Source: Rhodobacteraceae bacterium D3-12 (GTDB taxonomy: Bacteria; Pseudomonadota; Alphaproteobacteria; Rhodobacterales; Rhodobacteraceae). From it: a stretch of 64,000 nt of DNA. Made by a program: the position numbers and the translations under genes. Below the pieces are notes generated by a model. The model was not told the DNA's origin. It ran no database searches and saw only the letters and a list, made by a program, of their open reading frames with translations. How positions within the stretch are numbered: position 1 is the first letter of the stretch; every line of letters begins with the position of its first letter. Positions 1 through 64,000 of this stretch are shown here, piece by piece. The stretch lies in NCBI GenBank assembly GCA_025916135.1, contig CP104793.1, positions 62,001 through 126,000 of the forward strand, read 5' to 3'.

Positions 1-506
1 CGGTTGTGACGCTGTGGGATCAGGCGATATGGCATCGCTGGTTGCTCAACCTCACCATGCCCGTTGTGGTGGCATTGGTCGCGTTCGGCGTGGGGGCACC
101 CAACCCCTTCGCTTTTGAGGGCCGCGCATCAGGGTTTGACCCTGCCAATCCGGGCATTGCCGGGCTGACGCGGCAACCGCTTCTTTGGGCGATGGCGCTG
201 TGGTCCGCCGCACATCTGCTGGCGAATGGTGATCTGGCTCATGCGATCCTTTTCGGGTTGTTTTTGGCGTTCTCGCTGGCTGGCATGTGGATTGTTGAAC
301 GGAGGCGACGTTTGGCCATTGGAGATGGCGCGTGGGGCGAGATCACCGCGCGAACCAGCCTGTTTCCCTTTGCTGCGTTGATTTCTGGAAGATGGCGACC
401 GCGAGGTCTGCCCTCGCCCATGCGAGCGGCGATTTGGTTGGTCAGTTGGGCCGCGCTTTGGCACCTTCATGAACCGGTGATCGGAGTTTGGCCCGGTGTT
501 GGATGA
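1..506 (+). CDS. NnrU-like membrane protein, 5' end outside the window
   Basis: The open frame runs in from the left edge and stops at 504-506. The visible 168 residues resemble the C-terminal two thirds of NnrU-family integral membrane proteins, which are linked to nitrite/NO metabolism and are of unclear biochemistry. The segment around LWDQAIWHRW, then RQPLLWAMALWSAAHLLANGDLAHAILFG, correspond to the family's conserved R-x-P-L-x-W-G-x-x-L-W-A-x-A-H-L-L-A-N-G-D-L block (about residues 57-85), followed by a basic ERRRR turn. Hydrophobic stretches alternate with short loops, consistent with several membrane spans. The first GTG at 6 lies inside the conserved domain, so it is not the start. 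The final part after the ERRRR turn is less typical. Confidence 0.7.
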   Translation, partial: VVTLWDQAIWHRWLLNLTMPVVVALVAFGVGAPNPFAFEGRASGFDPANPGIAGLTRQPLLWAMALWSAAHLLANGDLAHAILFGLFLAFSLAGMWIVERRRRLAIGDGAWGEITARTSLFPFAALISGRWRPRGLPSPMRAAIWLVSWAALWHLHEPVIGVWPGVG

Positions 507-575
507 TGCTGACAGGATGCTGTCAGCAGGGCTGTGCAACAAGGGGTCATCAACCGAGATCAAAGGAGCGTCTCA

Positions 576-947
576 ATGTCTACACAACCCGTCCTCGTCT
601 GGTGTGAAATCCCCGTCAGAAACCTGAAGAAAGCGTGCGAATTCTATTCAAAAACATACGGTTACGAAGTTAAAATTACAGAAGATGGCCCTAATCCGAC
701 GGCTGTTTTAAACAATGAAACCGACGTGCCAGCCGGCAATCTATACGTCGGCGAACCGGGCGCGGGAGGCGGTGTGACTGTCCACCTTGCCCTGGCCCAT
801 GGTGACACGGTCGAAGCCGCATCCGCACGCGCAACCGAGGCCGGTGCCACCATCACGGGGCCGTTAGTGGAAATGCCGTTTGGCCGCTGGACCTATGCGA
901 CCGACCCCGATGGCAACTCCATCGGCCTGTTTCAGGCGGCGGGTTAA
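576..947 (+). CDS. VOC family (glyoxalase-fold) protein
   Basis: A 123-residue single-domain vicinal-oxygen-chelate protein. It begins with the usual first strand (VLVWCEIPVRNLKKACEFY), has the central G-D-T loop, and ends with the family's last strand (FGRWTYATDPDGNSIGLFQ), where the Asp-Pro-Asp-Gly-Asn turn and a metal-ligand-like position sit. The substrate cannot be told from sequence; members include glyoxalases, dioxygenases and antibiotic-resistance proteins. The ATG at 576 is preferred over upstream starts because AAAGGAG lies 7 bases before it. The WYL regulator gene starts three bases after the stop, so the two are probably cotranscribed. Confidence 0.88.
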   Translation: MSTQPVLVWCEIPVRNLKKACEFYSKTYGYEVKITEDGPNPTAVLNNETDVPAGNLYVGEPGAGGGVTVHLALAHGDTVEAASARATEAGATITGPLVEMPFGRWTYATDPDGNSIGLFQAAG

Positions 948-950
948 GCT

Positions 951-1649
951 ATGCGCCGGGCCGACCGCCTCTTTCAGATCGTTCAGCATTTGCGCGGCGG
1001 TCGGCTTGTCACCGCGGCGCATCTGGCCGACCGGCTCGAAGTGAGCCAACGCACGATCTATCGTGATGTCGCCGATTTGATCGGCTCAGGTGTGCCGATA
1101 GATGGCGAAGCAGGCGTGGGATATATTATGCGCGCTGGCTACGATCTTCCGCCATTGATGTTTACAAATGATGAAGTCGCCGCGCTGGTGGCGGGTGCGC
1201 GCCTGCTTCAGGCCTGGGGCGGGGCAGCGATGGGCGAAGCCGCGCAAGAAGCCTTGGTCAAGATCGAGGCAGTGCTGCCCGACACCGCCCGCGCCAAGGC
1301 CGAGCAAGTTCAGGTGCACGCTTTCCAATCCCATGAAATGACAGAGAAATTGCGCGCTCTCTTCGACAGGATCGACAGCTCTATCAAATCCAGAACCCGC
1401 ATCGAAATTGACTATGAAGACAAGGACGGCGCCGCAAGTGCGCGCATTATCCGCCCCCTTGGGCTGTTCTTCTGGGGCAAGGTCTGGACATTGGTGGGAT
1501 GGTGCGAATTACGCAATGATTTCAGAATGTTCCGCCTAGATCGCATAGGGGCCGCAACGGCCTTGGACCGGTTTCGAGAGGAGCGCGATAAATCGCTCAA
1601 AAACTTCTATGCATGCGCCCGTGAGCGCGGGGCGCAAATTCATTCCTAA
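951..1649 (+). CDS. YafY-type HTH/WYL transcriptional regulator
   Basis: A 232-residue regulator. Residues about 5-60 form a DeoR/HTH_11 winged helix (RLFQIVQHLRGGRLVTAAHLADRLEVSQRTIYRDV), with the typical S-Q-R-T-I-Y-R-D recognition helix. Residues about 135-215 match a WYL domain (IEIDYEDKDG, RIIRPLGLFFWGKVWTLVGWCELRNDFRMFRLDRI), which in this family binds small ligands or nucleic acid. It starts 3 bases after the VOC gene stop, so translational coupling is likely and the VOC protein may be part of its regulon (inference). Target and ligand are unknown. Confidence 0.88.
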   Translation: MRRADRLFQIVQHLRGGRLVTAAHLADRLEVSQRTIYRDVADLIGSGVPIDGEAGVGYIMRAGYDLPPLMFTNDEVAALVAGARLLQAWGGAAMGEAAQEALVKIEAVLPDTARAKAEQVQVHAFQSHEMTEKLRALFDRIDSSIKSRTRIEIDYEDKDGAASARIIRPLGLFFWGKVWTLVGWCELRNDFRMFRLDRIGAATALDRFREERDKSLKNFYACARERGAQIHS

Positions 1650-1711
1650 GCCATTTCTTATCGATGCGTTCGGCATGGTTAATGCCCTAAGCAGGCAAAA
1701 ACTCAACTGTA

Positions 1712-1775
1712 TGACTCCCGGCTGACTCCCGGCTGCCGTGTTCCCCGAATTTGGTTAATGCCGGATTAAGTTAAC
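1712..1775. repeat. 11-bp minisatellite followed by a GTTAA-rich inverted motif
   Basis: Two exact copies of TGACTCCCGGC (1712-1733) run into TGCCG. They are followed at 1753-1775 by GGTTAATGCCGGATTAAGTTAAC, in which the two ends (GTTAA/GTTAAC) are related in inverted orientation. The same arrangement occurs at 3895-3980. It lies in the 291-base gap between the WYL regulator and tesB; the rest of that gap holds only the dispersed repeat at 1792-1838. Confidence 0.7.
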
Positions 1776-1791
1776 TCAGCGTACGGCCCCC

Positions 1792-1838
1792 CTTCATCTG
1801 ACTGAAAATATCCCGGGGGTGTGGGGGCTGACCCCCAC
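1792..1838 (+). repeat. dispersed repeat, CTTCATCTGAC...TATCCCGGGGG type
   Basis: CTTCATCTGAC, then a TATCCCGGGGG box, then a hairpin GTGGGGG/CCCCCAC. The same modules recur at 28354-28401, and the complement of the first box recurs at 16729-16739. Function is unknown; it may serve as a terminator or transcript-end structure. Confidence 0.65.
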
Positions 1839-1940
1839 TTAAATCTGCGCGTGTCGCACCAGAGGTGCGCATCAAATCTGGCTTGGCCCTCAAACCCAAG
1901 AAACCTGTGCGGCGCAGCCGCTCCTTTTGACAACAGTCGT

Positions 1941-2833
1941 TCAGTCGCGCGGCGTGATTTGGCGGATCAGCCCTTCTTGCGTGGCATTGGCCACAAGCCG
2001 GCCGTCGCGGGTAAAGATGCGGCCGCGGTTAAAGCCGCGTGCGCCGCCGGCCCATGGCGAATCCATGACATAGAGTAGCCAGTCATCGGCGCGAAAATCG
2101 TCGTGGATCCACATGGCGTGGTCGAGCGAGGCGAATTGCATGTCCGAGTCGGCAAAGGCCTTGGCGTGGACATGCGCAGATGTACCAAGCAGCCCCATGT
2201 CCGAAGCAAAGGCGAGCGCGGCGCGGTGCAATTGCGGGTCGTCGCCGAGTTTGCCGGGGATGCGGAACCAATAGATTTGTTCATGCACGGGGTCGCGCGT
2301 GAGCGGGGGGCGTTTGGTGACCGGGCGAATTTCGACCGGGCGCGGCACACGGGTCCATTTGCGAAACAGCTCTGGCACGTCGCCTTCGAAGGTTTCCAGC
2401 AACTCGCGTTCCGTGGGCAGGCTATCGGGTGCGGGCACATCGGGCATGGTGTCTTGGTGGCTCAGCCCCGGTTCGAGCACCGCGAAAGAGGCGGCGAGGT
2501 TGAGGATAGGTTTGCCGTGCTGGATCGCAACGACGCGGCGGGTGGCAAAGCTGCGCCCGTCGCGGTCACGCTCGACCTGATAGAGCACGGGTTCGGTGGC
2601 ATCGCCGGGGCGCATGAAATAGGCGTGGAGCGAATGCACGGGGCGGTCGGCGTCGACGGTGCGGGTCGCGGCCATCAACGCTTGGGCGATAACCTGTCCA
2701 CCAAAGCTTCGTCCGCGGCCACCGGGGTGGCGATCCCGCGGAAGAAATTCTCTTCCACCGGTTCCACATCGAGCACGGAAATCAGCGCGTCGGCGAGGTT
2801 TTGTGCTGTGGGAGTAGCTTTCTTTTCAGTCAT
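1941..2833 (-). CDS. tesB: acyl-CoA thioesterase II (TesB), interrupted by a -1 frameshift
   Basis: TesB hydrolyses acyl-CoA to free fatty acid and CoA in the cytoplasm. The reading frame opens at ATG 2833 (MTEKKATPTAQNLADALISV) and reads through the expected FFRG...TPVAA. It then shifts at about 2713-2714; one extra C/G there restores TPVAAGRSFGGQVIAQAL, the family signature of the first hotdog domain. The second frame continues to 1941 with SLHAYFMRPGD and, in the second hotdog domain, SLDHAMWIHDDFRADDWLLY, including the Asp of the catalytic triad region. The repaired protein would be about 297 residues, close to the usual 285-290. Either a sequencing error in a CC/CCC run or a recent pseudogene. 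Confidence 0.85.
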
Positions 2834-2977
2834 TTAGCTGTCACCAATCCGGTTGTCATTTCGCCCTGGCAGGGCCTTGCACGTGAGCCGCCCTGATGGG
2901 TCGCATCAGGGACAGAATGCGCAAACTCGTGAGCGGATCGCAAGGGCGGTTTGGAATTCTGACGCAGTGTTGCGGCG

Positions 2978-3673
2978 TCAGGGTGACTGGCTTTGGATCA
3001 CGCGGGCAAGGCGTTCGGCGATTGCGGCGCTGCCTTTGAGGGACGGGTGGATGCGGTCGACCGCGTGAAAGGACAGGTCGCCGGGCGGCACAAGATCGGT
3101 GATCGGGTGAAAGATGATGCCCTCATCCAGCGCGGCAAGGCGGGAAAGGCGGGCTTCGAGTTCGTCACCTTCGTCTTTGCAGTTCTCGATTGGCGTGTCG
3201 AAACCGGGGCTGCGCAGATAGCCGAGGTAAAGCACCCGTGCGCCGGATTGACGGATGCGCGAGACCAGCCCCGGAATGACGCCGCGCCGTCCGTCGAGGG
3301 CGATCATCTTATTGATTTTACGGTCACATCTGTTGCAGCCGCAGCCGAGCCAGACATCGTTTCCGCCGCCGTTTACGATCACCCAATCCCAGTTCCCGTC
3401 GCGGTATTGTTTGGGAATCGAGAGGCCCATCGCGCCGGTGATGGGGAGGTTATAAATCATCCGCGCGCCTGCGACGGAGTTGTCGTCGATCGGCTGGCGC
3501 AGGATTTGTTCGAGCCGGTCGGCGATGCCGCGCCCGGAAACCGAGTGGGACGCGATCAGCGAATCGCCAATGACGAGAATCCGCGCGCCGTTTTTCCCGG
3601 TATCAGCAAGCGCGCCCATCGGGTGCAATGCCCCCGACAGCAGAAAGAAACATAGTATTTTCAACAGGTTCAT
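2978..3673 (-). CDS. secreted SGNH/GDSL-family hydrolase
   Basis: A 231-residue esterase/lipase-type protein. Residues 1-23 are a Sec signal peptide (MNLLKILCFFLLSGALHPMG). The SGNH blocks are visible: GDSL at 36-39 with nucleophile Ser38, GGGND at 102-106 supplying the oxyanion-hole Gly/Asn, and DRIHP with Asp206 and His209 completing the triad. The substrate is unknown; periplasmic esterase or peptidoglycan/acyl deacetylase roles are possible. An unusual C-G-C-N-R-C cluster (111-116) directly follows the GGGND block. It lies upstream of tesB on the same strand; a CTGACGC/GCGTCAG hairpin (2959-2981) overlaps its stop codon and CCCTGATG/CATCAGGG (2891-2911) follows. Confidence 0.87.
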   Translation of the reverse strand: MNLLKILCFFLLSGALHPMGALADTGKNGARILVIGDSLIASHSVSGRGIADRLEQILRQPIDDNSVAGARMIYNLPITGAMGLSIPKQYRDGNWDWVIVNGGGNDVWLGCGCNRCDRKINKMIALDGRRGVIPGLVSRIRQSGARVLYLGYLRSPGFDTPIENCKDEGDELEARLSRLAALDEGIIFHPITDLVPPGDLSFHAVDRIHPSLKGSAAIAERLARVIQSQSP

Positions 3674-3894
3674 AACGCAGACTCACCAATGGGCAGGGTC
3701 GAAATTGGAGCGCCTGATCAGAAAGGCTCAGGCGCCGGGTGCTTTAGTTTTCGCCGTTGTGGCGTCAAATTCAACGGTTTTCGTTGATTGCGGAGCAGGC
3801 GGGTTCAATGCGCCCCAAGGGGGGAGTTGTTTCGTTTTGGTGAACGTAACGCCCCAATTGCTTAACGCGGCGCAGGGCGCTTGGTTGAGGGGGG

Positions 3895-3980
3895 TGACTC
3901 TCGGCTGACATCCGGCTGACATCCGGCTGACATCCGGCTGCCGGGGGAAACGCCAGCCGTTAACCGGATATTAGGTTAAC
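3895..3980. repeat. 11-bp minisatellite with GTTAAC inverted motif, second copy
   Basis: TGACTCTCGGC followed by three exact TGACATCCGGC units (3895-3938), then TGCCG. At 3959-3980 is GTTAACCGGATATTAGGTTAAC, bounded by GTTAAC on both sides. It has the same composite structure as 1712-1775. It sits in the 420-base gap between the SGNH gene and the polA stop, where I found no credible gene. Confidence 0.7.
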
Positions 3981-4003
3981 GGGGCGTGCGCAGCCCGGTG
4001 TGG

Positions 4004-4082
4004 GGGCGCAACGGGATGGGGTGCCGCGGGGCGGGGCGCAACAGGACGGGGCGCGCAACAGGACGGGGTGCAACCGGATGGG
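4004..4082. repeat. imperfect GGGGCGCAACAGGACG tandem repeat downstream of polA
   Basis: Four degenerate units (GGGCGCAACGGGATG, GGGCGCAACAGGACG, GGGCGCGCAACAGGACG, GGGTGCAACCGGATG) lie directly after the polA stop at 4094 on the minus strand. The unit is 15-17 bp. No obvious terminator is present here. Confidence 0.55.
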
Positions 4083-4093
4083 AGAGGCGCGGC

Positions 4094-6894
4094 CTAATGC
4101 GCGTCGGCCCAGTTCAGCCCCTGACCCGCGTCGACGGTCAGCGGCACGTCGAGGTGGACCGCCGGGTTGGCCGCGCTTTCCATCACGTCGCGGGCGGTGT
4201 CGATGAGTTTGGCGGCGGCGTCCTCGGGGACTTCGAACAGGAGTTCGTCGTGGACCTGCAACAACATCCGCGCCGGTTGTCCGGCGATGGCGTCGGGCAT
4301 ACGCACCATGGCGCGGCGGATCACGTCGGCGGCGGTGCCTTGGATCGGGGCGTTGATCGCGGCGCGTTTGGCAAAGCCGGCGCGCGGGCCTTTGGCGGCA
4401 ATCTCGGGCGTGTGGATTTTGCGGCCAAAGAGGGTTTGCACATAGCCGTGCTCTTTAGCGAAGGCGACCGTGTCATCCATATAGGTGCGGATGCCGGGGA
4501 AGCGCTCGAAATAGCGGTCGATAAAGCCTTGGGCTTCGGAGCGCGGAATGCGCAGGTTGCGAGCAAGGCCAAAGCCGGAGATGCCATAGATCACCCCGAA
4601 ATTGATCGCCTTGGCGCGGCGGCGGATGTCGGGGGTCATCTCGTCCATGGGCACGTCGAACATTTCCGAGGCGGTCATGGCGTGGATGTCATCGCCGCGT
4701 TTGAAGGCGGCTTTGAGCGCGTCGATCCCGGCGACATGGGCGAGGATGCGCAGCTCGATCTGGGAGTAATCGAGGCTGACCAGCACATTGCCTTGATCGG
4801 CCACGAAGGCCTCGCGGATGCGGCGGCCTTCTTCGGTGCGCACGGGGATGTTTTGCAGGTTGGGATCGGTCGAGGCGAGCCGCCCGGTTGAGGCACCGGT
4901 TTGCACATAGGAGGTGTGCACGCGCCCGGTTTCGGGGTTGATGTGGTCCTGTAGCGCGTCGGTATAGGTGGACTTCAGCTTGGACAGTTGGCGCCAGTCG
5001 AGCACGCGGGCGGGGAGTTCGTGTTCGGTGGCGAGGTCTTCGAGCACGTCCGCACCGGTGGCATAGGCGCCGGTCTTGCCCTTTTTGCCGCCTTCGAGGC
5101 CCATTTCATCGAACAGGATTTCGCCGAGTTGCTTGGGCGAGCCGACATTGAAGCTGCGGCCTGCGAGTTCGTGAATTTCCGCCTCGAGCCCGGCCATTTT
5201 CTGGGCGAAGGCGTTGGACATGCGGCTGAGCGTGTCGCGGTCGACCTTGATCCCGTGCATTTCCATTTCGGCGAGCACCGGCACCAGCGGGCGTTCGAGG
5301 GTTTCATAAACGGTTGTGACGCGTTTCACATGCAGTTGCGGTTTGAAGATTTGCCACAGGCGGAGCGTGATGTCGGCGTCTTCGGCGGCGTATTTGACCG
5401 CCTCGTCCAGCGGGACACGATCAAAGGTGATCGCCGATTTGCCGGTGCCGAGCAGTGATTTGATCGGAATCGGCGTGTGGCCGAGATAGCGATCCGAAAG
5501 CGCATCCATGCCGTGATTATGCACGCCGGAATAGAGCGCGTAGGACATCAGCATCGTGTCGTCGATGGGCGCGATGTTCACCCCGTGACGCGCAAAAATC
5601 TTGGCGTCGTATTTCATGTTTTGGCCGATTTTGAGGATCGCGTCGTCCTCGAGAATTGGCTTGAGGATGGCGAGCGCCTCGGCCGTGGTCATTTGACCGT
5701 CGGCGAGCGTGTCGGAGCCGAAGAGATCATCAGCCCCGCCGTCTTTGTGGATGAGCGGGATGTAGCAGGCATCCCCCGGTTCGACGCAGAGGGATATGCC
5801 GACCAGCTCGGCCTGCATTTCATCAAGCGAGGTGGTTTCGGTATCGACGGCGACATAGCCGCGTTTGTTAATCAGGGCGATCCAGCGGTCGAGGGCAGCC
5901 GCGTCGCGGATATGTTCGTATTTTTCGGGGTCGATGGCGGGCAGATCGGGGGTGGCGGCGGCTGCGCCGGCCTCGCCCACTGCGGGTTCGGGGATGTCGG
6001 GGCTTTCGACGCCCATCCGGTCGGCGATGCGTTTGGAAAGGGTGCGGAATTCCATCGATGCGAGGAAGGGCAGCAGGGCGTCCGGGTCGGGCCCTGCACT
6101 TCGAGGCTGTCGAGGGTGAAGTCGAGGGTCATGTCCTCTTTGAGTTGGACGAGATCGCGCGACATGCGGATCTGATCGGCCTTGTCGATAAGGGTCTCGC
6201 GGCGCTTGGGCTGTTTGATTTCGCCAGCGCGTTCGAGCAGCGCATCCAGATCGCCGTATTCGTTGATCAAAAGGGCGGCGGTTTTGATGCCGATGCCGGG
6301 CGCGCCGGGGACGTTATCGACGCTATCCCCGGCCAAGGCCTGAACATCGACGACGCGTTCGGGGGGGACGCCGAATTTGGCGATGACGCCGTCGCGGTCG
6401 ATGCGGTTGGCCTTCATCGGGTCGAGCATTTCGACGCCGCCGCCGACAAGTTGCATGAGGTCTTTGTCGGAGCTGATGATGGTGACGCGGCCACCGGCCT
6501 CGCGTGCTTGGCAGGCGAGGGTGGCGATGATGTCGTCGGCCTCGAAGCCTTCGACCTCGTGGCAGGAGATGTTGAAGGCGCGGGTGGCGTCGCGGGTCAG
6601 GGGGAACTGCGGGATCAGGTCTTCGGGCGCGGGGGGGCGGTTGGCTTTGTATTGGTCATAAAGCTCGTTGCGGAAGGTTTTGCCGGAGTAGTCGAAGATC
6701 ACGGCGGCATGGGTTGGGGCGTCGTCGCCCTTTGCGTCCTCGACGAATTTGAACAGCATGTTGCAGAAGCCGGCCACGGCGCCGATGGGCAGGCCATCGG
6801 ATTTGCGGGTCAGCGGGGGCAGCGCGTGATAGGCGCGGAAGATGAAGGCAGAGCCGTCGATGAGGTGCAGGTGGCAGCCTTTGCCGAATGACAT
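4094..6894 (-). CDS. polA: DNA polymerase I, interrupted by a -1 frameshift
   Basis: Replicative gap-filling and repair polymerase. The first frame starts at ATG 6894 (MSFGKGCHLHLIDGSAFIFRAYHALPP) and encodes the 5'-3' exonuclease domain with the helix-hairpin-helix (ALAGDSVDNVPGAPGIGIKTA). At about 6089-6091 a base is missing from a CCC(C) run. Adding one C restores VQGPDPDALLPFLASMEFRT and joins the second frame, which ends at 4094. That part carries an intact-looking 3'-5' exonuclease domain (VDTETTSLDE) and polymerase motifs A (DYSQIELRI), B (RRAKAINFGVIYG) and C (QVHDELLFEV). The repaired protein would be about 933 residues, normal for alphaproteobacterial PolA. All catalytic motifs are intact on both sides, so a sequence error is the simpler reading. 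Confidence 0.93.
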
Positions 6895-6996
6895 GGTGTG
6901 GTTCCCCCGGTTGGTTGGGACCCTGTGTCGCATATGGGCGTGCGCGGTGCCAGAGGGATTGCTGGTGCGCGCGTAAACTCGTGCGGCAACGGGCGC

Positions 6997-7114
6997 GAAT
7001 TCTGTCGCAGAATTCGGTCAAAAATCCGTTGCGGATTTTTGGGCGGTGCGGGACGGGGGCGGTGGGGGCAAAATCCGCGACGGATTTTAGGCCGTTTCCT
7101 GTGACAGGAAACGG
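6997..7114. repeat. four-hairpin array, copy A
   Basis: Four perfect inverted repeats, each with a 3-base loop: GAATTCTG-TCG-CAGAATTC (6997-7015), CAAAAATCCG-TTG-CGGATTTTTG (7019-7041), AAAATCCG-CGA-CGGATTTT (7070-7088) and CCGTTTCCTG-TGA-CAGGAAACGG (7092-7114). Spacing is 3, 28 and 3 bases. It fills half of the gap between the zinc-finger gene and polA, both on the minus strand; the last hairpin touches the zinc-finger gene's stop codon. The same architecture with different stem sequences is at 61235-61353. I know of no named element that it matches. Confidence 0.85.
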
Positions 7115-7297
7115 TTAGCTGGCTTTGCTTTCGACGTCGCGGTAGATGAATTTGGCATCGCAATAGGGGCATTCGACGAAGCCGGTGTCCTGTGGGATTT
7201 GCAGCCAGACACGGGGGTGGCCCAAGGCCCCTTCGCCGCCGTCACAGCAGACACGGTAGGAATCGACGATCTTGGTTTCGGGGGCTTGCGTGGTCAT
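7115..7297 (-). CDS. zinc-finger (zf-CHCC) domain protein
   Basis: A 60-residue protein with the pattern C-C-D-G-G-x(5)-G-H-P-R-V-x-L and a C-terminal E-C-P-Y-C-D-A-K-F. This is the zf-CHCC family related to the mitochondrial complex I subunit NDUFS6. Cys/His ligands lie at residues 17-18, 27, 43 and 46. In alphaproteobacteria such proteins are taken to bind zinc and to associate with respiratory complex I (family knowledge, not shown here). Length is normal. Its stop codon abuts the four-hairpin array. Confidence 0.9.
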
Positions 7298-7380
7298 ATG
7301 CGTGCTGTCCTTCGGGATGGCGGTTATGCCCCGCGAATATGGGCGATTGTGCAGCCGGGGGCAAGACCGGCTGAACGGGG

Positions 7381-7851
7381 TTAGCCGCTGCGTTCGACAC
7401 GGGCCTGAAAGCAGTTGTTGGTCGAGGAGCGGATGTGGACGAATGCCACCGCGTCATCGGCAAGGCGTTTGGCGACTTCGGTGTTGAAGCGGTGCGGCGG
7501 GACCACGGCGCCGGAGCCATAAAGGATGCGTTCATCGGGTCCATAGGCACGGATCAGCATGGGGTTTTTGGCGAAGATCGCAGGGGTTCCGGCGGCGGGA
7601 TCATAGGGGGCGCACGCATCAGCGCAGAGGAAGATCGGGCCGGTTTCGGCGTAGGGCTGGCGCGCACCGAATGGCGAATGGGCGAGGATCAGCATGTCGG
7701 CGCCTTTGGGGATGTAATCGAGGCAATGGCGGCAAGGGTTGGACGCCCCCTCGCAGGGGGCGCGTTCGGGCGGATTGCCGTAGGCATCGGGCGCGCCATC
7801 GCGATAGGCTTGGACAATCTCAGAGGGGATGGGGAGGAAAGCGGCGGTCAT
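7381..7851 (-). CDS. DUF1203 family protein
   Basis: A 156-residue cytoplasmic protein matching the DUF1203 pattern: N-terminal [19 protein letters not shown], a central [22 protein letters not shown] block (about residues 38-60), [10 protein letters not shown], and a C-terminal [20 protein letters not shown]. Function is unknown in the family; the conserved Cys-x-x-Cys and the R-x-x-N-C tail suggest a metal or ligand site. The ATG at 7851 is chosen because GGAGA precedes it and the upstream extension is basic, non-conserved sequence. Confidence 0.87.
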
Positions 7852-7960
7852 CGGGGGTCTCCGGTTGGTGGGATGTGTGGAGACACTTAGAGCGGATCGG
7901 GCGCGGGGCTGGCGACCCGATTGTTGCGCAATTAAAGCCATGATCCGCAGTGCGCGGCGT

Positions 7961-9538
7961 TTAGTCGGCGTAGAGATAATCGGTCGCGGCAATTTCGATC
8001 GCTTTGTCATGGCCGACAGCGAGGAAATTTTGCAGGGCGTCGGCGTTCATTTCCGGCGCGTCGAGTTCGCGGATGCGGTAGTGGTTTTCGAAATCGGCAT
8101 CGCGGATCTGGTCGCTTTCAAACGTCATGTCACCGCGAATGGTGGGCAGCAGCCGGTCGAGCGTTTCCTTGGGGGTCTTTTCACCGGCAAGCCCGACGCG
8201 CATGGCGTGGCCGATCAGGTAGTCATCGGAAAAGTTGCAATCGACCTCGAGCAGGCGGGTGACCGAGCGGTCGGCGCAGAAATCATGCAGCAGATCGAGG
8301 TTGGACGGGTCCATGCAGATGATCAGGCGGTCGGTGTCGTAATAGTCAAACAACATCCGCATCAGCGCGCGGCGGTGGCGGTGGCGTTTGCCCATCGTCG
8401 ATTGAATGCCGCCGAGATCGGGCAGTTGGGTCGATTCTTCGTTAAACAGGTATTCGATGCAGGGAATGTTCGTCATCTGGCGGATACGTTCGAGCAGACG
8501 CTTGGCGACGTGCCATTTCTTACACACAACGATCAGCAATTCACGCTCGCGGCCCAGCGAGCTTTCGGTTTCCCAGAAGCGGGTGGCAAAGCGGCGCCCG
8601 ATCCGGCCCCGTCCGGTGAGGAATTTGAACAGCGAGCGCCCCTCGTTGGAGATTTTGAAATCCCAGCCGCGCGTGGCGTAGAGCAGCCCGAGGCGGCGTT
8701 TCAGCTCATGCGCTTCGGGGGAGATTTTGCGCGCGAAGAGAAAATCCTGCGACAGCAAGAGATCGTAGTGGTCGTTATAGAAGGTCACCGGCATGCCGTA
8801 GTCGGTGAACATCAGGAAGGTGAGCGTGCGGCTTTCGATTTCTTTCTCGGGCACAAGGTGGCGCACCAGCGTTTGAAAGAAGGTTTCATCCGGAATCCAC
8901 GTGGTGCGGAAAAAGCGCATCACATCGCGGCGTCGCTTGGTGAAATCGAGCACCCATTCGACCGTGCGCCGCCGGAGGCACCACCATTGCGAGCCGATCA
9001 TGACCTGCAGGTCTTCGGGGATTTTGCGGGTGATGCCGAGCCTTTTTTGCAGCTCGAACATCCCGTAAAAGCGGCGCTTCTGGGTGCGTTCGTTGAACCA
9101 GTGGCGATAGATCAGACGCTCTTCTTTCCAGCCGGTCTTGATCCAGTCGCTTTCGAAATAATCAAAGCTTTCGATATAGTCGACATCGGCGCGGTCGAGG
9201 AATTCATGGGCGTATTCGGCGGATTTGATCGCCATGCAATCGCCCGACAACATGTAGAAATGCGTGGCGCGCGGGAAGGCTTCGACCGCCGCTTCGACGG
9301 CGTTGAGCGTCGCCTGAACAAGGCTCCATTCACCCCAGCCGCATTTGATCCGGTTCTTGGCGAAGGTCACATTGGGATTGCCATCAAGCGCGTCGCGGAT
9401 TTGGGTATAAAGCTCTGGCGGGGCGGAGGCATCGAAATGGATCGACATATAGTCGCCCACCGCTGTCAGACGCTCGGCCTGTTTGATGATCGCTTCCGGG
9501 TCTTTATGGCAGAGCAATATGAACGCAATTTTTGCCAT
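7961..9538 (-). CDS. Core-2/I-branching-type glycosyltransferase
   Basis: A 525-residue protein. The N-terminal 300 residues look like the Core-2/I-branching beta-1,6-N-acetylglucosaminyltransferase family: MAKIAFILLCHKDP start, IHFDASAP, CGWGEWSLVQATLNAV, HFYMLSGDCMAIKS (the family's S-G-x-D-x-P-like block) and QWWCLRRRTVEWVLDF. The C-terminal 200 residues are an additional domain typical of Rhodobacterales homologues (I believe DUF5928, unverified). There is no signal peptide or membrane span, so it is cytoplasmic or peripheral. Substrate is unknown; the divergent sulfotransferase suggests surface-polysaccharide decoration (inference). Confidence 0.82.
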   Translation of the reverse strand: MAKIAFILLCHKDPEAIIKQAERLTAVGDYMSIHFDASAPPELYTQIRDALDGNPNVTFAKNRIKCGWGEWSLVQATLNAVEAAVEAFPRATHFYMLSGDCMAIKSAEYAHEFLDRADVDYIESFDYFESDWIKTGWKEERLIYRHWFNERTQKRRFYGMFELQKRLGITRKIPEDLQVMIGSQWWCLRRRTVEWVLDFTKRRRDVMRFFRTTWIPDETFFQTLVRHLVPEKEIESRTLTFLMFTDYGMPVTFYNDHYDLLLSQDFLFARKISPEAHELKRRLGLLYATRGWDFKISNEGRSLFKFLTGRGRIGRRFATRFWETESSLGRERELLIVVCKKWHVAKRLLERIRQMTNIPCIEYLFNEESTQLPDLGGIQSTMGKRHRHRRALMRMLFDYYDTDRLIICMDPSNLDLLHDFCADRSVTRLLEVDCNFSDDYLIGHAMRVGLAGEKTPKETLDRLLPTIRGDMTFESDQIRDADFENHYRIRELDAPEMNADALQNFLAVGHDKAIEIAATDYLYAD

Positions 9539-9715
9539 CTAAGAAACGTTACACTCCGACACCATAAGATTGTTTCCCTTGATAAGGGTGAATGAGCTCT
9601 GAATAAACCAGCTTTCTGAACAATAGGTCAAATCCGCTCTCTGCTGTGTCGTGCACAAAGACGCGCCGGTCGGCTGTGGGCGTGATCACGTTGGGCGCAT
9701 AGGTCAAATCAGTAT

Positions 9716-9744
9716 TTGTGAAGGATTTTGTCAATTGCTATAAG
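9716..9744 (+). promoter_or_regulatory. candidate sigma-70 promoter for the sulfotransferase gene
   Basis: TTGTGA (9716-9721), a 17-base spacer and TATAAG (9739-9744) lie 42 bases before the start codon, in an AT-richer stretch. The 247-base divergent gap also must hold the glycosyltransferase promoter, which I could not place. Confidence 0.5.
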
Positions 9745-9785
9745 AAGGCAAAGAACAAGAACAAAATCGTTTGGAGGCGGAGTAT

Positions 9786-10604
9786 ATGGGGTTTCCGGGA
9801 ACCTGGATGACGGAGAGCGAGAGCGTCGTCTATCGGGTGGTGCCGAAATGCGCCTGTTCGACGATCGGGCAGATCATGTATTTCTCTGACCACGGCGCAT
9901 TTTATGACGGCGACATTCACGACGCCAAGGGCGGGTTGCATAAATGGGCGCTGGAAGAGAGCCAGCCGCTTATCAATGCCAATGTGAAGACGCATTCGTC
10001 CTATGCGTTTACCTGTGTGCGAAACCCGTACACGCGCATCCTGTCATCGTTTTTCGACAAGATTTGCGGGATTCAGCGTAACGGCAAGCGGTATCGTGGC
10101 AACCTTGTGCCGCTGTTGATCCAGAAATACGGGATCGAAGTGGGCGACCCGGAAGACGGGTTCGAGTTTGACCAGATCAAGAGCTTCCGGCGGTTTTTGC
10201 TGTTCGCGCGCGACACCATTCGGTGGCGGCGACCGATGGACCCCGACATCCACTGGAGCGCGATGTCGGGCCATGTCAGCACGTTCATCATGAATGGCGG
10301 GCGCTATGACAACATCTTTTGGACCGAGTCGTTCAATGACGGCATGGGTAAGGTGTTGAAAGCGATCGAGACGCCGAAGAAGGTCGATTTGAAGAAAATC
10401 CCGCGCTTTAACGAAAGCGAAGGCCATGGGCCGAAGCGGGCGCATCCGGTTGAGGATTACTTTGACGATCTGTCGATGCACATGGTCTATGAGATCTACA
10501 AGCGCGATTTCGATCTGTTCAAATATGATTTCGAGGACCCGTCGAACAAGATGCCGATTGGCGAGATCGACCTGGATGAGATTCACGCCAAGCTGGGCGA
10601 GTGA
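9786..10604 (+). CDS. sulfotransferase family 2-like protein
   Basis: A 272-residue probable PAPS-dependent sulfotransferase. The 5'-phosphosulfate loop is VVPKCACSTIGQIM (about residues 17-30), and the 3'-phosphate-binding block is FTCVRNPYTRILSSF (about 77-92), both typical of carbohydrate sulfotransferases of the sulfotransfer_2 type. No signal peptide or membrane span is visible. The ATG at 9786 follows GGAGGCGGAG at good spacing; the TTG at 9771 overlaps that ribosome-binding site and is rejected. It is divergent from the glycosyltransferase, and the two may act on the same surface glycan (inference). Confidence 0.87.
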   Translation: MGFPGTWMTESESVVYRVVPKCACSTIGQIMYFSDHGAFYDGDIHDAKGGLHKWALEESQPLINANVKTHSSYAFTCVRNPYTRILSSFFDKICGIQRNGKRYRGNLVPLLIQKYGIEVGDPEDGFEFDQIKSFRRFLLFARDTIRWRRPMDPDIHWSAMSGHVSTFIMNGGRYDNIFWTESFNDGMGKVLKAIETPKKVDLKKIPRFNESEGHGPKRAHPVEDYFDDLSMHMVYEIYKRDFDLFKYDFEDPSNKMPIGEIDLDEIHAKLGE

Positions 10605-10648
10605 AACAGCATCGCTTGATGGGTTAGCCATTGGGTTAGCAATGAAAA

Positions 10649-10672
10649 ACGGGCCGGTGTTTGCCGGCCCGT
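10649..10672. terminator. bidirectional intrinsic terminator
   Basis: ACGGGCCGG/CCGGCCCGT with a 6-base loop, flanked by AAAAA on the left and TTTTGCGTTTTTGCG on the right. It sits between the convergent sulfotransferase and DUF4339 genes and could serve both. Confidence 0.88.
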
Positions 10673-10705
10673 TTTGCGTTTTTGCGTTTTGCGGTCAGAT
10701 CAGCG

Positions 10706-11516
10706 TTAGCGCGTCTTGGTATAGGTGTTGCCGAATTCGTCGCGCATGGTGGTGGCGTTGACGATCGTAAAGACATCGCTTTCCGAATTCTGCATCGTTT
10801 GGGTTTGTCCGGTGGTGACCGATTTGATCGTCGCCTTGTCGTTTGACGTGATCTTGATCTTGTCCTTGCCCTGAAGCTCGGCCTGCCATGTGCCGGTCGA
10901 GGTGATGCTAAAGGAATTGGGGCTGGCCGCCGCCGCCCATGGTGTTCATCTGGACCTGCGCCGCCGAGGTGCCGTCGGATTTATAGGTGATGCTTCCGTT
11001 GAACTGGGCCTGTTGCGCGCCGTTGATCATCATGCCGTTCTGCACCGTCCATGTGCCGGTGAGATAGGCTTTGCCCTTGGCGATGTTATCGGGCGGGAGC
11101 ACGGGGTTGGGTTCGGGTTTGACCGCGGTTTTCAGGATCGCCTGCATGTCGGCCACGCCGGATGCGGGGGCCCAATCGGCCATGCCATCGGTCCAGACGA
11201 GGGTCTGTCCGGTGAGGCTGCCTTTGCCGGCGAGGTCCATCAGCGCGGCGGCGTCAAACGGCCCCGAAGGCTGACCGCCGAGGGCGACGAAGTAATTCAG
11301 CCGGGGCAGGGGCGGGGGCATGGTGCCGCTTTTGAGGGGCGGCGGGGTTGCGCCGCCGGTTCCGCCCGCTGTTCCGCCGAGAATGTCGGAGCCGGTGGCC
11401 GCACCGGAGGGCGCGGGCAGGGTGCCGGATTGCGCCATGGCGAGCGAGGCGAGCGCGAGGAATGTCAGGGTGAGCGCCGCAAAGACCAGCCGTGCGGTTG
11501 CTTTGGTAAGGGGCAT
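10706..11516 (-). CDS. exported DUF4339 (GYF_2) domain protein, frameshifted near the C-terminus
   Basis: Starts at 11516 with a signal peptide (about residues 1-28, ending SLAMA), then a Gly/Pro/Thr-rich linker, then a GYF_2/DUF4339 domain (about 72-125: YFVALGGQPSGPFDAAALMDLAGKGSLTG...WTDGMADWAPA). A beta-rich C-terminal domain (YLTGTWTVQNGMM...SITYKSDGTS) follows. The first frame dies shortly after MNTMGGGG. In the other frame, from about 10926 down to a stop at 10706-10708, sequence continues with SPNSFSITSTGTWQAELQGK and ends DEFGNTYTKTR, repeating the T-G-T-W strand pattern, so it is the true C-terminus. One base too many in GGCC (10925-10928) would explain the break. Function unknown, probably periplasmic. 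Confidence 0.78.
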
Positions 11517-11610
11517 TTGAAATCTCCCGAATTTGAAAATGGGTCGTGATTATGCCCGCGAGGGTAGGGCAAGGACGCAAATCGGCAAAGGGAAATGTCC
11601 GGTTTTGGGG

Positions 11611-12555
11611 TCAGGGCAGGGGTTTTGTGAAGGTGAGCGAGGTGGGCCTGTCATAGCCGGGATGCGCGGTTGCGCCGGTTTGGGCAAAGCCGAGGGCGCG
11701 GAAGGTGGCGTGATTCGCCGTCAGTTCGACCCGCGTTTGCAGGCTGAGCGACGGCAGGTTCAGCGCCCGGGCGCGGACCTCGGCCAGAGCAATGAGGCGC
11801 CGGGCAAGGCCGGAGCGTTGCCGGGCCGGATCGGTGGCGAGCTTGCCGATATAAAGCGTATCGGCTTTGGGCGTGAGCGTGACGCAGGCGATGGGTTGGT
11901 CGGAGGGGGCGATCACCCAGAGTTCGCTTTCCACGGCAGGTTGCGCGAGGCTGGCGAGGGTCATCCGGGCAAGCGAGCTTGGTGGGTCGATGACGCCGTC
12001 CATCGGCGCAAAGGCGCGGTGCATCAGGGCGAGCACATCCGGCAGCATAGTCCGGTCGGTCGGGTCGTTGGCAGAGAGGCGGCGCGGCAGCGGTTTGATA
12101 AAGCGCGCAACATCGCCGGAGGTTGGGTCGGAGGTTGGCAGGGCGGTGAAGCCGAGGCGCATGAACAACGCATGCAGATCGGTGAGCCGTTGGCCGGTGT
12201 CGAGGGTGAGGGCCGGGACGTTGTGGGCGATGGCATGGTGTTCAGCGGCGTTGAACAGCCTGCGGGTGAGGCCGCGTCCGCGGTGGGTAGGAGCAACGGC
12301 CAGCCAGCCGAGGTAGAGCGCGCCGGGGACATCACGCGAGGGTCGGGTGAACAGGCAGGCGACGGGGCGGTCAGCCTCGCTCAGCACGAAAGCGGTGCCG
12401 GTTGTGGCCGCGCGGCGCAGCGCGTCGGCTGTGAGGGTTGTGGCGCGTGGCGGCTGGCCGAGCAGCGGGGTCATATAGGCAAAGCTGTCGCGGATCATCG
12501 CGGCGAGGTCCGGCCAGTGGGGATAGTGCGCATCGGGGCGCAGGAGCGTGCTCAT
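11611..12555 (-). CDS. protein with two GNAT acetyltransferase domains
   Basis: A 314-residue protein with two tandem GNAT folds. The first (about residues 1-150) has LYLGWLAVAPTHRGRGLTRRLF, and the second (about 165-314) has LYIGKLATDPARQRSGLARRLI. Both are the acetyl-CoA-binding R/Q-x-x-G-x-G/A motif A; the second has RQRSGLA, one glycine short of the consensus. Substrate is unknown. I chose ATG 12555 because the domain begins there; a longer frame exists, but its extra N-terminus is translated from a tandem repeat. It follows cobN on the same strand at 379 bases. Confidence 0.8.
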   Translation of the reverse strand: MSTLLRPDAHYPHWPDLAAMIRDSFAYMTPLLGQPPRATTLTADALRRAATTGTAFVLSEADRPVACLFTRPSRDVPGALYLGWLAVAPTHRGRGLTRRLFNAAEHHAIAHNVPALTLDTGQRLTDLHALFMRLGFTALPTSDPTSGDVARFIKPLPRRLSANDPTDRTMLPDVLALMHRAFAPMDGVIDPPSSLARMTLASLAQPAVESELWVIAPSDQPIACVTLTPKADTLYIGKLATDPARQRSGLARRLIALAEVRARALNLPSLSLQTRVELTANHATFRALGFAQTGATAHPGYDRPTSLTFTKPLP

Positions 12556-12680
12556 CCAAGGCTCGCTGCGGGGTGTTCCCGCCGGATTTGCGCGCGTGTG
12601 GAGGTGGGGCGCATTTGGATTTGGCAGTTGGGTGATGGGGGCGAGCGGGTCATGAGGGTTTTGGCCAAGAAAGAGCGGTT

Positions 12681-12733
12681 GGGGTGATTGGGGTGATTGG
12701 GGTGATTGGGGTGATTGGGGTGATTGGGGTGAT
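12681..12733. repeat. 9-bp tandem repeat (GGGGTGATT)n
   Basis: Five exact GGGGTGATT units and a sixth ending in G, in the gap between the double-GNAT gene and cobN. Being a multiple of three it keeps a frame open on the minus strand (a Pro-Gln-Ser repeat), which I do not think is translated. Confidence 0.85.
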
Positions 12734-12860
12734 GATATCGCCTTGCGGTGTGACTTCAAGCTGTGGGAGCAGTGGCGGGCGGGCATATGATGGGCGTGTG
12801 GCTGGGCCGGTCCAAGGGGTGAGCCGTTTGGAGCAGGGAGTGACGCTTTGTCGTGGCTGT

Positions 12861-12911
12861 GGCCGAGCGTAAGCGAGGCCACCGGGCGACGCCGTCAGGC
12901 GGCGCAAAACC
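12861..12911 (+). repeat. two-hairpin element with tandem G.A mismatches, copy 1
   Basis: Hairpin 1 is GGCC-GA-GC-GTAA-GC-GA-GGCC (12861-12880): a stem broken by a tandem GA/AG pair and capped by a GNRA-type GTAA loop. Hairpin 2 is GCGACGCC-GTCA-GGCGGCGC (12886-12905), with one A.G mismatch, followed by AAAACC. A second copy with compensatory changes is at 37498-37548. It lies just downstream of cobN; its transcribed strand is not known. Confidence 0.75.
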
Positions 12912-12934
12912 TGCCGTTTCACGCAGCCGACGCT

Positions 12935-15900
12935 TTAGGAGAGCAAGGCCGAAATCCGGGCGCGGGCCGAGTTGGAGCGGGGTTGCCAGAGGCCCCGGTC
13001 AATCGCCTCTTGCAGGCGTTCAGCGATGTCTCGTAGGGCCGGGGCGTTATGGTCGGCGATGAACTGGCGGGTGTCGTCGTCTTCAAGGAATGCCGCTTCG
13101 ACCATGTCGAAGTGGTGGTTTTTGACCGCGCCTGTGGTGGCGGCAAAGGCGAAGAGATAGTCGACCGAGGCGGCGATTTCAAAGGCGCCTTTGTAGCCGT
13201 GGCGTTTGATACCTTCGATCCATTTCGGGTTGACCACGCGGGAGCGCACGACGCGGGCGATTTCATCATCCAGCGTGCGGATGAGCGGGCGTTCCGGGCG
13301 GGAATGGTCGTTATGATAGAGCGGCACGGAAGCGCCTTTTAGGGTAGAGACGGCCGCCGCTGCGCCGCCTTCGAATTGGTAGTAATCGTCGCTGTCGAGG
13401 ATGTCGTGTTCGCGATTGTCCTGATTTTGCACGATGGCGTCGGTGTTGCGCAGGCGCGATTCGAAACCGGGGCGGTCGCGTTTGCCGTCGAGGTTTGCGC
13501 CGTAAGCGTAGGAGCCCCATTCGAGATAGGCCTCGGCCAGATCGGCCTTGTCGGACCAGAGGCGTTCGTCGATCATCGCTTGCAGCCCTGCGCCGTAAGC
13601 GCCGGGTTTGGAGCCGAAGATGCGCGGGCCGGGAGCGGCGTTGGCGGCGGGGTTGACCTCGGCTGGTTCATCCAAGGCCTGCACGGCGCGGGCGGCGCTG
13701 TCGAACAGGGAGATCAGTTGCGGGAAGGCATCGCGGAAAAAGCCGGAAATGCGCAAGGTTACATCGACGCGGGGGCGGCCCAACAGGGAGTGTGGGATGA
13801 TCTCGAACCCGGTGACGCGGCGGTTGGCGCTGTCCCATTTCGGTTTGACGCCCATGAGGGCGAGCGCTTGGGCGATGTCATCGCCGCCGGTGCGCATATT
13901 GGCGGTGCCCCACGCGGTGAGCAGCATGGCGCGCGGCCAATCGCCATGCGTCTGCAGGTGTTTTTCGATCAGCAAGCCAGCGGATTTCCAGCCCAATGCC
14001 CAAGCGGTGGGCGTGGGCACGGCGCGGCTGTCGACCGAGTAGAAATTGCGCCCGGTTGGCAATGTGTCGAGCCGCCCGCGGGTGGGCGCGCCGGATGGCG
14101 CCGGGGCGACGAATTGCCCTGCAAGGGCGGTGAGGAGGCCCGTGCCTTCTGCCGGGCCGCAAGAGCGCAGGGTGGGGCGGATGTGGTTTGCGATGGTGTG
14201 CAAAACGGCGAGGGAGGCGGGGCCGGGGGGCGACGCTCGTCCCGGAGCGGGGTCCGGGACATCGCCCCGCCCGCCGTCCCGTAGTGTGTCATTCAGGAGT
14301 GCGATTGCGAGGGTTTCGAGCCGCTCAATCGTGTCGCCGGTTGAGCGCCACGCATCGGGCAGGTTTTCGAGAGCGGCGGGGCGCGGGCCTGTCCATGGCG
14401 CGGACATCTCAGCATCGAGCGGGTCGAAATCGAGCCCGAGGTCAGCCGCCAGCGCACGGATCAAAGACGCATCCGCACCGGTGCCATCGCCGCGCGGCAC
14501 GCGCGTGAGGGCGATGAGCAGGTCGCGTTCCTGTTCGCCCGTTGGCGATTGGCCGAAGATGTGCAGACCGTCGCGGATTTGCGCCTCTTTCAATTCACAG
14601 AGGTAGGCGTCGAGTTTGGCGAGGTCTGTGTCCTCATCCGTGCCGGTCATGCCGACGTCTTGGTCAATGCCGGTGGTTGCGGTCAGGGTCAGGATCTCGC
14701 GGCGCAGGTGGTCGATACGGCGGGGATCGACGCCTGCGGCCTCGTAATACTCATCAACCAGCGCTTCGAGGTCGCGCAGCGGTCCGTAGGTTTCGGCGCG
14801 GGTGAGGGGCGGTGTCAGGTGGTCGATGATGACCGCTTGGGCGCGGCGTTTGGCCTGCGTGCCTTCGCCGGGGTCATTGACGATGAACGGGTAGATATGC
14901 GGCGTCGGGCCGAGGGTGGCTTCGGGCCAGCACTCTTGCGACAGGGCGAGAGCCTTGCCCGGGAGCCATTCGAGGTTGCCGTGTTTGCCCATATGCACGA
15001 TCGCATTGGCGCGGAACTGATGCCGCAGCCAGAAGTAGAACGCGAGGTAGTTATGCGGCGGCACGAGGTCGGGCGAATGGTAGGTGTCGGTCGGGTCGAT
15101 GTTGTAGCCGCGCGCCGGTTGGATGCCGACCACCACATTGCCGTATTGCAGAACCGAGAGGGAGAAGTGCCCGCAATCGACCGAGCCTTCGGTGTAAAAC
15201 GGGTCTTGTTCCGGTTTGCCCCAGCGGGTTTCGATGGCTTCGCGCAGGGGCCAAGGCAGTTGGGCGTAGTCGATTTGATAGTCGGCCATCGACATTTGCA
15301 CGCCGCCAGAGCGCGTGGCGCGGTCGGTGAGCCAATTGGTTGGCCCGGCGAGGATCGCTTGCATCAGGGCGTTGCTGTCGGCGGGCGCGTTCAGGACACG
15401 GTAGCCATTGTCGGCCAGCAGATTGAGCGCGTGGATCGTGGCGGCGGGCGTGTCGAGGCCGACGCCATTGGCCAGCCGCCCGTCCTTGTTGGGATAGTTG
15501 GCCAGCACCAGAGCGACGCGGCGATCGCCGTTGGCCGTGCTGCGCAGGGCGGCCCAATTGGCGGTGAGTTGGGCGACGAAATCAATCCGGTCACCTTGGG
15601 CGCGGTAGGTGGCGATGGGGCATTGGGTGGCCTCGTCAAAAAAGGCTTCGCCCTTGAAGCTGATGGCACGGGTCAGGACGCGGCCATCGACTTCGGGCAG
15701 GGCGACATTCATTGCGATGTCACGGGCCGAGAGGCCGGTGAGCCCGTCGCGCCATGCCTCTTCTGTGGTGCCGGCGAACACGGTTTGGAAGATCGGTGCG
15801 CCATTGGCCGAGGGCATCGCCAGAGGGTTGTTGGTTGTGGCGTCATCGGCATGGGGCGAGCCGGTGGCGAAGGCGGTGGCGTTGAGGATCACCGCCGGTT

Positions 15901-16669
15901 GCGTCTGGGTAAAGAGGTGGTCGAGGGTGGCAACCGAGACCGGGTCTTTGAGCGATGCAACGAAGATCGGCAGCGGGTTGAGACCGGCACGCAGGAGCGC
16001 ACGGGTGAGGCGGTTGACCGGGTTGAGGCCCGCCCCTTGCACCAGAGCGCGGTAGAAGATGACCGGCACCACGGGGGCGTCTGCAACCCAGTTTTCCCGA
16101 GCGGCGGAGAGGTCGGCAACGCCAGCGCCGGGCCAATAGACGCCGGCGCGCAAGAGCGGTGAGGCGGGGCCGGGTTTTTCGCCGTTCGAGAGCATGGCCG
16201 CGGCATAGGCGAGGAAGCGGGTGGCATTCTGCGGGCCGCCTTCGACGAGGTAGGCCCAGAGCGCGTCATAGTCCGCGTTCGAGATGGTGGAGAGGCCGCG
16301 CAGTTCGTCATCGGGTTTGTCATCGCCGGGCAGCAGCACCAGCGGGACACCGGCCTCGTGACAGCGGGCGGCGTATTGTTCGACGCCGTAGCGCCAATAG
16401 CCCATGCCACCGAGCACCCGCGCCACGACCATGCGAGATTTGGTGGCGGTGTTGTCGAGGTGGAGATCGACCGACATCGGGTGTTGCAGGTGGGTGAGAT
16501 TGGCGAGGCGCAGGGAAGGCGGCGCGGTCATTTCGGAGCGGGCTTCGGAGAGGGCGGCGAGTTCGGTATCGGCCGCCGAGATGAAGATCAGGTCAGCCGG
16601 GGTTTGGCCGAGGTCTACCGGTTCTTTGCCATCGTCGATCTGTCCGGGGGTGGCGGCGAGGAGGTGCAT
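12935..16669 (-). CDS. cobN: cobaltochelatase subunit CobN
   Basis: The large (1244 residues, normal length) subunit of the ATP-dependent aerobic cobaltochelatase, which with CobS and CobT inserts Co(II) into hydrogenobyrinic acid a,c-diamide. It resembles the magnesium chelatase H subunit. Visible family blocks include GMGYWRYGVEQY near residue 100, HMGKHGNLEWLPGKALALS around 580, and AWGTANMRTGGDDIAQALALMGVKPKWD around 930, plus the C-terminal EAAFLEDDDTRQFI region. CobS and CobT are not in this window. It is the last gene of the riboswitch-led hupE-cobW-GNAT-cobN unit. Confidence 0.96.
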   Translation of the reverse strand: MHLLAATPGQIDDGKEPVDLGQTPADLIFISAADTELAALSEARSEMTAPPSLRLANLTHLQHPMSVDLHLDNTATKSRMVVARVLGGMGYWRYGVEQYAARCHEAGVPLVLLPGDDKPDDELRGLSTISNADYDALWAYLVEGGPQNATRFLAYAAAMLSNGEKPGPASPLLRAGVYWPGAGVADLSAARENWVADAPVVPVIFYRALVQGAGLNPVNRLTRALLRAGLNPLPIFVASLKDPVSVATLDHLFTQTQPAVILNATAFATGSPHADDATTNNPLAMPSANGAPIFQTVFAGTTEEAWRDGLTGLSARDIAMNVALPEVDGRVLTRAISFKGEAFFDEATQCPIATYRAQGDRIDFVAQLTANWAALRSTANGDRRVALVLANYPNKDGRLANGVGLDTPAATIHALNLLADNGYRVLNAPADSNALMQAILAGPTNWLTDRATRSGGVQMSMADYQIDYAQLPWPLREAIETRWGKPEQDPFYTEGSVDCGHFSLSVLQYGNVVVGIQPARGYNIDPTDTYHSPDLVPPHNYLAFYFWLRHQFRANAIVHMGKHGNLEWLPGKALALSQECWPEATLGPTPHIYPFIVNDPGEGTQAKRRAQAVIIDHLTPPLTRAETYGPLRDLEALVDEYYEAAGVDPRRIDHLRREILTLTATTGIDQDVGMTGTDEDTDLAKLDAYLCELKEAQIRDGLHIFGQSPTGEQERDLLIALTRVPRGDGTGADASLIRALAADLGLDFDPLDAEMSAPWTGPRPAALENLPDAWRSTGDTIERLETLAIALLNDTLRDGGRGDVPDPAPGRASPPGPASLAVLHTIANHIRPTLRSCGPAEGTGLLTALAGQFVAPAPSGAPTRGRLDTLPTGRNFYSVDSRAVPTPTAWALGWKSAGLLIEKHLQTHGDWPRAMLLTAWGTANMRTGGDDIAQALALMGVKPKWDSANRRVTGFEIIPHSLLGRPRVDVTLRISGFFRDAFPQLISLFDSAARAVQALDEPAEVNPAANAAPGPRIFGSKPGAYGAGLQAMIDERLWSDKADLAEAYLEWGSYAYGANLDGKRDRPGFESRLRNTDAIVQNQDNREHDILDSDDYYQFEGGAAAAVSTLKGASVPLYHNDHSRPERPLIRTLDDEIARVVRSRVVNPKWIEGIKRHGYKGAFEIAASVDYLFAFAATTGAVKNHHFDMVEAAFLEDDDTRQFIADHNAPALRDIAERLQEAIDRGLWQPRSNSARARISALLS

Positions 16670-16701
16670 GTTTGGCGGGCCTTGGCGTTGGGGGAGAGGT
16701 G

Positions 16702-16739
16702 GGGAGCCTCCGGCGGGAATATTTGTGGTCAGATGAAGC
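16702..16739. repeat. dispersed intergenic repeat, GGGAGCCTCCGGCGGG type
   Basis: GGGAGCCTCCGGCGGGAATATTTGTGGTCAGATGAAGC lies between the GNAT gene and cobN. It matches 28304-28341 at all but two or three positions, and its right end is the complement of the start of 1792-1838. Confidence 0.75.
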
Positions 16740-16768
16740 GTTGGGGGCGTGTGTGGGGCGGGGGCGGT

Positions 16769-17221
16769 TTAGGTGAGGGGTTTTTCCATAAAGAGGGAAT
16801 AGTCGCTTGCGTGATAATCGCCGAACGGGCCGCGATAGGCAAAGCCGTGGCGTTCATAGAGGCGGTGGGCGGCATCGAGGCCGGTGCCGGTTTCGAGGCG
16901 CAGCAGGGGCAGGGAGAGGGCGCGGGCGGTGTCTTCGATCTGACGCAGGAGGGCGTCGGCGACGCCGCGGCCACGGGCGGCGGGGGTGGTGAACATGGAT
17001 TTGACCTCGCCGTAGCCGGGGTAGGTTTTGAGCGCACCGGTGCCGAGGGTTTCGGCGCCCGAGCGGGCGGCGAAAAGGTGGACGGTATCGGCGGCGAGCG
17101 CCTCGAGGTCGAGGAAGTGGCAGGTGTCGGCGGGAAAGAGGCTTTGCATCAGCGCATGGGACGCTTGCAGCAGGGTGCGGGTGTCGGGGGCCGTGGGCGA
17201 GGAGGGTTCGACGATGATCAT
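16769..17221 (-). CDS. GNAT family N-acetyltransferase in the cobalamin operon
   Basis: A 150-residue single GNAT domain: ADTVHLFAARSGAETLGTGALK, then VKSMFTTPAARGRGVADALLRQIE with the acetyl-CoA-binding R-G-x-G-x-A motif (about residues 85-92), and a C-terminal LYERHGFAYRGPFGDY block. Its start overlaps the cobW stop by 4 bases (ATGA), so it is translated with cobW. Substrate is unknown; a role in cobalamin metabolism is suggested only by position. Confidence 0.87.
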   Translation of the reverse strand: MIIVEPSSPTAPDTRTLLQASHALMQSLFPADTCHFLDLEALAADTVHLFAARSGAETLGTGALKTYPGYGEVKSMFTTPAARGRGVADALLRQIEDTARALSLPLLRLETGTGLDAAHRLYERHGFAYRGPFGDYHASDYSLFMEKPLT

Positions 17222-18345
17222 GCGCCGAGCGCCTGTTCAATCGCGGCGCGGTCGAGGCCGCTGTGGCCGATCACCACAAGGCGGGTTTCGCGGGGCGCGC
17301 CGGGGGCGAAGGGTTGGTCGAAGTAGGTATCGACGCGGGGGCCGACCGCCTGAATGGTGAGGCGCATGGGTTTTCCGGCGACGGCGGCGAACCCTTTGAG
17401 GCGCAGGATGGAGTGGGTGCGGATTGTATCGGCGATTTGTTCGGCGAAGGCGGTGGCATCGGCGATTTCGGGGCGGGTGATGACGAAGCTTTCGAAGTCG
17501 TCGTGCCCGTGGGAGTGCGCGTGGGGGTGACCGTGTTCATGCGCGTGTTCGTGGGTGTGGGTGTGGGTATGGTCGTCATCGTGGCCGTTATGATGGTCGT
17601 GGTCATCATCGTGGTGATGATGGTGGTGGACCTCGTGGCGGGCGTCGAGGTCGGCTTCGGCACCGATGCCTTGGCCGAGGAGCACATCGACGGGCAGGGC
17701 GCCCATGCTGGATTGCACCACCTGCACCCCGGCGCGGGCCGAGGATTTGATGCCGGAGGTGGTGGTTTCAAGCTCTGGTGCGCTGAGCAGGTCGGATTTA
17801 TTGACCACAATCATATCGGCGCAGGCGAGTTGATCTTCGAACAATTCAGAGAGGGGCGTGTCGTGGTCGAGATTGTCATCCGCTGCGCGCTGGGCCTCGA
17901 TCGCGGCGAGGCTTGCGGCAAAGAGGCCTTCGTTCACCGCCTTGCCATCGACCACCGTCACAACGCCATCAACGGTCACGCGGGTCGAGATGCCGGGCCA
18001 GTTGAAGGCGCGCACAAGCGGTTGCGGCAGGGCGAGGCCGGAGGTTTCGATCACGATATGATCGGGCGCATTTTCGCGGGCCAGCAGCGTTTCCATCGTC
18101 GGGATGAAATCATCGGCGACGGTGCAGCAGATACAGCCGTTGGAGAGCTCCATGATGTCGTCTTCGGCGCAGGTTTCATCACCGCAGCCCTTGAGCAGGT
18201 CGCCATCAACACCAAGGTCGCCGAATTCATTGATGATGAGCGCAATGCGCCGGCCACCGGCGTTTTCGAGCATGTGGCGGATCAGCGTGGTTTTCCCGGC
18301 GCCGAGAAAGCCGGTGACGATGGTTGCGGGTGTCTTGGCGGGCAT
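17218..18345 (-). CDS. cobW: CobW family metal-chaperone GTPase
   Basis: A 375-residue G3E GTPase. The P-loop is at residues 12-19 (GFLGAGKT), the family metal motif CICC at 71-74, the switch block IETSGLALPQPL at 99-110, and the guanine-specificity motif NKSD at 182-185. Residues 238-281 are an extreme His/Asp-rich stretch that probably stores or delivers divalent metal, here plausibly cobalt for the CobNST chelatase (inference from operon). The C-terminal CobW_C domain follows (FVITRPEI...LRLKGFAAVAGKPMRL). ATGA overlap with the downstream GNAT gene. Confidence 0.94.
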   Translation of the reverse strand: MPAKTPATIVTGFLGAGKTTLIRHMLENAGGRRIALIINEFGDLGVDGDLLKGCGDETCAEDDIMELSNGCICCTVADDFIPTMETLLARENAPDHIVIETSGLALPQPLVRAFNWPGISTRVTVDGVVTVVDGKAVNEGLFAASLAAIEAQRAADDNLDHDTPLSELFEDQLACADMIVVNKSDLLSAPELETTTSGIKSSARAGVQVVQSSMGALPVDVLLGQGIGAEADLDARHEVHHHHHHDDDHDHHNGHDDDHTHTHTHEHAHEHGHPHAHSHGHDDFESFVITRPEIADATAFAEQIADTIRTHSILRLKGFAAVAGKPMRLTIQAVGPRVDTYFDQPFAPGAPRETRLVVIGHSGLDRAAIEQALGA

Positions 18346-18364
18346 GGGGTGCGGTCCTTTGGCG

Positions 18365-18394
18365 GAAAGAAAAGGGCGACCGGCGGGGCCGCCC
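18365..18394 (-). terminator. terminator-like hairpin between hupE and cobW
   Basis: On the minus strand GGGCGGCC/GGTCGCCC (one G.T wobble, 5-base loop) is followed by TTTTCTTT, in the 81-base hupE-cobW spacer. It could end part of the transcripts and lower cobW-cobN expression relative to hupE. Confidence 0.65.
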
Positions 18395-18426
18395 TGATTG
18401 TTTGAGTTGCGGTCTCTCTTTTGGGA

Positions 18427-19077
18427 TCAGACGCCAAACAGCGCGCTGAGGATCGGGCCTTCGACCACCTCGAGGGTGAGGAAGACGCCGACGCCGGCCA
18501 CCATGGCCCCGGCGAGGCGGGCGTTCACTGCGGTGGCTTCGGTTGCGTTGAACAGGGTTTCGGCGATCCAGCCAGCGGCGAGGGCGATGGCGTATTGAAT
18601 GACGGCGAGGCCGATCAGGTAGCCGATCAGAACGCCGCTGCCCATGGCGGCTTCTTGTTCGGCGATCGGGCCACCGAAGGCGGCGCCGTGGAACAGGCCG
18701 AAGCCGGCGAAGACAACAGCGGCCAGCGGCAGCGACATGGCGCGGCCAGACAGCACGATGCCCCCCAGAGCAAGCAAGGAAATCGCGATCACGGTTTCAA
18801 CCATCGGCACCGCGCCGCCGAACGATACGATCAGCACGCCCGCCATCATGGCGAGGATATAGGCCGCAGGGGCCAGACGCTTTACCCCGGTAAAGAGCGC
18901 GGCAACGCCCATCAGCGCCACAAAGAACAGGTGGTCAAACCCCAAGACGGGGTGGCCGATACCCGACATCAACCCGTGCGAGAAGGTTTCCATTGGCAAG
19001 CCGCCAAGCGGGTGGTGGGCCAATGCGGGAGTCGCGGCGAGCGTGGTCGCGGCGGTCGCGATCAGAAGTTTTTTCAT
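18427..19077 (-). CDS. HupE/UreJ family metal (probably cobalt) transporter
   Basis: A 216-residue integral membrane protein with an N-terminal signal-like segment ending PALAHHPLGG. It contains the family signature around GHPVLGFDHLFFVALMGVAA (about residues 41-60) with the metal-ligand-like H-x(5)-D-H, and GFGLFHGAAFGGP near 122-134. About six hydrophobic spans are visible. HupE/UreJ proteins are nickel or cobalt permeases. Position directly behind a cobalamin riboswitch and ahead of cobW/cobN argues for cobalt uptake. The start has GAAGGGGA upstream. Confidence 0.88.
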   Translation of the reverse strand: MKKLLIATAATTLAATPALAHHPLGGLPMETFSHGLMSGIGHPVLGFDHLFFVALMGVAALFTGVKRLAPAAYILAMMAGVLIVSFGGAVPMVETVIAISLLALGGIVLSGRAMSLPLAAVVFAGFGLFHGAAFGGPIAEQEAAMGSGVLIGYLIGLAVIQYAIALAAGWIAETLFNATEATAVNARLAGAMVAGVGVFLTLEVVEGPILSALFGV

Positions 19078-19211
19078 GGTTAAGTCCCCTTCGGTTCATC
19101 CGTTGTTGAAGGGGGCATGTGAGAGGGGCGATGCGTTTTGCGTGGTCTCGACCCTATTACCCTCACGGAACACCCCGTCCGTTAAAATACCCAGACCCCG
19201 AGAGGTCCGAT

Positions 19212-19402
19212 GTGCAGGGCTGGTCTCCTGGCTCGCGGGTCGAAACGCTGCGCTACCTTCCCGAACCCGAGGCTCAGTGGCGTATTTGCGCGCGCTCACC
19301 GCTTACAGTCGCGGGGGCGGCTGCGGCTGAGGGCCCCGGTTTGGGTCACCCGATCCGCATTCCCATTTCATCCCAAGGGTGTTTCGCACCCCATAGGAAC
19401 CA
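19212..19402 (-). promoter_or_regulatory. cobalamin riboswitch
   Basis: Read on the minus strand, the conserved core of the adenosylcobalamin riboswitch is complete. It has a 5' paired arm ending in GGGAATGCGG, GCAGCCGCCCCCGCGACTGT with AAGCGG, the GCCACTG box, GGGAAGG, and the 3' box CGCGAGCCAGGAGACC. The 191-base length is normal. It lies 135 bases ahead of the hupE start and should repress hupE-cobW-GNAT-cobN when cobalamin is plentiful. The expression platform lies in 19078-19211; I see no strong U-tract terminator there, so control may be on translation. Confidence 0.96.
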
Positions 19403-19642
19403 TGCATGAGCCGATATGGTCGCAATTTCACGGCGCGGTCAAGATCGTTTGCGACAGGGCGTTGGGCGCTTTTGGGGGGGATGCGCGGCGCGTTGGGCAA
19501 TATCTTGTGGATAAATGAGCGGAAATCCCCAGATCATGGGTGTGCAGCGTTGACTCAGGGGTGGTGCGCCCGTCAAATTCGTCGGAAGCGGCAGAATCAA
19601 CCTCGCCATCAAGATCACTCATCAGAGCGGACCCCTTTATCC

Positions 19643-22600
19643 TTGCGTTTTTCCAAGATCAGACTGACCGGGTTCAAGAGTTTCGTCGATCCGACGGAGC
19701 TTTTGATTGCTGATGGTTTGACCGGCGTTGTCGGGCCGAATGGCTGTGGCAAGTCGAACCTGCTTGAGGCTCTGCGCTGGGTGATGGGGGAGAACCGGCC
19801 GACGGCGATGCGCGGCGGCGGCATGGAGGATGTGATCTTTGCCGGGGCCGCCACGCGACCGGCACGGAATTTCGCCGAAGTCGCGTTGATGATCGACAAC
19901 TCCGAGCGGCTGGCTCCGGCGGGGTTCAACGACAGTGATGTGTTGGAGATCGTGCGGCGGATCACGCGGGACGTGGGCAGCGCGTATAAGACCAACTCGA
20001 AAGACGTGCGGGCGCGTGATGTTCAGATGCTGTTTGCCGATGCCTCGACAGGGGCGCATTCGCCGGCGTTGGTGCGGCAGGGGCAGATCAGCGAGTTGAT
20101 CAACGCCAAGCCCAAGAACCGGCGGCGCATTCTGGAAGAGGCCGCCGGGATCAGTGGTTTGTATCAGCGCCGCCATGAGGCGGAGTTGAAGTTGAAGGGG
20201 GCCGAGAGCAACCTGCTTCGGGTCGATGATGTGATCGAGCAATTGGCGGCGCAGTTGCAGCAATTGGCGCGACAGGCGCGGCAGGCGGCGCGGTATCGCG
20301 CGATCGGAGAAGAGCTTCGCCGGGCCGAGGGTTTGTTGCTTTATCGTCGCTGGAAAGAGGCAGACGAGGCGCGGGCCAAAGCGGATGAGGAATTGCGCAA
20401 CCGGGTGACAGCGGCGGCGCAGGCCGAGAGCGCGGCGCGGGCCGCTGCCAAGGCGCGGCAGGGGTTCGAAGATGCGCTGCCGCCACTGCGCGAGGAAGAG
20501 GCGATTGCAGCGGCCGTGTTGCAGCGCCTGCAAGTGCAGCGTGACACGCTGAACGATCAGGAAAGCCGCGCGCTCGAGGCGATTGCCACGCTGGAGCGGC
20601 GGATTTCGCAATTGGGCGCGGATATGGAGCGCGAGGCCGGGTTGAACCGCGATGCCGGTGAAACCATCGAGCGGCTGGAATGGGAAGCACGCGAGCTGGC
20701 CAAGGCCGGTGAGGGGCATGAGGCCAAGCTGGAGGCTGCTGCGGAAGCGGCGCGGGAAGCGGCGCAGGTTCTGGGCGAGCGCGAGGGCGATCTGGCGCAG
20801 TTGACCGAGGATGTGGCGCGGCTTGCGGCGCGGCACCAGTCGGCGCACCGCCTTTTGGATGACAGCCGCAAGACGATGGAGCGCGGCGAGGCCGAAGCGG
20901 GTAAGGCCAAGGCGGCGATGGGCGAGGCCGAGGCGGCGCTGTCCAAGGCGCAGGGCGATTACGAGCTTGCGCGGACAGCCGAGACCGAGGCCGAAGCCGC
21001 AGCGGAGGCCGCCGAAGAGGCGCTCGCTGCAGCCGAGGTGGCACGGGCCGAAACGCAGGCCCGCGAGGCGGATGCACGCGGTGAGCGCAGCGAGGCCGAG
21101 GGCGAGGTCAATGCGCTCTCTGCCGAGGCGACCGCGCTGGCCAAGCTGGTGCAGCGCGACACCGCCGAGGGCGGGCAGATCCTTGACCGGTTACAGGTTG
21201 AGCAGGGCTATGAGAAGGCGCTGGGCGCGGCCTTGGCCGATGATCTGCGCGCGCCGGAAGTGGAAGAGGACGGGCCGTCGGGCTGGACGCAATTGCCCGG
21301 CTACAAGGCGCCCAACGCGCTGCCCGAGGGGGCGGATGCGCTGACCAATCACGTGTCGGTGCCCGAGGTTCTGGTGCGGCGGATGGGGCAGATCGGCCTT
21401 GTCGATGCCGAGGACGGGCCGCGTTTGCAGGCCGCGTTGCAACCGGGTCAGCGGCTGGTCACGCTGGAAGGGGATTTGTGGCGCTGGGACGGGTATCGCG
21501 CTTGGGCCGAGGATGCGCCAAGTGCGGCGGCATTGCGGTTGCAACAGCTCAACCGGCTGGAAGCGTTGAAGCAGCAGATGGAAGTCGCCAACGCCCGCGC
21601 GATGGGCGCAAAGCAGGCGCATGAGGCGTTGACGCGCCAGTTGACCGAGCAATCAGAGGCCGACCGCGCCGCAAGGGACGCCCGCCGCGCCGCAGATGCG
21701 CGGATGAACGAGGCGGCGCGTGCGTTGAGCCGGGCCGAGGCGGATCGCAATCTGGCGGAGTCGCGGCGCGAATCCTCTGGTCTTGCCGTGGCGCGCCACG
21801 AAGAAGAGGCGATGGGCGCGCGCAAGCAGTTGGTTGAAGCCGAGCGGGCGGTGGCCGACCTTGGCGATCTGGACGCGGCGCGGGCCGAGGTTGAGGACGT
21901 CAAAATGACGGTCGAGGCGGCGCGGATGACGATGATGTCACGCCGCTCGGCCCATGACGAGCTGCGCCGGGAAGGCGAGGCGCGCACGCGGCGCTCTCAG
22001 GAAGTGACCAAGGAGGTGTCCGGCTGGAAGCACCGGTTGGAGACTGCCGAGAAGCGCACGGCGGAATTGGCCGAACGCAAGACCGCCTCGGAAGCCGAGT
22101 TGAAAGAGGCGACGGCGGCCCCGGCAGAGATTGCCGCCAAGCGCGAAGAACTGAGCGACGCGATTGACGAGGCCGAGGCGCGGCGCAAAAAGGCCGCCGA
22201 TGCTCTGGCCGAGGCGGAAAACGCGTTGCGCGACGGGGTTGGCGAAGAGCGCGACGCGGAGCGTGCCGCAAGCGAGGCGCGCGAGGCGCGGGCGCGGTCC
22301 GAAGCGCGGATGGACGCGGCGAAAGAGACGGTCGCCTATGCCGAGGAGCGCATCGCCGAGGAGCAGGAATGTTCGCCCGCGGAGCTGCTTCAGTCGCTGG
22401 AAGCGGACCCCGAGAAGATGCCCGCGTCAGAGGCGATCGAAGCGGATGTGAACCGGTTGAAACGGCAGCGCGATGCGCTGGGCGCGGTGAACCTGAGGGC
22501 CGAGGAAGACGCCAAAGAGGTCGAGGAAGAGCACGACGGTTTGGTCAAGGAAAAGACCGACCTTGAGGAAGCGATCCGCACCTTGCGCAACGGCATTGCC

Positions 22601-23098
22601 AGTTTGAACCGCGAGGGGCGCGAGCGGCTGTTGACGGCGTTTGAACAGGTGAACGGCAACTTTTCCCTATTGTTCAAGCATCTGTTTGGCGGCGGCGAGG
22701 CGAACCTTGTGTTGGTGGAAAGCGATGATCCGCTGGAAGCCGGGCTTGAGATCATGTGCCAGCCACCGGGCAAGAAGCTGGCCACGCTGAGCCTGTTGTC
22801 GGGGGGCGAACAGACGCTGACTGCGATGGCATTGATTTTCGCGGTGTTTCTGGCCAATCCGGCACCGATCTGTGTGCTCGACGAGGTTGATGCGCCGTTG
22901 GATGATGCCAACGTGACGCGGTTTTGTGATCTGCTGGACGAGATGTGCCGCCAGACCGACACGCGGTTTTTGATCATCACCCACCACGCGGTGACGATGG
23001 CGCGGATGGACCGGCTGTTTGGCGTCACGATGCAAGAGCAGGGCGTGAGCCAATTGGTGAGCGTTGACCTTAAGAAGGCCGAGCAGATGGTGGCCTGA
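19643..23098 (+). CDS. smc: chromosome segregation protein SMC
   Basis: An 1151-residue condensin ATPase. Walker A is GPNGCGKSN at residues 31-39. Long Ala/Glu/Arg-rich coiled coils surround a hinge (about 500-620, TQLPGYKAPNALPEGADAL...). Near the C-terminus are the ABC signature LLSGGEQTLTAMALIFA and Walker B CVLDEVDAPLDDANV. I place the start at TTG 19643 (MRFSKIRLTGFKSFVDP) because this is where SMC homology begins and it gives the usual length. The upstream in-frame sequence is unlike any SMC. The 5' region is shared back-to-back with the hupE riboswitch. Confidence 0.95.
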   Translation: MRFSKIRLTGFKSFVDPTELLIADGLTGVVGPNGCGKSNLLEALRWVMGENRPTAMRGGGMEDVIFAGAATRPARNFAEVALMIDNSERLAPAGFNDSDVLEIVRRITRDVGSAYKTNSKDVRARDVQMLFADASTGAHSPALVRQGQISELINAKPKNRRRILEEAAGISGLYQRRHEAELKLKGAESNLLRVDDVIEQLAAQLQQLARQARQAARYRAIGEELRRAEGLLLYRRWKEADEARAKADEELRNRVTAAAQAESAARAAAKARQGFEDALPPLREEEAIAAAVLQRLQVQRDTLNDQESRALEAIATLERRISQLGADMEREAGLNRDAGETIERLEWEARELAKAGEGHEAKLEAAAEAAREAAQVLGEREGDLAQLTEDVARLAARHQSAHRLLDDSRKTMERGEAEAGKAKAAMGEAEAALSKAQGDYELARTAETEAEAAAEAAEEALAAAEVARAETQAREADARGERSEAEGEVNALSAEATALAKLVQRDTAEGGQILDRLQVEQGYEKALGAALADDLRAPEVEEDGPSGWTQLPGYKAPNALPEGADALTNHVSVPEVLVRRMGQIGLVDAEDGPRLQAALQPGQRLVTLEGDLWRWDGYRAWAEDAPSAAALRLQQLNRLEALKQQMEVANARAMGAKQAHEALTRQLTEQSEADRAARDARRAADARMNEAARALSRAEADRNLAESRRESSGLAVARHEEEAMGARKQLVEAERAVADLGDLDAARAEVEDVKMTVEAARMTMMSRRSAHDELRREGEARTRRSQEVTKEVSGWKHRLETAEKRTAELAERKTASEAELKEATAAPAEIAAKREELSDAIDEAEARRKKAADALAEAENALRDGVGEERDAERAASEAREARARSEARMDAAKETVAYAEERIAEEQECSPAELLQSLEADPEKMPASEAIEADVNRLKRQRDALGAVNLRAEEDAKEVEEEHDGLVKEKTDLEEAIRTLRNGIASLNREGRERLLTAFEQVNGNFSLLFKHLFGGGEANLVLVESDDPLEAGLEIMCQPPGKKLATLSLLSGGEQTLTAMALIFAVFLANPAPICVLDEVDAPLDDANVTRFCDLLDEMCRQTDTRFLIITHHAVTMARMDRLFGVTMQEQGVSQLVSVDLKKAEQMVA

Positions 23099-23318
23099 GG
23101 GCTGCTTTGGACTGTGGGGATTGGTGGCGTGGCAGCCACCCTGTGAGCGTCGGCCTGCGAGCGTCGGCGCGCGCGTGGAAACGTCTGTTTCACCGTTTCC
23201 CAATCTTGGACGATCTGCACAAAACCCCGATATTATCGCACCCTTGCCAGTATTCTGCCTAATTTCGCCGAGATAACCGATCCTGACAAGAACGAAGAAA
23301 TGATTTGAGGAAACGCGC

Positions 23319-24224
23319 ATGGATCGTCTGACCGAAATGGAGGCTTTTGCCACCGTCGTGGACCAAGGCGGCTTTACGGACGCTGCGAAGAAGATGGGGA
23401 TTTCGAAATCCGCCGTCTCCAAGCACGTCTCGTCGCTGGAAGCACGACTGGGCGCGCGTTTGCTGAACCGCACAACGCGCCGGGTGAGCCCCACTGAGAT
23501 CGGGCTGGCGTATTACGACCGTGCGCGCCGCGTGTTGAATGATGCGGGCGAGGCGGATGCGCTTGTTTCATCAATGCAGAGTGACCCGTCAGGGTTGCTG
23601 AGGATCAGCGTGGCGACCGATTTCGGGGTCAATCATCTGAGCCCGGTGCTGGGCGAGTTTCTGGCGGAATTCCCGGATATTACGGTCAATATGGTGTTGA
23701 ACAACCGCTATGTTGAGTTGATCTCGGAAGGGTTCGACATGGCCATTCGGATTGGTGAGCTGGAAGACAGCACGCTGCGCGCCCGCAAGTTGACCGATAC
23801 GACGAAGCGGATGATCGCCAGCCCGAAATATTTCGAGCGTTATGGCCGCCCGGATAAGATTGACGATCTGAACGAACACAAGCTTTTGCATTATTCGAGC
23901 CAGTCGGCCGGGAATGTCTGGAAGCTGACTGCGCCGTCGGGCGAGAAGCGCCAAGTGCGCACCGCCGGGTGGCTGAGTGTGAACGACGGGCAGAGCCTGC
24001 TCAATGCTGCGATTTCGGGGCTGGGCATCGCGTATCTGCCGAGCTTTCTTTACGCTGATGCGATGAAAACGGGCCTTGTTGAGGATGTGATCCCCGAGCT
24101 GCCGGTTGAAACGCAGGGCATCTATGCGGTCTATCCGCCGGGCCGGTTTACCCAGCCCAAAGTGCGCGCCTTTATCGACTTTCTGGTGCATTCCTTTGGC
24201 GAAAAAGGGCCGAACGACTGGTAA
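23319..24224 (+). CDS. LysR family transcriptional regulator
   Basis: A 301-residue LTTR. It has an N-terminal winged helix (residues 1-60: MDRLTEMEAFATVVDQGGFTDAAKKMGISKSAVSKHVSSLE), then a periplasmic-binding-protein-like effector domain (about 88-295) of the type that reads ISVATDFGVNHLSPVLGEFLAEFPDITV. It belongs to the CrgA/DsdC-like broad LTTR group. ATG 23319 has TGAGGAAA upstream. No divergent partner gene is adjacent, so the target is not evident. A strong terminator follows. Confidence 0.93.
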   Translation: MDRLTEMEAFATVVDQGGFTDAAKKMGISKSAVSKHVSSLEARLGARLLNRTTRRVSPTEIGLAYYDRARRVLNDAGEADALVSSMQSDPSGLLRISVATDFGVNHLSPVLGEFLAEFPDITVNMVLNNRYVELISEGFDMAIRIGELEDSTLRARKLTDTTKRMIASPKYFERYGRPDKIDDLNEHKLLHYSSQSAGNVWKLTAPSGEKRQVRTAGWLSVNDGQSLLNAAISGLGIAYLPSFLYADAMKTGLVEDVIPELPVETQGIYAVYPPGRFTQPKVRAFIDFLVHSFGEKGPNDW

Positions 24225-24286
24225 GGCACGATTTAACGAATTCTCCCCTGAACGTCCGTGCGGGGCGTTCAATGCAACCAACTTTG

Positions 24287-24315
24287 CCCCGGACATTGTT
24301 CCGGGGTAATTTTTT
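24287..24315 (+). terminator. intrinsic terminator after the LysR gene
   Basis: CCCCGGA/TCCGGGG with a 6-base loop, followed by TAATTTTTT. Confidence 0.9.
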
Positions 24316-24331
24316 GCGGCGGTGCATGTGA

Positions 24332-24342
24332 GGGGGGGGGGG
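24332..24342. repeat. G11 homopolymer
   Basis: Eleven consecutive G between the LysR terminator and the OmpA-like gene. It is intergenic and downstream of both flanking genes' coding regions. The length may be unreliable if the assembly has homopolymer errors. Confidence 0.8.
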
Positions 24343-24424
24343 CGTGCCCAGCCCGAACAGCACCGCAGGTGCCGGGCGATCGCCACCCCGCGGGTCGGCG
24401 AGCGCCCGTCACGGCAAGGGCGGG

Positions 24425-25459
24425 TTACTTGGTGTTGAGCAGGACCGCTTCGACGCGGCGGTTTAGCTCGCGGCCTTGGGCGGTGAGGTTGGTGGCGATT
24501 GGCGAGAGGTAGCCCATGCCACCTGCTTCGAGTTGGGCGCGCGGGACGCTATACTCGCTGACCAGCCGTTCAAGCACCGAAGCGGCGCGGCGTTTGGACA
24601 GGGCGATATTGCCATCAAGCGCACCGACCGCATCGGTATGGCCGACAAGGGCAACGCGGCGGGACGCATCGGCCAGAAGAAACGCCGAGAGCGCCCCGAG
24701 CGACGGGAAATTCCCCGCGCCGAGGGTTGAGGAGCCGGTTTCAAACGCAAGATCGGAGAGGACGGCATGACCGCCCTGTAAAAGCTGTTGATCCAAGGGC
24801 AGCGTCGCGCCGGGGATAACGGGCGTTGTGGTGGCGGTGTTGGCCGCTTTGCCCGAGGTGGTGGATTTGGGCGGCGCGCTGCCTTGGGGGGCGATCTGGG
24901 TGATCTGGATAAAGCCGGAATTGGCGCTTCGGCTGATCAGGATGGTGACATATTCGGCGCCACCATCCGCGCGCGTTCGCCGCGCGGTGAGGTAGCGAAA
25001 GTCGAACAGGTCAACATGCATGTCCGGTTCGGGGAAGACGGTGATCTGGTAACGGAAATCAAAGCCACCACAGGCGGGGGCGTCGCATTCAAACAGGGTT
25101 TCGAACCCCGCCTTTACCAGTTGATCACGCAGGGGGTGCAAAAGTTGCAGAGTGGTGACGCCCTGTGCATGGATACGCCAAGCGGCGCGGGTGACTTGCC
25201 CTTCGAGCGTTTGGGTCGGCACGGTGCCATCCAGCACCGGCCCGGTGGCGATGTTAAAGCTCGTGACTGCGCTTGGCGTGCGGGCGGTTTCGACGGCGTT
25301 GCGCGGCAAGGTGAGGTCAACCGCCCCAGCCGCGCCGGGCAGGGTTACGCAGAACCCCAGCAGGGCCACGCATAGCGCCAGAGGGGCAAGGGCAAAGCGC
25401 CCGCGCCCGACCGGTGCATTAAGAGAGCGATCAGCGCGATTGCGCGTGGTATTCATCAT
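24425..25459 (-). CDS. exported OmpA-domain protein
   Basis: A 344-residue envelope protein. It has an N-terminal signal-type segment (about residues 22-46, APLALCVALLGFCVTLPGAAGA) and a middle domain with two Cys (FECDAPACGGFDFRY, about 119-133). A Thr/Ala/Pro linker leads to a C-terminal OmpA/MotB peptidoglycan-binding domain (about 235-344) with VALVGHTDAVGALDGNIALSKRRA. Its start overlaps the end of the upstream CMD gene by 29 bases, so the two are cotranscribed. It probably tethers the outer envelope to peptidoglycan. Confidence 0.88.
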   Translation of the reverse strand: MMNTTRNRADRSLNAPVGRGRFALAPLALCVALLGFCVTLPGAAGAVDLTLPRNAVETARTPSAVTSFNIATGPVLDGTVPTQTLEGQVTRAAWRIHAQGVTTLQLLHPLRDQLVKAGFETLFECDAPACGGFDFRYQITVFPEPDMHVDLFDFRYLTARRTRADGGAEYVTILISRSANSGFIQITQIAPQGSAPPKSTTSGKAANTATTTPVIPGATLPLDQQLLQGGHAVLSDLAFETGSSTLGAGNFPSLGALSAFLLADASRRVALVGHTDAVGALDGNIALSKRRAASVLERLVSEYSVPRAQLEAGGMGYLSPIATNLTAQGRELNRRVEAVLLNTK

Positions 25460-26003
25460 TCGGGCGCATATCCGTGGCCGACGCCACGCGGTTGGTCATG
25501 TTATAGAAGCCAGCCACATTGGCGATGTCCCAGATATCGCGATCAGAGAAGCCGGCGGCCCGCAGGGCGTCGCGGTCGCTTTCTTCGATCTTGTGGCTTT
25601 CGGTGGTCATCTTTTCGGCAAAGGCGAGCATGGCGTATTGGCGCGCATCAAGGTCGGCCGCACGCCAGTTCATCACCATCATTTCGCCCAGTATCGGATC
25701 ACCAGAGAGCGCGCGCACGGCCTGACCGTGGGCGGTGAGGCAGTAAAAGCATTTGTTGATCGAGCTGACGGCGACGGCGATCATTTCGCGTTCGAGTTTC
25801 GTAAGCCCGCTGTTGCCGAGCATCAGGTCGTTATAAAGCGCGGTGAAGGTGTTCAGCTTTTCAATATCAAAGGCATAGGATTGAAGCACATTTGGGATCA
25901 GCCCCAGCTTGTCCTGACAGATGTCGAAATACTTTTGCGTCGCTTCGGGCAGCGGATCGGTCATTGGCAGGTCAAGCGCGGTGGGTTGTTTAGCAGTGCT
26001 CAT
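25431..26003 (-). CDS. CMD/AhpD-like peroxidase-related enzyme
   Basis: A 190-residue carboxymuconolactone-decarboxylase-fold protein of the uncharacterised peroxidase-related (AhpD) type. The redox motif is C-F-Y-C-L-T-A-H at residues 85-92 (Cys85, Cys88, His92), preceded by LTKLEREMIAVAVSSIN. A C-terminal DIWDIANVAGFYNMTNRVA block follows. AhpD-type proteins reduce disulfides or alkyl peroxides; the partner is unknown. It is the middle of a tight minus-strand run: CinA-like, GNAT, this gene, OmpA-like. Confidence 0.9.
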   Translation of the reverse strand: MSTAKQPTALDLPMTDPLPEATQKYFDICQDKLGLIPNVLQSYAFDIEKLNTFTALYNDLMLGNSGLTKLEREMIAVAVSSINKCFYCLTAHGQAVRALSGDPILGEMMVMNWRAADLDARQYAMLAFAEKMTTESHKIEESDRDALRAAGFSDRDIWDIANVAGFYNMTNRVASATDMRPNDEYHAQSR

Positions 26004-26014
26004 TGAAGCGGCCC

Positions 26015-26743
26015 TCAGTTATTGGTCAGTTTGCGATAGTGATACTGTCCCACAAGCGTCATGGAGAGGGAAGAGTAGAGCGCATTGGCGCCGACGTTGG
26101 CCTGTGTGCAGACCACGGAAACATGGCTGGCCCCCTGTTCGGCGGCCCAGAACCCGGCCCGGCGCATGACCCATTTGCCAAGCCCCTGTCCGCGCTGTTC
26201 GGGCAGGATTTCAAGCGCGTGGAGCATGGCGATATTGTTATGGATCGCAACATAGGCACAGCCACCGGGGTGGTCACGCCAGCGGGCAACGATTGAGGTT
26301 TTTGGGTGGGCGGCACGCTCCATCACGGCGATACGTCCGGGGCCGATGCCGCCTTCCGCCCACATGTCACGCATGATGGCGAGCGGTTCCCAGACCGGGA
26401 TGGCGGTGACGGGGGGGACCGGTTCGGTGGTGAGCTGCTCCACCGGGCAGACATACATGTTGACCGGGTCAACGATGTCATAGCCACGCGCGGCAAGCTG
26501 GGCGTCGAGCGCCTCTTGTCCTTGGCGGATCATGAAGAGGCAGGGCTGTTCCATCGCACGCATCTGTGCTTCGGCGTCGGCCAGTTCGCTGTCGCTGACC
26601 GGGCGGTTCGCGGTGGTCGCGCTGACCCGCTGGCCGCCGTCTTGACCTAGGCGATAGGTGAACGGGTCGGTTTGGGTTGTGCGGGCGGCAGGCCAGGTGC
26701 CGTCGACAACATCGTAAAGGGTGCGCGCGTCAGGAAGCGTCAT
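26015..26743 (-). CDS. GNAT family N-acetyltransferase
   Basis: A 242-residue protein. The C-terminal half is a GNAT domain: HNNIAMLHALEILPEQRGQGLGKWVMRRAGFWA with the R-G-x-G-L-G acetyl-CoA loop, and VCTQANVGANALYSSLSM. The N-terminal half (TLYDVVDGTWPAARTTQTDPFTYRLGQDGGQRVSATT) is a less conserved domain common in Rhodobacterales homologues. I chose ATG 26743, which overlaps the end of the CinA-like gene by 14 bases; the longer frame is shadow of that gene. Substrate is unknown. Confidence 0.85.
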   Translation of the reverse strand: MTLPDARTLYDVVDGTWPAARTTQTDPFTYRLGQDGGQRVSATTANRPVSDSELADAEAQMRAMEQPCLFMIRQGQEALDAQLAARGYDIVDPVNMYVCPVEQLTTEPVPPVTAIPVWEPLAIMRDMWAEGGIGPGRIAVMERAAHPKTSIVARWRDHPGGCAYVAIHNNIAMLHALEILPEQRGQGLGKWVMRRAGFWAAEQGASHVSVVCTQANVGANALYSSLSMTLVGQYHYRKLTNN

Positions 26744-27461
26744 CGGGAAACAACCTTGAGAGGGATTGCATGGCGGCGTCGATCCGTGCGCCGTCATGGC
26801 CGCGAATGACGATATTTGAACCAAACGCCCCGGAGTGGGAGAACGGGTAGGAGCCGATCGAGAGGTCGGGGAACTCTGCCGCCAGTTCGCCCAGCGGACC
26901 GGCGATGATGCCTTCGCCCTGATTGATGCGCAACGTCTGGCTGAGCAGGGGTGCTCCGCCGGTGAGCGTGGGCAGGACCGAGGCGACCATGGCCTCGAAT
27001 ATCTGCGGCACCCCGGCCATGACATGCACGTTTTCAAGGGTAAAACCGGGGGCGGCGCTGATCGGGTTGTCGATCAGGCTGGCCCCGTCGGGAATGCGCG
27101 CCATGCGCAGGCGGGCGGCGTTCAGCTCGGTCCCGGAGCGCTCGTAATGCGCCTCCAATATGGCGCGGGCGTCGGCGCGGATGTCGATCGGGGTGTCGAA
27201 CGCGGCGGCGATGCAATCGGCGGTGATGTCGTCATGGGTCGGGCCGATCCCGCCCGAGGTGAAGACATGGGTGTATTGGGCGGCCAGCGTGCGGGTGGCG
27301 TCGGTGATGGCGTCGGCTTTGTCCGAGATCATCCGGGCTTCGCAAAGGTCGATACCTGCGCGGGTAAGCTCTTTGGCGAGGAAATGCATGTTGGCGTCGC
27401 GGGTGCGCCCCGAGAGGATCTCGTCTCCGATGACCAGCATGGCGGCGGTGGGGTTGGGCAT
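26730..27461 (-). CDS. CinA-like molybdopterin-binding domain protein
   Basis: A 243-residue protein with the MoCF_biosynth/CinA N-terminal fold: AMLVIGDEILSGRTRDANMHFLAKEL (residues 7-32), VFTSGGIGPTHDDITADCIA (about 66-85), and MAGVPQIFEAMVASVLPTL. It lacks the CinA C-terminal nicotinamide-nucleotide amidohydrolase domain. Such short proteins are annotated as competence/damage-inducible or molybdopterin-binding; the actual substrate (possibly ADP-ribose or NMN-related) is not established. It is divergent from sfsA with only 48 bases between them. Confidence 0.88.
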   Translation of the reverse strand: MPNPTAAMLVIGDEILSGRTRDANMHFLAKELTRAGIDLCEARMISDKADAITDATRTLAAQYTHVFTSGGIGPTHDDITADCIAAAFDTPIDIRADARAILEAHYERSGTELNAARLRMARIPDGASLIDNPISAAPGFTLENVHVMAGVPQIFEAMVASVLPTLTGGAPLLSQTLRINQGEGIIAGPLGELAAEFPDLSIGSYPFSHSGAFGSNIVIRGHDGARIDAAMQSLSRLFPDDAS

Positions 27462-27509
27462 GGGTGGTTCCTTGGCAAGGGCGCGTCAGGCATCTATAGG
27501 CCTAGTCCC

Positions 27510-28211
27510 ATGCGCTTTCAAACCCCTCTTCAACCCGCGCGCCTGATCCGGCGCTATAAACGCTTTCTCGCGGATATCCGGCTCGAGGCCGATGATCGCG
27601 AGGTGGTGGCGCATTGCGCCAACCCCGGCAGCATGATGGGGCTGGCCGAAGAGGGGATGCGGATCTGGGTCGAGCCCAATGACGATCCGAAGAAAAAGCT
27701 GAAATACGGCTGGCGGCTGGTCGATCACGAGAACGGGCATTTCACCGGCGTGGATACAAGCGTGCCCAACCGGGCGCTGAAAGCGGCCTTGATGGCGGGC
27801 GAGGTACCGGGCCTTGTCGCGCCAATGGTGCGCCCCGAAGTGAAATACGGCGAGAACAGCCGGATTGATTTCCTGCTCAGCGGGGCCGGACCGGACACCT
27901 ATGTCGAAGTGAAGTCGGTCACGCTGATGCGGCAAAAAGGGCTGGCCGAATTCCCGGATTCGGTTACTGCGCGCGGGCTGAAGCATCTCGAAGAACTCGC
28001 CCGCGTGGCCAATAGCGGTGCGCGGGCGGTGATGTTCTATCTCGTGCAGCGCACCGATTGCGAGAGCGTTACGATAGCCGCGGATATCGACCCGGCCTAT
28101 GGCGACGCCCTGATCCGCGCCCGCGCTGCTGGCGTCGAGGTCATGGCGATGGATTGCAAAATCACGCCACAAGAGATCACACTCGGCCGCGCCCTCCCCT
28201 TCGTGGCCTGA
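27510..28211 (+). CDS. sfsA: SfsA sugar-fermentation-stimulation / DNA-binding nuclease-fold protein
   Basis: A 233-residue SfsA. Residues about 1-80 form an OB-fold region (MRFQTPLQPARLIRRYKRFLADIRL, VVAHCANPGSMMGL). Residues about 110-200 are a PD-(D/E)XK-like domain with ENSRIDFLL and YVEVKSVTL (the E-x-K), then FPDSVTARGLKHLEEL. It was described as binding DNA and affecting maltose genes in E. coli; its biochemical role remains unclear. The start is ATG 27510, as in homologues. Confidence 0.93.
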   Translation: MRFQTPLQPARLIRRYKRFLADIRLEADDREVVAHCANPGSMMGLAEEGMRIWVEPNDDPKKKLKYGWRLVDHENGHFTGVDTSVPNRALKAALMAGEVPGLVAPMVRPEVKYGENSRIDFLLSGAGPDTYVEVKSVTLMRQKGLAEFPDSVTARGLKHLEELARVANSGARAVMFYLVQRTDCESVTIAADIDPAYGDALIRARAAGVEVMAMDCKITPQEITLGRALPFVA

Positions 28212-28264
28212 ATTGCCGCCTTCAGGCGTTCCCGCCCGCCCTCCCCACGCCTTCAGGCGGCAAT
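28212..28264. repeat. inverted repeat immediately after sfsA
   Basis: ATTGCCGCC (28212-28220) is repeated inverted as GGCGGCAAT (28256-28264), with CTTCAGGCG on both inner sides. It touches the sfsA stop codon. Without a U tract, it may be a Rho-dependent or processing structure. Confidence 0.65.
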
Positions 28265-28303
28265 GGGGCCCGACCAAATCAAGAGCGCGCTTGCAGTGCG
28301 TAC

Positions 28304-28366
28304 GGGAGCCTCCGGCGGGGATATTTATGGTCAGATGAAGCTCTGGACACTTTGCTTCATCTGACC
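28304..28366. repeat. dispersed repeat in head-to-head arrangement
   Basis: GGGAGCCTCCGGCGGGGATATTTATGGTCAGATGAAGC (28304-28341) matches 16702-16739. A 12-base loop follows, then GCTTCATCTGACC (28354-28366), the exact complement of its last 13 bases, continuing into TATCCCGGGGG as at 1792-1838. Confidence 0.8.
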
Positions 28367-28383
28367 GGAAGTATCCCGGGGGT

Positions 28384-28463
28384 TTGGGGGCTGGCCCCCA
28401 ATCTAACCTGCGTTTGGGGGCTGGCCCCCAATTGAGCCTGTGTTTGGGGGCTGGCCTCCAACT
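28384..28463. repeat. three tandem 30-bp units each forming a TTGGGGGC/GCCCCCAA hairpin
   Basis: TTGGGGGCTGGCCCCCAA occurs at 28384 and 28414; a third at 28444 carries one mismatch (CCTCCAA). Units are separated by related CTAACCTGCG / TGAGCCTGTG spacers. They sit 36 bases before the tdh stop. A relative with compensated ends (GTGGGGG/CCCCCAC) is at 1820-1838. Confidence 0.85.
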
Positions 28464-28498
28464 GACTAAACCTGTGCGCCGTTAGGCGCTCGATTGAA

Positions 28499-29536
28499 TT
28501 AGGTCCAGTCGAGGACGACTTTGCCGCTTTGGCCGGACAACATGGTGTTGAAGCCTTCAACATAGTCGTCGGCGGAGAAGCGGTGGGTGATGACCCCACG
28601 CACGTCTAGGCCGTTTTCGAGCATGGCGAGCATTTTATACCATGTTTCGAAGATTTCCCGGCCGTAGACGCCTTTGATCGTGATGGCTTTGAACACGATT
28701 TTTGACCAATCTACGGGGGATTTTCCGGGCGGGATGCCGAGCAGGGCGATGCGGCCGCCCATGACCATGTTGTCGACCATCTGATCCAGCGCCGTTTGGT
28801 TGCCGGACATCTCGAGCCCGACGTCGAAGCCTTCTTTCATGCGCAGGGCGCCTTCGACCTCGCGCAGGTCTTGGGTGGCGACGTTGACGGGGACCACGTC
28901 GGCGACCTCGGCGGCGAGGTCGAGGCGGGCTTGGTTTACGTCTGTGATTACAACATGGCGGGCGCCGACGTGGCGGGCGACGCAGGCGGCCATGATCCCG
29001 ATGGGGCCGGCGCCGGTGATCAGCACGTCTTCGCCGATCAGATCGAAGCTGAGCGCGGTATGGACCGCGTTGCCGAGCGGATCGAGGATCGCGCCGATGT
29101 CGTCATCCACCGCGTCGGGCAGGGGCACGACGTTGAAGGCGGGGAGCTTGAGATATTGGGCAAATGCGCCTTGTTCGTTGATGCCGATGCCGCGGGTTTG
29201 CGGGTCGAGGTGGAATTTTCCGGCCCGTGATTGGCGCGAGGTTTTGCCGATCAGGTGGCCTTCGCCGGAGCAGCGTTGGCCGAGTTCGAGCCCTTCGACA
29301 TCGCGGCCGATCTCGACGATTTCGCCGGCGAATTCATGGCCGGTGATCAGCGGGGTGGGGATGGTGCGTGCGGCCCAGTTATCCCAGTTCCAGATGTGGA
29401 TATCGGTGCCGCAGATGCCGGTTTTGTTGACACGGATCAGCACGTCTTCGGGGCCGATTTCCGGCACCGGGACATGGGTGAGCGAGAGGCCGGGACCGGG
29501 CGCGGGTTTTTGCAGGGCTTTCATCTGGTTGGTCAT
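28499..29536 (-). CDS. tdh: L-threonine 3-dehydrogenase
   Basis: A 345-residue medium-chain dehydrogenase oxidising L-threonine to 2-amino-3-ketobutyrate with NAD+. The catalytic zinc region is present (GICGTDIHIWNWD with Cys, GHEFAGEI with His), as is the Rossmann motif GAGPIGIMAACVA (about residues 173-185). The structural-zinc loop is odd: where E. coli Tdh has four Cys, here the loop reads GEGHLIGKTSRQSRAGKF with none of them. The start is ATG 29536, overlapping the methyltransferase stop by 4 bases. Together with kbl it forms the threonine-to-glycine pathway. Confidence 0.93.
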   Translation of the reverse strand: MTNQMKALQKPAPGPGLSLTHVPVPEIGPEDVLIRVNKTGICGTDIHIWNWDNWAARTIPTPLITGHEFAGEIVEIGRDVEGLELGQRCSGEGHLIGKTSRQSRAGKFHLDPQTRGIGINEQGAFAQYLKLPAFNVVPLPDAVDDDIGAILDPLGNAVHTALSFDLIGEDVLITGAGPIGIMAACVARHVGARHVVITDVNQARLDLAAEVADVVPVNVATQDLREVEGALRMKEGFDVGLEMSGNQTALDQMVDNMVMGGRIALLGIPPGKSPVDWSKIVFKAITIKGVYGREIFETWYKMLAMLENGLDVRGVITHRFSADDYVEGFNTMLSGQSGKVVLDWT

Positions 29537-30147
29537 GTGGGGGCTCCGGTGCGGCGAAGGGCGAGCCAGGTCCATGTGACACCGGCGTCGCGGTTGGTTT
29601 GCTGGAGGGAGGGCGCGGGGATGCGGGCGTGTTCGAGCAGGGCGTGCGGCGTGAACAGTTTGGCGGTGTCGGTTGCGTCGACAGGATAGACCGGCAGGCC
29701 GGGGTGGGATGGGCCAGAGCGCAGCGACATGAGCAACAGGCCAGAGGGCGCAAGCAGGCGCGAGATTGACGCCGCCGCGCGGGTGAGGTCAGCGGGCGCG
29801 ACGTGGTGCCAGACGCCCGACAGGGTGATGAGGTCGAAGCGTGCGGCGCCTTTGCTGAGCGCCGGGAGGTCGGGCAGGCCGTCTTGCAGCCATGTCACGC
29901 GGCTGTCGGTGGTGCGGGCTTTTTCAAAGAAGCCTGCGACCGGCTCGGTCGCGGTGACGGTATGGCCAAGATCGGCGAGCCAGCGGGCATCGCGGCCCGT
30001 GCCTGCGCCGATGTCGAGCACATGGGCAGGCCCATCGGGCAGTAAGGCGCGGACGGGGGCAAAATGCGCCTCGACCGGGACAGCATCATAGCGGTCGGCC
30101 AGCATATCGGCGTGCTCGGCGTAGAAGCTTATGGCGTCATCGCTCAT
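29533..30147 (-). CDS. class I SAM-dependent methyltransferase
   Basis: A 204-residue Rossmann methyltransferase. SAM motif I is [28 protein letters not shown] (about residues 43-70), and the post-I/II regions are [13 protein letters not shown] and [19 protein letters not shown]. Substrate is unknown. Its start overlaps the kbl stop (ATGA) and its stop overlaps the tdh start, so it sits translationally coupled between the two threonine-catabolic genes. Confidence 0.88.
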
Positions 30148-31337
30148 GACAGCACGCCGGTGTCGTGGCCCGCTTGGGTGAAGGCATCAAGCGCGAAATC
30201 GAGATCGGCGCGGGTGAGGGCGGCGTTCATTTGCGTGCGGATGCGGGCGGTGCCCTTGGGGACAACCGGGAAGAAGAACCCGGCGACATAGACGCCAAGC
30301 TCGCCCAGCCGTGCGGCCATCTCTTGCGAGGCGCGGGCATCGCCGGTCATCACCGGGATGATCGGGTGTTCGCCGGGCAGGAGGGTGAAGCCGCGCTCTG
30401 CGAGGCCCGCGCGCCAATGGGCGGCGTTGTCAAACAGCGCGGTGCGCAGGTCGTCGCCCTGTTCGACAATATCGAGCGCGGCAATGCCAGCCGCGCAGAT
30501 CATCGGCGGCAGCGCATTGGAGAAGAGATAGGGCCGCGCGCGTTGGCGCAAAAGGTCGATGACCGGCTGAGGCCCGGCGATATAGCCGCCGAGCGCGCCG
30601 CCCAACGCTTTGCCCAAAGTGCCAGTGACGATATCGATTTTTTGGCCCACGCCGAAGTGGTGGCCGGTGCCTTGGCCCTTTGGCCCCATGAAGCCGGTGG
30701 CGTGGCAATCATCGACCATCACCAGCGCCTCGTATTGTTCGGCTAATGCCGTGATCTCGGGCAGCGGGGCGAGGTATCCGTCCATCGAGAACACGCCATC
30801 GGTGGCGATCATGATGTGGCGCGCACCATCCGCGCGGGCGGCTTTCAGCTGGCCCTCGAGATCGTTCATATCGGCGTTGGCGTAGCGGTAGCGTTTCGCC
30901 TTGCAGAGCCGTACCCCGTCGATGATCGAGGCGTGGTTGAGCGCATCGGAGATGATCGCATCCTCAGGCCCGAGGAGCGGTTCGAACAGCCCGCCGTTGG
31001 CATCAAAACAGGCGGCAAAGAGGATGGCGTCGTCTTTTTCAAGAAAAGCCGCGAGCCGGGTTTCCAAGGCGCGGTGCAGATCATGGGTGCCGCAGATGAA
31101 ACGTACCGAGGCCATGCCGAAGCCATCGGCATCAAGCGCCTGTTTGGCGGCGCCGATCAGCGCGGGATTGTCGGCAAGCCCGAGGTAGTTATTGGCGCAG
31201 AGGTTGAGCATGTCGCGCCCGGCCACGTCGATATGGGCCGCTTGGGGCGAGGTGATGTTGCGTTCGCGTTTCATCAGGCCGTCGGCGTCGATTTCGTCCA
31301 GCGTGGCACGGATTTGGGTCAGGAATTCGGTGGTCAT
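30144..31337 (-). CDS. kbl: glycine C-acetyltransferase (2-amino-3-ketobutyrate CoA ligase)
   Basis: A 397-residue PLP enzyme of the alpha-oxoamine synthase family that cleaves 2-amino-3-ketobutyrate with CoA to glycine and acetyl-CoA. Visible motifs: [10 protein letters not shown] near the N-terminus, [17 protein letters not shown], the Asp-x-x-His pair in [11 protein letters not shown], and the Schiff-base lysine in [10 protein letters not shown] (about residue 245). Length is normal. It is the first gene of kbl-methyltransferase-tdh. Confidence 0.96.
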
Positions 31338-31382
31338 GGCAGTGATTCCTTTGCTTTGCGCGAGGTGGTTCTGTTATCTGGG

Positions 31383-31411
31383 ATATGCAGCCGTTATAGT
31401 GGATGTGTCAA
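31383..31411 (-). promoter_or_regulatory. candidate sigma-70 promoter for kbl-tdh
   Basis: On the minus strand a consensus TTGACA (31411-31406), a 17-base spacer and GCATAT (31388-31383) lie 46 bases ahead of the kbl start. A GGACGC/GCGTCC hairpin (31439-31453) just upstream is a possible operator or the end of the XRE gene transcript. Confidence 0.55.
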
Positions 31412-31511
31412 TATTAAAGATACGCTGTGCGTTATGTTGGACGCTGGGCGTCCGCTAGCCGACCTATCCGCCAGCCAGTCCATCCGCCAGTTCACTTGTC
31501 CCGCCTACTGC

Positions 31512-32078
31512 TCAGCGATGTTTGACGATCAGCAGCAGGCGTGCGCCGTTGGGGGCGGCGATCTCGTGCGGGAGATCGGCGCGGTAGCGCAGCGTGTCGC
31601 CTTGGGACAGGGTTGCCGTGTCATCGCCGGAGGTAACGGTGACGCTGCCGGTAAGCAGGGTCAGGTGTTCGACCGTGCCTTTGTCATGTGCCGCGCTGGA
31701 GAGCAGGCCGCCGGGTTTGAAGCCGATGTCGTAAACCTCGGTTTTGCCGACGTCTTCGGTGGGCGAGAGGATGCGGATCTCGCAGGCGGTGCCGTTTTCG
31801 GTAAAGCGGGGCGTATCGGCGGCGCGCATATGGTCGATGATCGCGCTGGCCGTGGCGCTGCGGTCATCCAGCAGGCCGGCGAAATCGACATTGAGCGCGC
31901 GGGTGAGGTTCCACAGGCTGGCCACGGTCGGAGATGAGGCGCCGCGCTCGATCTGGCTGAGCATGGAGCGGGACACGCCGGAGAGGCGCGACAGCGCTTC
32001 GAGGCTGAGCCCTTTGTCGGAGCGGGCCTGTTTCAGCCGTTCGGCCAGCCGCAGCGTTATGTCGGGGTTTTGCACCAT
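31512..32078 (-). CDS. XRE family regulator with C-terminal cupin domain
   Basis: A 188-residue regulator. Residues about 10-65 are a lambda-repressor-like HTH (RLAERLKQARSDKGLSLEALSRLSGVSRSMLSQIERGASSPTV), and residues about 110-185 a small cupin (FKPGGLLSSAAHDKGTVEHLTLLTGSVTVTSGDDTATLSQGDTLRYRADLPHEI). ATG 32078 is preferred because the HTH starts there. It lies 174 bases upstream of kbl on the same strand, and control of kbl-tdh in response to an amino acid or derivative is plausible (inference). Confidence 0.9.
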   Translation of the reverse strand: MVQNPDITLRLAERLKQARSDKGLSLEALSRLSGVSRSMLSQIERGASSPTVASLWNLTRALNVDFAGLLDDRSATASAIIDHMRAADTPRFTENGTACEIRILSPTEDVGKTEVYDIGFKPGGLLSSAAHDKGTVEHLTLLTGSVTVTSGDDTATLSQGDTLRYRADLPHEIAAPNGARLLLIVKHR

Positions 32079-32236
32079 GCCAACAGGGTTTAGCGGGGCG
32101 GGTGGCCCGCTGGCAAGGGGGATGTCGGGGCTTTGGCCGTGTTGGGTTGTGCCGGGGTGGGTGCGCGCGCGGTGATGTGACAATTCACCGCCAGCCGCCT
32201 ATGGCTCTTGCGCGGGTTCTGTCCTAAATAGGGCTT

Positions 32237-33142
32237 ATGATTATGAATTTCGGCAAAAGGGCGAAGCCTGTGAGCGAGACACATCAAGGGCGCATGACGC
32301 GAGAAGGCATCCGCATCCATGAGGCTGCGGATTTTGCAGGCATGCACAAGGCCGGCGCGTTGGCGGCGAAAATTCTGGATGAAGTTGCCGAGTTTATCGT
32401 GCCGGGACAGACCACCGGCGAGATTGACCGCATCATCGAGGAAAAGGTGGTTGAGGCCGGGGCGAAATCGGCCACGATCGGTTACAAGGGCTATAAGCAC
32501 GCCAGTTGCATCAGTGTGAACCATGTTGTGTGTCACGGCATTCCGGGCGCGCCGATTCCCAAGAACTGGAAAGAAACCAATAAGAAGGGGCAGGACCCTT
32601 TGCGCGACAATGATGTGTTTCTGGACGGGGACATCTTGAACATCGACGTGACGGTGATTGTCGATGGCTGGTTCGGAGACACCAGCCGGATGTATGTTGC
32701 CGGGAAGCCCAAGGGCTATGCCAGCAAGCTGATTCAGGTCACGCACGACGCCTTGTTCAAGGGGATCGAGGTGGTCAAGCCGGGCAATACCTTTGGCGAT
32801 ATTGGCCATGCGATCCAGAGTTTCGTTGAGGGTCACGGCATGAGCGTGGTGCGCGATTTCTGTGGTCACGGGCTGGGGCGGGTGTTTCATTCGCCGCCGA
32901 ATGTGCTGCACTATGGCCGTGCCGGGAGTGGTCCGGTTCTGGAGGAAGGCATGTTTTTCACCATCGAGCCGATGGTCAATCTGGGGCGCCCGGAGTGCAG
33001 GGTTCTGGCCGATGATTGGACCGCGGTGACGAAGGACAAGAAGCTGTCGGCGCAGTTCGAGCATTCGATTGGCGTGACGGCGGACGGGTTCGAGATTTTC
33101 ACCAACTCGCCCGCGGGCAAGTTTCACCCGACGCAGGGGTGA
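32237..33142 (+). CDS. map: methionine aminopeptidase, type I
   Basis: A 301-residue metalloprotease removing N-terminal Met. Metal ligands are visible in LNIDVTVIVDGWFGDTSRMY (two Asp), GHGLGRVFH (His), FFTIEPMV (Glu) and SAQFEHSIGVT (Glu). There is an oddity: between VVCHGIPG and LDGDILNIDVT an extra stretch of about 20 residues, rich in Lys/Asn, enlarges the loop that in E. coli MAP is only a few residues long. The start is ATG 32237 (or the Met two codons later). The stop is at 33142, just before the AT-richer region. Confidence 0.94.
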   Translation: MIMNFGKRAKPVSETHQGRMTREGIRIHEAADFAGMHKAGALAAKILDEVAEFIVPGQTTGEIDRIIEEKVVEAGAKSATIGYKGYKHASCISVNHVVCHGIPGAPIPKNWKETNKKGQDPLRDNDVFLDGDILNIDVTVIVDGWFGDTSRMYVAGKPKGYASKLIQVTHDALFKGIEVVKPGNTFGDIGHAIQSFVEGHGMSVVRDFCGHGLGRVFHSPPNVLHYGRAGSGPVLEEGMFFTIEPMVNLGRPECRVLADDWTAVTKDKKLSAQFEHSIGVTADGFEIFTNSPAGKFHPTQG

Positions 33143-33416
33143 GGGGCGCATCCAGAGTTCGTAGAGGCCTGTATGGGCGTTGTTGTTCGTTAGAAGCCTT
33201 GGGGCCTTAAGTTGCCATGTGACCTAGCAAGAAAACCGGACCTTCGCTGAGATAGCTTTCTGGTCGTCCGCTTCGGTAGTCATTTTGCATACACCAAGCG
33301 GATGAGATCACTGCTCCAAAGGAAATTTGTAGAGTTCTTGAATCTTGAAAGCGCGACATGCGAAGCAGCATGTCAGTGCCGCAACTTACAAAAAACGAGA
33401 TAGTATTGTGTCAACA

Positions 33417-34532
33417 ATGAAAAACAGAATCGCGATTAGGGCTGTTAAGAAGAGAAAAAAGAAAAATAGACCGCGTAAGCCGTTGCAACCAAGTATACTT
33501 GCGATTTTTTTTAGTGGAGAAATTGTCCATAGATTTGAGCAAAGCGCCATTTTACGCTTCCTAATTATTCTTAGCATACCTGCTGCATTATATAGCCTCT
33601 ACTTGCAATACCAAGAGGTATCTGCAGGAAACCTTGGGCGAAGTTGGAGCAATCTTACGACAAAGAGTTCTGGCAATAGTGGAAAGGTCGCAGCGTTAGA
33701 ACATCTGTCGAGAGACATAAAAAATCTGCCGAACCTTGATCTGTCGTGTTCAGCGATGGGTGGCATCGAAAAAAAACTTAATGGCGAAGATGAATGCGTT
33801 CGACCAACCTACCTAAATAGCCTGAATCTATTTGAAGAGGGCATGTTCCACTACTCTTCAGCGTTTATGCCGGGTTCAAATTTTTCAGGCGTGGATATGG
33901 CGTGGGCCGATGTTAGTCATGGTTTCATAGATAATTCACAGTTTCAAGGTTCATCGCTTATATCAGCCAACTTCTTTCAGGCATCTGCGGAAGAATCCAA
34001 TTTCTCGAGTTCAATCATTGTAAACGCGAACTTTTCTTATGCAGTTCTTGATGGATCCGACTTTTCTAACGCCAATTTATACTCCTCCATATTCTATGCT
34101 GCCCATGCTCCCGGTGCAAATTTCAATGGAGCCAATTTGTCTCACGTTTACTTTTACGGCGCTTTTCTTGAGGGTGCGTCTTTTGATGAGACCTGGGCAT
34201 GGGCAGATGCCCCACCTGTTGGTGTAGAGGCTTCGAGGTTGTGCACATTTGACTCTAACGTTCACAATAGATGGGAAAAGCCGAAAATATGCCTTGCACC
34301 GACCAAGAGAGCGAAGCCTGTGCCACCGGTGACCTTAAACCACCCAATGGAGGAAGCAGATTGCGGGATAATCGAAGGGATAAGGCGCTTTCTATTTGAG
34401 CTTACAAACGGAAAATCATCTGCCGATTGCTTCAAACGAAATCTCTCATACACCAGTGCATGGATTACAGGGTCAGTTTCGTCGAAATATCCCACGAAAC
34501 GTTGGGACCAAATTCTATCTGAGCACTATTAG
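33417..34532 (+). CDS. membrane-anchored pentapeptide-repeat protein in an AT-rich island
   Basis: 371 residues from ATG 33417. A very basic N-terminus (KKRKKKNRPRK) is followed by one membrane span (about residues 43-64, ILRFLIILSIPAALYSLYL). Then comes the motif RSWSNLTTKSSGNSGKVAALEHL and a Cys-containing NLDLSCSAMGG stretch, and about 20 pentapeptide-like A(N/D)(L/F)xx units (about residues 150-270). The C-terminus has further Cys. Composition is clearly AT-richer than its neighbours (many AAA, TTT and TTA codons), and the gene sits between the housekeeping genes map and rsmD, which suggests horizontal acquisition. Function unknown. A TTG 24 codons upstream is an alternative start. Confidence 0.8.
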   Translation: MKNRIAIRAVKKRKKKNRPRKPLQPSILAIFFSGEIVHRFEQSAILRFLIILSIPAALYSLYLQYQEVSAGNLGRSWSNLTTKSSGNSGKVAALEHLSRDIKNLPNLDLSCSAMGGIEKKLNGEDECVRPTYLNSLNLFEEGMFHYSSAFMPGSNFSGVDMAWADVSHGFIDNSQFQGSSLISANFFQASAEESNFSSSIIVNANFSYAVLDGSDFSNANLYSSIFYAAHAPGANFNGANLSHVYFYGAFLEGASFDETWAWADAPPVGVEASRLCTFDSNVHNRWEKPKICLAPTKRAKPVPPVTLNHPMEEADCGIIEGIRRFLFELTNGKSSADCFKRNLSYTSAWITGSVSSKYPTKRWDQILSEHY

Positions 34533-34764
34533 GTTGCGAATTCACTTAGCATATTGGGGACATCCGACAGCCACTTCCCCTTGACCAATAGCGTCCAAAG
34601 TACTCTGAGTTTCCTTCCGACACTCATCGAATTCGGCTTTGGCGCATTTGCAGCGAAAAGGTGGTCCACCCTCACGATCGACCTTTCAGGAGAGCCGCTT
34701 AGGGAAAGGGAAACGTTATGTTTGGGTCAATGATTTGTGCAGTTGCGTGGCGGAGGCGCTAGAG

Positions 34765-35328
34765 TCAGCCAGTGTGGCGCAGCAGCGAAATCGTGGTGTC
34801 GCCATAGCGGCGCGCATCGAGAGGCGTAAGGCTGTCGGGCGGTGTGATGGTGGTGTTTTCCTCCCAGACGATCAGGGCGCCGGGGGCGATCCAGCCGCCG
34901 GAGATGGCGGTCGAGAGGGCTTTTTCCCCCAGTGATTTGCCATAGGGCGGATCAAGAAAGACCAAGCTAAAGGGGTCGGTGGCGCAGGGCGGCAGTTTGC
35001 GGGCGTCGCGGCGGATGAGTTTGGTCATCGCTTCGGCGCGGCAGAGCGCGATATTCTGGCGCAGCAGTGCATTGGCTTTTTGCCCATCATCGACCAAAGT
35101 GGCGTGGGCCGCCCCGCGAGACAGCGCTTCGAGACCGAGCGCACCGGTGCCTGCGAAGAGGTCGAGCACGCGGGCATCGCTCACCGGATCGTCAAACCGC
35201 CCGCCCATCAGCACGTTGAACAGGCTTTCGCGGACGCGATCGGTGGTGGGGCGCAGATGCGCGCCTGCGTCGCCTTTGCCCACCGATGCGAGGGCGCGGC
35301 CCCGGAAATCGCCACCGATTATGCGCAT
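34765..35328 (-). CDS. rsmD: 16S rRNA (guanine(966)-N(2))-methyltransferase RsmD
   Basis: A 187-residue SAM methyltransferase that modifies G966 of 16S rRNA. It has N-terminal MRIIGGDFRGRALAS, RPTTDRVRESLFNVL (about residues 27-41), motif I VLDLFAGTGALGLEALSRGA (about 54-73), and the catalytic N-P-P-Y-type box as FLDPPYGKSL (about 124-133). Length is normal. The 232-base gap on its left (34533-34764) holds no gene I can support. Confidence 0.95.
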   Translation of the reverse strand: MRIIGGDFRGRALASVGKGDAGAHLRPTTDRVRESLFNVLMGGRFDDPVSDARVLDLFAGTGALGLEALSRGAAHATLVDDGQKANALLRQNIALCRAEAMTKLIRRDARKLPPCATDPFSLVFLDPPYGKSLGEKALSTAISGGWIAPGALIVWEENTTITPPDSLTPLDARRYGDTTISLLRHTG

Positions 35329-35348
35329 GAGATTGGCCGTTGTGGGGA

Positions 35349-35367
35349 GGTGCGTTGAAAACGCACC
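35349..35367. repeat. triloop hairpin GGTGCGTTGAAAACGCACC
   Basis: A perfect 8-bp stem with GAA loop, followed by CTACGGGGGG, 21 bases upstream of the rsmD start. Same stem size and 3-base-loop design as the hairpins at 6997-7114. Confidence 0.7.
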
Positions 35368-35440
35368 CTACGGGGGGAGGGACGCGAAGCGCAGGGACTG
35401 GGGGTAGAACCGGGTGTGGAGCGGTGGGCGGTCATGCGGC

Positions 35441-36646
35441 TCACATCAGCGATTTGAGGGCGGTTTCGGGATCGGCCACGGCGGCGGGGTCGGGGGATTT
35501 GCCCGCCTCGATCAGGCGTTTGCCGATCATATAGGCGCGCGGGTCGTTCATGGCATCAACGGCCAGAAGCGTGTCGCCCGCGTAATACCAGAACGAGGTT
35601 GTGCCGGGTTTGTCACCGGGGCGGGTGACGATACGGTCATAGCCCACGTTCAGCCCGGCGATTTGCAGTTTCACATCATACTGGTCCGACCAGAACCACG
35701 GTTTGGCAACGTATTCCTTGGCCGCGCCGAGCATGTTTTCGGCAACGCATTCGGCCTGATCAATCGCGTTCGGCACGCTTTCAAGGCGGATGCGTGTGCC
35801 GCGATAGGGGAAAGAGGCGCAATCGCCCGCCGCCCAGATATGCGGATCGGAGGTGCGGCCCTGTGCATCGGTGGCGATACCGTTATCGAGGGTCAGCCCC
35901 GCCGCTTCGGCCAGCGCGGTGCCGGGGGCGATGCCAACACCGACGATGACGAAATCAACGTCGAGGGTCGATCCGTCAGAGAGTTTGGCCCCGGTGACGC
36001 GGGTGTCGCCGGTAAGCGTGTCGAGGCCGACACCTTCGATAATGTTAACGCCGTGGGCGCCATGCAAGTCGCGGAAAAACCCGGAGGTTTCGGGGGCGGC
36101 GACCCGTTGCAGGATACGGTCGGCCATTTCGACGAGCGTGACGGAGAGGCCCTTTTTCGCGGCGACGGCGGCTGCTTCGAGACCGATATAGCCGCCACCG
36201 ACGATCAGCACCCGGCGACCGGCGGCAAATTCCGGCCCCATCGCATCGACGTCGGCAAGGGTGCGCACAACATGGACCCCCTCGAGCGTGCCGCCGATGG
36301 CGGCGGGCAGGCGGCGCGGCACGGAGCCGGTGGTGAGGGCGAGCATGTCGTAAGAGAGGGTCTCATCGCCGATGGTGATGCTTTGATTGGCCGCATCAAT
36401 GCTGTCGACGCGGGTATTGAGGCGCAGCGCGATGTTTTGATCGGCGTAAAAGCTCTCAGGACGCAGGTAGAGGCGTTCAAGGTCCATATCGCCGAGCAGG
36501 TAGGCCTTGGACAGGGGCGGACGCTGATAGGGGGGCGCGGATTCCTCGCCGATGAGCGTGATCTCGCCTTCGAAGCCGAGATTGCGCAGCTTGGCTGTGA
36601 GGGATGATCCGGCCTGCCCGGCACCGATGACGATGATGTTTGTCAT
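35441..36646 (-). CDS. ferredoxin/rubredoxin-reductase-type NAD(P)H flavoprotein
   Basis: A 401-residue FAD-dependent pyridine nucleotide-disulfide oxidoreductase of the class that feeds electrons to ferredoxin, rubredoxin or Rieske-type oxygenases. FAD site: IIVIGAGQAGSSLTAKL (residues 4-20). NAD(P)H site: RVLIVGGGYIGLEAAAVAAKKG (about 144-165). Second FAD site: HIWAAGDCASFPY (about 269-281). A reductase C-terminal domain follows (PWFWSDQYDVKLQIAGLN). The cognate electron carrier is not nearby. It is divergent from the peroxiredoxin gene. Confidence 0.91.
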   Translation of the reverse strand: MTNIIVIGAGQAGSSLTAKLRNLGFEGEITLIGEESAPPYQRPPLSKAYLLGDMDLERLYLRPESFYADQNIALRLNTRVDSIDAANQSITIGDETLSYDMLALTTGSVPRRLPAAIGGTLEGVHVVRTLADVDAMGPEFAAGRRVLIVGGGYIGLEAAAVAAKKGLSVTLVEMADRILQRVAAPETSGFFRDLHGAHGVNIIEGVGLDTLTGDTRVTGAKLSDGSTLDVDFVIVGVGIAPGTALAEAAGLTLDNGIATDAQGRTSDPHIWAAGDCASFPYRGTRIRLESVPNAIDQAECVAENMLGAAKEYVAKPWFWSDQYDVKLQIAGLNVGYDRIVTRPGDKPGTTSFWYYAGDTLLAVDAMNDPRAYMIGKRLIEAGKSPDPAAVADPETALKSLM

Positions 36647-36732
36647 AACTGTTCTCTTTTCGCATTGCCTCTGCCGGCGGAGCCTATAGCTTTGACGTGG
36701 TAAAACGCAACGCGCGAAGAAGGAGAATTAAC

Positions 36733-37221
36733 ATGGCAATTACTTCGGGAGACACGCTGCCCGGTGGCACGCTTTACCGGATGAGCGATCAGGGGCCGGA
36801 AGCGGTGGAGATGGACGCGCTGACCAAGGGGCGCAAAGTGGTGATTTTCGGTCTGCCAGCGGCCTTTTCGGGGACCTGCACGAGCGCGCATTTGCCGAGC
36901 TTTATTCGCACGCGAGACGGGTTTGCGGGCAAGGGCGTGGACGAGGTGATCTGTGTGTCGGTCAACGATGCCTTTACGATGGGCGCTTGGGACAAGGACA
37001 CCGGGGCGAGCGCCGGTGGGATCACCATGCTGGGCGATGCGTCGGGCGAGTTCACCAAGGCGATAGGCTTGGATTTTGACGTGCCTGCGATCGGTTTTTT
37101 CGGTCGGTCGCAACGCTATGCGATGTATGTCGATGACGGCGTGGTGAAGCAGATCAACGTCGAGGACCAAGCCGGTGTGTGCGAATTGAGCGCCGGGGAA
37201 ACGCTGCTGGAACAGATCTGA
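36733..37221 (+). CDS. peroxiredoxin, Prx5 type
   Basis: A 162-residue thiol peroxidase reducing peroxides with glutathione or thioredoxin. The peroxidatic Cys is in GLPAAFSGTCTSAHLPSFI (about residue 50), corresponding to the P-x-A-F-T-P-T-C-S-x-x-H-L-P signature with Ser/Gly substitutions. A further Cys lies in VDEVICVSVND, and one near the C-terminus in QAGVCELSAGETLLEQI could resolve. ATG 36733 is fixed by AGGAG eight bases upstream. Confidence 0.93.
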   Translation: MAITSGDTLPGGTLYRMSDQGPEAVEMDALTKGRKVVIFGLPAAFSGTCTSAHLPSFIRTRDGFAGKGVDEVICVSVNDAFTMGAWDKDTGASAGGITMLGDASGEFTKAIGLDFDVPAIGFFGRSQRYAMYVDDGVVKQINVEDQAGVCELSAGETLLEQI

Positions 37222-37497
37222 TCCGGTGCGGGGGCGGCGTTTTGGTTGAGGCCGCCCCTCGTCCCGATTGAAACGGGTCATTGGGCAGGGTACGTGCGCC
37301 TTGCCCTTGGCCGACTGGGAGAGCGCATGCGGGAGGGTTGGGGTCGCTGGCTCTCGGTCCGTCGCCAATGCCGGGTTTAAGTTTTCTAAAAAATTCAAGA
37401 GATGTGAGCCGCGCTGGGCAGTTTTCCACTAAGCTGATTTAGAGGTCCGAGCGTGGCGCGATGACCGTTTTAGGCGCTGTCAGTTGATGCGTGATTG

Positions 37498-37548
37498 GGC
37501 CGAGCGAAGCGAGGCCCCCTGGCGACGCACGAAGTGCGGCGCAAAACC
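37498..37548 (+). repeat. two-hairpin element with tandem G.A mismatches, copy 2
   Basis: Hairpin 1 is GGCC-GA-GC-GAA-GC-GA-GGCC (37498-37516). Hairpin 2 is GCGACGCAC-GAA-GTGCGGCGC (37522-37542), with the same A.G mismatch as copy 1 but a longer, different tip; AAAACC follows. Spacer between hairpins is 5 bases in both copies. It lies in the 465-base gap between the peroxiredoxin and phhB genes, where I see no gene. Confidence 0.78.
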
Positions 37549-37590
37549 TTTTGCCGATCTCTGCACCGTGATGGCTGGGAGATGGCTGAG

Positions 37591-37634
37591 TGATGTCTGG
37601 GTGATGTCTGGGCGATGTCTGGGTGATGTCTGGG
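37591..37634. repeat. 11-bp minisatellite (T/C)GATGTCTGGG x4
   Basis: Four contiguous 11-mers, the third beginning with C. It is the third 11-bp-period array in the window and lies 42 bases from the two-hairpin element. Confidence 0.85.
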
Positions 37635-37686
37635 CGGGGTCACCCGGCAGATGGAGAACAGGCTCTGCTGGGATCGCCCCCCTTTA

Positions 37687-37977
37687 TCACAGGCTGTCGA
37701 GTTTACGCGCCAGTTTGGCGTCGAGCGCAGAGAGGCCACCGGCGTCATGGGTGGTGAGCGTGACCGTGACCCGGTTGTAGGTGTTGGCCCATTCCGGGTG
37801 GTGGTTCCACTTTTCGGCCCAGAGCGCGGCGCGGGTCATCCAGGCGAAGGCATGGGTGAAATCGTCGAACTTAAAGATCTTGGTGATAGCGTCACGGTCT
37901 TCATCCTGTGTCCAGCCGGATTTGAACAGCGGTTCCAGCAGGCTTTCGCGGGCGGTATCTGAGAGTAGTTCGTTCAA
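37687..37977 (-). CDS. phhB: 4a-hydroxytetrahydrobiopterin dehydratase
   Basis: A 96-residue pterin-4a-carbinolamine dehydratase that recycles the phenylalanine-hydroxylase cofactor or acts as a DCoH-like protein. Family features: [52 protein letters not shown], with the catalytic His-His and third His. The TTG at 37977 is preferred: it gives MNELLSD..., the usual N-terminus and length, and overlaps the upstream stop (TTGA). No phenylalanine hydroxylase gene is in the window. Confidence 0.92.
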
Positions 37978-39164
37978 TCGTGGTCCTCCTCGTTTGTTTT
38001 GCGGAAAGGACCGTAGGCGGTGAGCACTTCGATCTCTTCTGCGACGGCGTCGCGTTCGGCCTCTAGATAGTGCGAAACGGCTTCGGAAAAACCCGGATCG
38101 GCGATCCAATGCAGGGCGTGGCAGGTGGTGGGCAGATATCCGCGTGCCAGTTTGTGTTCACCTTGGGCGCCCGCTTCAACGCGCGAGAGGCCGTGGGCGA
38201 TGGCAAAGTCGATGGCCTGATAATAGCACAGTTCGAAATGCAGGCAGGGGTGGTGTTCGCTGCACCCCCAATAGCGGCCATAAAGCGTGTCCCGTCCGAT
38301 AAAGTTGAGCGCCCCGGCGACATAGTGGCCATCGCGTTCGGCGAGCACCAAGAGGATGTCGTCACGCATGGTGTCATGGGCGATGTCAAAGAAGGCGCGC
38401 GAGAGGTAGGGCGAGCCCCATTTGCGCATGCCCGTGTCTTGGTAAAAGCGCCAGAAGGCGTCCCAATGTTCCGGTTCGATCTGATCGCCAGTGAGGGCGA
38501 GGATGCGCCCGCCGAAGCCTTGGGCCCGGGCGCGTTCGCGGCGGATGTTCTTGCGTTTGCGCGAGGAGAGCGTGGCGAGGAAGGCATCGAAATCGCTATG
38601 GCCGTCGTTGGCCCAGTGGAATTGCTGGGTGGTGCGGTGGAGGAGGCCCATGTCGAGGCCTGCTGCGGCCTCGTCTTCGGTGCAGAAGGTGATGTGCAGC
38701 GAGCTGATCTGGTTCTGTTCCGCGATTTGCACGGCCCCTTGGATCAACGCGGCGCGACCGGAGGTTTCAAAGTCGGGTTTGGTCAGGAGACGGCGGCCTG
38801 TGGCCGGGGTGAAGGGCACGGCGATCTGGAACTTGGGGTAGTAGTTGCCGCCGGCGCGTTCATAGGCGTGGGCCCAGTTGTGATCGAAGATATATTCGCC
38901 CTGACTGTGGGATTTGGCATAGAGCGGGGCGCAGGCAATCAGCTGATCCGCGAGATAGGCGGTGAGGTAATGCGCCTCCCACCCCGTGCCGGGACCGACC
39001 GAGCCGCTTTGCTCAAGCGCCGAGAGGAAGCGATGGGTGGTGAAGGGATCGTTGGGCGCACCGCCGTCGGATGCTTCGGGACATGCGCAGGCGTCCCACT
39101 CCTCGGCCGTGATCTGGGCGAGGGATGAGAGCATACGAATTTCTATCGCGGTTTCACCGTCCAT
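37974..39164 (-). CDS. DUF482/FemAB-like N-acyltransferase
   Basis: A 396-residue protein of the GNAT-superfamily DUF482 type, often called peptidoglycan biosynthesis/recognition FemAB-like. Features: [28 protein letters not shown] near the N-terminus, [26 protein letters not shown] (about 94-120), [16 protein letters not shown] (about 197-212) and [29 protein letters not shown] (about 290-318). Substrate is unknown. Its stop overlaps the phhB start, so the two are coupled. Confidence 0.88.
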
Positions 39165-39221
39165 AGGGGGAATATCGGGTGGCGGCGGGGGAGGGGCAAG
39201 GTGCGCGGTGCAAAACTTTGC

Positions 39222-39986
39222 CTATGTCGCGGCGAGGTAGCGTTCGAAGGTGATGTTTTGCGCGGTCTTGCGGGCGTCGCGTTCGATCTCGGCTGAGGTG
39301 ACGGTCCAGCAGAGGATATGCGCGCCTTGGGAGCGCAGCGCGCTGAGGCGGGGATTGTGCAGGTCGATCACGTTATGGGAGACAAAGCAGGCGCCGGTGC
39401 GATCGTAATCGGGGATTGCGCGGAGGTGGTCGCAGGTGGCCTCGGGCAGGAGCGGCCAGTCGAGCGGGTTATAGGCGCAGGTGACGAGGCCGCGGGCCGT
39501 GTCGGGCAAAAGCCGGGCCATGGCGGCAACCGCGTGCGGGTTGAAGGACATCAGCGCCACCGGGCCGGTATAGGATTTCAGCGCCTCGGCGGCGGCGAAT
39601 TCAAGCGTGCCGACGTTGGGGCCCATGACGCCGTCCTGATCCTTGATCTCGATCAGCAGAGGGGCGCGGCCCGCGACGAGCGAGAGCACCTCGGTCAGGG
39701 GCGGGATGGTTTCGCCATCGCCGCCGGTGAGCGGGATGGCGGCAAGCTCGGCCAAGGTGCGTTGGCGGATGGGGCCGGAGGCGGTGGTGAGGCGGGCGAG
39801 GTCATAGTCGTGAAACACCATCGCCGCGCCATCGGCGGAAAGCTGGAGGTCGAGTTCGATCCCGTAGCCGTGTTCGATCGCGGCGCGGATCGCGGCGCGG
39901 GAGTTTTCGGGCCGCCCGTCGGCCACATCATGCAGGGCACGGTGGGCGAGCGGGCGGCTTAGAAAGGCGGGATCAAGGGTGGGCAT
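39222..39986 (-). CDS. glycerophosphodiester phosphodiesterase
   Basis: A 254-residue GDPD-family TIM barrel that hydrolyses deacylated phospholipids to glycerol 3-phosphate and an alcohol. Catalytic blocks: AHRALHDVADGRPENSRAAI (the H-R-x(n)-P-E-N-T motif), IELDLQLSADGAAMVFHDYDLARLTT with the E-x-D metal pair and the second His, and PLLIEIKDQDG. No signal peptide, so cytoplasmic. The start is ATG 39986; RidA lies 7 bases upstream in the same operon. Confidence 0.93.
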   Translation of the reverse strand: MPTLDPAFLSRPLAHRALHDVADGRPENSRAAIRAAIEHGYGIELDLQLSADGAAMVFHDYDLARLTTASGPIRQRTLAELAAIPLTGGDGETIPPLTEVLSLVAGRAPLLIEIKDQDGVMGPNVGTLEFAAAEALKSYTGPVALMSFNPHAVAAMARLLPDTARGLVTCAYNPLDWPLLPEATCDHLRAIPDYDRTGACFVSHNVIDLHNPRLSALRSQGAHILCWTVTSAEIERDARKTAQNITFERYLAAT

Positions 39987-39993
39987 TGCCGGG

Positions 39994-40455
39994 TTAGGCG
40001 ATCTGGAAGATCGCTTCGATCTCGACCGCGACACCGAGGGGGAGCGATGCGGCAGAGACGGCAGAGCGGGAATGGCGGCCAGCATCGCCGAGTGCGTCAA
40101 CGAGGAAATCGGAGCAGCCGTTGATGACCTGTGGCTGTTCGGTGAAATCAGCAGTGGAATTGACGAAGCCGGTGAGTTTCACGACGCGCGCGAGGCGGTC
40201 AATATCGCCACCGCAGGCGGCTTTGAGCTGGGCCAGAAGGGCAATGGCGCAGCAGCGCGCGGCGGCGGCACCGGCGGCGGTGTCAAGATCGGCGCCGAGC
40301 TTGCCCTTGATCAGCGCGCCATTTTCCATCGAGATTTGCCCGGAGACATAGACCAGATCGCCGATCTGCACGAAGGGCACGTAGTTGGCGGCGGGGGCGG
40401 CGGCATCGGGCAGGGTGACGCCGAGCTCTGCAAGGCGGGTTTCGATCTTGGACAT
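39994..40455 (-). CDS. RidA family (YjgF/YER057c) protein
   Basis: A 153-residue RidA-like protein. Members deaminate reactive enamine/imine intermediates formed by PLP enzymes. Family blocks: YVPFVQIGDLVYVSGQISMENG, LLAQLKAACGGDIDRLARVVKLTGFVNS and AVSAASLPLGVAVEIEAIFQI. The usual catalytic Arg position in canonical RidA (R105, in R-x-x-x-x-V) appears here as RSAVSAASLPLG, where the Arg is seven residues before the Leu-Pro. ATG 40455 follows AAGGAG. Confidence 0.9.
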   Translation of the reverse strand: MSKIETRLAELGVTLPDAAAPAANYVPFVQIGDLVYVSGQISMENGALIKGKLGADLDTAAGAAAARCCAIALLAQLKAACGGDIDRLARVVKLTGFVNSTADFTEQPQVINGCSDFLVDALGDAGRHSRSAVSAASLPLGVAVEIEAIFQIA

Positions 40456-40528
40456 GGTGGTTTGCTCCTTCTTGGCAGCGATGTTCGGGGCGACGCTAGG
40501 GGCAAAGGGGGGCCGGTGCAAGCGGTGC

Positions 40529-41839
40529 TCAGCTTTCGCGGAACGCCTTGGAGAAATAGACCGCGATCGGGCGCAGGAGATAGGCCAGAGGGGTGCGGTC
40601 ATCGGTGCGGATGAAGCTGTCCACGGGCATGCCGGGGATCAGGTTGGCCCCTTCGGGCAGGCGCGCGTGTTCACCTTCGTCAAGCACGATTTCGGCACGA
40701 TAGAAGGTGGCCCCGGTGAGATCATCGGTAAAGGCGTCGGCGGAGAGTTTTGCCACCTGACCGAAGATGTCGGGGGTTTCGCGTTGGTCGAACGCCGGGA
40801 AGCGCAGGGTCACGCGTTGCCCGACATAGATCAGATCAACATGGATCGGATCGACCTGTGCGGCGATAACCAGCGGGCGATCTTGGGGGACGAGGAACAA
40901 GAGCGGTTCAGCCGGGCTTATCACCGAGCGGCGGGCATGCACCGAAAGGTCATAGACAATGCCATTCACCGGCGCGGTGATCGCCAGCCGGGTGAGGCGT
41001 TCGTCGATGGCGCGGCGCTCTTCGAGCAGCTCGACCTCGCGCTGGCGCAGGTCGCGCAGGGTGGTGATGGCCTCTTCGCGGCGGCGGGTTTCGAGCTTGA
41101 GAATCTGGATCTCGATCTCGGTGATGCGGGCGTGGGCCTGTGCCTTGCGGGCGGTGAGTTCGCCGATGCTGCCGGAGAGGCCGGCCTGTTCGCGTTGCAG
41201 GGCGAGGACGCGGGCGGCCTGTGCCAGCCCTTTGGCCAGCAGGGCCTGTTGCGAGGTCAGTTCCTCGCCGATGTAGCCAAGTTGGGTTTTGATCGCGCTG
41301 GTCTGTGCGTCGATGCCGTCGATCTGATTGGTGAGCTGTTCGCGTTGGCGGGCGAGCTGGTCGGCTTCGCGGGTCATGCTTTCGGCGCGGGCGCGCATGA
41401 GGCTGGCTTGGCCTTCCATCAATTCGCGCACGTCCGGGTGGGTGGCGGCGCGGGCGGTCAGCTCTTGGGTGAAGGTGATCTCGGTCTTGCCATCGCGTTC
41501 GGCTTCTAGGCGGCCGCGGCGGGCCATGATCTCGAACAACTCGCCTTCGAGGATGGCTTTCTTGGATTGCCATTCAACCGGGTCGAGTTTGATCAGGGTC
41601 TGACCGGCGCGCACGCTGTCGCCTTCGGCGACGAGGATTTCGGCGACAACGCCGCCGTAGGGGTGCTGCACCACCTGGCGGTTCTGTTCGACTTCGATAC
41701 GGCCCTGGGCGACGACGGCCCCGGCGATTTCGCTCATCGTGGCCCATGTGCCAAAGCCACCGACCAGAAGGAGAAGGCCGAAAAATCCGATAAAGAGCGG
41801 CAGGCGCGCGCTCCAACGTTTTTGAGTGTCATTGGCCAT
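40529..41839 (-). CDS. HlyD family type I secretion periplasmic adaptor
   Basis: A 436-residue membrane fusion protein. It has one N-terminal membrane span (residues about 14-36, [23 protein letters not shown]), a lipoyl half-motif ([31 protein letters not shown]), a long alpha-helical hairpin (about 95-270), a beta-barrel, and the C-terminal [23 protein letters not shown] typical of PrtE/HlyD proteins. The start codon overlaps the ATPase gene stop by one base (TAATG). The TolC partner and the secreted substrate are not adjacent. Confidence 0.93.
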
Positions 41840-43577
41840 TAGCGGATTCCTCCGGGGTTGGTGGAGGCTTGGATCGAGGTGGCGTTGCGCACTTTTTGGC
41901 GCAGCACTTCGTCACGCGGGCCAAAGGCGGTTCTCGCGCCGCCTTCGAGCATCAGGAGCAGTTCGCATTCCTGAATGGCCGCGGGACGGTGGGCCATGAT
42001 GATAACAGAGCTGCCTTCGGCTTTCATCGAGCGGATGGCGGCATTGAGGGCGGTAGAGCCGGAATTGTCGAGGTTTGAATTCGGCTCATCCAGCACCAGC
42101 AGAACGGGGTTGCCATAGAGGGCGCGGGCGAGGCCGACGCGCTGAATCTGACCACCGGAGAGTTGTGAACCGGCGACGGACATGGGCGTGTCATAGCCAT
42201 GCGGCAGTGCGAGGATCATGTCGTGGGCGTCGGCCTTTTTGGCGGCGTCGACCACTTTGCTGTCGTCGATGTCAGGCGACAGGCGGGCGATGTTTTCGGC
42301 GATGGTGCCATCAAAAAGCTGCACCCTTTGGGGCAGGTAGCCGACATATTGGCCCAAAACGGTCGGGTCATATTGATCGAGCGTCGCACCGTCGAGCCGC
42401 ACAAAACCGCCAGCCGGATGCCAGACGCCGGTGAGCGCATGTGCGAGTGTGGATTTACCCGCGCCAGAGGGGCCGATCACGCCGAGCGCCTTGCCGGGTT
42501 CAAGCCGGAAGCTGAGCATTCGGAGGCTGGCGGTGGATTGGCCGGGGGCACCACTGTCAATTGTTGCACATCAAGCAGCGCACGCGGGCGCGGCAATGCG
42601 GTGCGCGGCGCGGCTTCGGGGACTTCGGAGAGAAGGGCGGCGAGGTTGCGCCAGCCACTGCGCGCGCGCACGATCACCGCCCATTGGCCGATGGTTGCAT
42701 CAACCGGCGCGAGGGCGCGGCCCATGAGGATGGACCCGGCGATCATCGCGCCGGGCGAAAGCTCGCCTTGCAGCACGAGATAGGCACCAAGGGCCAGCAT
42801 TGCGGATTGCAAAAACAGGCGGAACGCTTTGGAGAGCGAGGTGAACGAGCCGCTGATGTCGGCAGCTTTGATCTGGGATTCGAGCACGTGGTCGCGCCCG
42901 GTTTTCCAGCGTTGGAAGGCGGCTTCGCGCATGCCGAGGGAGACGACAAGTTCGGCTTCGTTGCGCAATTGGGTGGCGAGTTGTTCAGAGCCAACCGCCG
43001 CCGCGCCGGAATTTTTCAGCGGGTCGCGCGAGACGAAGTGGTTTACCACCGCAAGCAGGATCAGGAGCGTGCCGCCGCCAAGGGCGAGCCAGCCAAGCCA
43101 CGGGTGGAAGATGAAAATCCCGGTGAGGAAGATCGGTGTCCAAGGAATATCGGTCACTGACAGGATCGTGGGCGAGGACATCAGCCGTTGCACCGATTCG
43201 AGGTCGGCCAGATTGGCGGCGGTCTCGCGCGGGCCGCGCAGTGCGGATTTACGCATGATCGCATCAAACACGCGCCCGTCGAGCCGGGCCTGAAACCGCG
43301 CCCCGGCCCGCGCCATCACGCGGCCACGGGCAAATTCGAGCAGGCCATACATGGCATAGAGAAACGCCATCAAGCCAGTCAGCGCGACCAGCGTGGCAAT
43401 CGAGCGCGAGCCGAGCACGCGGTCATAGACCTGCAGCATGAAGAGCGGGCCGGTCAGCATCAACAGGTTGACGAAGATACCAAATAATCCGACGGCCCAA
43501 AACAATCCGCGGCTTTCACGACGGGCGGCGCGTAGCTCGGTTAAACCGGCGTCGATAGGGGGCGTTTGACGTTGCAT
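41839..43577 (-). CDS. type I secretion ABC transporter ATPase/permease (PrtD type), frameshifted
   Basis: Exporter half-transporter. The first frame starts at ATG 43577 ([12 protein letters not shown]) and holds the six-span membrane domain ([31 protein letters not shown] onwards). The second frame, ending at 41839, holds the nucleotide-binding domain: Walker [10 protein letters not shown], signature [15 protein letters not shown], Walker [13 protein letters not shown], and H-loop IIMAHRP. The join is at 42542-42543; one more G/C in CCCCCGG restores [21 protein letters not shown]. The repaired length of about 579 residues is normal for PrtD/AprD. All functional motifs are intact, so a sequence error is likely. 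Confidence 0.9.
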
Positions 43578-43846
43578 ATGGGCGTAATGTTCTCTTTTAA
43601 GGCGTGTTGGGCGTAATTTCGTATGTTTCGCCTGAAGTCGCAAGCTAAACCGATTTTGTGAAATTTTCGCGGCGGCGAATGCGGCTTTTATGTTGGATTG
43701 TCTCGGTTTTGCGCAGGCAGGCGGAAGGCCGCGATTGTCGCTTAACTGCCACATCTGGAGTTGAAGCCGTGCTATGCTATGGGCAATGGTGTGGCGGAAA
43801 CTACATAACGCACCGAGTGTTTGACGCGTATTGACCGGAACGGATT

Positions 43847-44656
43847 TTGACCTTGCCTGCGAACCGACCTTTTTTGCCCATCCTGCACCGGCCTTTGAAG
43901 GGTCTTGCGACGGCGGTTTTTGTTGCTTTGTCGCTGGCGGCGTGTAGCACGCCGGGACCGGGGGGCGCGCCGGGCGGGATTCATGATCCTTACGAGGAAA
44001 CCAACCGCTCGACCCACAAGCTCAACCTTGCTTTGGATCGCGGTATTCTGCGGCCTGCGGGCAAGGGGTATACCGGCGTTGTGCCGGACCCGGTCGAGGA
44101 TACGGTTTCGAATTTCGCGGCCAATCTGGCCTTGCCCGGAACGGTGGTGAACAACGTGCTTCAGGGCGACCTGAAGGGCGCGTGGGTCAACACGTTCCGG
44201 TTTGCATTCAACACCGTGTTCGGGATTGGCGGGCTGGGCGATCCGGCGAGCGAAGTCGGGATTGACGCGGTGAACACCGATTTCGGCGAGACGCTTCATG
44301 TTTGGGGCGTGCCGGAGGGGGCGTATGTCGAGTTGCCCGTCTTGGGGCCCTCAACCGAGCGCGATGCGGTTGGCAAGATTGTCGATCTGTTTACCAACCC
44401 GCTGTCTTATACCCTGCCCAAGCCGGAGAAGTATTACGGCACCGGCGCGAGCGCCTTTGCCACCTTGGGTGCCCGGGGCCGGTATTCGGACACGATCGAT
44501 TCGATCCTCTATGAAAGCGCGGACAGCTATGCGCAATCTCGGCTGATATATCTGCAAAATCGTCGGTTCGAACTTGGATCGGATGATGGTAGTGGTTATG
44601 TCGACCCCTACGAAGACCTATATGGTGATCCTTATGCAGACCCTTATGCCGAATAA
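43847..44656 (+). CDS. mlaA: MlaA/VacJ outer-membrane lipoprotein
   Basis: A 269-residue lipoprotein of the Mla retrograde phospholipid transport system, which removes mislocalised phospholipid from the outer leaflet. The lipobox LSLAAC places the lipidated Cys near residue 33. The core has DPYEETNRSTHKLNLALD, NFAANLALPGTVVNNVLQGDLKGA, GGLGDPASEVGI and FGETLHVWGVPEGAYVELPVLGPSTERDAVG. The acidic, Tyr/Asp-rich tail is short. The start is a TTG (43847, or the next TTG at 43853). mlaC overlaps its end. Confidence 0.92.
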   Translation: MTLPANRPFLPILHRPLKGLATAVFVALSLAACSTPGPGGAPGGIHDPYEETNRSTHKLNLALDRGILRPAGKGYTGVVPDPVEDTVSNFAANLALPGTVVNNVLQGDLKGAWVNTFRFAFNTVFGIGGLGDPASEVGIDAVNTDFGETLHVWGVPEGAYVELPVLGPSTERDAVGKIVDLFTNPLSYTLPKPEKYYGTGASAFATLGARGRYSDTIDSILYESADSYAQSRLIYLQNRRFELGSDDGSGYVDPYEDLYGDPYADPYAE

Positions 44657-45251
44657 ACCCACCCGTCGCAGCGCCCTTGGGGGCATGATTTCCGCTTTTG
44701 CGCTGGCGGCTGTTGCCGGGCCGGCAATGGCGATGACTGCGGGTGGTGCGAAGTCGTTGGTTGATGCGATTGTCGCGGATATCAACAAGGTGATTTCAGC
44801 GGGCACGTCTGAAAGCCAGAAAATCCGCCAGTTTGAGAAGATTTTCGTGCGCTATTCCGATGTGCCGACGATTGCGCGCTATGCGTTGGGTGTGGATGCA
44901 CGCCGGGCGTCGAAAGCGCAGATGCGGGCCTTTACCAGCGCGTTCCAGTCGTATGTCAGCAAGAAATACGGCAAGCGGTTCCGCGAGTTCATTGGTGGCG
45001 AGATCGAAGTGCAGAAGGCCCGCAAGGTAAAGAACTTCTTTGAGGTTAAGACCATCGCGCGCCTGCGCGGGGAGTCGCCTTTTGAGGTGACGTTCCTGCT
45101 GTCTGACCGGTCGGGCAAGCCGAAGTTCTTCAACATCTTTATCGAGGGTGTGAACATGCTGTTGACCGAGCGCACCGAAATTGGCGCGATGCTGGACAAG
45201 CGGCGCGGCGATCTGGATGCGTTGATCCGCGATCTGAAGAAGGCTGGCTGA
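44634..45251 (+). CDS. mlaC: MlaC/Ttg2D periplasmic phospholipid-binding protein
   Basis: About 205 residues. The N-terminus (TRRSALGGMISAFALAAVAGPAMA) has a twin-arginine-like RR followed by a hydrophobic core and A-M-A cleavage site. The mature protein shows the MlaC pattern: IRQFEKIFVRYSDVPTIARYALG, FTSAFQSYVSKKYGKRFREF and FFNIFIEGVNMLLTERTEIGAML. It shuttles phospholipid between MlaA and the MlaFEDB complex, which is not in this window. The start may be the ATG at 44634 or at 44646; both overlap mlaA. Confidence 0.92.
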   Translation: MQTLMPNKPTRRSALGGMISAFALAAVAGPAMAMTAGGAKSLVDAIVADINKVISAGTSESQKIRQFEKIFVRYSDVPTIARYALGVDARRASKAQMRAFTSAFQSYVSKKYGKRFREFIGGEIEVQKARKVKNFFEVKTIARLRGESPFEVTFLLSDRSGKPKFFNIFIEGVNMLLTERTEIGAMLDKRRGDLDALIRDLKKAG

Positions 45252-45266
45252 AAAGCTGTCTGAAGG

Positions 45267-45288
45267 AGGCCTCTTGCTAGAGGCCTCT
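45267..45288. terminator. terminator between convergent mlaC and PBP genes
   Basis: GAGGCCTCT/AGAGGCCTC with a TGCT loop, then TTCCTCTTATTT on the plus side. Confidence 0.8.
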
Positions 45289-45314
45289 TCCTCTTATTTC
45301 CGTTCAAGTATGTC

Positions 45315-47507
45315 TTAGCGCTGCTCTACACCGAGCAGGTCTTCCAGCACGCGGTTGACGCCTGTCTGGGTTTTCTTGCGCTGTTGCTCTGTGGGGTCTG
45401 TCGCGATTCCGTCGACGTTGCGGGTTGGTGGAATCGGCTCGCGCATCGGCAGGGGGCGCACGGGCAGGCCTTTGTGCACCCGCTGCATGGTTTCGCGCCA
45501 GATGTCGGCGGGCAGGCCGGAGCCGGTTGTGCCTTTGAGCGGGGTGTTGTCGTCATAGCCCATCCACACGCCGGTCACGTAATCCGCCGAAAACCCGAGG
45601 AACCACGCGTCACGCGCGGAAGTTGATGTGCCGGTCTTGCCCGCGACGGGGCGGTCCGAGAGGTTGGCGCGTTTGCCGGTGCCTTCGGTGACGACTTTGT
45701 TCATCATCCAGATCAGCTGGGCCGCGGTGTTTTCCTGAATCACCCGCTCGCCAATGCCGGAGGTGGCGGTGAAGATCGGTTCCTGACCGCCGAGCAGTTT
45801 GAGTTCGGTCATGCCGTAGGGGGTGACCGAGCTGCCGCCGTTGAGGATGCCAGCGTAGGCGCCTGTCATTTCCAGAAGCGAGGCTTCTGAGGCGCCAAGG
45901 GCAAGCGCGGGGCCTTGCGCCAGATCGGAGGCGATGCCGAATTGCTCGGCCACGGTGCGCACCACGTCGAGGCCGGAGTCGACCGCCAGTTTGACCGCCG
46001 GGACGTTGAGCGAGCGTTTGAGCGCATCGGTCAGCGTGACGGGACCATAGAATTTGCGGGTATAATTCTTGGGGCAATATTCGCCCGAACCGGGGACGTT
46101 GATGCAATAGGGGGCATCATTGACCATATCGAGCGGCGAATGGCCAAGGTCGAGCGCGGCGGCGTAGACGAAGGGTTTAAAGGACGAGCCGGTTTGGCGT
46201 TTGGCCATGGTGGCGCGATTGAATTCGCCCGAGACGCGGGTTTTGCGCCCGCCCACAATGGCGCGCACGGCACCGTCGGCGGACATGACGACGATGGCGG
46301 CCTGTGCTTCGGATCCTGCGCTGACCTTGGTTTCAAAAATGTGGCGCATCGCCTGTTCGGCGGCGGTTTGGATGCGTTGATCGAGGGTGGTGTGGATGAT
46401 CACGTCTTCGGTGGTGTCGCGGGTGAAGAATTCGGGCCCGGTCTGCATCACCCAATCGGCGAAATAGCCACCGGCCTTGCGCTGGGCCGCTTCGGAGAGC
46501 TGGGCGGGGTTGGCAACGGCGTGGGCGTGTTCGGCATCGGTGAGATAGCCCTGTTCATGCATCAGTTTGAGCACGGTTTCGGCGCGCGCCTGTGAGCGTT
46601 CAAGGTTGTTGGTCGGCGCATAGCGGGTGGGCGCGACCAGCAGGCCGGCGATCATGGCGGCTTCGGAGGGGTTCACCTCGGCTGCGGATTTGCCGAAGTA
46701 GCGTTGCGAGGCGGCCTCGACGCCACGGGCACCGGCACCGAGGAAGGCGCGGTTGAAATAGACGGTGAGGATGTCGTCCTTGGAGTATTTCACCTCCATC
46801 GCCATGGAGTAGATCGCCTCTTTGAGCTTGCGGGCGAGGGAGCCACGGCGGCAGTCGGCCTCGTAAGCCGCTTCGGTTTTCCATGTCTTTGCGTCATAGG
46901 GAACGCCGAGGCAGATGAGTTTGGCCGTCTGTTGGGTCAGGGTCGAGCCGCCGTGACCGGAAAGCGGGCCGCGCCCTTCGCGCAGGTTGATGCGCACGGC
47001 GCTGGCGATGCCGCGCGGGGAGAGGCCGAAGTGGCGGTAGAACCGCTTGTCCTCGGTCGCGATGATCGCGTTTTTGAGGTGGCGCGACACCGAGGTCGCC
47101 GAGACCACGCCGCCGAATTGATCGCCGCGCCATGCAAAGACATCGCCTTTGGCATCCAGAAGCGTGACCGAACCGCGCGCGCGCCCGTCAAACAGGTCGT
47201 CCACGGGGGGCAGCGTATAAGAGACATAGCCCACGGCACCGGCGATGATGAAAGCCGTGATCAGGCCGATCCGCCAGCCAAAGCCCCAAATGATGCGGAA
47301 CAGGAAGCCAAAGATCCCCAGAAAGAACGCCACGATGAAGTTGCGTTTACGGGCGGGCTTGCGGGCAGGTTTCCGGGTGGGGCGCCGTTTGGACGCCGCC
47401 GCTTTTGGTTTTGCCTTGGAGGTCGCCTTGGATTTGGATTTGGCGGTGGATTTCGGATACCGCCTGTCCGCCACCAGAGGCGGCTTTTTACGTCCTGAAT
47501 TACTCAT
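45315..47507 (-). CDS. class A penicillin-binding protein (transglycosylase/transpeptidase)
   Basis: A 730-residue bifunctional peptidoglycan synthase. It has a very basic Lys/Ala-rich cytoplasmic tail (residues 1-53), one membrane span (about 70-97) and a GT51 domain with IIATEDKRFYRHFGLSPRGI (catalytic Glu) and HGGSTLTQQTAKL. The transpeptidase has the Ser-x-x-Lys in TGSSFKPFVYAAAL, S-x-N in KRSLNVPAVK and the K-T-G in VAGKTGTSTSA. It resembles PBP1A/PbpF-type enzymes; I would not choose a gene symbol. It is divergent from glnK. Confidence 0.94.
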   Translation of the reverse strand: MSNSGRKKPPLVADRRYPKSTAKSKSKATSKAKPKAAASKRRPTRKPARKPARKRNFIVAFFLGIFGFLFRIIWGFGWRIGLITAFIIAGAVGYVSYTLPPVDDLFDGRARGSVTLLDAKGDVFAWRGDQFGGVVSATSVSRHLKNAIIATEDKRFYRHFGLSPRGIASAVRINLREGRGPLSGHGGSTLTQQTAKLICLGVPYDAKTWKTEAAYEADCRRGSLARKLKEAIYSMAMEVKYSKDDILTVYFNRAFLGAGARGVEAASQRYFGKSAAEVNPSEAAMIAGLLVAPTRYAPTNNLERSQARAETVLKLMHEQGYLTDAEHAHAVANPAQLSEAAQRKAGGYFADWVMQTGPEFFTRDTTEDVIIHTTLDQRIQTAAEQAMRHIFETKVSAGSEAQAAIVVMSADGAVRAIVGGRKTRVSGEFNRATMAKRQTGSSFKPFVYAAALDLGHSPLDMVNDAPYCINVPGSGEYCPKNYTRKFYGPVTLTDALKRSLNVPAVKLAVDSGLDVVRTVAEQFGIASDLAQGPALALGASEASLLEMTGAYAGILNGGSSVTPYGMTELKLLGGQEPIFTATSGIGERVIQENTAAQLIWMMNKVVTEGTGKRANLSDRPVAGKTGTSTSARDAWFLGFSADYVTGVWMGYDDNTPLKGTTGSGLPADIWRETMQRVHKGLPVRPLPMREPIPPTRNVDGIATDPTEQQRKKTQTGVNRVLEDLLGVEQR

Positions 47508-47764
47508 TATATGCCCTGCCCGGAGCTTCTTGGTTTGAGGTCACCATAGACCCCGGAATCAGAAAAGTTGAGCGCTACCTTGCGCCGCGCCGCTTTCAGA
47601 ATGCTGAAATTTTAAGCGTAGAGAGAAAGGTGCCCAAATTTTAATCGACAATCCGGGATTCTTGGCCGGTTTTGCCGCTGTTCCCTTCAGAATCGAGCCG
47701 CATCAGCGTTTTTCTGCATTTGCAATATGGCCGGCACGTCCGGTGAAACGGAAGGGGACATGAG

Positions 47765-48103
47765 GTGAAACTCATCATAGCAACGATCAAGCCATTCAAG
47801 CTTGAGGAAGTCCGCGAAGCACTGACCACCATCGGTGTGCGCGGCATGATGGTAACCGAGATCAAGGGCTTTGGCGCGCAATCGGGCCACACCGAAATCT
47901 ATCGCGGTGCAGAATACGCGGTGAATTTCGTGCCCAAGATCAAGCTTGAGATCGCGGTGAGCGCGGCGATGGCCGATCAGGTTGTCGAGACCATTTCAAG
48001 CACGGCCCGCACGGGCAAAATCGGCGACGGCAAGATTTTCGTGCTCGACGTGAGCCAAGCCGTGCGCGTGCGCACCGGTGAAACCAACGAAGACGCGCTT
48101 TGA
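47765..48103 (+). CDS. glnK: nitrogen regulatory protein P-II (GlnK type)
   Basis: A 112-residue P-II signal protein. The T-loop includes the uridylylation tyrosine (TEIY51RGAEY). The B-loop is TARTGKIGDGKIFV and the C-loop VRTGETNEDAL. It binds ATP/ADP and 2-oxoglutarate and, when not uridylylated, blocks AmtB. The genomic pairing with amtB (27 bases apart) is the classic glnK-amtB operon. The start is GTG 47765 with GGAAGGGGA upstream; the nearby ATG at 47760 is out of frame. Confidence 0.95.
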   Translation: MKLIIATIKPFKLEEVREALTTIGVRGMMVTEIKGFGAQSGHTEIYRGAEYAVNFVPKIKLEIAVSAAMADQVVETISSTARTGKIGDGKIFVLDVSQAVRVRTGETNEDAL

Positions 48104-48129
48104 TCGCGCTGGGAGTGAAGGGAAGACCA

Positions 48130-49629
48130 ATGAAACGGATAACAACCTTTTTGATGGCATTTATGTTTGCCATCGTCACCGCGTTTGGCCTGGCGTCGCC
48201 GGGTATGGCGCAGGAAGAGGGCCCCTCGGCTGATGCGCTTGCAGCGGCGGAAGCGGCTTATAAAACGCCGGATGAGATGATCAAGGAAAAGGCGCTTGGG
48301 GCTGCTGCAGAAGCTGCACAAGAAGCGCTTGATGAAGGTGGTGACGCCGCAGCGGCCGCGGCCGATGCGATTGCCGCGACCTATGCGCCGTTCTTGAACG
48401 GCGACTTCATCTATACTTCTTTGCTGTTCCTTATTGGCGGTTTCCTCGTCTTTTGGATGGCGGCAGGGTTCTCCATGCTGGAAGCCGGTCTGGTGCGGTC
48501 CAAGAACGTGACCATGCAGCTGACCAAAAACGTGGCGCTGTTTTCGCTCGCGGCGATCTTTTATTATCTGATCGGTTATAACCTGATGTACCCGTTGGGC
48601 ACATGGATGGTTGATGGCGTTCTGTCAGGTGTCTGGGGTGTTGGCGTATTGGAAGCGACCGGCGTAACCGCCGCAGGGGCGGACGATATCGGCTATGCCT
48701 CGACCGGGTCGGACTTCTTCTTCCAGTTGATGTTCTGTGCCACCACGGCGTCGATCGTTTCGGGTACTTTGGCTGAGCGTATCAAACTGTGGCCGTTCCT
48801 GATCTTTGTGATCGTTCTGACATCGGTTATCTATCCGCTGCAAGCCAGCTGGAAATGGGGCGGTGGTTTCCTTGATGGTGCCAACTTCCAAGACTTCGCT
48901 GGCTCGACTGTTGTTCACTCGGTCGGTGGCTGGGCGGCTCTTATGGGTGCTCTGTTGCTTGGACCGCGGATCGGCAAATACAAGGATGGCAAAACCATTC
49001 CGATGCCGGGTTCGAACCTTGCGCTGGCCACTCTCGGGACGTTTATCCTGTGGCTCGGTTGGTTCGGCTTCAATGGCGCCTCGCAGCTTGCCATGGGCAC
49101 CGTGGGCGATGTGGCTGACATCAGCCGTATCTTCTCGAACACCAATGCGGCGGCTGCCGGTGGTGCGATCGCGGCTCTGATCCTGACGCAGCTTCTCTAT
49201 AAGAAGCCTGACCTTACCATGGTGCTGAACGGTGCGCTGGCGGGTCTCGTGTCGATCACCGCTGAACCGCTGACGCCGAGCCTTGGTGCCGCAACTCTGA
49301 TCGGTATGGTCGGTGGTGTGATCGTGGTCTTCGCGGTTCCGTTCCTCGACAAACTGAAGATCGACGATGTTGTCGGTGCGATCCCGGTTCACCTGATTGC
49401 TGGTATCTGGGGCACGCTGGCCGTGCCGCTGACCAACTCGGACGCTGGCTTTGGTGCGCAGCTTTACGGGATCGTGGTTGTCGGTGCCTTTACCATCGTG
49501 GCGTCGCTGGTGGTGTGGTTCATCATCAAGGCAGTCATGGGTCTGCGGGTTGATGAAGAGACCGAGATCAACGGGCTCGACATGGCCGAAATGGGCATGG
49601 AAGCTTACCCGGAATTCACCAACGGCTAA
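48130..49629 (+). CDS. amtB: ammonium transporter AmtB
   Basis: A 499-residue ammonium channel. Residues 1-24 are a cleavable signal (FLMAFMFAIVTAFGLASPGMA). An Ala/Glu-rich periplasmic segment of about 65 residues precedes the 11-span Amt core; this segment is long compared with E. coli AmtB. The core shows WMAAGFSMLEAGLVRSKNV, DFAGSTVVHSVGGWAALMGALLLGPRIGKY (first pore His and signature) and VGAIPVHLIAGIWGTLAV (second pore His). The start is ATG 48130. Confidence 0.95.
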   Translation: MKRITTFLMAFMFAIVTAFGLASPGMAQEEGPSADALAAAEAAYKTPDEMIKEKALGAAAEAAQEALDEGGDAAAAAADAIAATYAPFLNGDFIYTSLLFLIGGFLVFWMAAGFSMLEAGLVRSKNVTMQLTKNVALFSLAAIFYYLIGYNLMYPLGTWMVDGVLSGVWGVGVLEATGVTAAGADDIGYASTGSDFFFQLMFCATTASIVSGTLAERIKLWPFLIFVIVLTSVIYPLQASWKWGGGFLDGANFQDFAGSTVVHSVGGWAALMGALLLGPRIGKYKDGKTIPMPGSNLALATLGTFILWLGWFGFNGASQLAMGTVGDVADISRIFSNTNAAAAGGAIAALILTQLLYKKPDLTMVLNGALAGLVSITAEPLTPSLGAATLIGMVGGVIVVFAVPFLDKLKIDDVVGAIPVHLIAGIWGTLAVPLTNSDAGFGAQLYGIVVVGAFTIVASLVVWFIIKAVMGLRVDEETEINGLDMAEMGMEAYPEFTNG

Positions 49630-49659
49630 GGCCTGCGGGATTTCCCGAGAAACACTCAG

Positions 49660-49682
49660 CCCGGCCACCAGTGGTGGCCGGG
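49660..49682 (+). terminator. intrinsic terminator after glnK-amtB
   Basis: CCCGGCCACC/GGTGGCCGGG with AGT loop, then TTTCTTTTAT. The remainder of the 334-base gap before mutL holds a GCGGCCC-CTT-GGGCCGC triloop hairpin (49718-49734) and no gene. Confidence 0.92.
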
Positions 49683-49963
49683 TTTCTTTTATGGGATGAG
49701 GGCGCTTGCGCGAAGCAGCGGCCCCTTGGGCCGCCGCGCATCGCAGCCGCGCCCGGACGCGGCGGTGATTGGCCAGCGTTGTCCGCCCCACTGGCCCAGC
49801 TCGAATTTGGCAGGTATAAAGTGGACTGAACCAAGGTTGGTTCGCCGCCGCGCGCGGCTGTGATGCGCGGAGCGGGCCGGGTGTTAACCGTGTGAATTGA
49901 AACAGGTGAATAGCTGCGATGTCGGGTGGTCGAATCGCGCTAGGGCGTGCTAAATATTGCGTC

Positions 49964-51841
49964 ATGTCTGATGTCAGCCCCAAGATAAGCGAAAAACGCC
50001 CTGAAATCCGCCAGTTGGATGATGCCGCGATCAACCGGATTGCGGCGGGCGAAGTGTTGGAACGCCCGGCGAGCGCCGTGAAGGAGCTTGTCGAGAACGC
50101 GATTGATGCGGGGGCGTCGCGGATCGAGGTGTCTTATGCCGACGGCGGCAAGACGGTGATCCGGGTACAGGACGACGGTTGCGGCATGTCGCCAGAGGAT
50201 TTGCCGCTGGCGTTGTCGCGCCATGCGACGTCGAAAATCGACGGGACCGATCTGTTGGATATTCACACGTTCGGGTTTCGCGGGGAGGCGTTGCCGAGCC
50301 TTGGCGCCGTGGGGCGGTTGAGTGTGACCACGCGGGCCAAGGGGTTTGACGGCGCCGAGGTGACGGTCGCGGGCGGGGTGATGGGCAAGGTGAAACCGGC
50401 GGCCCTGTCGGGTGGAACCATCGTGGAGCTGCGCGATATTTTCCACGCCACGCCGGCGCGGTTGAAGTTCATGCGCACCGATCGCGCCGAGGCGCAGGCG
50501 ATTGGCGATGTGGTCAAGCGGCTGGCGATGGCGGAGCCATATGTGGGCTTTACGCTGCGCGATGTGTCGGGCGGCGGAGAGGGCCGCGTGGTGTTTCGCG
50601 CCGATGCGGAAAGCGGCGATCTGTTTGATGCGCTGCACGGGCGGCTCGCGAAGGTGCTGGGCCGGGAGTTTGCCGAGAATGCGCTCAGGATCGAGGCGGA
50701 GCGCGAGGGGCTGTTCCTGACCGGCTATGCGGCGCTGCCGACCTATTCGCGCGGCTCTTCTGTGGCGCAGTATCTGTTTGTTAACGGGCGGCCTGTTAAG
50801 GACAAGATGCTTTATGGTGCGCTGCGGGCGGCCTATTTCGATTTCCTGAGCCGTGACCGGCATCCGGCGGCGGCGTTGTTTATTTCATGCGATCCGCATC
50901 TGGTGGATGTGAACGTGCATCCGGCGAAGACCGAGGTGCGGTTCCGCGAGCCGGGCTTGGCGCGGGGGTTGATGGTGAGCGCGTTGCGGCATGGTTTGGC
51001 CGAGGCGGGGCATCGGGCGTCGACCACTGTGGCCGGGGCGACATTGGGCGCGATGCGGCCAGAGCAGACGGGGCAGGTCGGGCAGGCCGGACAGGCGGGG
51101 CAGGTCGGGCAGGCGCGGGTCTATCAGATGGACCATGCGTCACGCTCGGCGTTAAGCACCGCCTATCAGATGCAGGCGCCTCAGGTGGAAGCGCCGGGGT
51201 TTGCCGAGGCGATGAGTGCGCGGGTCGAGCCAGTGGTCGAGCACGCGCCGGAGGCCGAGGCGTTGCCCTTGGGCGCAGCGCGCGCGCAGGTGCATGAGAA
51301 TTACATCGTTGCGCAGACCGAGAGTGGCATTGTGATTGTCGATCAACACGCCGCGCATGAGCGGCTGGTTTACGAGAAGCTAAAGCACCAGATGGCCGAG
51401 AATGGTGTGGCGGCGCAGGCCTTGTTGATCCCCGAGATCGTGGAGATGAGCGAAGGCGATTGCGCCCGGTTGATGGATCTGGCCGAAGATCTGGCGCGGT
51501 TGGGGCTGGTTATCGAGCCGTTTGGCGGCGGGGCTTTGGCGGTGCGCGAGACGCCTGCGATCTTGGGCGAGGTGAACTGTCAGGGGATGCTGCGCGATAT
51601 TCTGGATGAATTGGACGATCTGGGAGAGAGCCTGACGGTGCAGGCGCGGATCGAGGCGATCCTGAGCCGGGTGGCCTGCCATGGGTCGATCCGGTCGGGG
51701 CGGCGGATGCGCGGTGAAGAGATGAACGCATTGCTGCGCGAGATGGAAGCGACGCCGCATTCGGGGCAATGCAACCATGGGCGGCCGACATACGTTGAGT
51801 TGAAGTTGAGCGATATTGAGAGGCTGTTCGGGCGCACATGA
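49964..51841 (+). CDS. mutL: DNA mismatch repair protein MutL
   Basis: A 625-residue GHKL ATPase that links MutS to downstream repair. ATPase motifs: [24 protein letters not shown], and [19 protein letters not shown]. The transducer domain follows (about 220-340). A low-complexity Gly-Gln-Val/Ala linker (about 365-385, built from 9-nt units) comes next. The C-terminal dimerisation domain has [17 protein letters not shown] and [12 protein letters not shown]...[11 protein letters not shown]. The start is ATG 49964; the upstream in-frame start is not conserved. It overlaps rmuC (ATGA). Confidence 0.95.
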
Positions 51842-53022
51842 TCGAGATTGGCGGACGCGTTTTGAGCGAAGCTGAGCTGGCCCTGATCGGGGGCGCGGTG
51901 GCGTTTGTGGTGTTCTTTATCCTGTTGCTGATGGCGCTGCGGGCGGCGGGGCGCACCGCACGGGCGACGGAGCCGTTGGTGCACCAGTTGGGATCGTTGA
52001 GCGCGCGGGTGCAGGGGTTGAGCGACGGGCAGCAGCAATTGTCCGGTGGGTTGACCCATGTGAGTGAGGCGCAGGCGGCGTCACAGACGGCGATGCTGCA
52101 ACTGATGGAAAAGCGGCTGGCAGATGTGAGCGGCAAGATGCAGGAGAACCTGCAAGGCAGCGCACAACGCACGGCCAAGAGCCTTGGCGCGTTGCAGGAG
52201 CGGCTTCAGGCGATCGACAAGGCGCAGGAGAATATCACCAAGCTGAGTGGTGATGTTCTGAGCCTTCAGGATATTTTGAGCAACAAGCAGACGCGCGGCG
52301 CGTTTGGCGAGATCCAGCTTAAGGATATTGTGTCAAAGGCGCTGCCTTCGGATGCCTATGCGTGGCAGGCGACATTGTCGAATGGCAAGCGGGCCGATTG
52401 TCTGATCCATCTGCCAAACCCGCCGGGGCCGATTGTGATTGATTCCAAGTTCCCGCTGGAGGCCTATGAGGCGTTGCGCAATGCCGAGACGCAGGAGCAG
52501 TTGAACCGCGCGGCGCAGGCGATGCGGGTGTCTGTCAAAACCCATATCAAGGCGATTTCCGAGAAGTATATCCTGGATGGGGAAACGGCGGATGGGGCGT
52601 TGATGTTCCTGCCATCGGAGGCGGTTTACGCCGAGTTGCACGCGAATTTCCCCGAATTGGTGCGGGAAGGCTTTGCGGCGCGGGTCTGGATCGTTTCGCC
52701 GACGACCTGCATGGCGACGCTGAACACGATGCGCGCGATTTTGAAGGACGCACGTATGCGCGAGCAGGCGGGGGCGATCCGCAAGATGCTGGCTCAGCTA
52801 CACCGCGATGTAGAGATCGTTTTGGAGCGGGCCGGTAAGCTGGAGACGCATTTCGACCAAGCGCGACGGGATGTGGAAGGCATTAGCACCGCAGCCGAAC
52901 GCGCGGGCAAGCGGGCGGCGAAGTTGGACAACTTTGATTTCGAGGAACTGGCCCCGGAAGAAGACAGCGGCGTAGTTCCGATCGCTGGGCCGGAGGGCCG
53001 CCCGCCGCAGGACGTTTCCTGA
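51838..53022 (+). CDS. rmuC: DNA recombination protein RmuC
   Basis: A 394-residue RmuC-family protein. It has an N-terminal membrane segment (residues about 15-36, [23 protein letters not shown]) and a coiled coil to about residue 145. The nuclease-like core has [55 protein letters not shown] and [20 protein letters not shown]. In E. coli loss of RmuC raises recombination at inverted repeats. It is translationally coupled to mutL, forming a DNA-maintenance pair. Confidence 0.94.
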
Positions 53023-53230
53023 TTGAGCGTGTTTGGGTTGTGGCGCGCGTTGCCTGACCGGTTTTGACGATCGTTTTGTGGCGAGGGGCGGTTTTGAGCC
53101 GCCTTTGGCGACAGTCTTTTCAGAAAGATGAAAGACGGCTGTGGCGGAGATTGTGCCAGATCAAGGCAGGGATTGCGCGGGCGTGCTCTTTGGAAGAGAA
53201 TGTAGAAGAGCGCGGACAGGAGTTTGAGCG

Positions 53231-53557
53231 ATGCTGGATATAACGGTTCACAAGATTGCACAGGTGATTCTTATGTCGCGGGAGTTGAACCGCGCCGAGG
53301 GGGAGCTTCGCGGGTTTATCGACAATCTGACCGAAGACGAGCAAGTGAGCCTTGTTGCGGTGATGTGGATCGGGCGTGAGAGCTTTGCTGCAGACGAATT
53401 GGAGGAAGCCAAGCGCACGGCGGCGGCCGAAGCGACGATTCCCACAGCCGATTACCTGATCGGGACGCCGCATTTGTCGGATCATCTTGAAAACGGGCTG
53501 GATGAGTTGGGTCTTTCGGCGTCAGATGATGAGGATGACCTCGTTCGCGGGGGGTAA
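53231..53557 (+). CDS. DUF3775 family protein
   Basis: A 108-residue cytoplasmic protein: MLDITVHKIAQVILMSRELN, then an acidic region (FIDNLTEDEQVSLVAVMWIGRESF), EEAKRTAAAEATIPTADYLIGTPHLSDHLENGLDELG, and an acidic tail. This matches the DUF3775 pattern of small alphaproteobacterial proteins with no assigned function. AGGAG at 53219 precedes ATG 53231. The upstream 208-base gap shows no gene. Confidence 0.85.
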   Translation: MLDITVHKIAQVILMSRELNRAEGELRGFIDNLTEDEQVSLVAVMWIGRESFAADELEEAKRTAAAEATIPTADYLIGTPHLSDHLENGLDELGLSASDDEDDLVRGG

Positions 53558-53769
53558 TTCCGGAAACATTTCTCACGGAGTGAGCGCGGGTGGCCGGTAG
53601 CTGCCCGCGTTTTTGTGTCTGGGGCCGTGTGTTTGATCACAAAATGCGTAACGCGGCGGGCACGGCGGCGTGAGGTGTGAGTAACATTTCAGGCGTGATC
53701 TTTTTGCCTACCAATAACGCATTGAAAGTAAACTAAAAATCAGTGTTTTGGGATTGCTAGGAAAAGTTT

Positions 53770-53823
53770 CATTTCAAATTCCGTGAGCGCACACAAAGCC
53801 GCGAGTGTGTGTGTTTTGAAATG
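53770..53823. promoter_or_regulatory. large two-tier inverted repeat upstream of the secreted-protein array
   Basis: The outer arms CATTTCAAA (53770-53778) and TTTGAAATG are perfect. Inside them CACACA faces TGTGTG. It lies about 95 bases before the first of the four repeated genes, in the 361-base gap after the DUF3775 gene. It could be an operator, the 3' end of the upstream transcript, or a 5'-UTR structure; the sequence alone does not say. Confidence 0.5.
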
Positions 53824-53918
53824 TGAGCGGTTGGTTGTCATATTGGTTGCAGATCGAACGACACGATTTGAACAACACACCATGGACTTCGGTCCGGACA
53901 GTTTGAAAGGACAATGAA

Positions 53919-54173
53919 ATGAAACTTGCAATCGCAACATTCTCGACCGCCCTCGTATTGGCCACTGGCGCATCCGCCATGGTTGGCACCTATGAACGTG
54001 CCGTGAACGAGGCGCCCGCGTCGAGCAGCTTGTTCACCACCGGCGAGCAGGAAGTGGTTTCGAACACCGCTTCGACCAGCCCCGGCGCGGAATACAACAA
54101 CGGTGAAGCCAAAGTGATCACCGTGTTTGAGAACGACAACGCTGGCCAGTTCATGGGTGCTGCTGCGCGCTAA
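53919..54173 (+). CDS. small secreted protein, array copy 1
   Basis: 84 residues: a signal peptide of about 20 residues (MKLAIATFSTALVLATGASA) and a mature part of 64 residues beginning MVGTYERAVNEAP. The mature part is polar, without Cys, and ends FENDNAGQFMGAAAR. I do not recognise the family. The signal peptide differs from copies 2-4 (LAIATFSTALVLA in place of LTIATLATAALFA), while the mature region is identical to copies 2 and 3. The ribosome-binding site is GAAAGGACA. Confidence 0.88.
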   Translation: MKLAIATFSTALVLATGASAMVGTYERAVNEAPASSSLFTTGEQEVVSNTASTSPGAEYNNGEAKVITVFENDNAGQFMGAAAR

Positions 54174-54238
54174 GACAAGCGCCCGCCCATCGAACTTGAA
54201 ACCGACACAGACTTATTTCTCTTGAAAGGAGAAACCCG

Positions 54239-54493
54239 ATGAAACTGACGATTGCCACACTCGCAACCGCCGCCCTTTTTGCCACTGGTGCTTCGGCCAT
54301 GGTTGGCACCTATGAACGTGCTGTGAACGAGGCGCCTGCTTCGAGCAGCCTTTTCACCACCGGCGAGCAGGAAGTGGTTTCGAACACCGCTTCGACCAGC
54401 CCCGGCGCGGAATACAACAACGGTGAAGCCAAAGTGATCACCGTGTTTGAGAACGACAACGCTGGCCAGTTCATGGGTGCTGCTGCGCGCTGA
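54239..54493 (+). CDS. small secreted protein, array copy 2
   Basis: 84 residues, signal peptide MKLTIATLATAALFATGASA and the same mature sequence as copy 1. It starts exactly 320 bases after copy 1. GAAAGGAGAAA lies before the start, and the 65-base spacer is identical to the next two spacers. It uses TGA where the other copies use TAA. Confidence 0.88.
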   Translation: MKLTIATLATAALFATGASAMVGTYERAVNEAPASSSLFTTGEQEVVSNTASTSPGAEYNNGEAKVITVFENDNAGQFMGAAAR

Positions 54494-54558
54494 GACAAGC
54501 GCCCGCCCATCGAACTTGAAACCGACACAGACTTATTTCTCTTGAAAGGAGAAACCCG

Positions 54559-54813
54559 ATGAAACTGACTATTGCCACACTCGCAACCGCCGCCCTTTTT
54601 GCCACTGGTGCTTCGGCCATGGTTGGCACCTATGAACGTGCTGTGAACGAGGCGCCCGCGTCGAGCAGCCTTTTCACCACCGGCGAGCAGGAAGTGGTTT
54701 CGAACACCGCTTCGACCAGCCCCGGCGCGGAATACAACAACGGTGAAGCCAAAGTGATCACCGTGTTTGAGAACGACAACGCTGGCCAGTTCATGGGTGC
54801 TGCTGCGCGCTAA
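54559..54813 (+). CDS. small secreted protein, array copy 3
   Basis: Protein identical to copy 2 and again 320 bases further on. At DNA level it is mosaic: most silent sites follow copy 2, but the CCCGCG codon pair near residue 33 follows copy 1. No promoter is evident in the short spacer, so the four genes are probably one transcript. Confidence 0.88.
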   Translation: MKLTIATLATAALFATGASAMVGTYERAVNEAPASSSLFTTGEQEVVSNTASTSPGAEYNNGEAKVITVFENDNAGQFMGAAAR

Positions 54814-54878
54814 GACAAGCGCCCGCCCATCGAACTTGAAACCGACACAGACTTATTTCTCTTGAAAGGAGAAACCCG

Positions 54879-55133
54879 ATGAAACTGACTATTGCAACAC
54901 TCGCCACCGCCGCCCTTTTTGCCACTGGCGCATCCGCCATGGTTGGCACCTATGAACGTGCCGTGAACGAGGCGCCTGCCGCGAGCAGCCTGTTCACCAC
55001 CGGCGAGCAGGAAGTGGTTTCGAACACCGCTTCGACCAGCCCCGGTGCGGAATACAACAACGGTGAAGCCAAAGTGATCACCGTGTTTGAGAACGACAAC
55101 GCTGGCCAGTTCATGGGCGCCGCTGCGCGCTAA
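54879..55133 (+). CDS. small secreted protein, array copy 4
   Basis: As copies 2-3 apart from Ala for Ser in EAPAASS. Silent sites around the signal-peptide cleavage region (GGCGCATCCGCC, GTGCCGTG) match copy 1 rather than copies 2-3, which points to exchange between copies. A strong terminator follows at 55156. Confidence 0.88.
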   Translation: MKLTIATLATAALFATGASAMVGTYERAVNEAPAASSLFTTGEQEVVSNTASTSPGAEYNNGEAKVITVFENDNAGQFMGAAAR

Positions 55134-55155
55134 GGCTTTGCCACGTAAATAAAAA

Positions 55156-55180
55156 ACGCCCGGAGCGATGCTCTGGGCGT
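55156..55180. terminator. bidirectional terminator after the array
   Basis: ACGCCCGGAGC/GCTCTGGGCGT (one wobble), GAT loop, AAAAA on the left and TTTTCGTTTT on the right. It lies between the convergent array and the saccharopine dehydrogenase gene. Confidence 0.92.
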
Positions 55181-55223
55181 TTTTCGTTTTAAGGGTGTCT
55201 GACGGCTTTGTTAGACGCCTGAA

Positions 55224-56351
55224 TTAGACGGCTGTGACGATCTGCATGTGTTGCGCCAGCGTGTCGATTTCGGACAGCCAGCGATCCAGCAGCTTCGGAT
55301 CGGAGGGCGCGGCGGAGACGCCGGCGGGGATCTCGCGGTTGAGCACAGATTCGATGGCCAGCGACACCGGCACCGAAACGAGCCGCGCCATAGCGGTGCC
55401 GCGTTCATCGCCCCACGCGTCCATCACATAGGTTTTGTCCCAGACCGGCGTGCCGTCGGCTTCGGCTTTGAGACCAACGCAGAGAATAACGCGGTCGGCT
55501 TCGCCCTCGTCATAGGCGTTTTCGGTGAGAAGCTTGTCGGCGATTTCCTGAAGGCGGGCGTCGCTCGCGGTTCCGACCTCGGCGAAGATGTCGGACCACG
55601 CATCGGCCCAGCCGTTGAGGCGCAGGGTGCCGCGCACGAATTCCTTGACCGGCCACTCGGGTGAGAAGCCGTAGTCTTCCATGAAGGGAAGCGAGTCGCG
55701 GTTTGGATAGACCTCGAAGCTTTCGGGGGTGGGCAGGGGCGCGTCATAGCGGCGGATCGCATCCCATGGTTGGCTTACGTTCAGCTCGGAAAAGTTGCGG
55801 ATCGAGCGCGACGGGGAGCGGAGCGCCTTGAGCACGCCGACCGGGGCCCATGAGAACTTGTAGCGAAAGGCGTTGGCCTGTTTCGGGACGCCGCCGCAAT
55901 AGGACAGGAAGCTGATTGTGTTGTCGGGCGCGTAGGCATCCGAGGCGCGGTAGTCGGCCACGAGTTTATGCGCCATGAGGTGGTCGATACCGGGATCGAG
56001 GCCGACTTCGTTGACGAAGGACAGGCCAGCGGCGCGGGCCTTGCTATCAAGCGCTTTCATCTCGGGCGAGATATAGGAGGAGGAGACGAAGTGGGCCTCT
56101 TGCGTGAGGCACATTTCGGCCAGAGCGACATGCCAGTCGCCGGGCAGCATGGAGACAACGATGTCGCCCTTGGCGGTGGCCGCGGCGAGCGCATCGAGGT
56201 CAAAGGCGCGGATGTCGGTGGCGATGTCGCCAACCGCGTCGCGGGCTTTTTCCACGGTCCGGTTCCAGACGGTGACGGGGTGGCCTGCGTCGATCAGGCG
56301 GCGGAGGCCGGGAATGGAAGAGAAGCCGGTGCCGCACCAGTGAATAGTCAT
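55224..56351 (-). CDS. saccharopine dehydrogenase family protein (glutamate-forming, LYS9-like)
   Basis: A 375-residue Rossmann-type dehydrogenase. The N-terminal nucleotide site is MTIHWCGTGFSSIPGLRRLIDAGHPVTVWNR. SMLPGDWHVALAEMCL, HFVSSSYISPEMKALDSKARAAGLSFVNEVGLDPGIDHLMAH (about 89-130) is the family's core, and FLSYCGGVPKQANAFRYKFSWAPVG follows. It would convert saccharopine to 2-aminoadipate semialdehyde and glutamate. It overlaps the LYS1-like gene by 4 bases, so the pair can catabolise lysine. Confidence 0.9.
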   Translation of the reverse strand: MTIHWCGTGFSSIPGLRRLIDAGHPVTVWNRTVEKARDAVGDIATDIRAFDLDALAAATAKGDIVVSMLPGDWHVALAEMCLTQEAHFVSSSYISPEMKALDSKARAAGLSFVNEVGLDPGIDHLMAHKLVADYRASDAYAPDNTISFLSYCGGVPKQANAFRYKFSWAPVGVLKALRSPSRSIRNFSELNVSQPWDAIRRYDAPLPTPESFEVYPNRDSLPFMEDYGFSPEWPVKEFVRGTLRLNGWADAWSDIFAEVGTASDARLQEIADKLLTENAYDEGEADRVILCVGLKAEADGTPVWDKTYVMDAWGDERGTAMARLVSVPVSLAIESVLNREIPAGVSAAPSDPKLLDRWLSEIDTLAQHMQIVTAV

Positions 56352-57412
56352 GTCGTCGCTCCTTTGACGTGTTTGGAGAATTCAGTCTCGGCCCGCGCCC
56401 AGACGCCTTGGGTGAGAGTGGAGAGGGTGAGCAGCGATGGCAAGAGCTGGGCTGCGTAATCCTCGGAACTTTCGACCGGGAGCATGGAGGGCAGGTTGTC
56501 GATCGCCATGACATCAAGCGGGGGCGTGTCATGGGCGCGGAAGACGGGGGCGGTCCAGCTCGTCGCTTCGGAATAGATCGGGACCGGGTTGTAATCGCTG
56601 TCGGGGTCGCAGGCGATGTCCCCAATGGCGGTGAGCGCGCGGGGGGCGGTCAGGGCCGATTTGGGCACAAAGACCGGTGTGCCGGGGCGCGCAAAGATGC
56701 AGTTGAGGAAGATCTCGTGCTCTAGGATCTGCGGGAACGGCCCGCCCGAGGCGGTTTCGGCCATGTCCCAGCCGGTGACAGGCAGGTCCATCGCGCGGCA
56801 GAGGTCGGAGGCGCCGGTGCCGACACGGCCAAGCGCGCCGATGACGATGGCGCGGGGACGCGCGCGCCCGGTCGCATCAAGGCGCGCCGCGAGGTCGGCA
56901 AGCAGGGCATCCTTGCCCGGATAAGCGCCGATGGGGCCGCAGATGCCGCCTTGTTGTTGCTGTGCCGCCCAAGCCATGAGGGTGACAGCCGCCCCGGCGA
57001 AACCGGCCCAATAGCCGAAGGCGGCGACGCGGCGCCCCTGTTCATCGACGAGGTATTCGAGGTCATAGAGCGTGCCGCCGCCCGCGTGGAACCGGCGCAG
57101 CAATTCTTGCCCCGAGTGCTGCCCCTTGTAGGCATGGCCGAACATGATGTGGCGATGCGGCAGGGGGGTGCCATCGTCGGGCAGTTCCTTGAGACCGAAG
57201 ATGATCGCGTCGGAGGGCGCGTCGGGCCACGAGTTTTCCGCCGCGATTTCGACGCCCGCATCAATATAGCCCTGCATCGGGATGGCGCGGACCGAGCTTG
57301 CTTCTACGGTGACGCGAATGCCGGCGTCGAGCAGGGCTTTGGCTCCGGCGGGGGTGAGGCCGGTGCGTTCTTCGTTTTCGCGTTGTTCAGCGCGGACCCA
57401 GAGATGTGTCAT
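56348..57412 (-). CDS. saccharopine dehydrogenase (lysine-forming, LYS1-like)
   Basis: A 354-residue enzyme of the alanine dehydrogenase/PNT-related type. LWVRAEQRENEERTGLTPAGAKALLDAG is the typical N-terminus, and FGLKELPDDGTPLPHRHIMFGHAYKGQ contains the conserved Lys/His active-site residues. GYWAGFAGAAVTLMAWAAQQ and AIVIGALGRVGTGASDLCRAMDLPVTGWDMAET (NAD site, about 190-220) follow. In bacteria it condenses lysine with 2-oxoglutarate to saccharopine. It is the first gene of the two-gene operon. Confidence 0.91.
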   Translation of the reverse strand: MTHLWVRAEQRENEERTGLTPAGAKALLDAGIRVTVEASSVRAIPMQGYIDAGVEIAAENSWPDAPSDAIIFGLKELPDDGTPLPHRHIMFGHAYKGQHSGQELLRRFHAGGGTLYDLEYLVDEQGRRVAAFGYWAGFAGAAVTLMAWAAQQQQGGICGPIGAYPGKDALLADLAARLDATGRARPRAIVIGALGRVGTGASDLCRAMDLPVTGWDMAETASGGPFPQILEHEIFLNCIFARPGTPVFVPKSALTAPRALTAIGDIACDPDSDYNPVPIYSEATSWTAPVFRAHDTPPLDVMAIDNLPSMLPVESSEDYAAQLLPSLLTLSTLTQGVWARAETEFSKHVKGATT

Positions 57413-57475
57413 GTGCTTTCCTTTGCCGGTGCGTCAGTGGTGTGGCGCGCTTGGGCAAGCGCGTCGTGCAAGTCA

Positions 57476-58135
57476 TCAGAGGTGGGTTTGGGCGAATTGG
57501 CGTTCGCGGGTTTCAAGGTGCGGGATGGCGTTGAAATGCGCCAGTGTCGGCGTGCCGTTCATGACATGCAGGCGGTGCACCGAGCTGTTCATGATGGAGA
57601 GCGCAACATGGCTCCATGCGGTGACATCGAGGTTCAGCACGCGGCGCAGGATCGTTGCGATCACCCCGCCGGAGGTGACCAGAAGGGCGCGACCGTGGCT
57701 GTTTGTGATCTCGTCTATGAGGCCGTCAATGCGGGCGGTGAAGTCAGCGTATCGGATCGGGGCATCTGCGATTTCATCACGCTCCCAAGCGCCAAAGACC
57801 TGCGGCAGGTGGTCGATATAGCCTTCGCGGGTGTCGGGCAGCAGCAGACCGTGCTGTTTTTCCATCAGCTGGGACATGGTGAAATAGGGCAGCTCGTTAA
57901 GGCGGTCGTCCTGCACCAGCGGCGCATGGCGTTCGGCGCCCATGCTTTGCGCGGTTTCGATTTGCCGGCGCAGTGTGCCTGAGAGGATGCGCGAGAAGAC
58001 CTCGCCAGTATGATCGAAATGGTCGCCGAGCCAGCGGGCCTGTTGGTGACCGAGGTCCGAGAGCCTGTCATAGCTGGTTTCGTCTTTGGCGCTTGAATTG
58101 GCCTGACCGTGGCGAACGAGTGTGATGTGGGGCAT
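57476..58135 (-). CDS. histidine phosphatase family protein
   Basis: A 219-residue phosphoglycerate-mutase-like phosphatase. The catalytic R-H-G is in MPHITLVRHGQANSS (His9), followed by YDRLSDLGHQQARWLGDHF, RILSGTLRRQIETAQSM and the second His region VTSGGVIATILRRVL. The second catalytic His seems replaced: the expected S-H-G before this block reads T-S-G-G-V. Substrate is unknown. The start is ATG 58135; the longer upstream frame is not conserved. It is the gene before the saccharopine pair on the same strand reading away from it. The 311-base gap to the formate dehydrogenase start shows no gene. Confidence 0.87.
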   Translation of the reverse strand: MPHITLVRHGQANSSAKDETSYDRLSDLGHQQARWLGDHFDHTGEVFSRILSGTLRRQIETAQSMGAERHAPLVQDDRLNELPYFTMSQLMEKQHGLLLPDTREGYIDHLPQVFGAWERDEIADAPIRYADFTARIDGLIDEITNSHGRALLVTSGGVIATILRRVLNLDVTAWSHVALSIMNSSVHRLHVMNGTPTLAHFNAIPHLETRERQFAQTHL

Positions 58136-58446
58136 GTGATGAAGTCTCCGTTGGCGACTTGGTAAAGCGTTTCGACGAAAGCTTGAACCACGATTTTTTC
58201 CAAGCGCTTTAGGCGAGGGGCGCGCGGGCGGCAAGGGGGCGCTCTCCGACGCGGTGGGAGAGGGTTTTGGCGGGCAATGCGCGGGGGTGTTTTTGGCAAG
58301 ATGCAGGCGGTGGGCGCGCGCGTTGGTGGCGGGGTGCAGCGGATCGGAAACCTCTGTGGCGCAAATTGCAGGTGTCGTGTCGGGATTGGGGGATGGGCGC
58401 GAAATGCGGCGTGGTTTACTGTGAGGGCCAAGCAGGAGGGCGCGCG

Positions 58447-61230
58447 ATGGGCGAGACAATTCGATTCACGCTGGATGGCGAAGCGGTTGAAGCGGACAAG
58501 GGGCTGACCATTTGGGAGGTCGCGCATGGCCGTGGCTTGGTCATTCCGCATCTGTGCCACAAGCCCGCGCCGGGGTATCGCCCTGATGGCAATTGCCGCG
58601 CCTGTATGGTCGAGATCGAGGGCGAGCGCACCTTGGCGGCGTCATGCATCCGCGAGCCTGCCGACGGCATGGTGGTGACCACCAATTCGGCCCGCGCAGA
58701 GAGTGCGCGCAAGATGGTGGTTGAGATGCTGGCCGCGGATATGCCGGAGCGCGAGGTGGCGCATGACCGCTCGGCGCATTTCTGGGATATGGCCGAGGCG
58801 AATGGGGTGAGCGAGAGCCGTCTGCCCAAGATGGAACAGGACCGCGTTCCGCTTTTGGATGACAGCCATGTGGCGATGCGGGTGAATTTGGATGCGTGCA
58901 TTTCGTGCGGCTTGTGTGTGCGGGCCTGTCGCGAGGTTCAGGTGAATGATGTGATCGGCATGGCCGGGCGTGGGCATAGCGCGTTTCCGGTGTTCGACAT
59001 GGATGACCCGATGGGTGCGAGCAGCTGTGTCGCTTGCGGCGAATGTGTGCAGGCCTGCCCGACCGGTGCGTTGATGCCGGCGACGGTTCTGGACGAGGAA
59101 CAGCGCGGCGACGGGGCGGCGTTTGATCGCGAGGTGGCGAGCGTTTGCCCGTTTTGCGGTGTCGGCTGTCAGGTCTCGCTCAAGGTCAAGGACGACAAGG
59201 TGGTTTATGTCGATGGGATCGACGGGCCAGCCAATGAGGGGCGTTTGTGCGTCAAGGGGCGGTTCGGGTTTGATTATATCCACCATCCGCATCGGCTTAC
59301 CCAGCCGTTGATCCGGCGCGAGGATGCGCCCGCGAAGGGGTTGAACGTGGACCCCGGCAATTGGAGCGAGGTGTTTCGCGAGGCCAGTTGGGACGAGGCA
59401 ATGGAGGCCGCCGCCGGAGGGTTGGCGACATTGCGCGACGGGTCCGGGGGCCGGTCGGTGGCCGGGTTTGGCAGCGCGAAATGCACCAACGAGGAGGCCT
59501 ATCTGTTTCAGAAGCTGATCCGGCAGGGGTTTGGCCATAACAACGTCGATCACTGCACGCGGCTGTGCCATGCGTCGTCCGTCGCGGCGTTGATGGAGAA
59601 CGTGGGAAGCGGCGCCGTGACGGCAACGTTCAACGAGATCGAGAATGCCGATGTGGCCATCGTGATCGGGGCGAACCCGGTTGAGAACCATCCGGTCGCG
59701 GCGACGTTTTTCAAACAGTTCGTGAAGCGCGGCGGCAAGTTGATTGTCATGGACCCGCGCGGCGTGGGGCTTCGCCGGTTTGCCAGCCATATGTTGCAAT
59801 TCCGGCCGGGCGCGGATGTGAGCATGCTCAACGCGATCATGAACGTAATCGTGGAAGAGCAGCTTTATGACAGCCAGTATATCCACCGCTTTACCGAGAA
59901 TTGGGAGGCCGAGAAGGCGCATTTACGCGACTTTACCCCCGAGAAAATGAGCGAGATTTGCGGCATTGCGCCCGAGGTGTTGCGCGATGTGGCGCGGACC
60001 TTTGCCGGGGCCAAAGCGGGCATGATTTTCTGGGGTATGGGGGTGAGCCAGCACATTCATGGCACGGATAATTCGCGCTGTCTGATCTCGCTCGCTTTGA
60101 TGACTGGGAATGTGGGCAAGCCGGGGGCCGGGCTGCATCCGCTGCGCGGGCAGAACAACGTGCAAGGTGCGAGCGATGCTGGGTTGGTGCCGATGTTCCT
60201 GCCGGATTATCAGAGCGTGATGGATGATGGTGTGCGCAGCGCGTTCAACGAGATTTGGGGCGAGCAGGGGTATGATGACCCCGAAAAAGGTTTGACCGTG
60301 ACCGAGATTATGGACGCGGTGCATGAGGGGCAGATCAAAGGCATGTATGTCTTGGGCGAGAACCCGGCGATGAGTGATCCGGATGTGGAGCACGCGCGCG
60401 ATGCGCTGGCCAAGTTGGAGCATCTGGTGGTGCAGGACATTTTCCTGACCGAGACGGCGAATTATGCTGATGTGATTCTTCCGGCCTCGGCGTTTTATGA
60501 AAAATCCGGAACGGTGACGAACACCAACCGGCAGGTGCAGATGGGCCGTCCAGCCGTGCCGCCGCCGGGGAACGCGCGCGAGGATTGGGCGATCACATTA
60601 GAGTTGGCACAGCGGTTGGGGTTGGGGTGGACGTATAACAGCCCGGCGGATGTGTTTGCCGAGATGAAGCGCGGGATGGGCTCGCTCGACAATATCACGT
60701 GGGACCGGTTGGCGGGCGAGAATGCGGTGACTTATCCGTCGCTGTCGCCGGAGGATCCGGGGCAGGCGATTGTGTTTGCCGATGGGTTTCCACGGGATGA
60801 GGGGCGGGCGAAGTTCACTCCGGCGAGCGTGATTGCACCGGATGAAGCGCCGGATGCAGACTATCCGATGATTTTGACCACGGGGCGGCAATTGGAGCAT
60901 TGGCACACCGGGTCGATGACGCGGCGCTCGAAGGTGTTGGACGCGGTGGAGCCGGAGGCGAATTGCTCGCTCCACCCCAAGACGTTGCGCAAGCTGGGGG
61001 TTGAGCCGGGGGGCATGGTGCGCCTGTCGACCCGGCGCGGCACGGTGACCGTGATGGCACGGGCCGATCGAGCGGTGGCCGAGGATATGGTGTTTTTGCC
61101 CTTTGCCTATGTCGAGGCGGCGGCGAATATCCTGACCAACCCGGCGTTGGACCCTTATGGCAAAATCCCGGAGTTCAAATTCTCGGCCGTGAAGGTCGAG
61201 AAAGTTGAAGGAACGGTGGCAGCGGAGTAG
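58447..61230 (+). CDS. formate dehydrogenase alpha subunit, molybdopterin/Fe-S
   Basis: A 927-residue catalytic subunit. It has an N-terminal [2Fe-2S] ferredoxin domain (residues 1-80: HLCHKPAPGYRPDGNCRACMVEIEG), two 4Fe-4S clusters (CISCGLCVRAC and CVACGECVQACP, about 150-210), and a molybdopterin domain cluster (CPFCGVGC, about 234). The active-site Cys is in DHCTRLCH (about 375), so it uses Cys rather than selenocysteine. The C-terminal molydopterin-dinucleotide-binding domain includes TTGRQLEHWHTGSMTRRS. It resembles FdsA/FdhF-type NAD-linked enzymes, but no beta, gamma or FdhD gene is adjacent. CAGGAGG precedes ATG 58447. Confidence 0.93.
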   Translation: MGETIRFTLDGEAVEADKGLTIWEVAHGRGLVIPHLCHKPAPGYRPDGNCRACMVEIEGERTLAASCIREPADGMVVTTNSARAESARKMVVEMLAADMPEREVAHDRSAHFWDMAEANGVSESRLPKMEQDRVPLLDDSHVAMRVNLDACISCGLCVRACREVQVNDVIGMAGRGHSAFPVFDMDDPMGASSCVACGECVQACPTGALMPATVLDEEQRGDGAAFDREVASVCPFCGVGCQVSLKVKDDKVVYVDGIDGPANEGRLCVKGRFGFDYIHHPHRLTQPLIRREDAPAKGLNVDPGNWSEVFREASWDEAMEAAAGGLATLRDGSGGRSVAGFGSAKCTNEEAYLFQKLIRQGFGHNNVDHCTRLCHASSVAALMENVGSGAVTATFNEIENADVAIVIGANPVENHPVAATFFKQFVKRGGKLIVMDPRGVGLRRFASHMLQFRPGADVSMLNAIMNVIVEEQLYDSQYIHRFTENWEAEKAHLRDFTPEKMSEICGIAPEVLRDVARTFAGAKAGMIFWGMGVSQHIHGTDNSRCLISLALMTGNVGKPGAGLHPLRGQNNVQGASDAGLVPMFLPDYQSVMDDGVRSAFNEIWGEQGYDDPEKGLTVTEIMDAVHEGQIKGMYVLGENPAMSDPDVEHARDALAKLEHLVVQDIFLTETANYADVILPASAFYEKSGTVTNTNRQVQMGRPAVPPPGNAREDWAITLELAQRLGLGWTYNSPADVFAEMKRGMGSLDNITWDRLAGENAVTYPSLSPEDPGQAIVFADGFPRDEGRAKFTPASVIAPDEAPDADYPMILTTGRQLEHWHTGSMTRRSKVLDAVEPEANCSLHPKTLRKLGVEPGGMVRLSTRRGTVTVMARADRAVAEDMVFLPFAYVEAAANILTNPALDPYGKIPEFKFSAVKVEKVEGTVAAE

Positions 61231-61234
61231 GCGC

Positions 61235-61353
61235 GAATTCTTTTGAAGAATTCGGTCAATTTTCCTTCGAGGAAAATTGGATGCTTGCGGAGCGGGTGCT
61301 GTGGGTCCTAAAAATCCTTGGAGGATTTTTGACGTTTTTCGCGACGAAAAACG
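61235..61353. repeat. four-hairpin array, copy B
   Basis: GAATTCTT-TTG-AAGAATTC (61235-61253), CAATTTTCCT-TCG-AGGAAAATTG (61257-61279), AAAAATCCT-TGG-AGGATTTTT (61310-61330) and CGTTTTTCG-CGA-CGAAAAACG (61333-61353). Spacers are 3, 30 and 2 bases. All stems are perfect and all loops are 3 bases, as in copy A at 6997-7114. It begins 4 bases after the formate dehydrogenase stop and ends 16 bases before the next start codon. Confidence 0.88.
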
Positions 61354-61369
61354 GTTTGGGGTATGGGCG

Positions 61370-62566
61370 ATGAAAATCAATTCGGAACGGTTTTTAGCTG
61401 ATCTACATAGGCTGCGGCAATTTGGGGCAATCGGGATTGGCAAGGGTGTGGTGCGTCCGGCCTATTCCAAGCCCGATATCGAGGCGCGTGAATGGTTGCG
61501 TGGCAGAATGGAAGAGGCCGGGCTTGTCACGCATTATGATCCGATGGGAAACCTGTTCGGATTGGCGGAGGGTAAATCCATATTGATGGGGTCGCACACC
61601 GACAGCCAGCCAGAGGGCGGTTGGTTGGACGGGGCGCTGGGTGTGATTGCGGCGCTGGAGGTGGCGCGGGCGAGCCAGGAGGCGGGCGGGCCAGCTGTTT
61701 CGGTTGTGTCGTTTCAAGACGAAGAGGGGCGCTTTGGTGTCACCACGGGTAGCACGGTCTGGTCGGGGAAGCTTCGCTTGGAGGATGCCGACGCGTTGAC
61801 CGATCGCGAGGGTGTGACGCTGGCCGAGGCGCGTTCGGCCATGGCGCATCTGATCGGGGATTGGGTTGATCCGGCGCGGTTTTCCGGTTTTATCGAGGCA
61901 CATATTGAGCAGGGGCCGTGGCTGGATCAGGCGGGCGAAGCCGTGGGCGTGGTTAGCGATATCGTCGGAATCCGAGATATGCGCATCACGTTTGAGGGTG
62001 AGCAAAACCACGCGGGCACCACGCCGATGCATCTGCGCCGCGATGCGTTTCAGGGGCTGGCAGAATTCAACGCCAAGCTTAACACCCGGTTTCAGAATGT
62101 TGTTACGCCGCAGACCGTTTGGACCATTGGCCATGTCAGCCTGCACCCGGATGCGCATTCGATTGTGCCGGGGCGGGCGGTGTTTTCGATGCAATGGCGC
62201 GACGGCGATAGCGAGCGATTAAAGCGGATGGAGGCGATCATTCGTGACACGGCGAACGAAGTCGCCGGGGCGCGCGGTTTGACGCTTGAGTATGGCCAGA
62301 TGCTGGGCCTTGAGCCGGTGGAAATGGATGGCAGCCTGCGCGCCGCGTTGGAAGCGAGTGCCGAGGCGGCAGTGCCCGGCAAATGGCGGGTGATGCCGTC
62401 GGGTGCGTTGCATGATGCGACCAATGTGGCGGTTATGATGCCGGTTGCGATGATGTTTGTGCCCTCGATCAACGGGATCAGCCACGCGTTTGAAGAAGAC
62501 ACGGACGAGCGCGATCTGGTTGCCGGGGCTCAGGTTCTGGCGGGTGCTGTGGCGCGGTTGGGGTGA
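61370..62566 (+). CDS. M20-type hydantoinase/carbamoylase (Zn-dependent amidohydrolase)
   Basis: A 398-residue di-zinc peptidase-fold enzyme of the N-carbamoyl-L-amino-acid hydrolase / allantoate amidohydrolase group. Metal ligands are seen in [22 protein letters not shown] (His and Asp), [10 protein letters not shown] (Glu pair), [15 protein letters not shown] (His) and [12 protein letters not shown] (final His). The dimerisation lid contains [14 protein letters not shown]. Substrate is likely a ureido or carbamoyl compound. The start is ATG 61370. Confidence 0.92.
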
Positions 62567-62571
62567 CTTTA

Positions 62572-62644
62572 GCCGGTGCGATCGCGGCTGGAATATGGAC
62601 CGCACCGGCCTGTAGCCCTGTCAGGGGAGCTGATTTGACAGGGC
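62572..62644. repeat. two inverted repeats after the amidohydrolase gene
   Basis: GCCGGTGCG/CGCACCGGC (62572-62609, 20-base loop) and GCCCTGTCA/TGACAGGGC (62615-62644, 12-base loop), back to back just after the stop codon. No U tract follows. The rest of the 284-base gap shows no gene. Confidence 0.7.
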
Positions 62645-62850
62645 AGGGAGTGACATGAGCGATCGTGTCAACGCCGAACGATGTGGCCGCGGAGGATGCC
62701 GGGTTGAGAGATCGTGGAAAATTCACCGTCCCTATTGTTTCGTATCCGTAAACAATCCGTAGCAGAAAATACGGCGAAAATCTACATTTCACTAAGGCAA
62801 ACGTGAGGCACGCTAGATGTGGTGCATTTTGAGCATATTGCGGGCGTGGG

Positions 62851-63564
62851 TTAGCCCCAGCTTACGTCGCCCAGAAAAATATAGCCCGCGCCGTAGATCG
62901 TTTTGATCAGGCGCGGATTTTTCGGGTCTTCGCGCAGTTTGGTGCGCAGGCGCGAAATCCGCACATCCATCGCGCGATCAAAACTTTCCCCTGCCGCGCC
63001 GCCGAGTGTTTCCTGCATCATCGCACGCGAAATCAACCGTTTAGGGCGCTCAAGGAACAGGCGCAGGACTTCGCCTTCGGCGTGGGAGAAGGGCGTGTCC
63101 TGGCCGGTTTCGTCGGTCAATTGGAAGCGGGCGAAATGGGCGGTCCAGCCATTGAACCGCGCGGTGTCGCTGGCCGGTTGGGCCGGGACGGGTTTGCGCA
63201 GGCGGGCACGGATGCGGGCGACCACTTCGGCGGGGTCAAACGGTTTGATGATGTAGTCGTCGGCGCCGAGTTCAAGGCCGGTGACGCGGTCCTGCACTTG
63301 GGCGCGGCCCGAGATGATGATCACGGTTGCGCCCTGTTCCAGCGCGAGGCGATGCACCAGGGACAGGCCGTCGCGATCAGGCAGGGACAGGTCGACAAGA
63401 CAGACATCCGGCGTGGTGCTTTTGAGCGCCGCTTCGAATTCGGTCGCCCGCGAAAACGCGAGCGTGCGAAAGCCCGCTTCTTCGAGCGCCTGTGTCAGGA
63501 TTTCGCGGATGGCGGGTTCATCATCAAGGATGGTGACCAGCGGGGCATCGGCGGGAATGGTCAT
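62851..63564 (-). CDS. OmpR/PhoB-type response regulator
   Basis: A 237-residue two-domain regulator. The receiver (residues about 8-122) has the acidic pair in ILDDEPAIREIL, phosphoacceptor Asp in VCLVDLSLPDRDG (about 57) and Lys in YIIKPF. The winged-helix DNA-binding domain (about 140-233) includes FSHAEGEVLRLFLERPKRLISRAMM and RAMDVRISRLRTKLREDPKNPRLIKTIYGAGYIFL. It overlaps the hybrid kinase gene by 4 bases and is presumably its output. Target genes are unknown. Confidence 0.94.
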   Translation of the reverse strand: MTIPADAPLVTILDDEPAIREILTQALEEAGFRTLAFSRATEFEAALKSTTPDVCLVDLSLPDRDGLSLVHRLALEQGATVIIISGRAQVQDRVTGLELGADDYIIKPFDPAEVVARIRARLRKPVPAQPASDTARFNGWTAHFARFQLTDETGQDTPFSHAEGEVLRLFLERPKRLISRAMMQETLGGAAGESFDRAMDVRISRLRTKLREDPKNPRLIKTIYGAGYIFLGDVSWG

Positions 63565-64000
63565 GGGGAGGCCTCCATTCGCAGAAAGGCGGCGAGGTCG
63601 GTTTCGGAAAACGGTTTGGCGAGGACCGGCGCACGTTCCAGAGCGGCGCGGTGCAGCGGGTGTGATTTTGGCAGCGAGGTCATCAGGAAACAGGGCGGAT
63701 GTGGATCGGCGAGTCGGTCGATCAGGTCAACACCCGAGGCGTCGCCTTCGAGCGAGATATCCGACAGGATGAGCGTAATCCCCGGAATTTGGCTGACAAG
63801 GTTCAGGGCTTCATCAACCGAGGTGGCTTCGATCACGGCGTGGCCCTTGGTGATCAGCATTTCGCGCAGGTTGGCGCGCAAATCCGAGCTGTCTTCGACC
63901 AGCAGCACAAGGCCGGGCGCGATGGGCAGGCCAGAGGCCGGGCGCAGCGGCAGGCGGATTGAAACCTGCCCGCCCGTGTTGGTATTGCCAAGCGTGGCGC
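63561..64000 (-). CDS. hybrid sensor histidine kinase, C-terminal part (gene continues past the window)
   Basis: The frame is open to the right edge. The outermost residues (GNTNTGGQVSIRLPL) are the last strand of a histidine-kinase ATPase domain. A Pro-rich linker then leads to a complete receiver domain (VLLVEDSSDLRANLREML, phosphoacceptor region LILSDISLEGDASG, and VLAKPF). The internal GTG at 63908 would give only the receiver, but the frame clearly continues upstream, so this is the tail of a larger hybrid kinase. The stop overlaps the response-regulator start. Confidence 0.85.
   Translation of the reverse strand, partial: ATLGNTNTGGQVSIRLPLRPASGLPIAPGLVLLVEDSSDLRANLREMLITKGHAVIEATSVDEALNLVSQIPGITLILSDISLEGDASGVDLIDRLADPHPPCFLMTSLPKSHPLHRAALERAPVLAKPFSETDLAAFLRMEASP

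Follow-up and report, generated by a model that had tools for sequence, protein, structure and literature searches.

REP/BIME elements (GTAG superfamily) are short dispersed palindromes located at gene 3' ends, which occur in inverted pairs, are heterogeneous among copies, carry an unpaired GTAG tetranucleotide at one foot and are associated with RAYT transposases. Hairpin pairs are also found between genes in organelles (sponge, Volvox), in the form of double hairpin elements, which are palindromic selfish elements. In Alphaproteobacteria, a group of repeats is recognized by a CGTC (or TGTC/CCTC) tag, a CCA tail and loops of 4-5 nt (PMC3733652). The window analyzed here, a 64,000-nt stretch of DNA, contains two arrays of four hairpins each, located at 6996-7114 and 61234-61353. 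The initial annotation had described four perfect stems of 8-10 bp with 3-nt loops in both, and this description holds for all eight stems and every loop, with coordinates that were off by one base. The spacing it gave between stems (3, 28-30 and 2-3 nt) is right except for the first gap, which is 2 nt and not 3: the gaps are 2/28/3 nt in array 1 and 2/30/2 nt in array 2. The arrays and their neighbors are listed below (no strand is assigned to hairpins and spacers). Neighboring genes were taken from custom gene calls, of which the one beside array 1 was wrong and was corrected using Pfam.

5872-6933, minus strand: 5'-3' exonuclease part of polA (PF02739, PF01367), downstream of array 1 in tandem arrangement
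6996-7016, no strand: array 1 hairpin H1 (outer), CGAATTCTG-TCG-CAGAATTCG, 9 bp stem
7019-7041, no strand: array 1 hairpin H2 (inner), 10 bp stem, centre 24 nt from H1
7042-7069, no strand: array 1 spacer, G-rich, 28 nt, differing among copies
7070-7088, no strand: array 1 hairpin H3 (inner hairpin of the facing unit), 8 bp stem
7092-7114, no strand: array 1 hairpin H4 (outer), 10 bp stem, abutting the minus-strand stop codon TAA at 7115-7117
7115-7297, minus strand: zf-CHCC zinc-finger protein of 60 aa (Pfam PF10276), its stop codon directly beside H4
58267-61230, plus strand: molybdopterin oxidoreductase, formate-dehydrogenase-like, its stop codon 3 nt before array 2
61234-61254, no strand: array 2 hairpin H1 (outer), 9 bp stem
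61257-61279, no strand: array 2 hairpin H2 (inner), 10 bp stem
61280-61309, no strand: array 2 spacer, 30 nt
61310-61330, no strand: array 2 hairpin H3 (inner), 9 bp stem
61333-61353, no strand: array 2 hairpin H4 (outer), 9 bp stem, centre 23 nt from H3
61370-62566, plus strand: M20 family peptidase/amidohydrolase (Pfam PF01546), downstream of array 2

The whole polA region (4094-6933, minus strand) apparently consists of two overlapping ORFs in different frames, of which one (353 aa) carries the 5'-3' exonuclease domains and the other (653 aa) both the 3'-5' exonuclease and the polymerase domains; the split is either a real frameshift or a sequencing error. Elsewhere in the window, four equal ORFs of 84 aa with a period of 320 bp (53919-55133) apparently form a direct tandem repeat. 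The hairpin TTGGGGGCTGGCCCCCAA, present twice, 30 bp apart, at 28384-28431, and its near copy GTGGGGGCTGACCCCCAC at 1821-1838 represent another type of small palindromic repeat.

Folding of the arrays is far stronger than that of shuffled sequences, with z-scores of -4.8 to -7.7 in all, those for folding as RNA on both strands being -4.8 to -7.5 and those for folding as DNA about -7.5. A survey of 464 kb of the host genome found 14 cases of perfect stems (at least 8 bp, 3-nt loops) lying no more than 100 bp apart; in nine of these 14 close pairs the distance between centres is exactly 24 nt, while first-order Markov shuffles yield no pairs. A switch based on H2-H3 pairing was considered and rejected: such pairing is possible in array 1, but in many copies the two stems are unlike each other.

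In line with the covariance model and genome search that the initial annotation had proposed, further copies were found both in the host genome and in its relatives. Searching the host genome with blastn produced 17 matches, and a covariance model built from 15 aligned host copies produced 76, corresponding to about 38 distinct sites after matches on the two strands were combined (about 20 four-hairpin arrays plus two- or three-hairpin forms). This census combines the covariance-model search with samples of the genome, and imperfect arrays are under-counted in it, as the model derives from perfect arrays and perfect 7-bp anchors were required. The layout is nearly uniform among copies, with centre-to-centre distances of 24 nt from H1 to H2 and 24 nt (sometimes 23) from H3 to H4, on either side of a variable spacer. 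The pitch within a unit is thus fixed at 24 (23-25) nt, whereas the H2-to-H3 distance varies from 24 to 78 nt, and one copy consists of three hairpins.

Matches were obtained in 11 of 41 genomes (the host being among the 41) and, at E<=1e-6, in 25 of 248 Rhodobacteraceae genomes. Full four-hairpin arrays are found in at least seven other genera; the genomes carrying them include G010, G069, G154, G121, G165, G195 and Rhodobacteraceae bacterium 63075, and, less cleanly, G099. Two-hairpin forms occur in more genera and keep the 23-24 nt pitch, for example in G004, which has seven of them in 400 kb. The congener G001 shows only three weak matches, and no such hairpin pair in 400 kb. The family is patchy within Rhodobacteraceae, and no plasmid or phage copy was detected by blastn. 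Motifs resembling GGCTGACATCCGGCTGAC recur in the flanks of four host arrays (L017, L018, L027 and L041) and possibly represent a further repeat family. Orientation relative to the replichore was also considered: strand assignment, in which L041, L045 and L049 are plus-strand loci, tracks local GC skew, yet the signal lies mostly in loops and spacers. This link was dropped because loops and spacers carry strand composition bias and the element is nearly dyad-symmetric; a dif-like pattern search for the terminus found nothing.

The loops of H3 and H4 are the reverse complement of those of H1 and H2, and the element therefore consists of two facing double-hairpin units. Read inward from the flanking gene, 184 of the 236 hairpin loops are NCG and none is CGN, so that the apex is both conserved and oriented. 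All loops contain CG in G154, G165, G195 and G010, and in the host most non-NCG loops are TCA or TTG, which are transitions of TCG. Both the base that opens the loop and the closing pair are specific to the genome (chi-square p values of 1e-37 and 3e-23, which are indicative only, as hairpins within a genome are non-independent). Loops follow genome dialects: G(ACG)C is the form in G165 and predominates in G121, T(NCG)A predominates in G069, and G(GCG)C does so in G195 and G010.

Arrays are placed at gene ends. Among the 65 arrays with called neighbors, the flanking genes are convergent in 30, tandem in 31 and divergent in four. Compared with intergenic regions of at least 90 bp in two of the genomes (58 convergent and 95 divergent out of 338), convergent pairs are enriched (30/65 versus 58/338, p 2e-6) and divergent pairs depleted (p 6e-5). 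In 49 of the 65 arrays the outer stem begins no more than 15 nt from a stop codon, with a median gap of 6 nt, compared with 27% under random placement; in a few cases the stop codon lies inside a hairpin loop, three of them exactly so in one other genome. For two-hairpin forms, clear cases were too few to establish how they are oriented with respect to the neighboring gene. In G019 (L053, about 1500-1620), a hairpin type of another kind (GAATTCCATATGGAATTC, GGAAACCACATGGTTTCC) is found downstream of an apparent valS gene end, which resembles a site where three other genera have an array.

Such a position raises the possibility of a bidirectional RNA element, acting as a terminator or as an mRNA 3'-end stabilizer and selected at the RNA level in both flanking transcripts. 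Proximity to stop codons, convergent enrichment and hairpin stability (about -9 to -10 kcal/mol) are all consistent with this view, as is the bias of inner hairpins towards A-run/U-run polarity (54 A:38 T, versus 20:45 for outer hairpins, p 7e-4). However, the arrays lack a U tract: five T in eight bases are found after only one of 118 inner hairpins, and A/T polarity flips freely among copies. The intrinsic terminator, defined by a GC-rich stem and a U tract, was accordingly rejected as a candidate, and no terminator-like site was found around array 1, in agreement with the initial statement that these are not ordinary terminators.

The compensatory differences first noticed between the two window arrays hold: across 15 copies in the host genome, both members have changed in 28 of 37 pairs. 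In the 15 aligned copies, 98.9% of cells are paired; shuffling partners between copies lowers this figure to 75.1%, and shifting the partner by a single column lowers it to 57-63%. The proposal that structure is kept under changing sequence is borne out by these figures, and the arrays are under a folded-single-strand constraint. Flanking proteins further identified seven sets of orthologous array positions across two to four genera, such as the array following a valS-like C-terminus gene end in G000, G010 and G069. Among the 352 pair positions of these sets, 236 are unchanged, 115 are changed on both sides to another Watson-Crick pair and a single one has lost its pairing; swaps from A-T to T-A account for 42 of the changes.

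The test for structured RNA gave strong stem covariation with G-U intermediates almost absent. The 59 full arrays comprise 1888 stem cells, of which 1873 are Watson-Crick, two G-U and five A-C, whereas terminator-like hairpins from the same genomes contain 15-17% G-U when G-U is allowed; perfect arrays are favored by ascertainment, but a G-U gap of this size is hard to explain in this way. G-U is avoided even in the 27 tandem arrays (none in 864 cells), where only one strand is expected as transcript, which argues against an RNA element. Because pairing is nearly pure Watson-Crick, hairpins formed or corrected at the DNA level are preferred over RNA selection alone, and we conclude from these sequence comparisons that pairing is probably maintained at the DNA level, or corrected too fast for intermediates to show. 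Nothing demonstrates a non-coding RNA, the kind of system for which the initial annotation had proposed the arrays as a candidate, and a bidirectional RNA element is in our opinion a possible but doubtful explanation. Palindromes at a fixed 24 bp pitch with a conserved apex could also be sites for a protein that binds double-stranded DNA, but a protein reading the sequence would not require the 42 mid-stem A-T/T-A swaps to be exactly compensated between orthologues, and this interpretation is very improbable.

Comparison of orthologous sites provides evidence of both persistence and turnover. Six host sites could be located by their flanks in the congener G001, and the array is absent from all six; one of them retains AAAGAATTCGCCTTC, which is half of one host hairpin plus flank. 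At the L025 site, G069 carries a mismatched relic, and at L030 the host has an array while three other genomes (genera or species) have none. Overall, arrays have decayed or are absent at orthologous sites in the congener and in two other genera. Arrays are thus old at some sites and lost at others, and they were probably gained at others still. We know of no other reason for the congener to have lost every site checked than the loss of something acting in trans, which this pattern would imply.

A rival explanation is a miniature inverted-repeat transposon, whose terminal inverted repeats would be the double-hairpin units, mobilized in trans by a putative hairpin-recognizing transposase, and whose 3'-end position would reflect tolerated insertions. 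The dyad symmetry, the inward-facing units, the variable centre (24-78 nt), the roughly 38 dispersed sites in the host and the L030 array are in agreement with this hypothesis, and the three stop codons lying exactly in hairpin loops look as if insertions had provided gene ends. Conversely, no longer copy with a gene between units was seen, no target duplication was recognized at the array-less sites read in three genomes, plasmids and phages are without matches, and seven sites are common to several genera with pairing kept. Mobilization by a RAYT was rejected, as PF01797 (Y1_Tnp) is absent from the host and above cut-off in one of 12 related genomes; no Y1/RAYT transposase was found in the host, nor in 10 of the 12 related array-bearing genomes. 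We regard a non-autonomous transposon as conceivable but tentative; it is, with the RNA-level element, one of the two chief rivals, and the chances we allow these two and the main reading overlap.

Another possibility is that the arrays are a mutational by-product, with template switching during replication keeping inverted repeats perfect in the absence of selection, since perfect stems and paired changes are reported to arise and persist through such switching (PMC8794818). The direct A-T to T-A swaps without intermediates fit this hypothesis, but it does not account for array decay elsewhere (in the congener, and in the mismatched relic of G069), and it leaves pitch, stop-codon spacing and loop dialects unexplained. 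Moreover, template switching also inverts loops, and inverted loops number 0 of 236. Because this inversion is never seen, the loop apex must be constrained as well as the stems. As a sole cause, template switching is unlikely, and a purely mutational origin appears quite improbable.

The reading we favor, with a probability of about 0.5, is that the arrays form a Rhodobacteraceae family of REP/BIME-like dispersed palindromic elements, which act at the 3' ends of genes in the form of folded single strands; the likeness to REP/BIME is drawn because of their gene 3'-end position, their dispersion, and their gain and loss between genera. Hairpins would be extruded in DNA, on the lagging-strand template or as a cruciform, and would also be carried into the transcript 3' UTR. 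There they would mark a two-way gene end, as a transcript 3' end, a decay barrier or a transcription boundary for both flanking genes, and a function as a two-way gene-end boundary is what their placement probably indicates. The palindromes would be kept perfect at the DNA level by arm-to-arm copying during replication, by selection, or by both. A putative trans-acting factor may read the loop apex, and its change or loss would account for the genome dialects and for the wholesale loss in the congener. Three observations sit uneasily with this family of gene-end elements: selection for RNA folding alone would not be expected to leave G-U nearly absent, the congener lives without arrays and shows no obvious terminators in their place at the sites read, and purifying selection leaves any intergenic repeat at 3' ends too. 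A more specific version, which we consider rather unlikely, is a gene-end punctuation system, in which paired hairpins at a 24-nt pitch would follow stop codons, their apex would be read single-stranded by a dedicated factor, dialects would co-evolve with it in each genome, and all sites would collapse once the factor is lost.

Whatever their function, the arrays offer many independent orthologous perfect hairpins in which paired changes can be traced across genera, and such a set makes it possible to distinguish between RNA-level selection, DNA-level selection and template-switch correction. Given the loop dialects and the loss in the congener, it is practicable to search for the putative reading factor. 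If the arrays truly are gene-end markers, they would constitute a 3'-end module that lacks a U tract, in a bacterial family that is widespread.

How the arrays relate to described elements can now be specified. They are without an Rfam match, in keeping with the initial annotation, which could name no element matching them: nothing reached the gathering threshold for the arrays in the window, a permissive scan of array 1 yielded 13.5 bits at best versus 45, and no match was found at 11 loci with related arrays. The only Rfam match elsewhere in the window is a cobalamin riboswitch (19201-19419, minus strand, 112.7 bits). The outcomes named beforehand as telling against the arrays were a lack of further copies, a match to a known family and stems no more paired than shuffled sequence; copies exist, neither an Rfam nor a tagged-REP match was obtained, and pairing is far above that of shuffles. 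In the literature, our incomplete coverage of which revealed no paper naming these sequences or such a Rhodobacteraceae palindromic repeat, and in the other resources searched, the family is described nowhere; its closest kinds are REP/BIME and the CGTC-tagged repeats.

Organelle double hairpin elements, likened here by description only, are also intergenic hairpin pairs, but belong to another lineage, and to our knowledge the dyad four-hairpin layout and the stop-codon spacing are not known in them. Bidirectional intrinsic terminators share the convergent position and the two-way symmetry, and some inner array hairpins are A-tract/stem/U-tract palindromes; however, arrays lack a U tract after the stem, their polarity is unconserved and they place two hairpins at each gene end. 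The CGTC-tagged repeats resemble the arrays in being alphaproteobacterial, with 8-9 bp stems, head-to-head dimers and no dedicated transposase known (PMC3733652), but the arrays have 3-nt loops, and their hairpins are flanked by neither a common tag nor a common tail. Like REP/BIME, the arrays are dispersed intergenic palindromes of 20-40 bp, heterogeneous, in inverted pairs and at gene 3' ends. They differ from them by the lack of a shared GTAG foot in aligned or orthologous copies, by the lack of RAYT/Y1_Tnp in the host and most related genomes, and by their four hairpins with a 24-nt pitch, 3-nt NCG loops and perfect stems abutting stop codons. In the arrays, sequence changes freely, but always in such a way that hairpins stay perfect, and the modules sit directly after stop codons.

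Follow-up and report, generated by a model that had tools for sequence, protein, structure and literature searches.

An array of four tandem genes for one small exported protein of no named family was found in the genome of Rhodobacteraceae bacterium D3-12. Its best explanation, to which we assign a probability of about one half on sequence grounds, is a stress-induced, disordered, Sec-exported envelope protein that is transcribed by RpoH and has been amplified in this genome. Directly seen in the sequence are the array and its protein family, a promoter motif common with clpB and a Do-family protease gene, a conserved leader, and a hypervariable mature part in which certain motifs are fixed. 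The initial annotation took the array to look like the dosage amplification of an abundantly exported polypeptide; this picture changes with a promoter resembling those of heat-shock genes, the hypervariability of the mature part and a C-terminal arginine.

The window analysed here is a stretch of 64,000 nucleotides (contig CP104793.1, positions 62,001 to 126,000). As annotated, it holds four open reading frames of 84 codons each on the forward strand, spaced exactly 320 bp from start to start (Table 1), and an AAGGA-type ribosome-binding site lies immediately 5' of every copy. Tandem Repeats Finder returns a period of 320 with 3.7 copies, 96% matches and 0% indels (score 2187), the full 320-bp repeats being copies 2-4 only. 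Copies 2-4 have common signal-peptide residues and an identical 65-base spacer; copy 1 differs from them at 6 of 20 signal-peptide residues and at 48 of 65 bases of the upstream stretch, and its signal peptide is closest to that of a single-copy relative (G001, 90%). The mature parts (residues 21-84, 64 residues) are identical in copies 1-3, and copy 4 deviates by S35A only, exactly as first described. Nine mature sites vary across the array, eight of them silently, the remaining one being S35A; one stop codon varies as well. Neutral change would be expected to alter the protein at about 70-77% of sites, compared with one of the nine observed (p of about 0.001 or less by our own arithmetic, the sites being non-independent through shared descent and conversion). 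Copy 4 matches copy 1 at gene sites 51, 54, 57 and 84, and at 11 of the 13 earlier variable sites it agrees with copies 2/3 or carries copy-2-type bases. This mosaic indicates that the copies exchanged sequence and, together with the eight silent sites, that one product is kept uniform within the array. Copy-specific silent sites, the mosaic copy 4 and arrays in two other genomes argue against an assembly artefact. The four copies are the sole ones in the 4,495,761-base single-contig genome and, lying head to tail with homogenised sequence, appear to form a tandem gene array produced by recent duplication. The window also contains a perfect 9-base tandem repeat, TTGGGGTGA, in 6.1 copies at 12679-12733, possibly a variable-number repeat, and an 11-base tandem repeat, GTGATGTCTGG, in 6.1 copies with 87% matches at 37568-37634.

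Table 1. Features of the array and its surroundings (positions in the window).
Feature	Position	Strand	Details
Left flank, DUF3775 (PF12616)	53231-53557	+	Pfam E 2.6e-29; conserved at the locus
Predicted RpoH-type promoter	53815-53843	+	TTTGAA (53815-53820), N16, GTCATAT (53837-53843)
Predicted 5'-terminal transcript hairpin	53852-53868	+	GATCG..CGATT (GATCG-N7-CGATT); by folding
Copy 1	53919-54173	+	84 aa; signal peptide codons 1-20 at 53919-53978
Spacer with ribosome-binding site AAAGGAG	54174-54238	+	65 bases; same sequence preceding copies 2, 3 and 4
Copy 2	54239-54493	+	84 aa; stop TGA
Copy 3	54559-54813	+	84 aa; protein identical to copy 2
Copy 4	54879-55133	+	84 aa; S35A; mosaic, its silent alleles partly copy-1-like and partly copy-2/3-like
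Strong terminator hairpin	55152-55184	+	15 pairs, loop GAT; -25.5 kcal/mol, z -5.23
Right flank, saccharopine dehydrogenase-like (PF16653/PF03435)	55224-56351	-	Pfam E 5.5e-40; conserved; convergent to the array

The predicted promoter lies upstream of copy 1. Among 15 aligned regions 5' of each unit's first gene, 14 carry [CT]TTG[ACT]A, exactly 16 bases, two further bases and CATN[TC]. When two G077 regions are added, 14 of 17 family upstream regions contain the promoter (TTTGAA-N16-nnCATnT) versus 0.005 per shuffled set, with a spacing of 16 in all 14; the three that are without the motif are G597, which has a variant, and both G077 regions. In R. sphaeroides, TTG at -36 to -34, C-13, A-12, T-11 and T-9 matter in RpoHI-dependent promoters (PMC3441632). 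With the T of the family promoters set to -9, their TTG occupies -36 to -34 and their C-A-T -13 to -11, which are the key positions of RpoHI. The RpoH1 motif of S. meliloti is CTTGAA-N15-16-CCTATAT (PMC4843759), and the putative -35 and -10 elements of the 14 family promoters, 16 bases apart, carry RpoH bases. Upstream of the rpoH gene of the array's own genome, where one gene scores above the rpoH model cut-off, we find CTTGAA-N16-CCTATCT, and searching this genome for YTTGAA-N18-CATNTT yields 8 sites, the reversed control giving 2. Four of the eight precede genes, namely the array, clpB, a Do-family (DegP/HtrA) protease (TIGR02037 at 405.7 bits, just below the cut-off of 416.2) and an unnamed 152-aa protein; the other four fall within open reading frames, one of them 168 bases before rsfS. 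Taken together, the sequence makes it probable that the array promoter is under RpoH control.

The same bases can be read differently, as an ordinary alphaproteobacterial sigma-70 promoter (TTGAAA-N17-CATATT, 9 of 12 positions) that would express a housekeeping envelope protein constitutively. Many alphaproteobacterial sigma-70 promoters are without the T at -7 (PMC8407463), and codon use in the array is near that of ribosomal genes. Still, the would-be -10 hexamer begins with C, never T, in 14 of 14 aligned promoters, as RpoH elements do, and the pattern is common to clpB and the Do protease, so that we regard constitutive expression as improbable. Against a stress reading count the possible sigma-70 reading itself, the three family upstream regions without the motif, the groESL operon of the array's own genome, which has no match to the RpoH motif used, and the four genomic sites inside open reading frames. 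An inverted repeat at this operon (L195 about 600-760) looks like a CIRCE element.

Across 394 family genomes, the long form of the promoter with at most three mismatches occurs at 22 sites in 21 genomes, the reversed control giving none. A small exported protein follows each of the ten sites that have 0-2 mismatches, also in G378 and G408, which the protein profiles had missed; the promoter signature thus finds members that escape protein searches. The other 12 of the 22 sites, with three mismatches, have no protein of the array's kind downstream, which counts against the stress reading. One such site precedes a phasin gene (Phasin_2) in G307 (L103 1588-2031) and another an apparent small lipoprotein in G340 (L093). 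A DUF1127 gene was considered as co-regulated at a promoter-like site of G329 and rejected, there being no Pfam match. A stricter promoter pattern also matched upstream of a putative ectA, and a close variant with a spacing of 17 (L069 1501-1534, minus strand) is found some 100 bases 5' of an ectA-like gene and has a putative MarR-like gene on its other side.

At the RNA level, a short hairpin near the predicted start (+1 at 53852, placed by R. sphaeroides RpoH numbering) is predicted for most relatives, its stems differing in G095a and G378, whereas G120 has none; since z-scores and energies are weak for most relatives, a conserved 5'-terminal hairpin is to be taken as a lead. The Shine-Dalgarno sequences of copies 2-4 lie inside a predicted 8-pair hairpin (54216-54234 and the equivalent positions before copies 3 and 4). 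An RNA thermometer in the 65-base spacers was nevertheless rejected, as this hairpin is calculated to be closed from 15 to 45 °C (Shine-Dalgarno unpaired 0.09-0.10) and the spacers fold no better than shuffles. An Rfam-type element was likewise discarded, the best matches having E-values of 0.51 and 0.53, far below gathering. The strong terminator reported to close the array is borne out by folding and located between copy 4 and the convergent saccharopine dehydrogenase gene; a simple terminator scan did not pick it up.

That the protein belongs to no named family holds for all libraries searched. Three array copies tested against Pfam and NCBIfam gave no family at E<=1, and for 17 aligned members the best E-values were 0.023 in Pfam, 0.066 in NCBIfam and 0.018 in PHROGs, each in a single member, with none in PADLOC. 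A PDB sequence-profile search returned two matches (E 0.55 and 0.77), both confined to the signal peptide, and no report of the array protein or its neighbours was found in the open-access papers searched with the terms used. Protein searches found the family in 3 of 61 genomes (the array's own and relatives). Of 394 Rhodobacteraceae genomes, a five-row profile matched 8 at E<=0.001 and 22 at E<=0.1, and of 390 genomes of the order a ten-row profile matched 7 at E<=0.001 and 11 at E<=0.01; G087, G120, G286 and G597 match the profile weakly (E 3e-5 to 0.0016), and the membership of G378 and G408 is based on promoter and locus. Scanning genome contigs with a single array protein produced no match; the profile as query found four loci, two in the Rhodobacteraceae MAG S24.Bin137, one in Marimonas lutisalis and one in M. 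arenosa, the latter two corresponding to the G095 and G399 members. Homologues are restricted to a few genera of Rhodobacteraceae. Cargo of a mobile element was rejected, as there was no match among 72,556 plasmid and 50,697 phage records and no relative on viral contigs. The copy number in relatives, proposed as a check in the initial annotation, varies: two genomes have tandem copies of their own, the MAG with two in tandem (306 bases apart) and one elsewhere, and G077 with a tandem pair and, in addition, a 164-aa protein in which a module is repeated internally, while G095 has two dispersed copies and the other member genomes one each.

Homologues are often found at the DUF3775/saccharopine-dehydrogenase locus. 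DUF3775 is present in 122 of 198 family genomes, and we inspected 112 stretches around it, adding G378, G408, G286 and G001 as known carriers; both flanks were inside the fetched stretch in 36 loci. No gene lies between the flanks in 23 of these (gap up to 181 bases), a small exported open reading frame ending in Arg in seven (six family members and one in G087), and none or unrelated genes in six. From this distribution, part of the family appears to have acquired the gene at this site. The G087 protein (L125 about 500-880) is a different acidic exported protein of 127 aa that ends in Arg, with the promoter absent and family membership not established. At the DUF3775-saccharopine dehydrogenase junction of G068 (L019) are two short open reading frames that we take to resemble DUF1127 proteins, and no further convincing open reading frame was found between the array and its flanks. 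The family gene also occurs at other loci (MAG, G401), where the neighbours are presumably nor genes (norB, norQ, norD and a norE-like gene) and a DUF1013-like gene.

Restriction to a few genera and the many empty loci would suit a young orphan gene that is under weak constraint, has little effect and was multiplied by chance, with only promoter and signal peptide conserved, and so would an omega of about 1 in one pair (see below). On the other side, nearly all variable mature sites in the array are silent, the C-terminal Arg and a V-T-V-F-like strand are retained in strongly diverged members, and gene and promoter stay together across genera; we consider an orphan of this kind quite unlikely.

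The mature part evolves in a way different from the rest of the locus. Compared with copy 1, in seven genomes the flanking proteins keep 69-91% identity, the signal peptides 45-90% and the mature parts 14-41%. In the syntenic MAG/G401 pair, dS is 0.37 and dN 0.371 for the mature part (omega 1.01), as against dS 0.18-0.42 and omega 0.07-0.13 for five neighbour genes, and the signal peptide has a dS of 0.06. Compared in steps of 30 bases, MAG copies 1 and 3 keep 90-100% identity throughout the interval -120 to +90, beyond which no step exceeds 67%. From this pattern of conserved leader and divergent mature part it follows that the latter changes fast by point change and probably also by exchange, with borders near the end of the leader. 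An omega of about 1, unusual for a housekeeping stress factor and hence a point against the stress reading, is not general across the family, since other mature pairs have values below 1 (MAG copies 1/3, dN 0.39 and dS 0.92; G077a/b, 0.31 and 0.83). The array shows the opposite partition to the MAG, its leader being diverged and its mature part homogenised. The proposed dosage amplification of an abundant product is thus upheld in part: the uniform product fits it in the array's own genome, but abundance is not borne out, codon adaptation being only moderately high (0.66-0.68 with ten genes from the ribosomal-protein region as reference; rank 42-48 among 57 background ORFs). It fails as a general explanation for the family, as the tandem and dispersed MAG copies, having diverged, share 52-57% identity in the mature part (omega 0.4-1.0), so that amplification there is not simple dosage.

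Such divergence raises the question whether the protein is a secreted effector that diversifies in bacterial competition or recognition, either bacteriocin-like or a bait for phages or grazers; its leader would export a mature part engaged in an arms race, and its copies would be amplified when a variant pays. The mature omega of the G401/MAG pair beside that of its neighbours at similar dS, the low mature identity between well-kept flanks, the sharp drop after the 5' block of MAG copies 1 and 3 and the extra copies in G095, G077 and the MAG all speak for it. However, at the loci inspected no immunity-like partner gene adjoins the copies, the array itself being flanked by DUF3775 and saccharopine dehydrogenase; the protein is neither cationic nor Cys-rich, a promoter of RpoH type common with clpB and the Do protease is untypical of bacteriocins, and the array copies are kept identical. 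An effector role thus appears unlikely. Somewhat less doubtful, and offered tentatively, is a joint reading in which promoter, transcript start, signal peptide and the first ~10 mature residues form a fixed cassette in which even silent sites are nearly all conserved, whereas the remainder of the mature chain diversifies with omega about 1 around V-T-V-F and the C-terminal Arg. The product might then be a stress-triggered exported ligand under diversifying selection, its mature part subsequently made either different from copy to copy, as in the MAG, or uniform in an array of identical copies, as in D3-12, a design for which the families searched offer no counterpart.

The mature chain has 64 residues (6.6 kDa, pI 4.2, GRAVY -0.35, no Cys). 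By inspection and a crude rule, export through Sec and signal peptidase I is predicted from a basic n-region, a hydrophobic core and an AxA site, with no lipobox. Structure prediction, also suggested initially, was carried out on the mature part: AlphaFold2 with seven sequences gave a low-confidence model (mean pLDDT 51.8) whose one weak helix spans residues 4-11, a shallow-alignment result that favours, but does not prove, a disordered chain. Fixed features are a Y-x-R motif near the start of the mature part, a V-T-V-F-like strand (V-x-[FY] type) about 15-20 residues before the C-terminus, and the C-terminal Arg, found in 21 of 22 family proteins (the four array copies, G001, G010, G095a/b, G399, G401, three of the MAG, G077a/b, G087, G120, G286, G378, G408, G597 and the 164-aa G077 protein, which is the exception), all picked by profile or promoter and not by this residue. 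The 164-aa protein (L042 2235-2729, minus strand) carries the mature module twice, together with repeated NGPRG motifs. Prc/Tsp has a preference for nonpolar tails, even if not every known Prc substrate has such a tail (PMC7481392), so that the charged C-terminus may disfavour tail-specific proteolysis.

The beta-prone V-T-V-F segment in an otherwise disordered chain containing Asn, Ser and Gly could instead point to an extracellular or surface structural protein of the matrix or functional-amyloid type, in which this strand self-assembles and several copies give bulk; tandem copies and the repeated module of the 164-aa G077 protein would agree with it. Yet the neighbourhoods read contain no curli-like chaperone or secretion partners, the 64 residues are without an internal repeat signature, and neither a PDB sequence match nor more than a low-confidence model was obtained, so that we hold a structural role to be very unlikely.

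We therefore return to the stress-induced envelope protein. Here, a lineage-restricted family of small, acidic, Sec-exported and probably intrinsically disordered proteins would be transcribed from a single promoter of the RpoH (heat-shock sigma factor) type within a protein-quality stress response. In D3-12 the gene would have been duplicated into a four-gene unit with one promoter, one message and one terminator, and gene conversion together with purifying selection would hold the mature product uniform and thereby raise its dosage. After export to the periplasm or the outside, the mature chain would most likely, among several options, use short linear motifs to serve an envelope quality-control factor as its ligand, activator or sacrificial client. 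A candidate partner would be, e.g., the Do-family PDZ protease with the same promoter pattern. As the motif precedes both clpB and this protease, a role in envelope protein quality is the most economical guess. If the RpoH link is true, an exported disordered protein joins the alphaproteobacterial heat-shock response, and the promoter signature points to a stimulus that can be tested, RpoH stress. Small exported proteins whose rapid evolution keeps them out of family libraries have received little study, and the present family offers a compact case in which one lineage homogenises an array and another diversifies it.

Among known systems, bacteriocin and RiPP precursors are peptide families with a conserved leader and a hypervariable core. 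The array family resembles them in its conserved 5' part, its rapidly changing 3' part and its multiple copies, whereas it has a Sec signal peptide as leader, lacks adjoining genes for modification, immunity or transport, and yields an acidic product of 64 residues. YjfN of Escherichia coli, a DegP activator of the DUF1471 family, is a small periplasmic protein tied to envelope proteolysis and stress that acts through a hydrophobic C-terminal residue. Its overexpression restored high-temperature growth of a strain lacking six prolyl isomerases in a screen (PMC7461557). Membership of the array protein in this family was rejected, as it has no Pfam or NCBIfam match, and hence none to DUF1471, and 21 of 22 members end in Arg, the opposite of a hydrophobic residue and a point that also counts against the proposed mechanism; its tandem array and RpoH-type promoter are further differences. 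As a small, predicted exported and probably stress-linked envelope protein, the array product would resemble YjfN by its design but not by its sequence. The ccaF1-CcsR genes of Rhodobacter are small stress genes under an RpoHI/RpoHII promoter (PMC10253847). CcaF1 is an RNA-binding DUF1127 protein, whereas the array product carries a signal peptide and does not match DUF1127; common to both is a small open reading frame behind an RpoH-type promoter, in a unit that ends with an intrinsic terminator.
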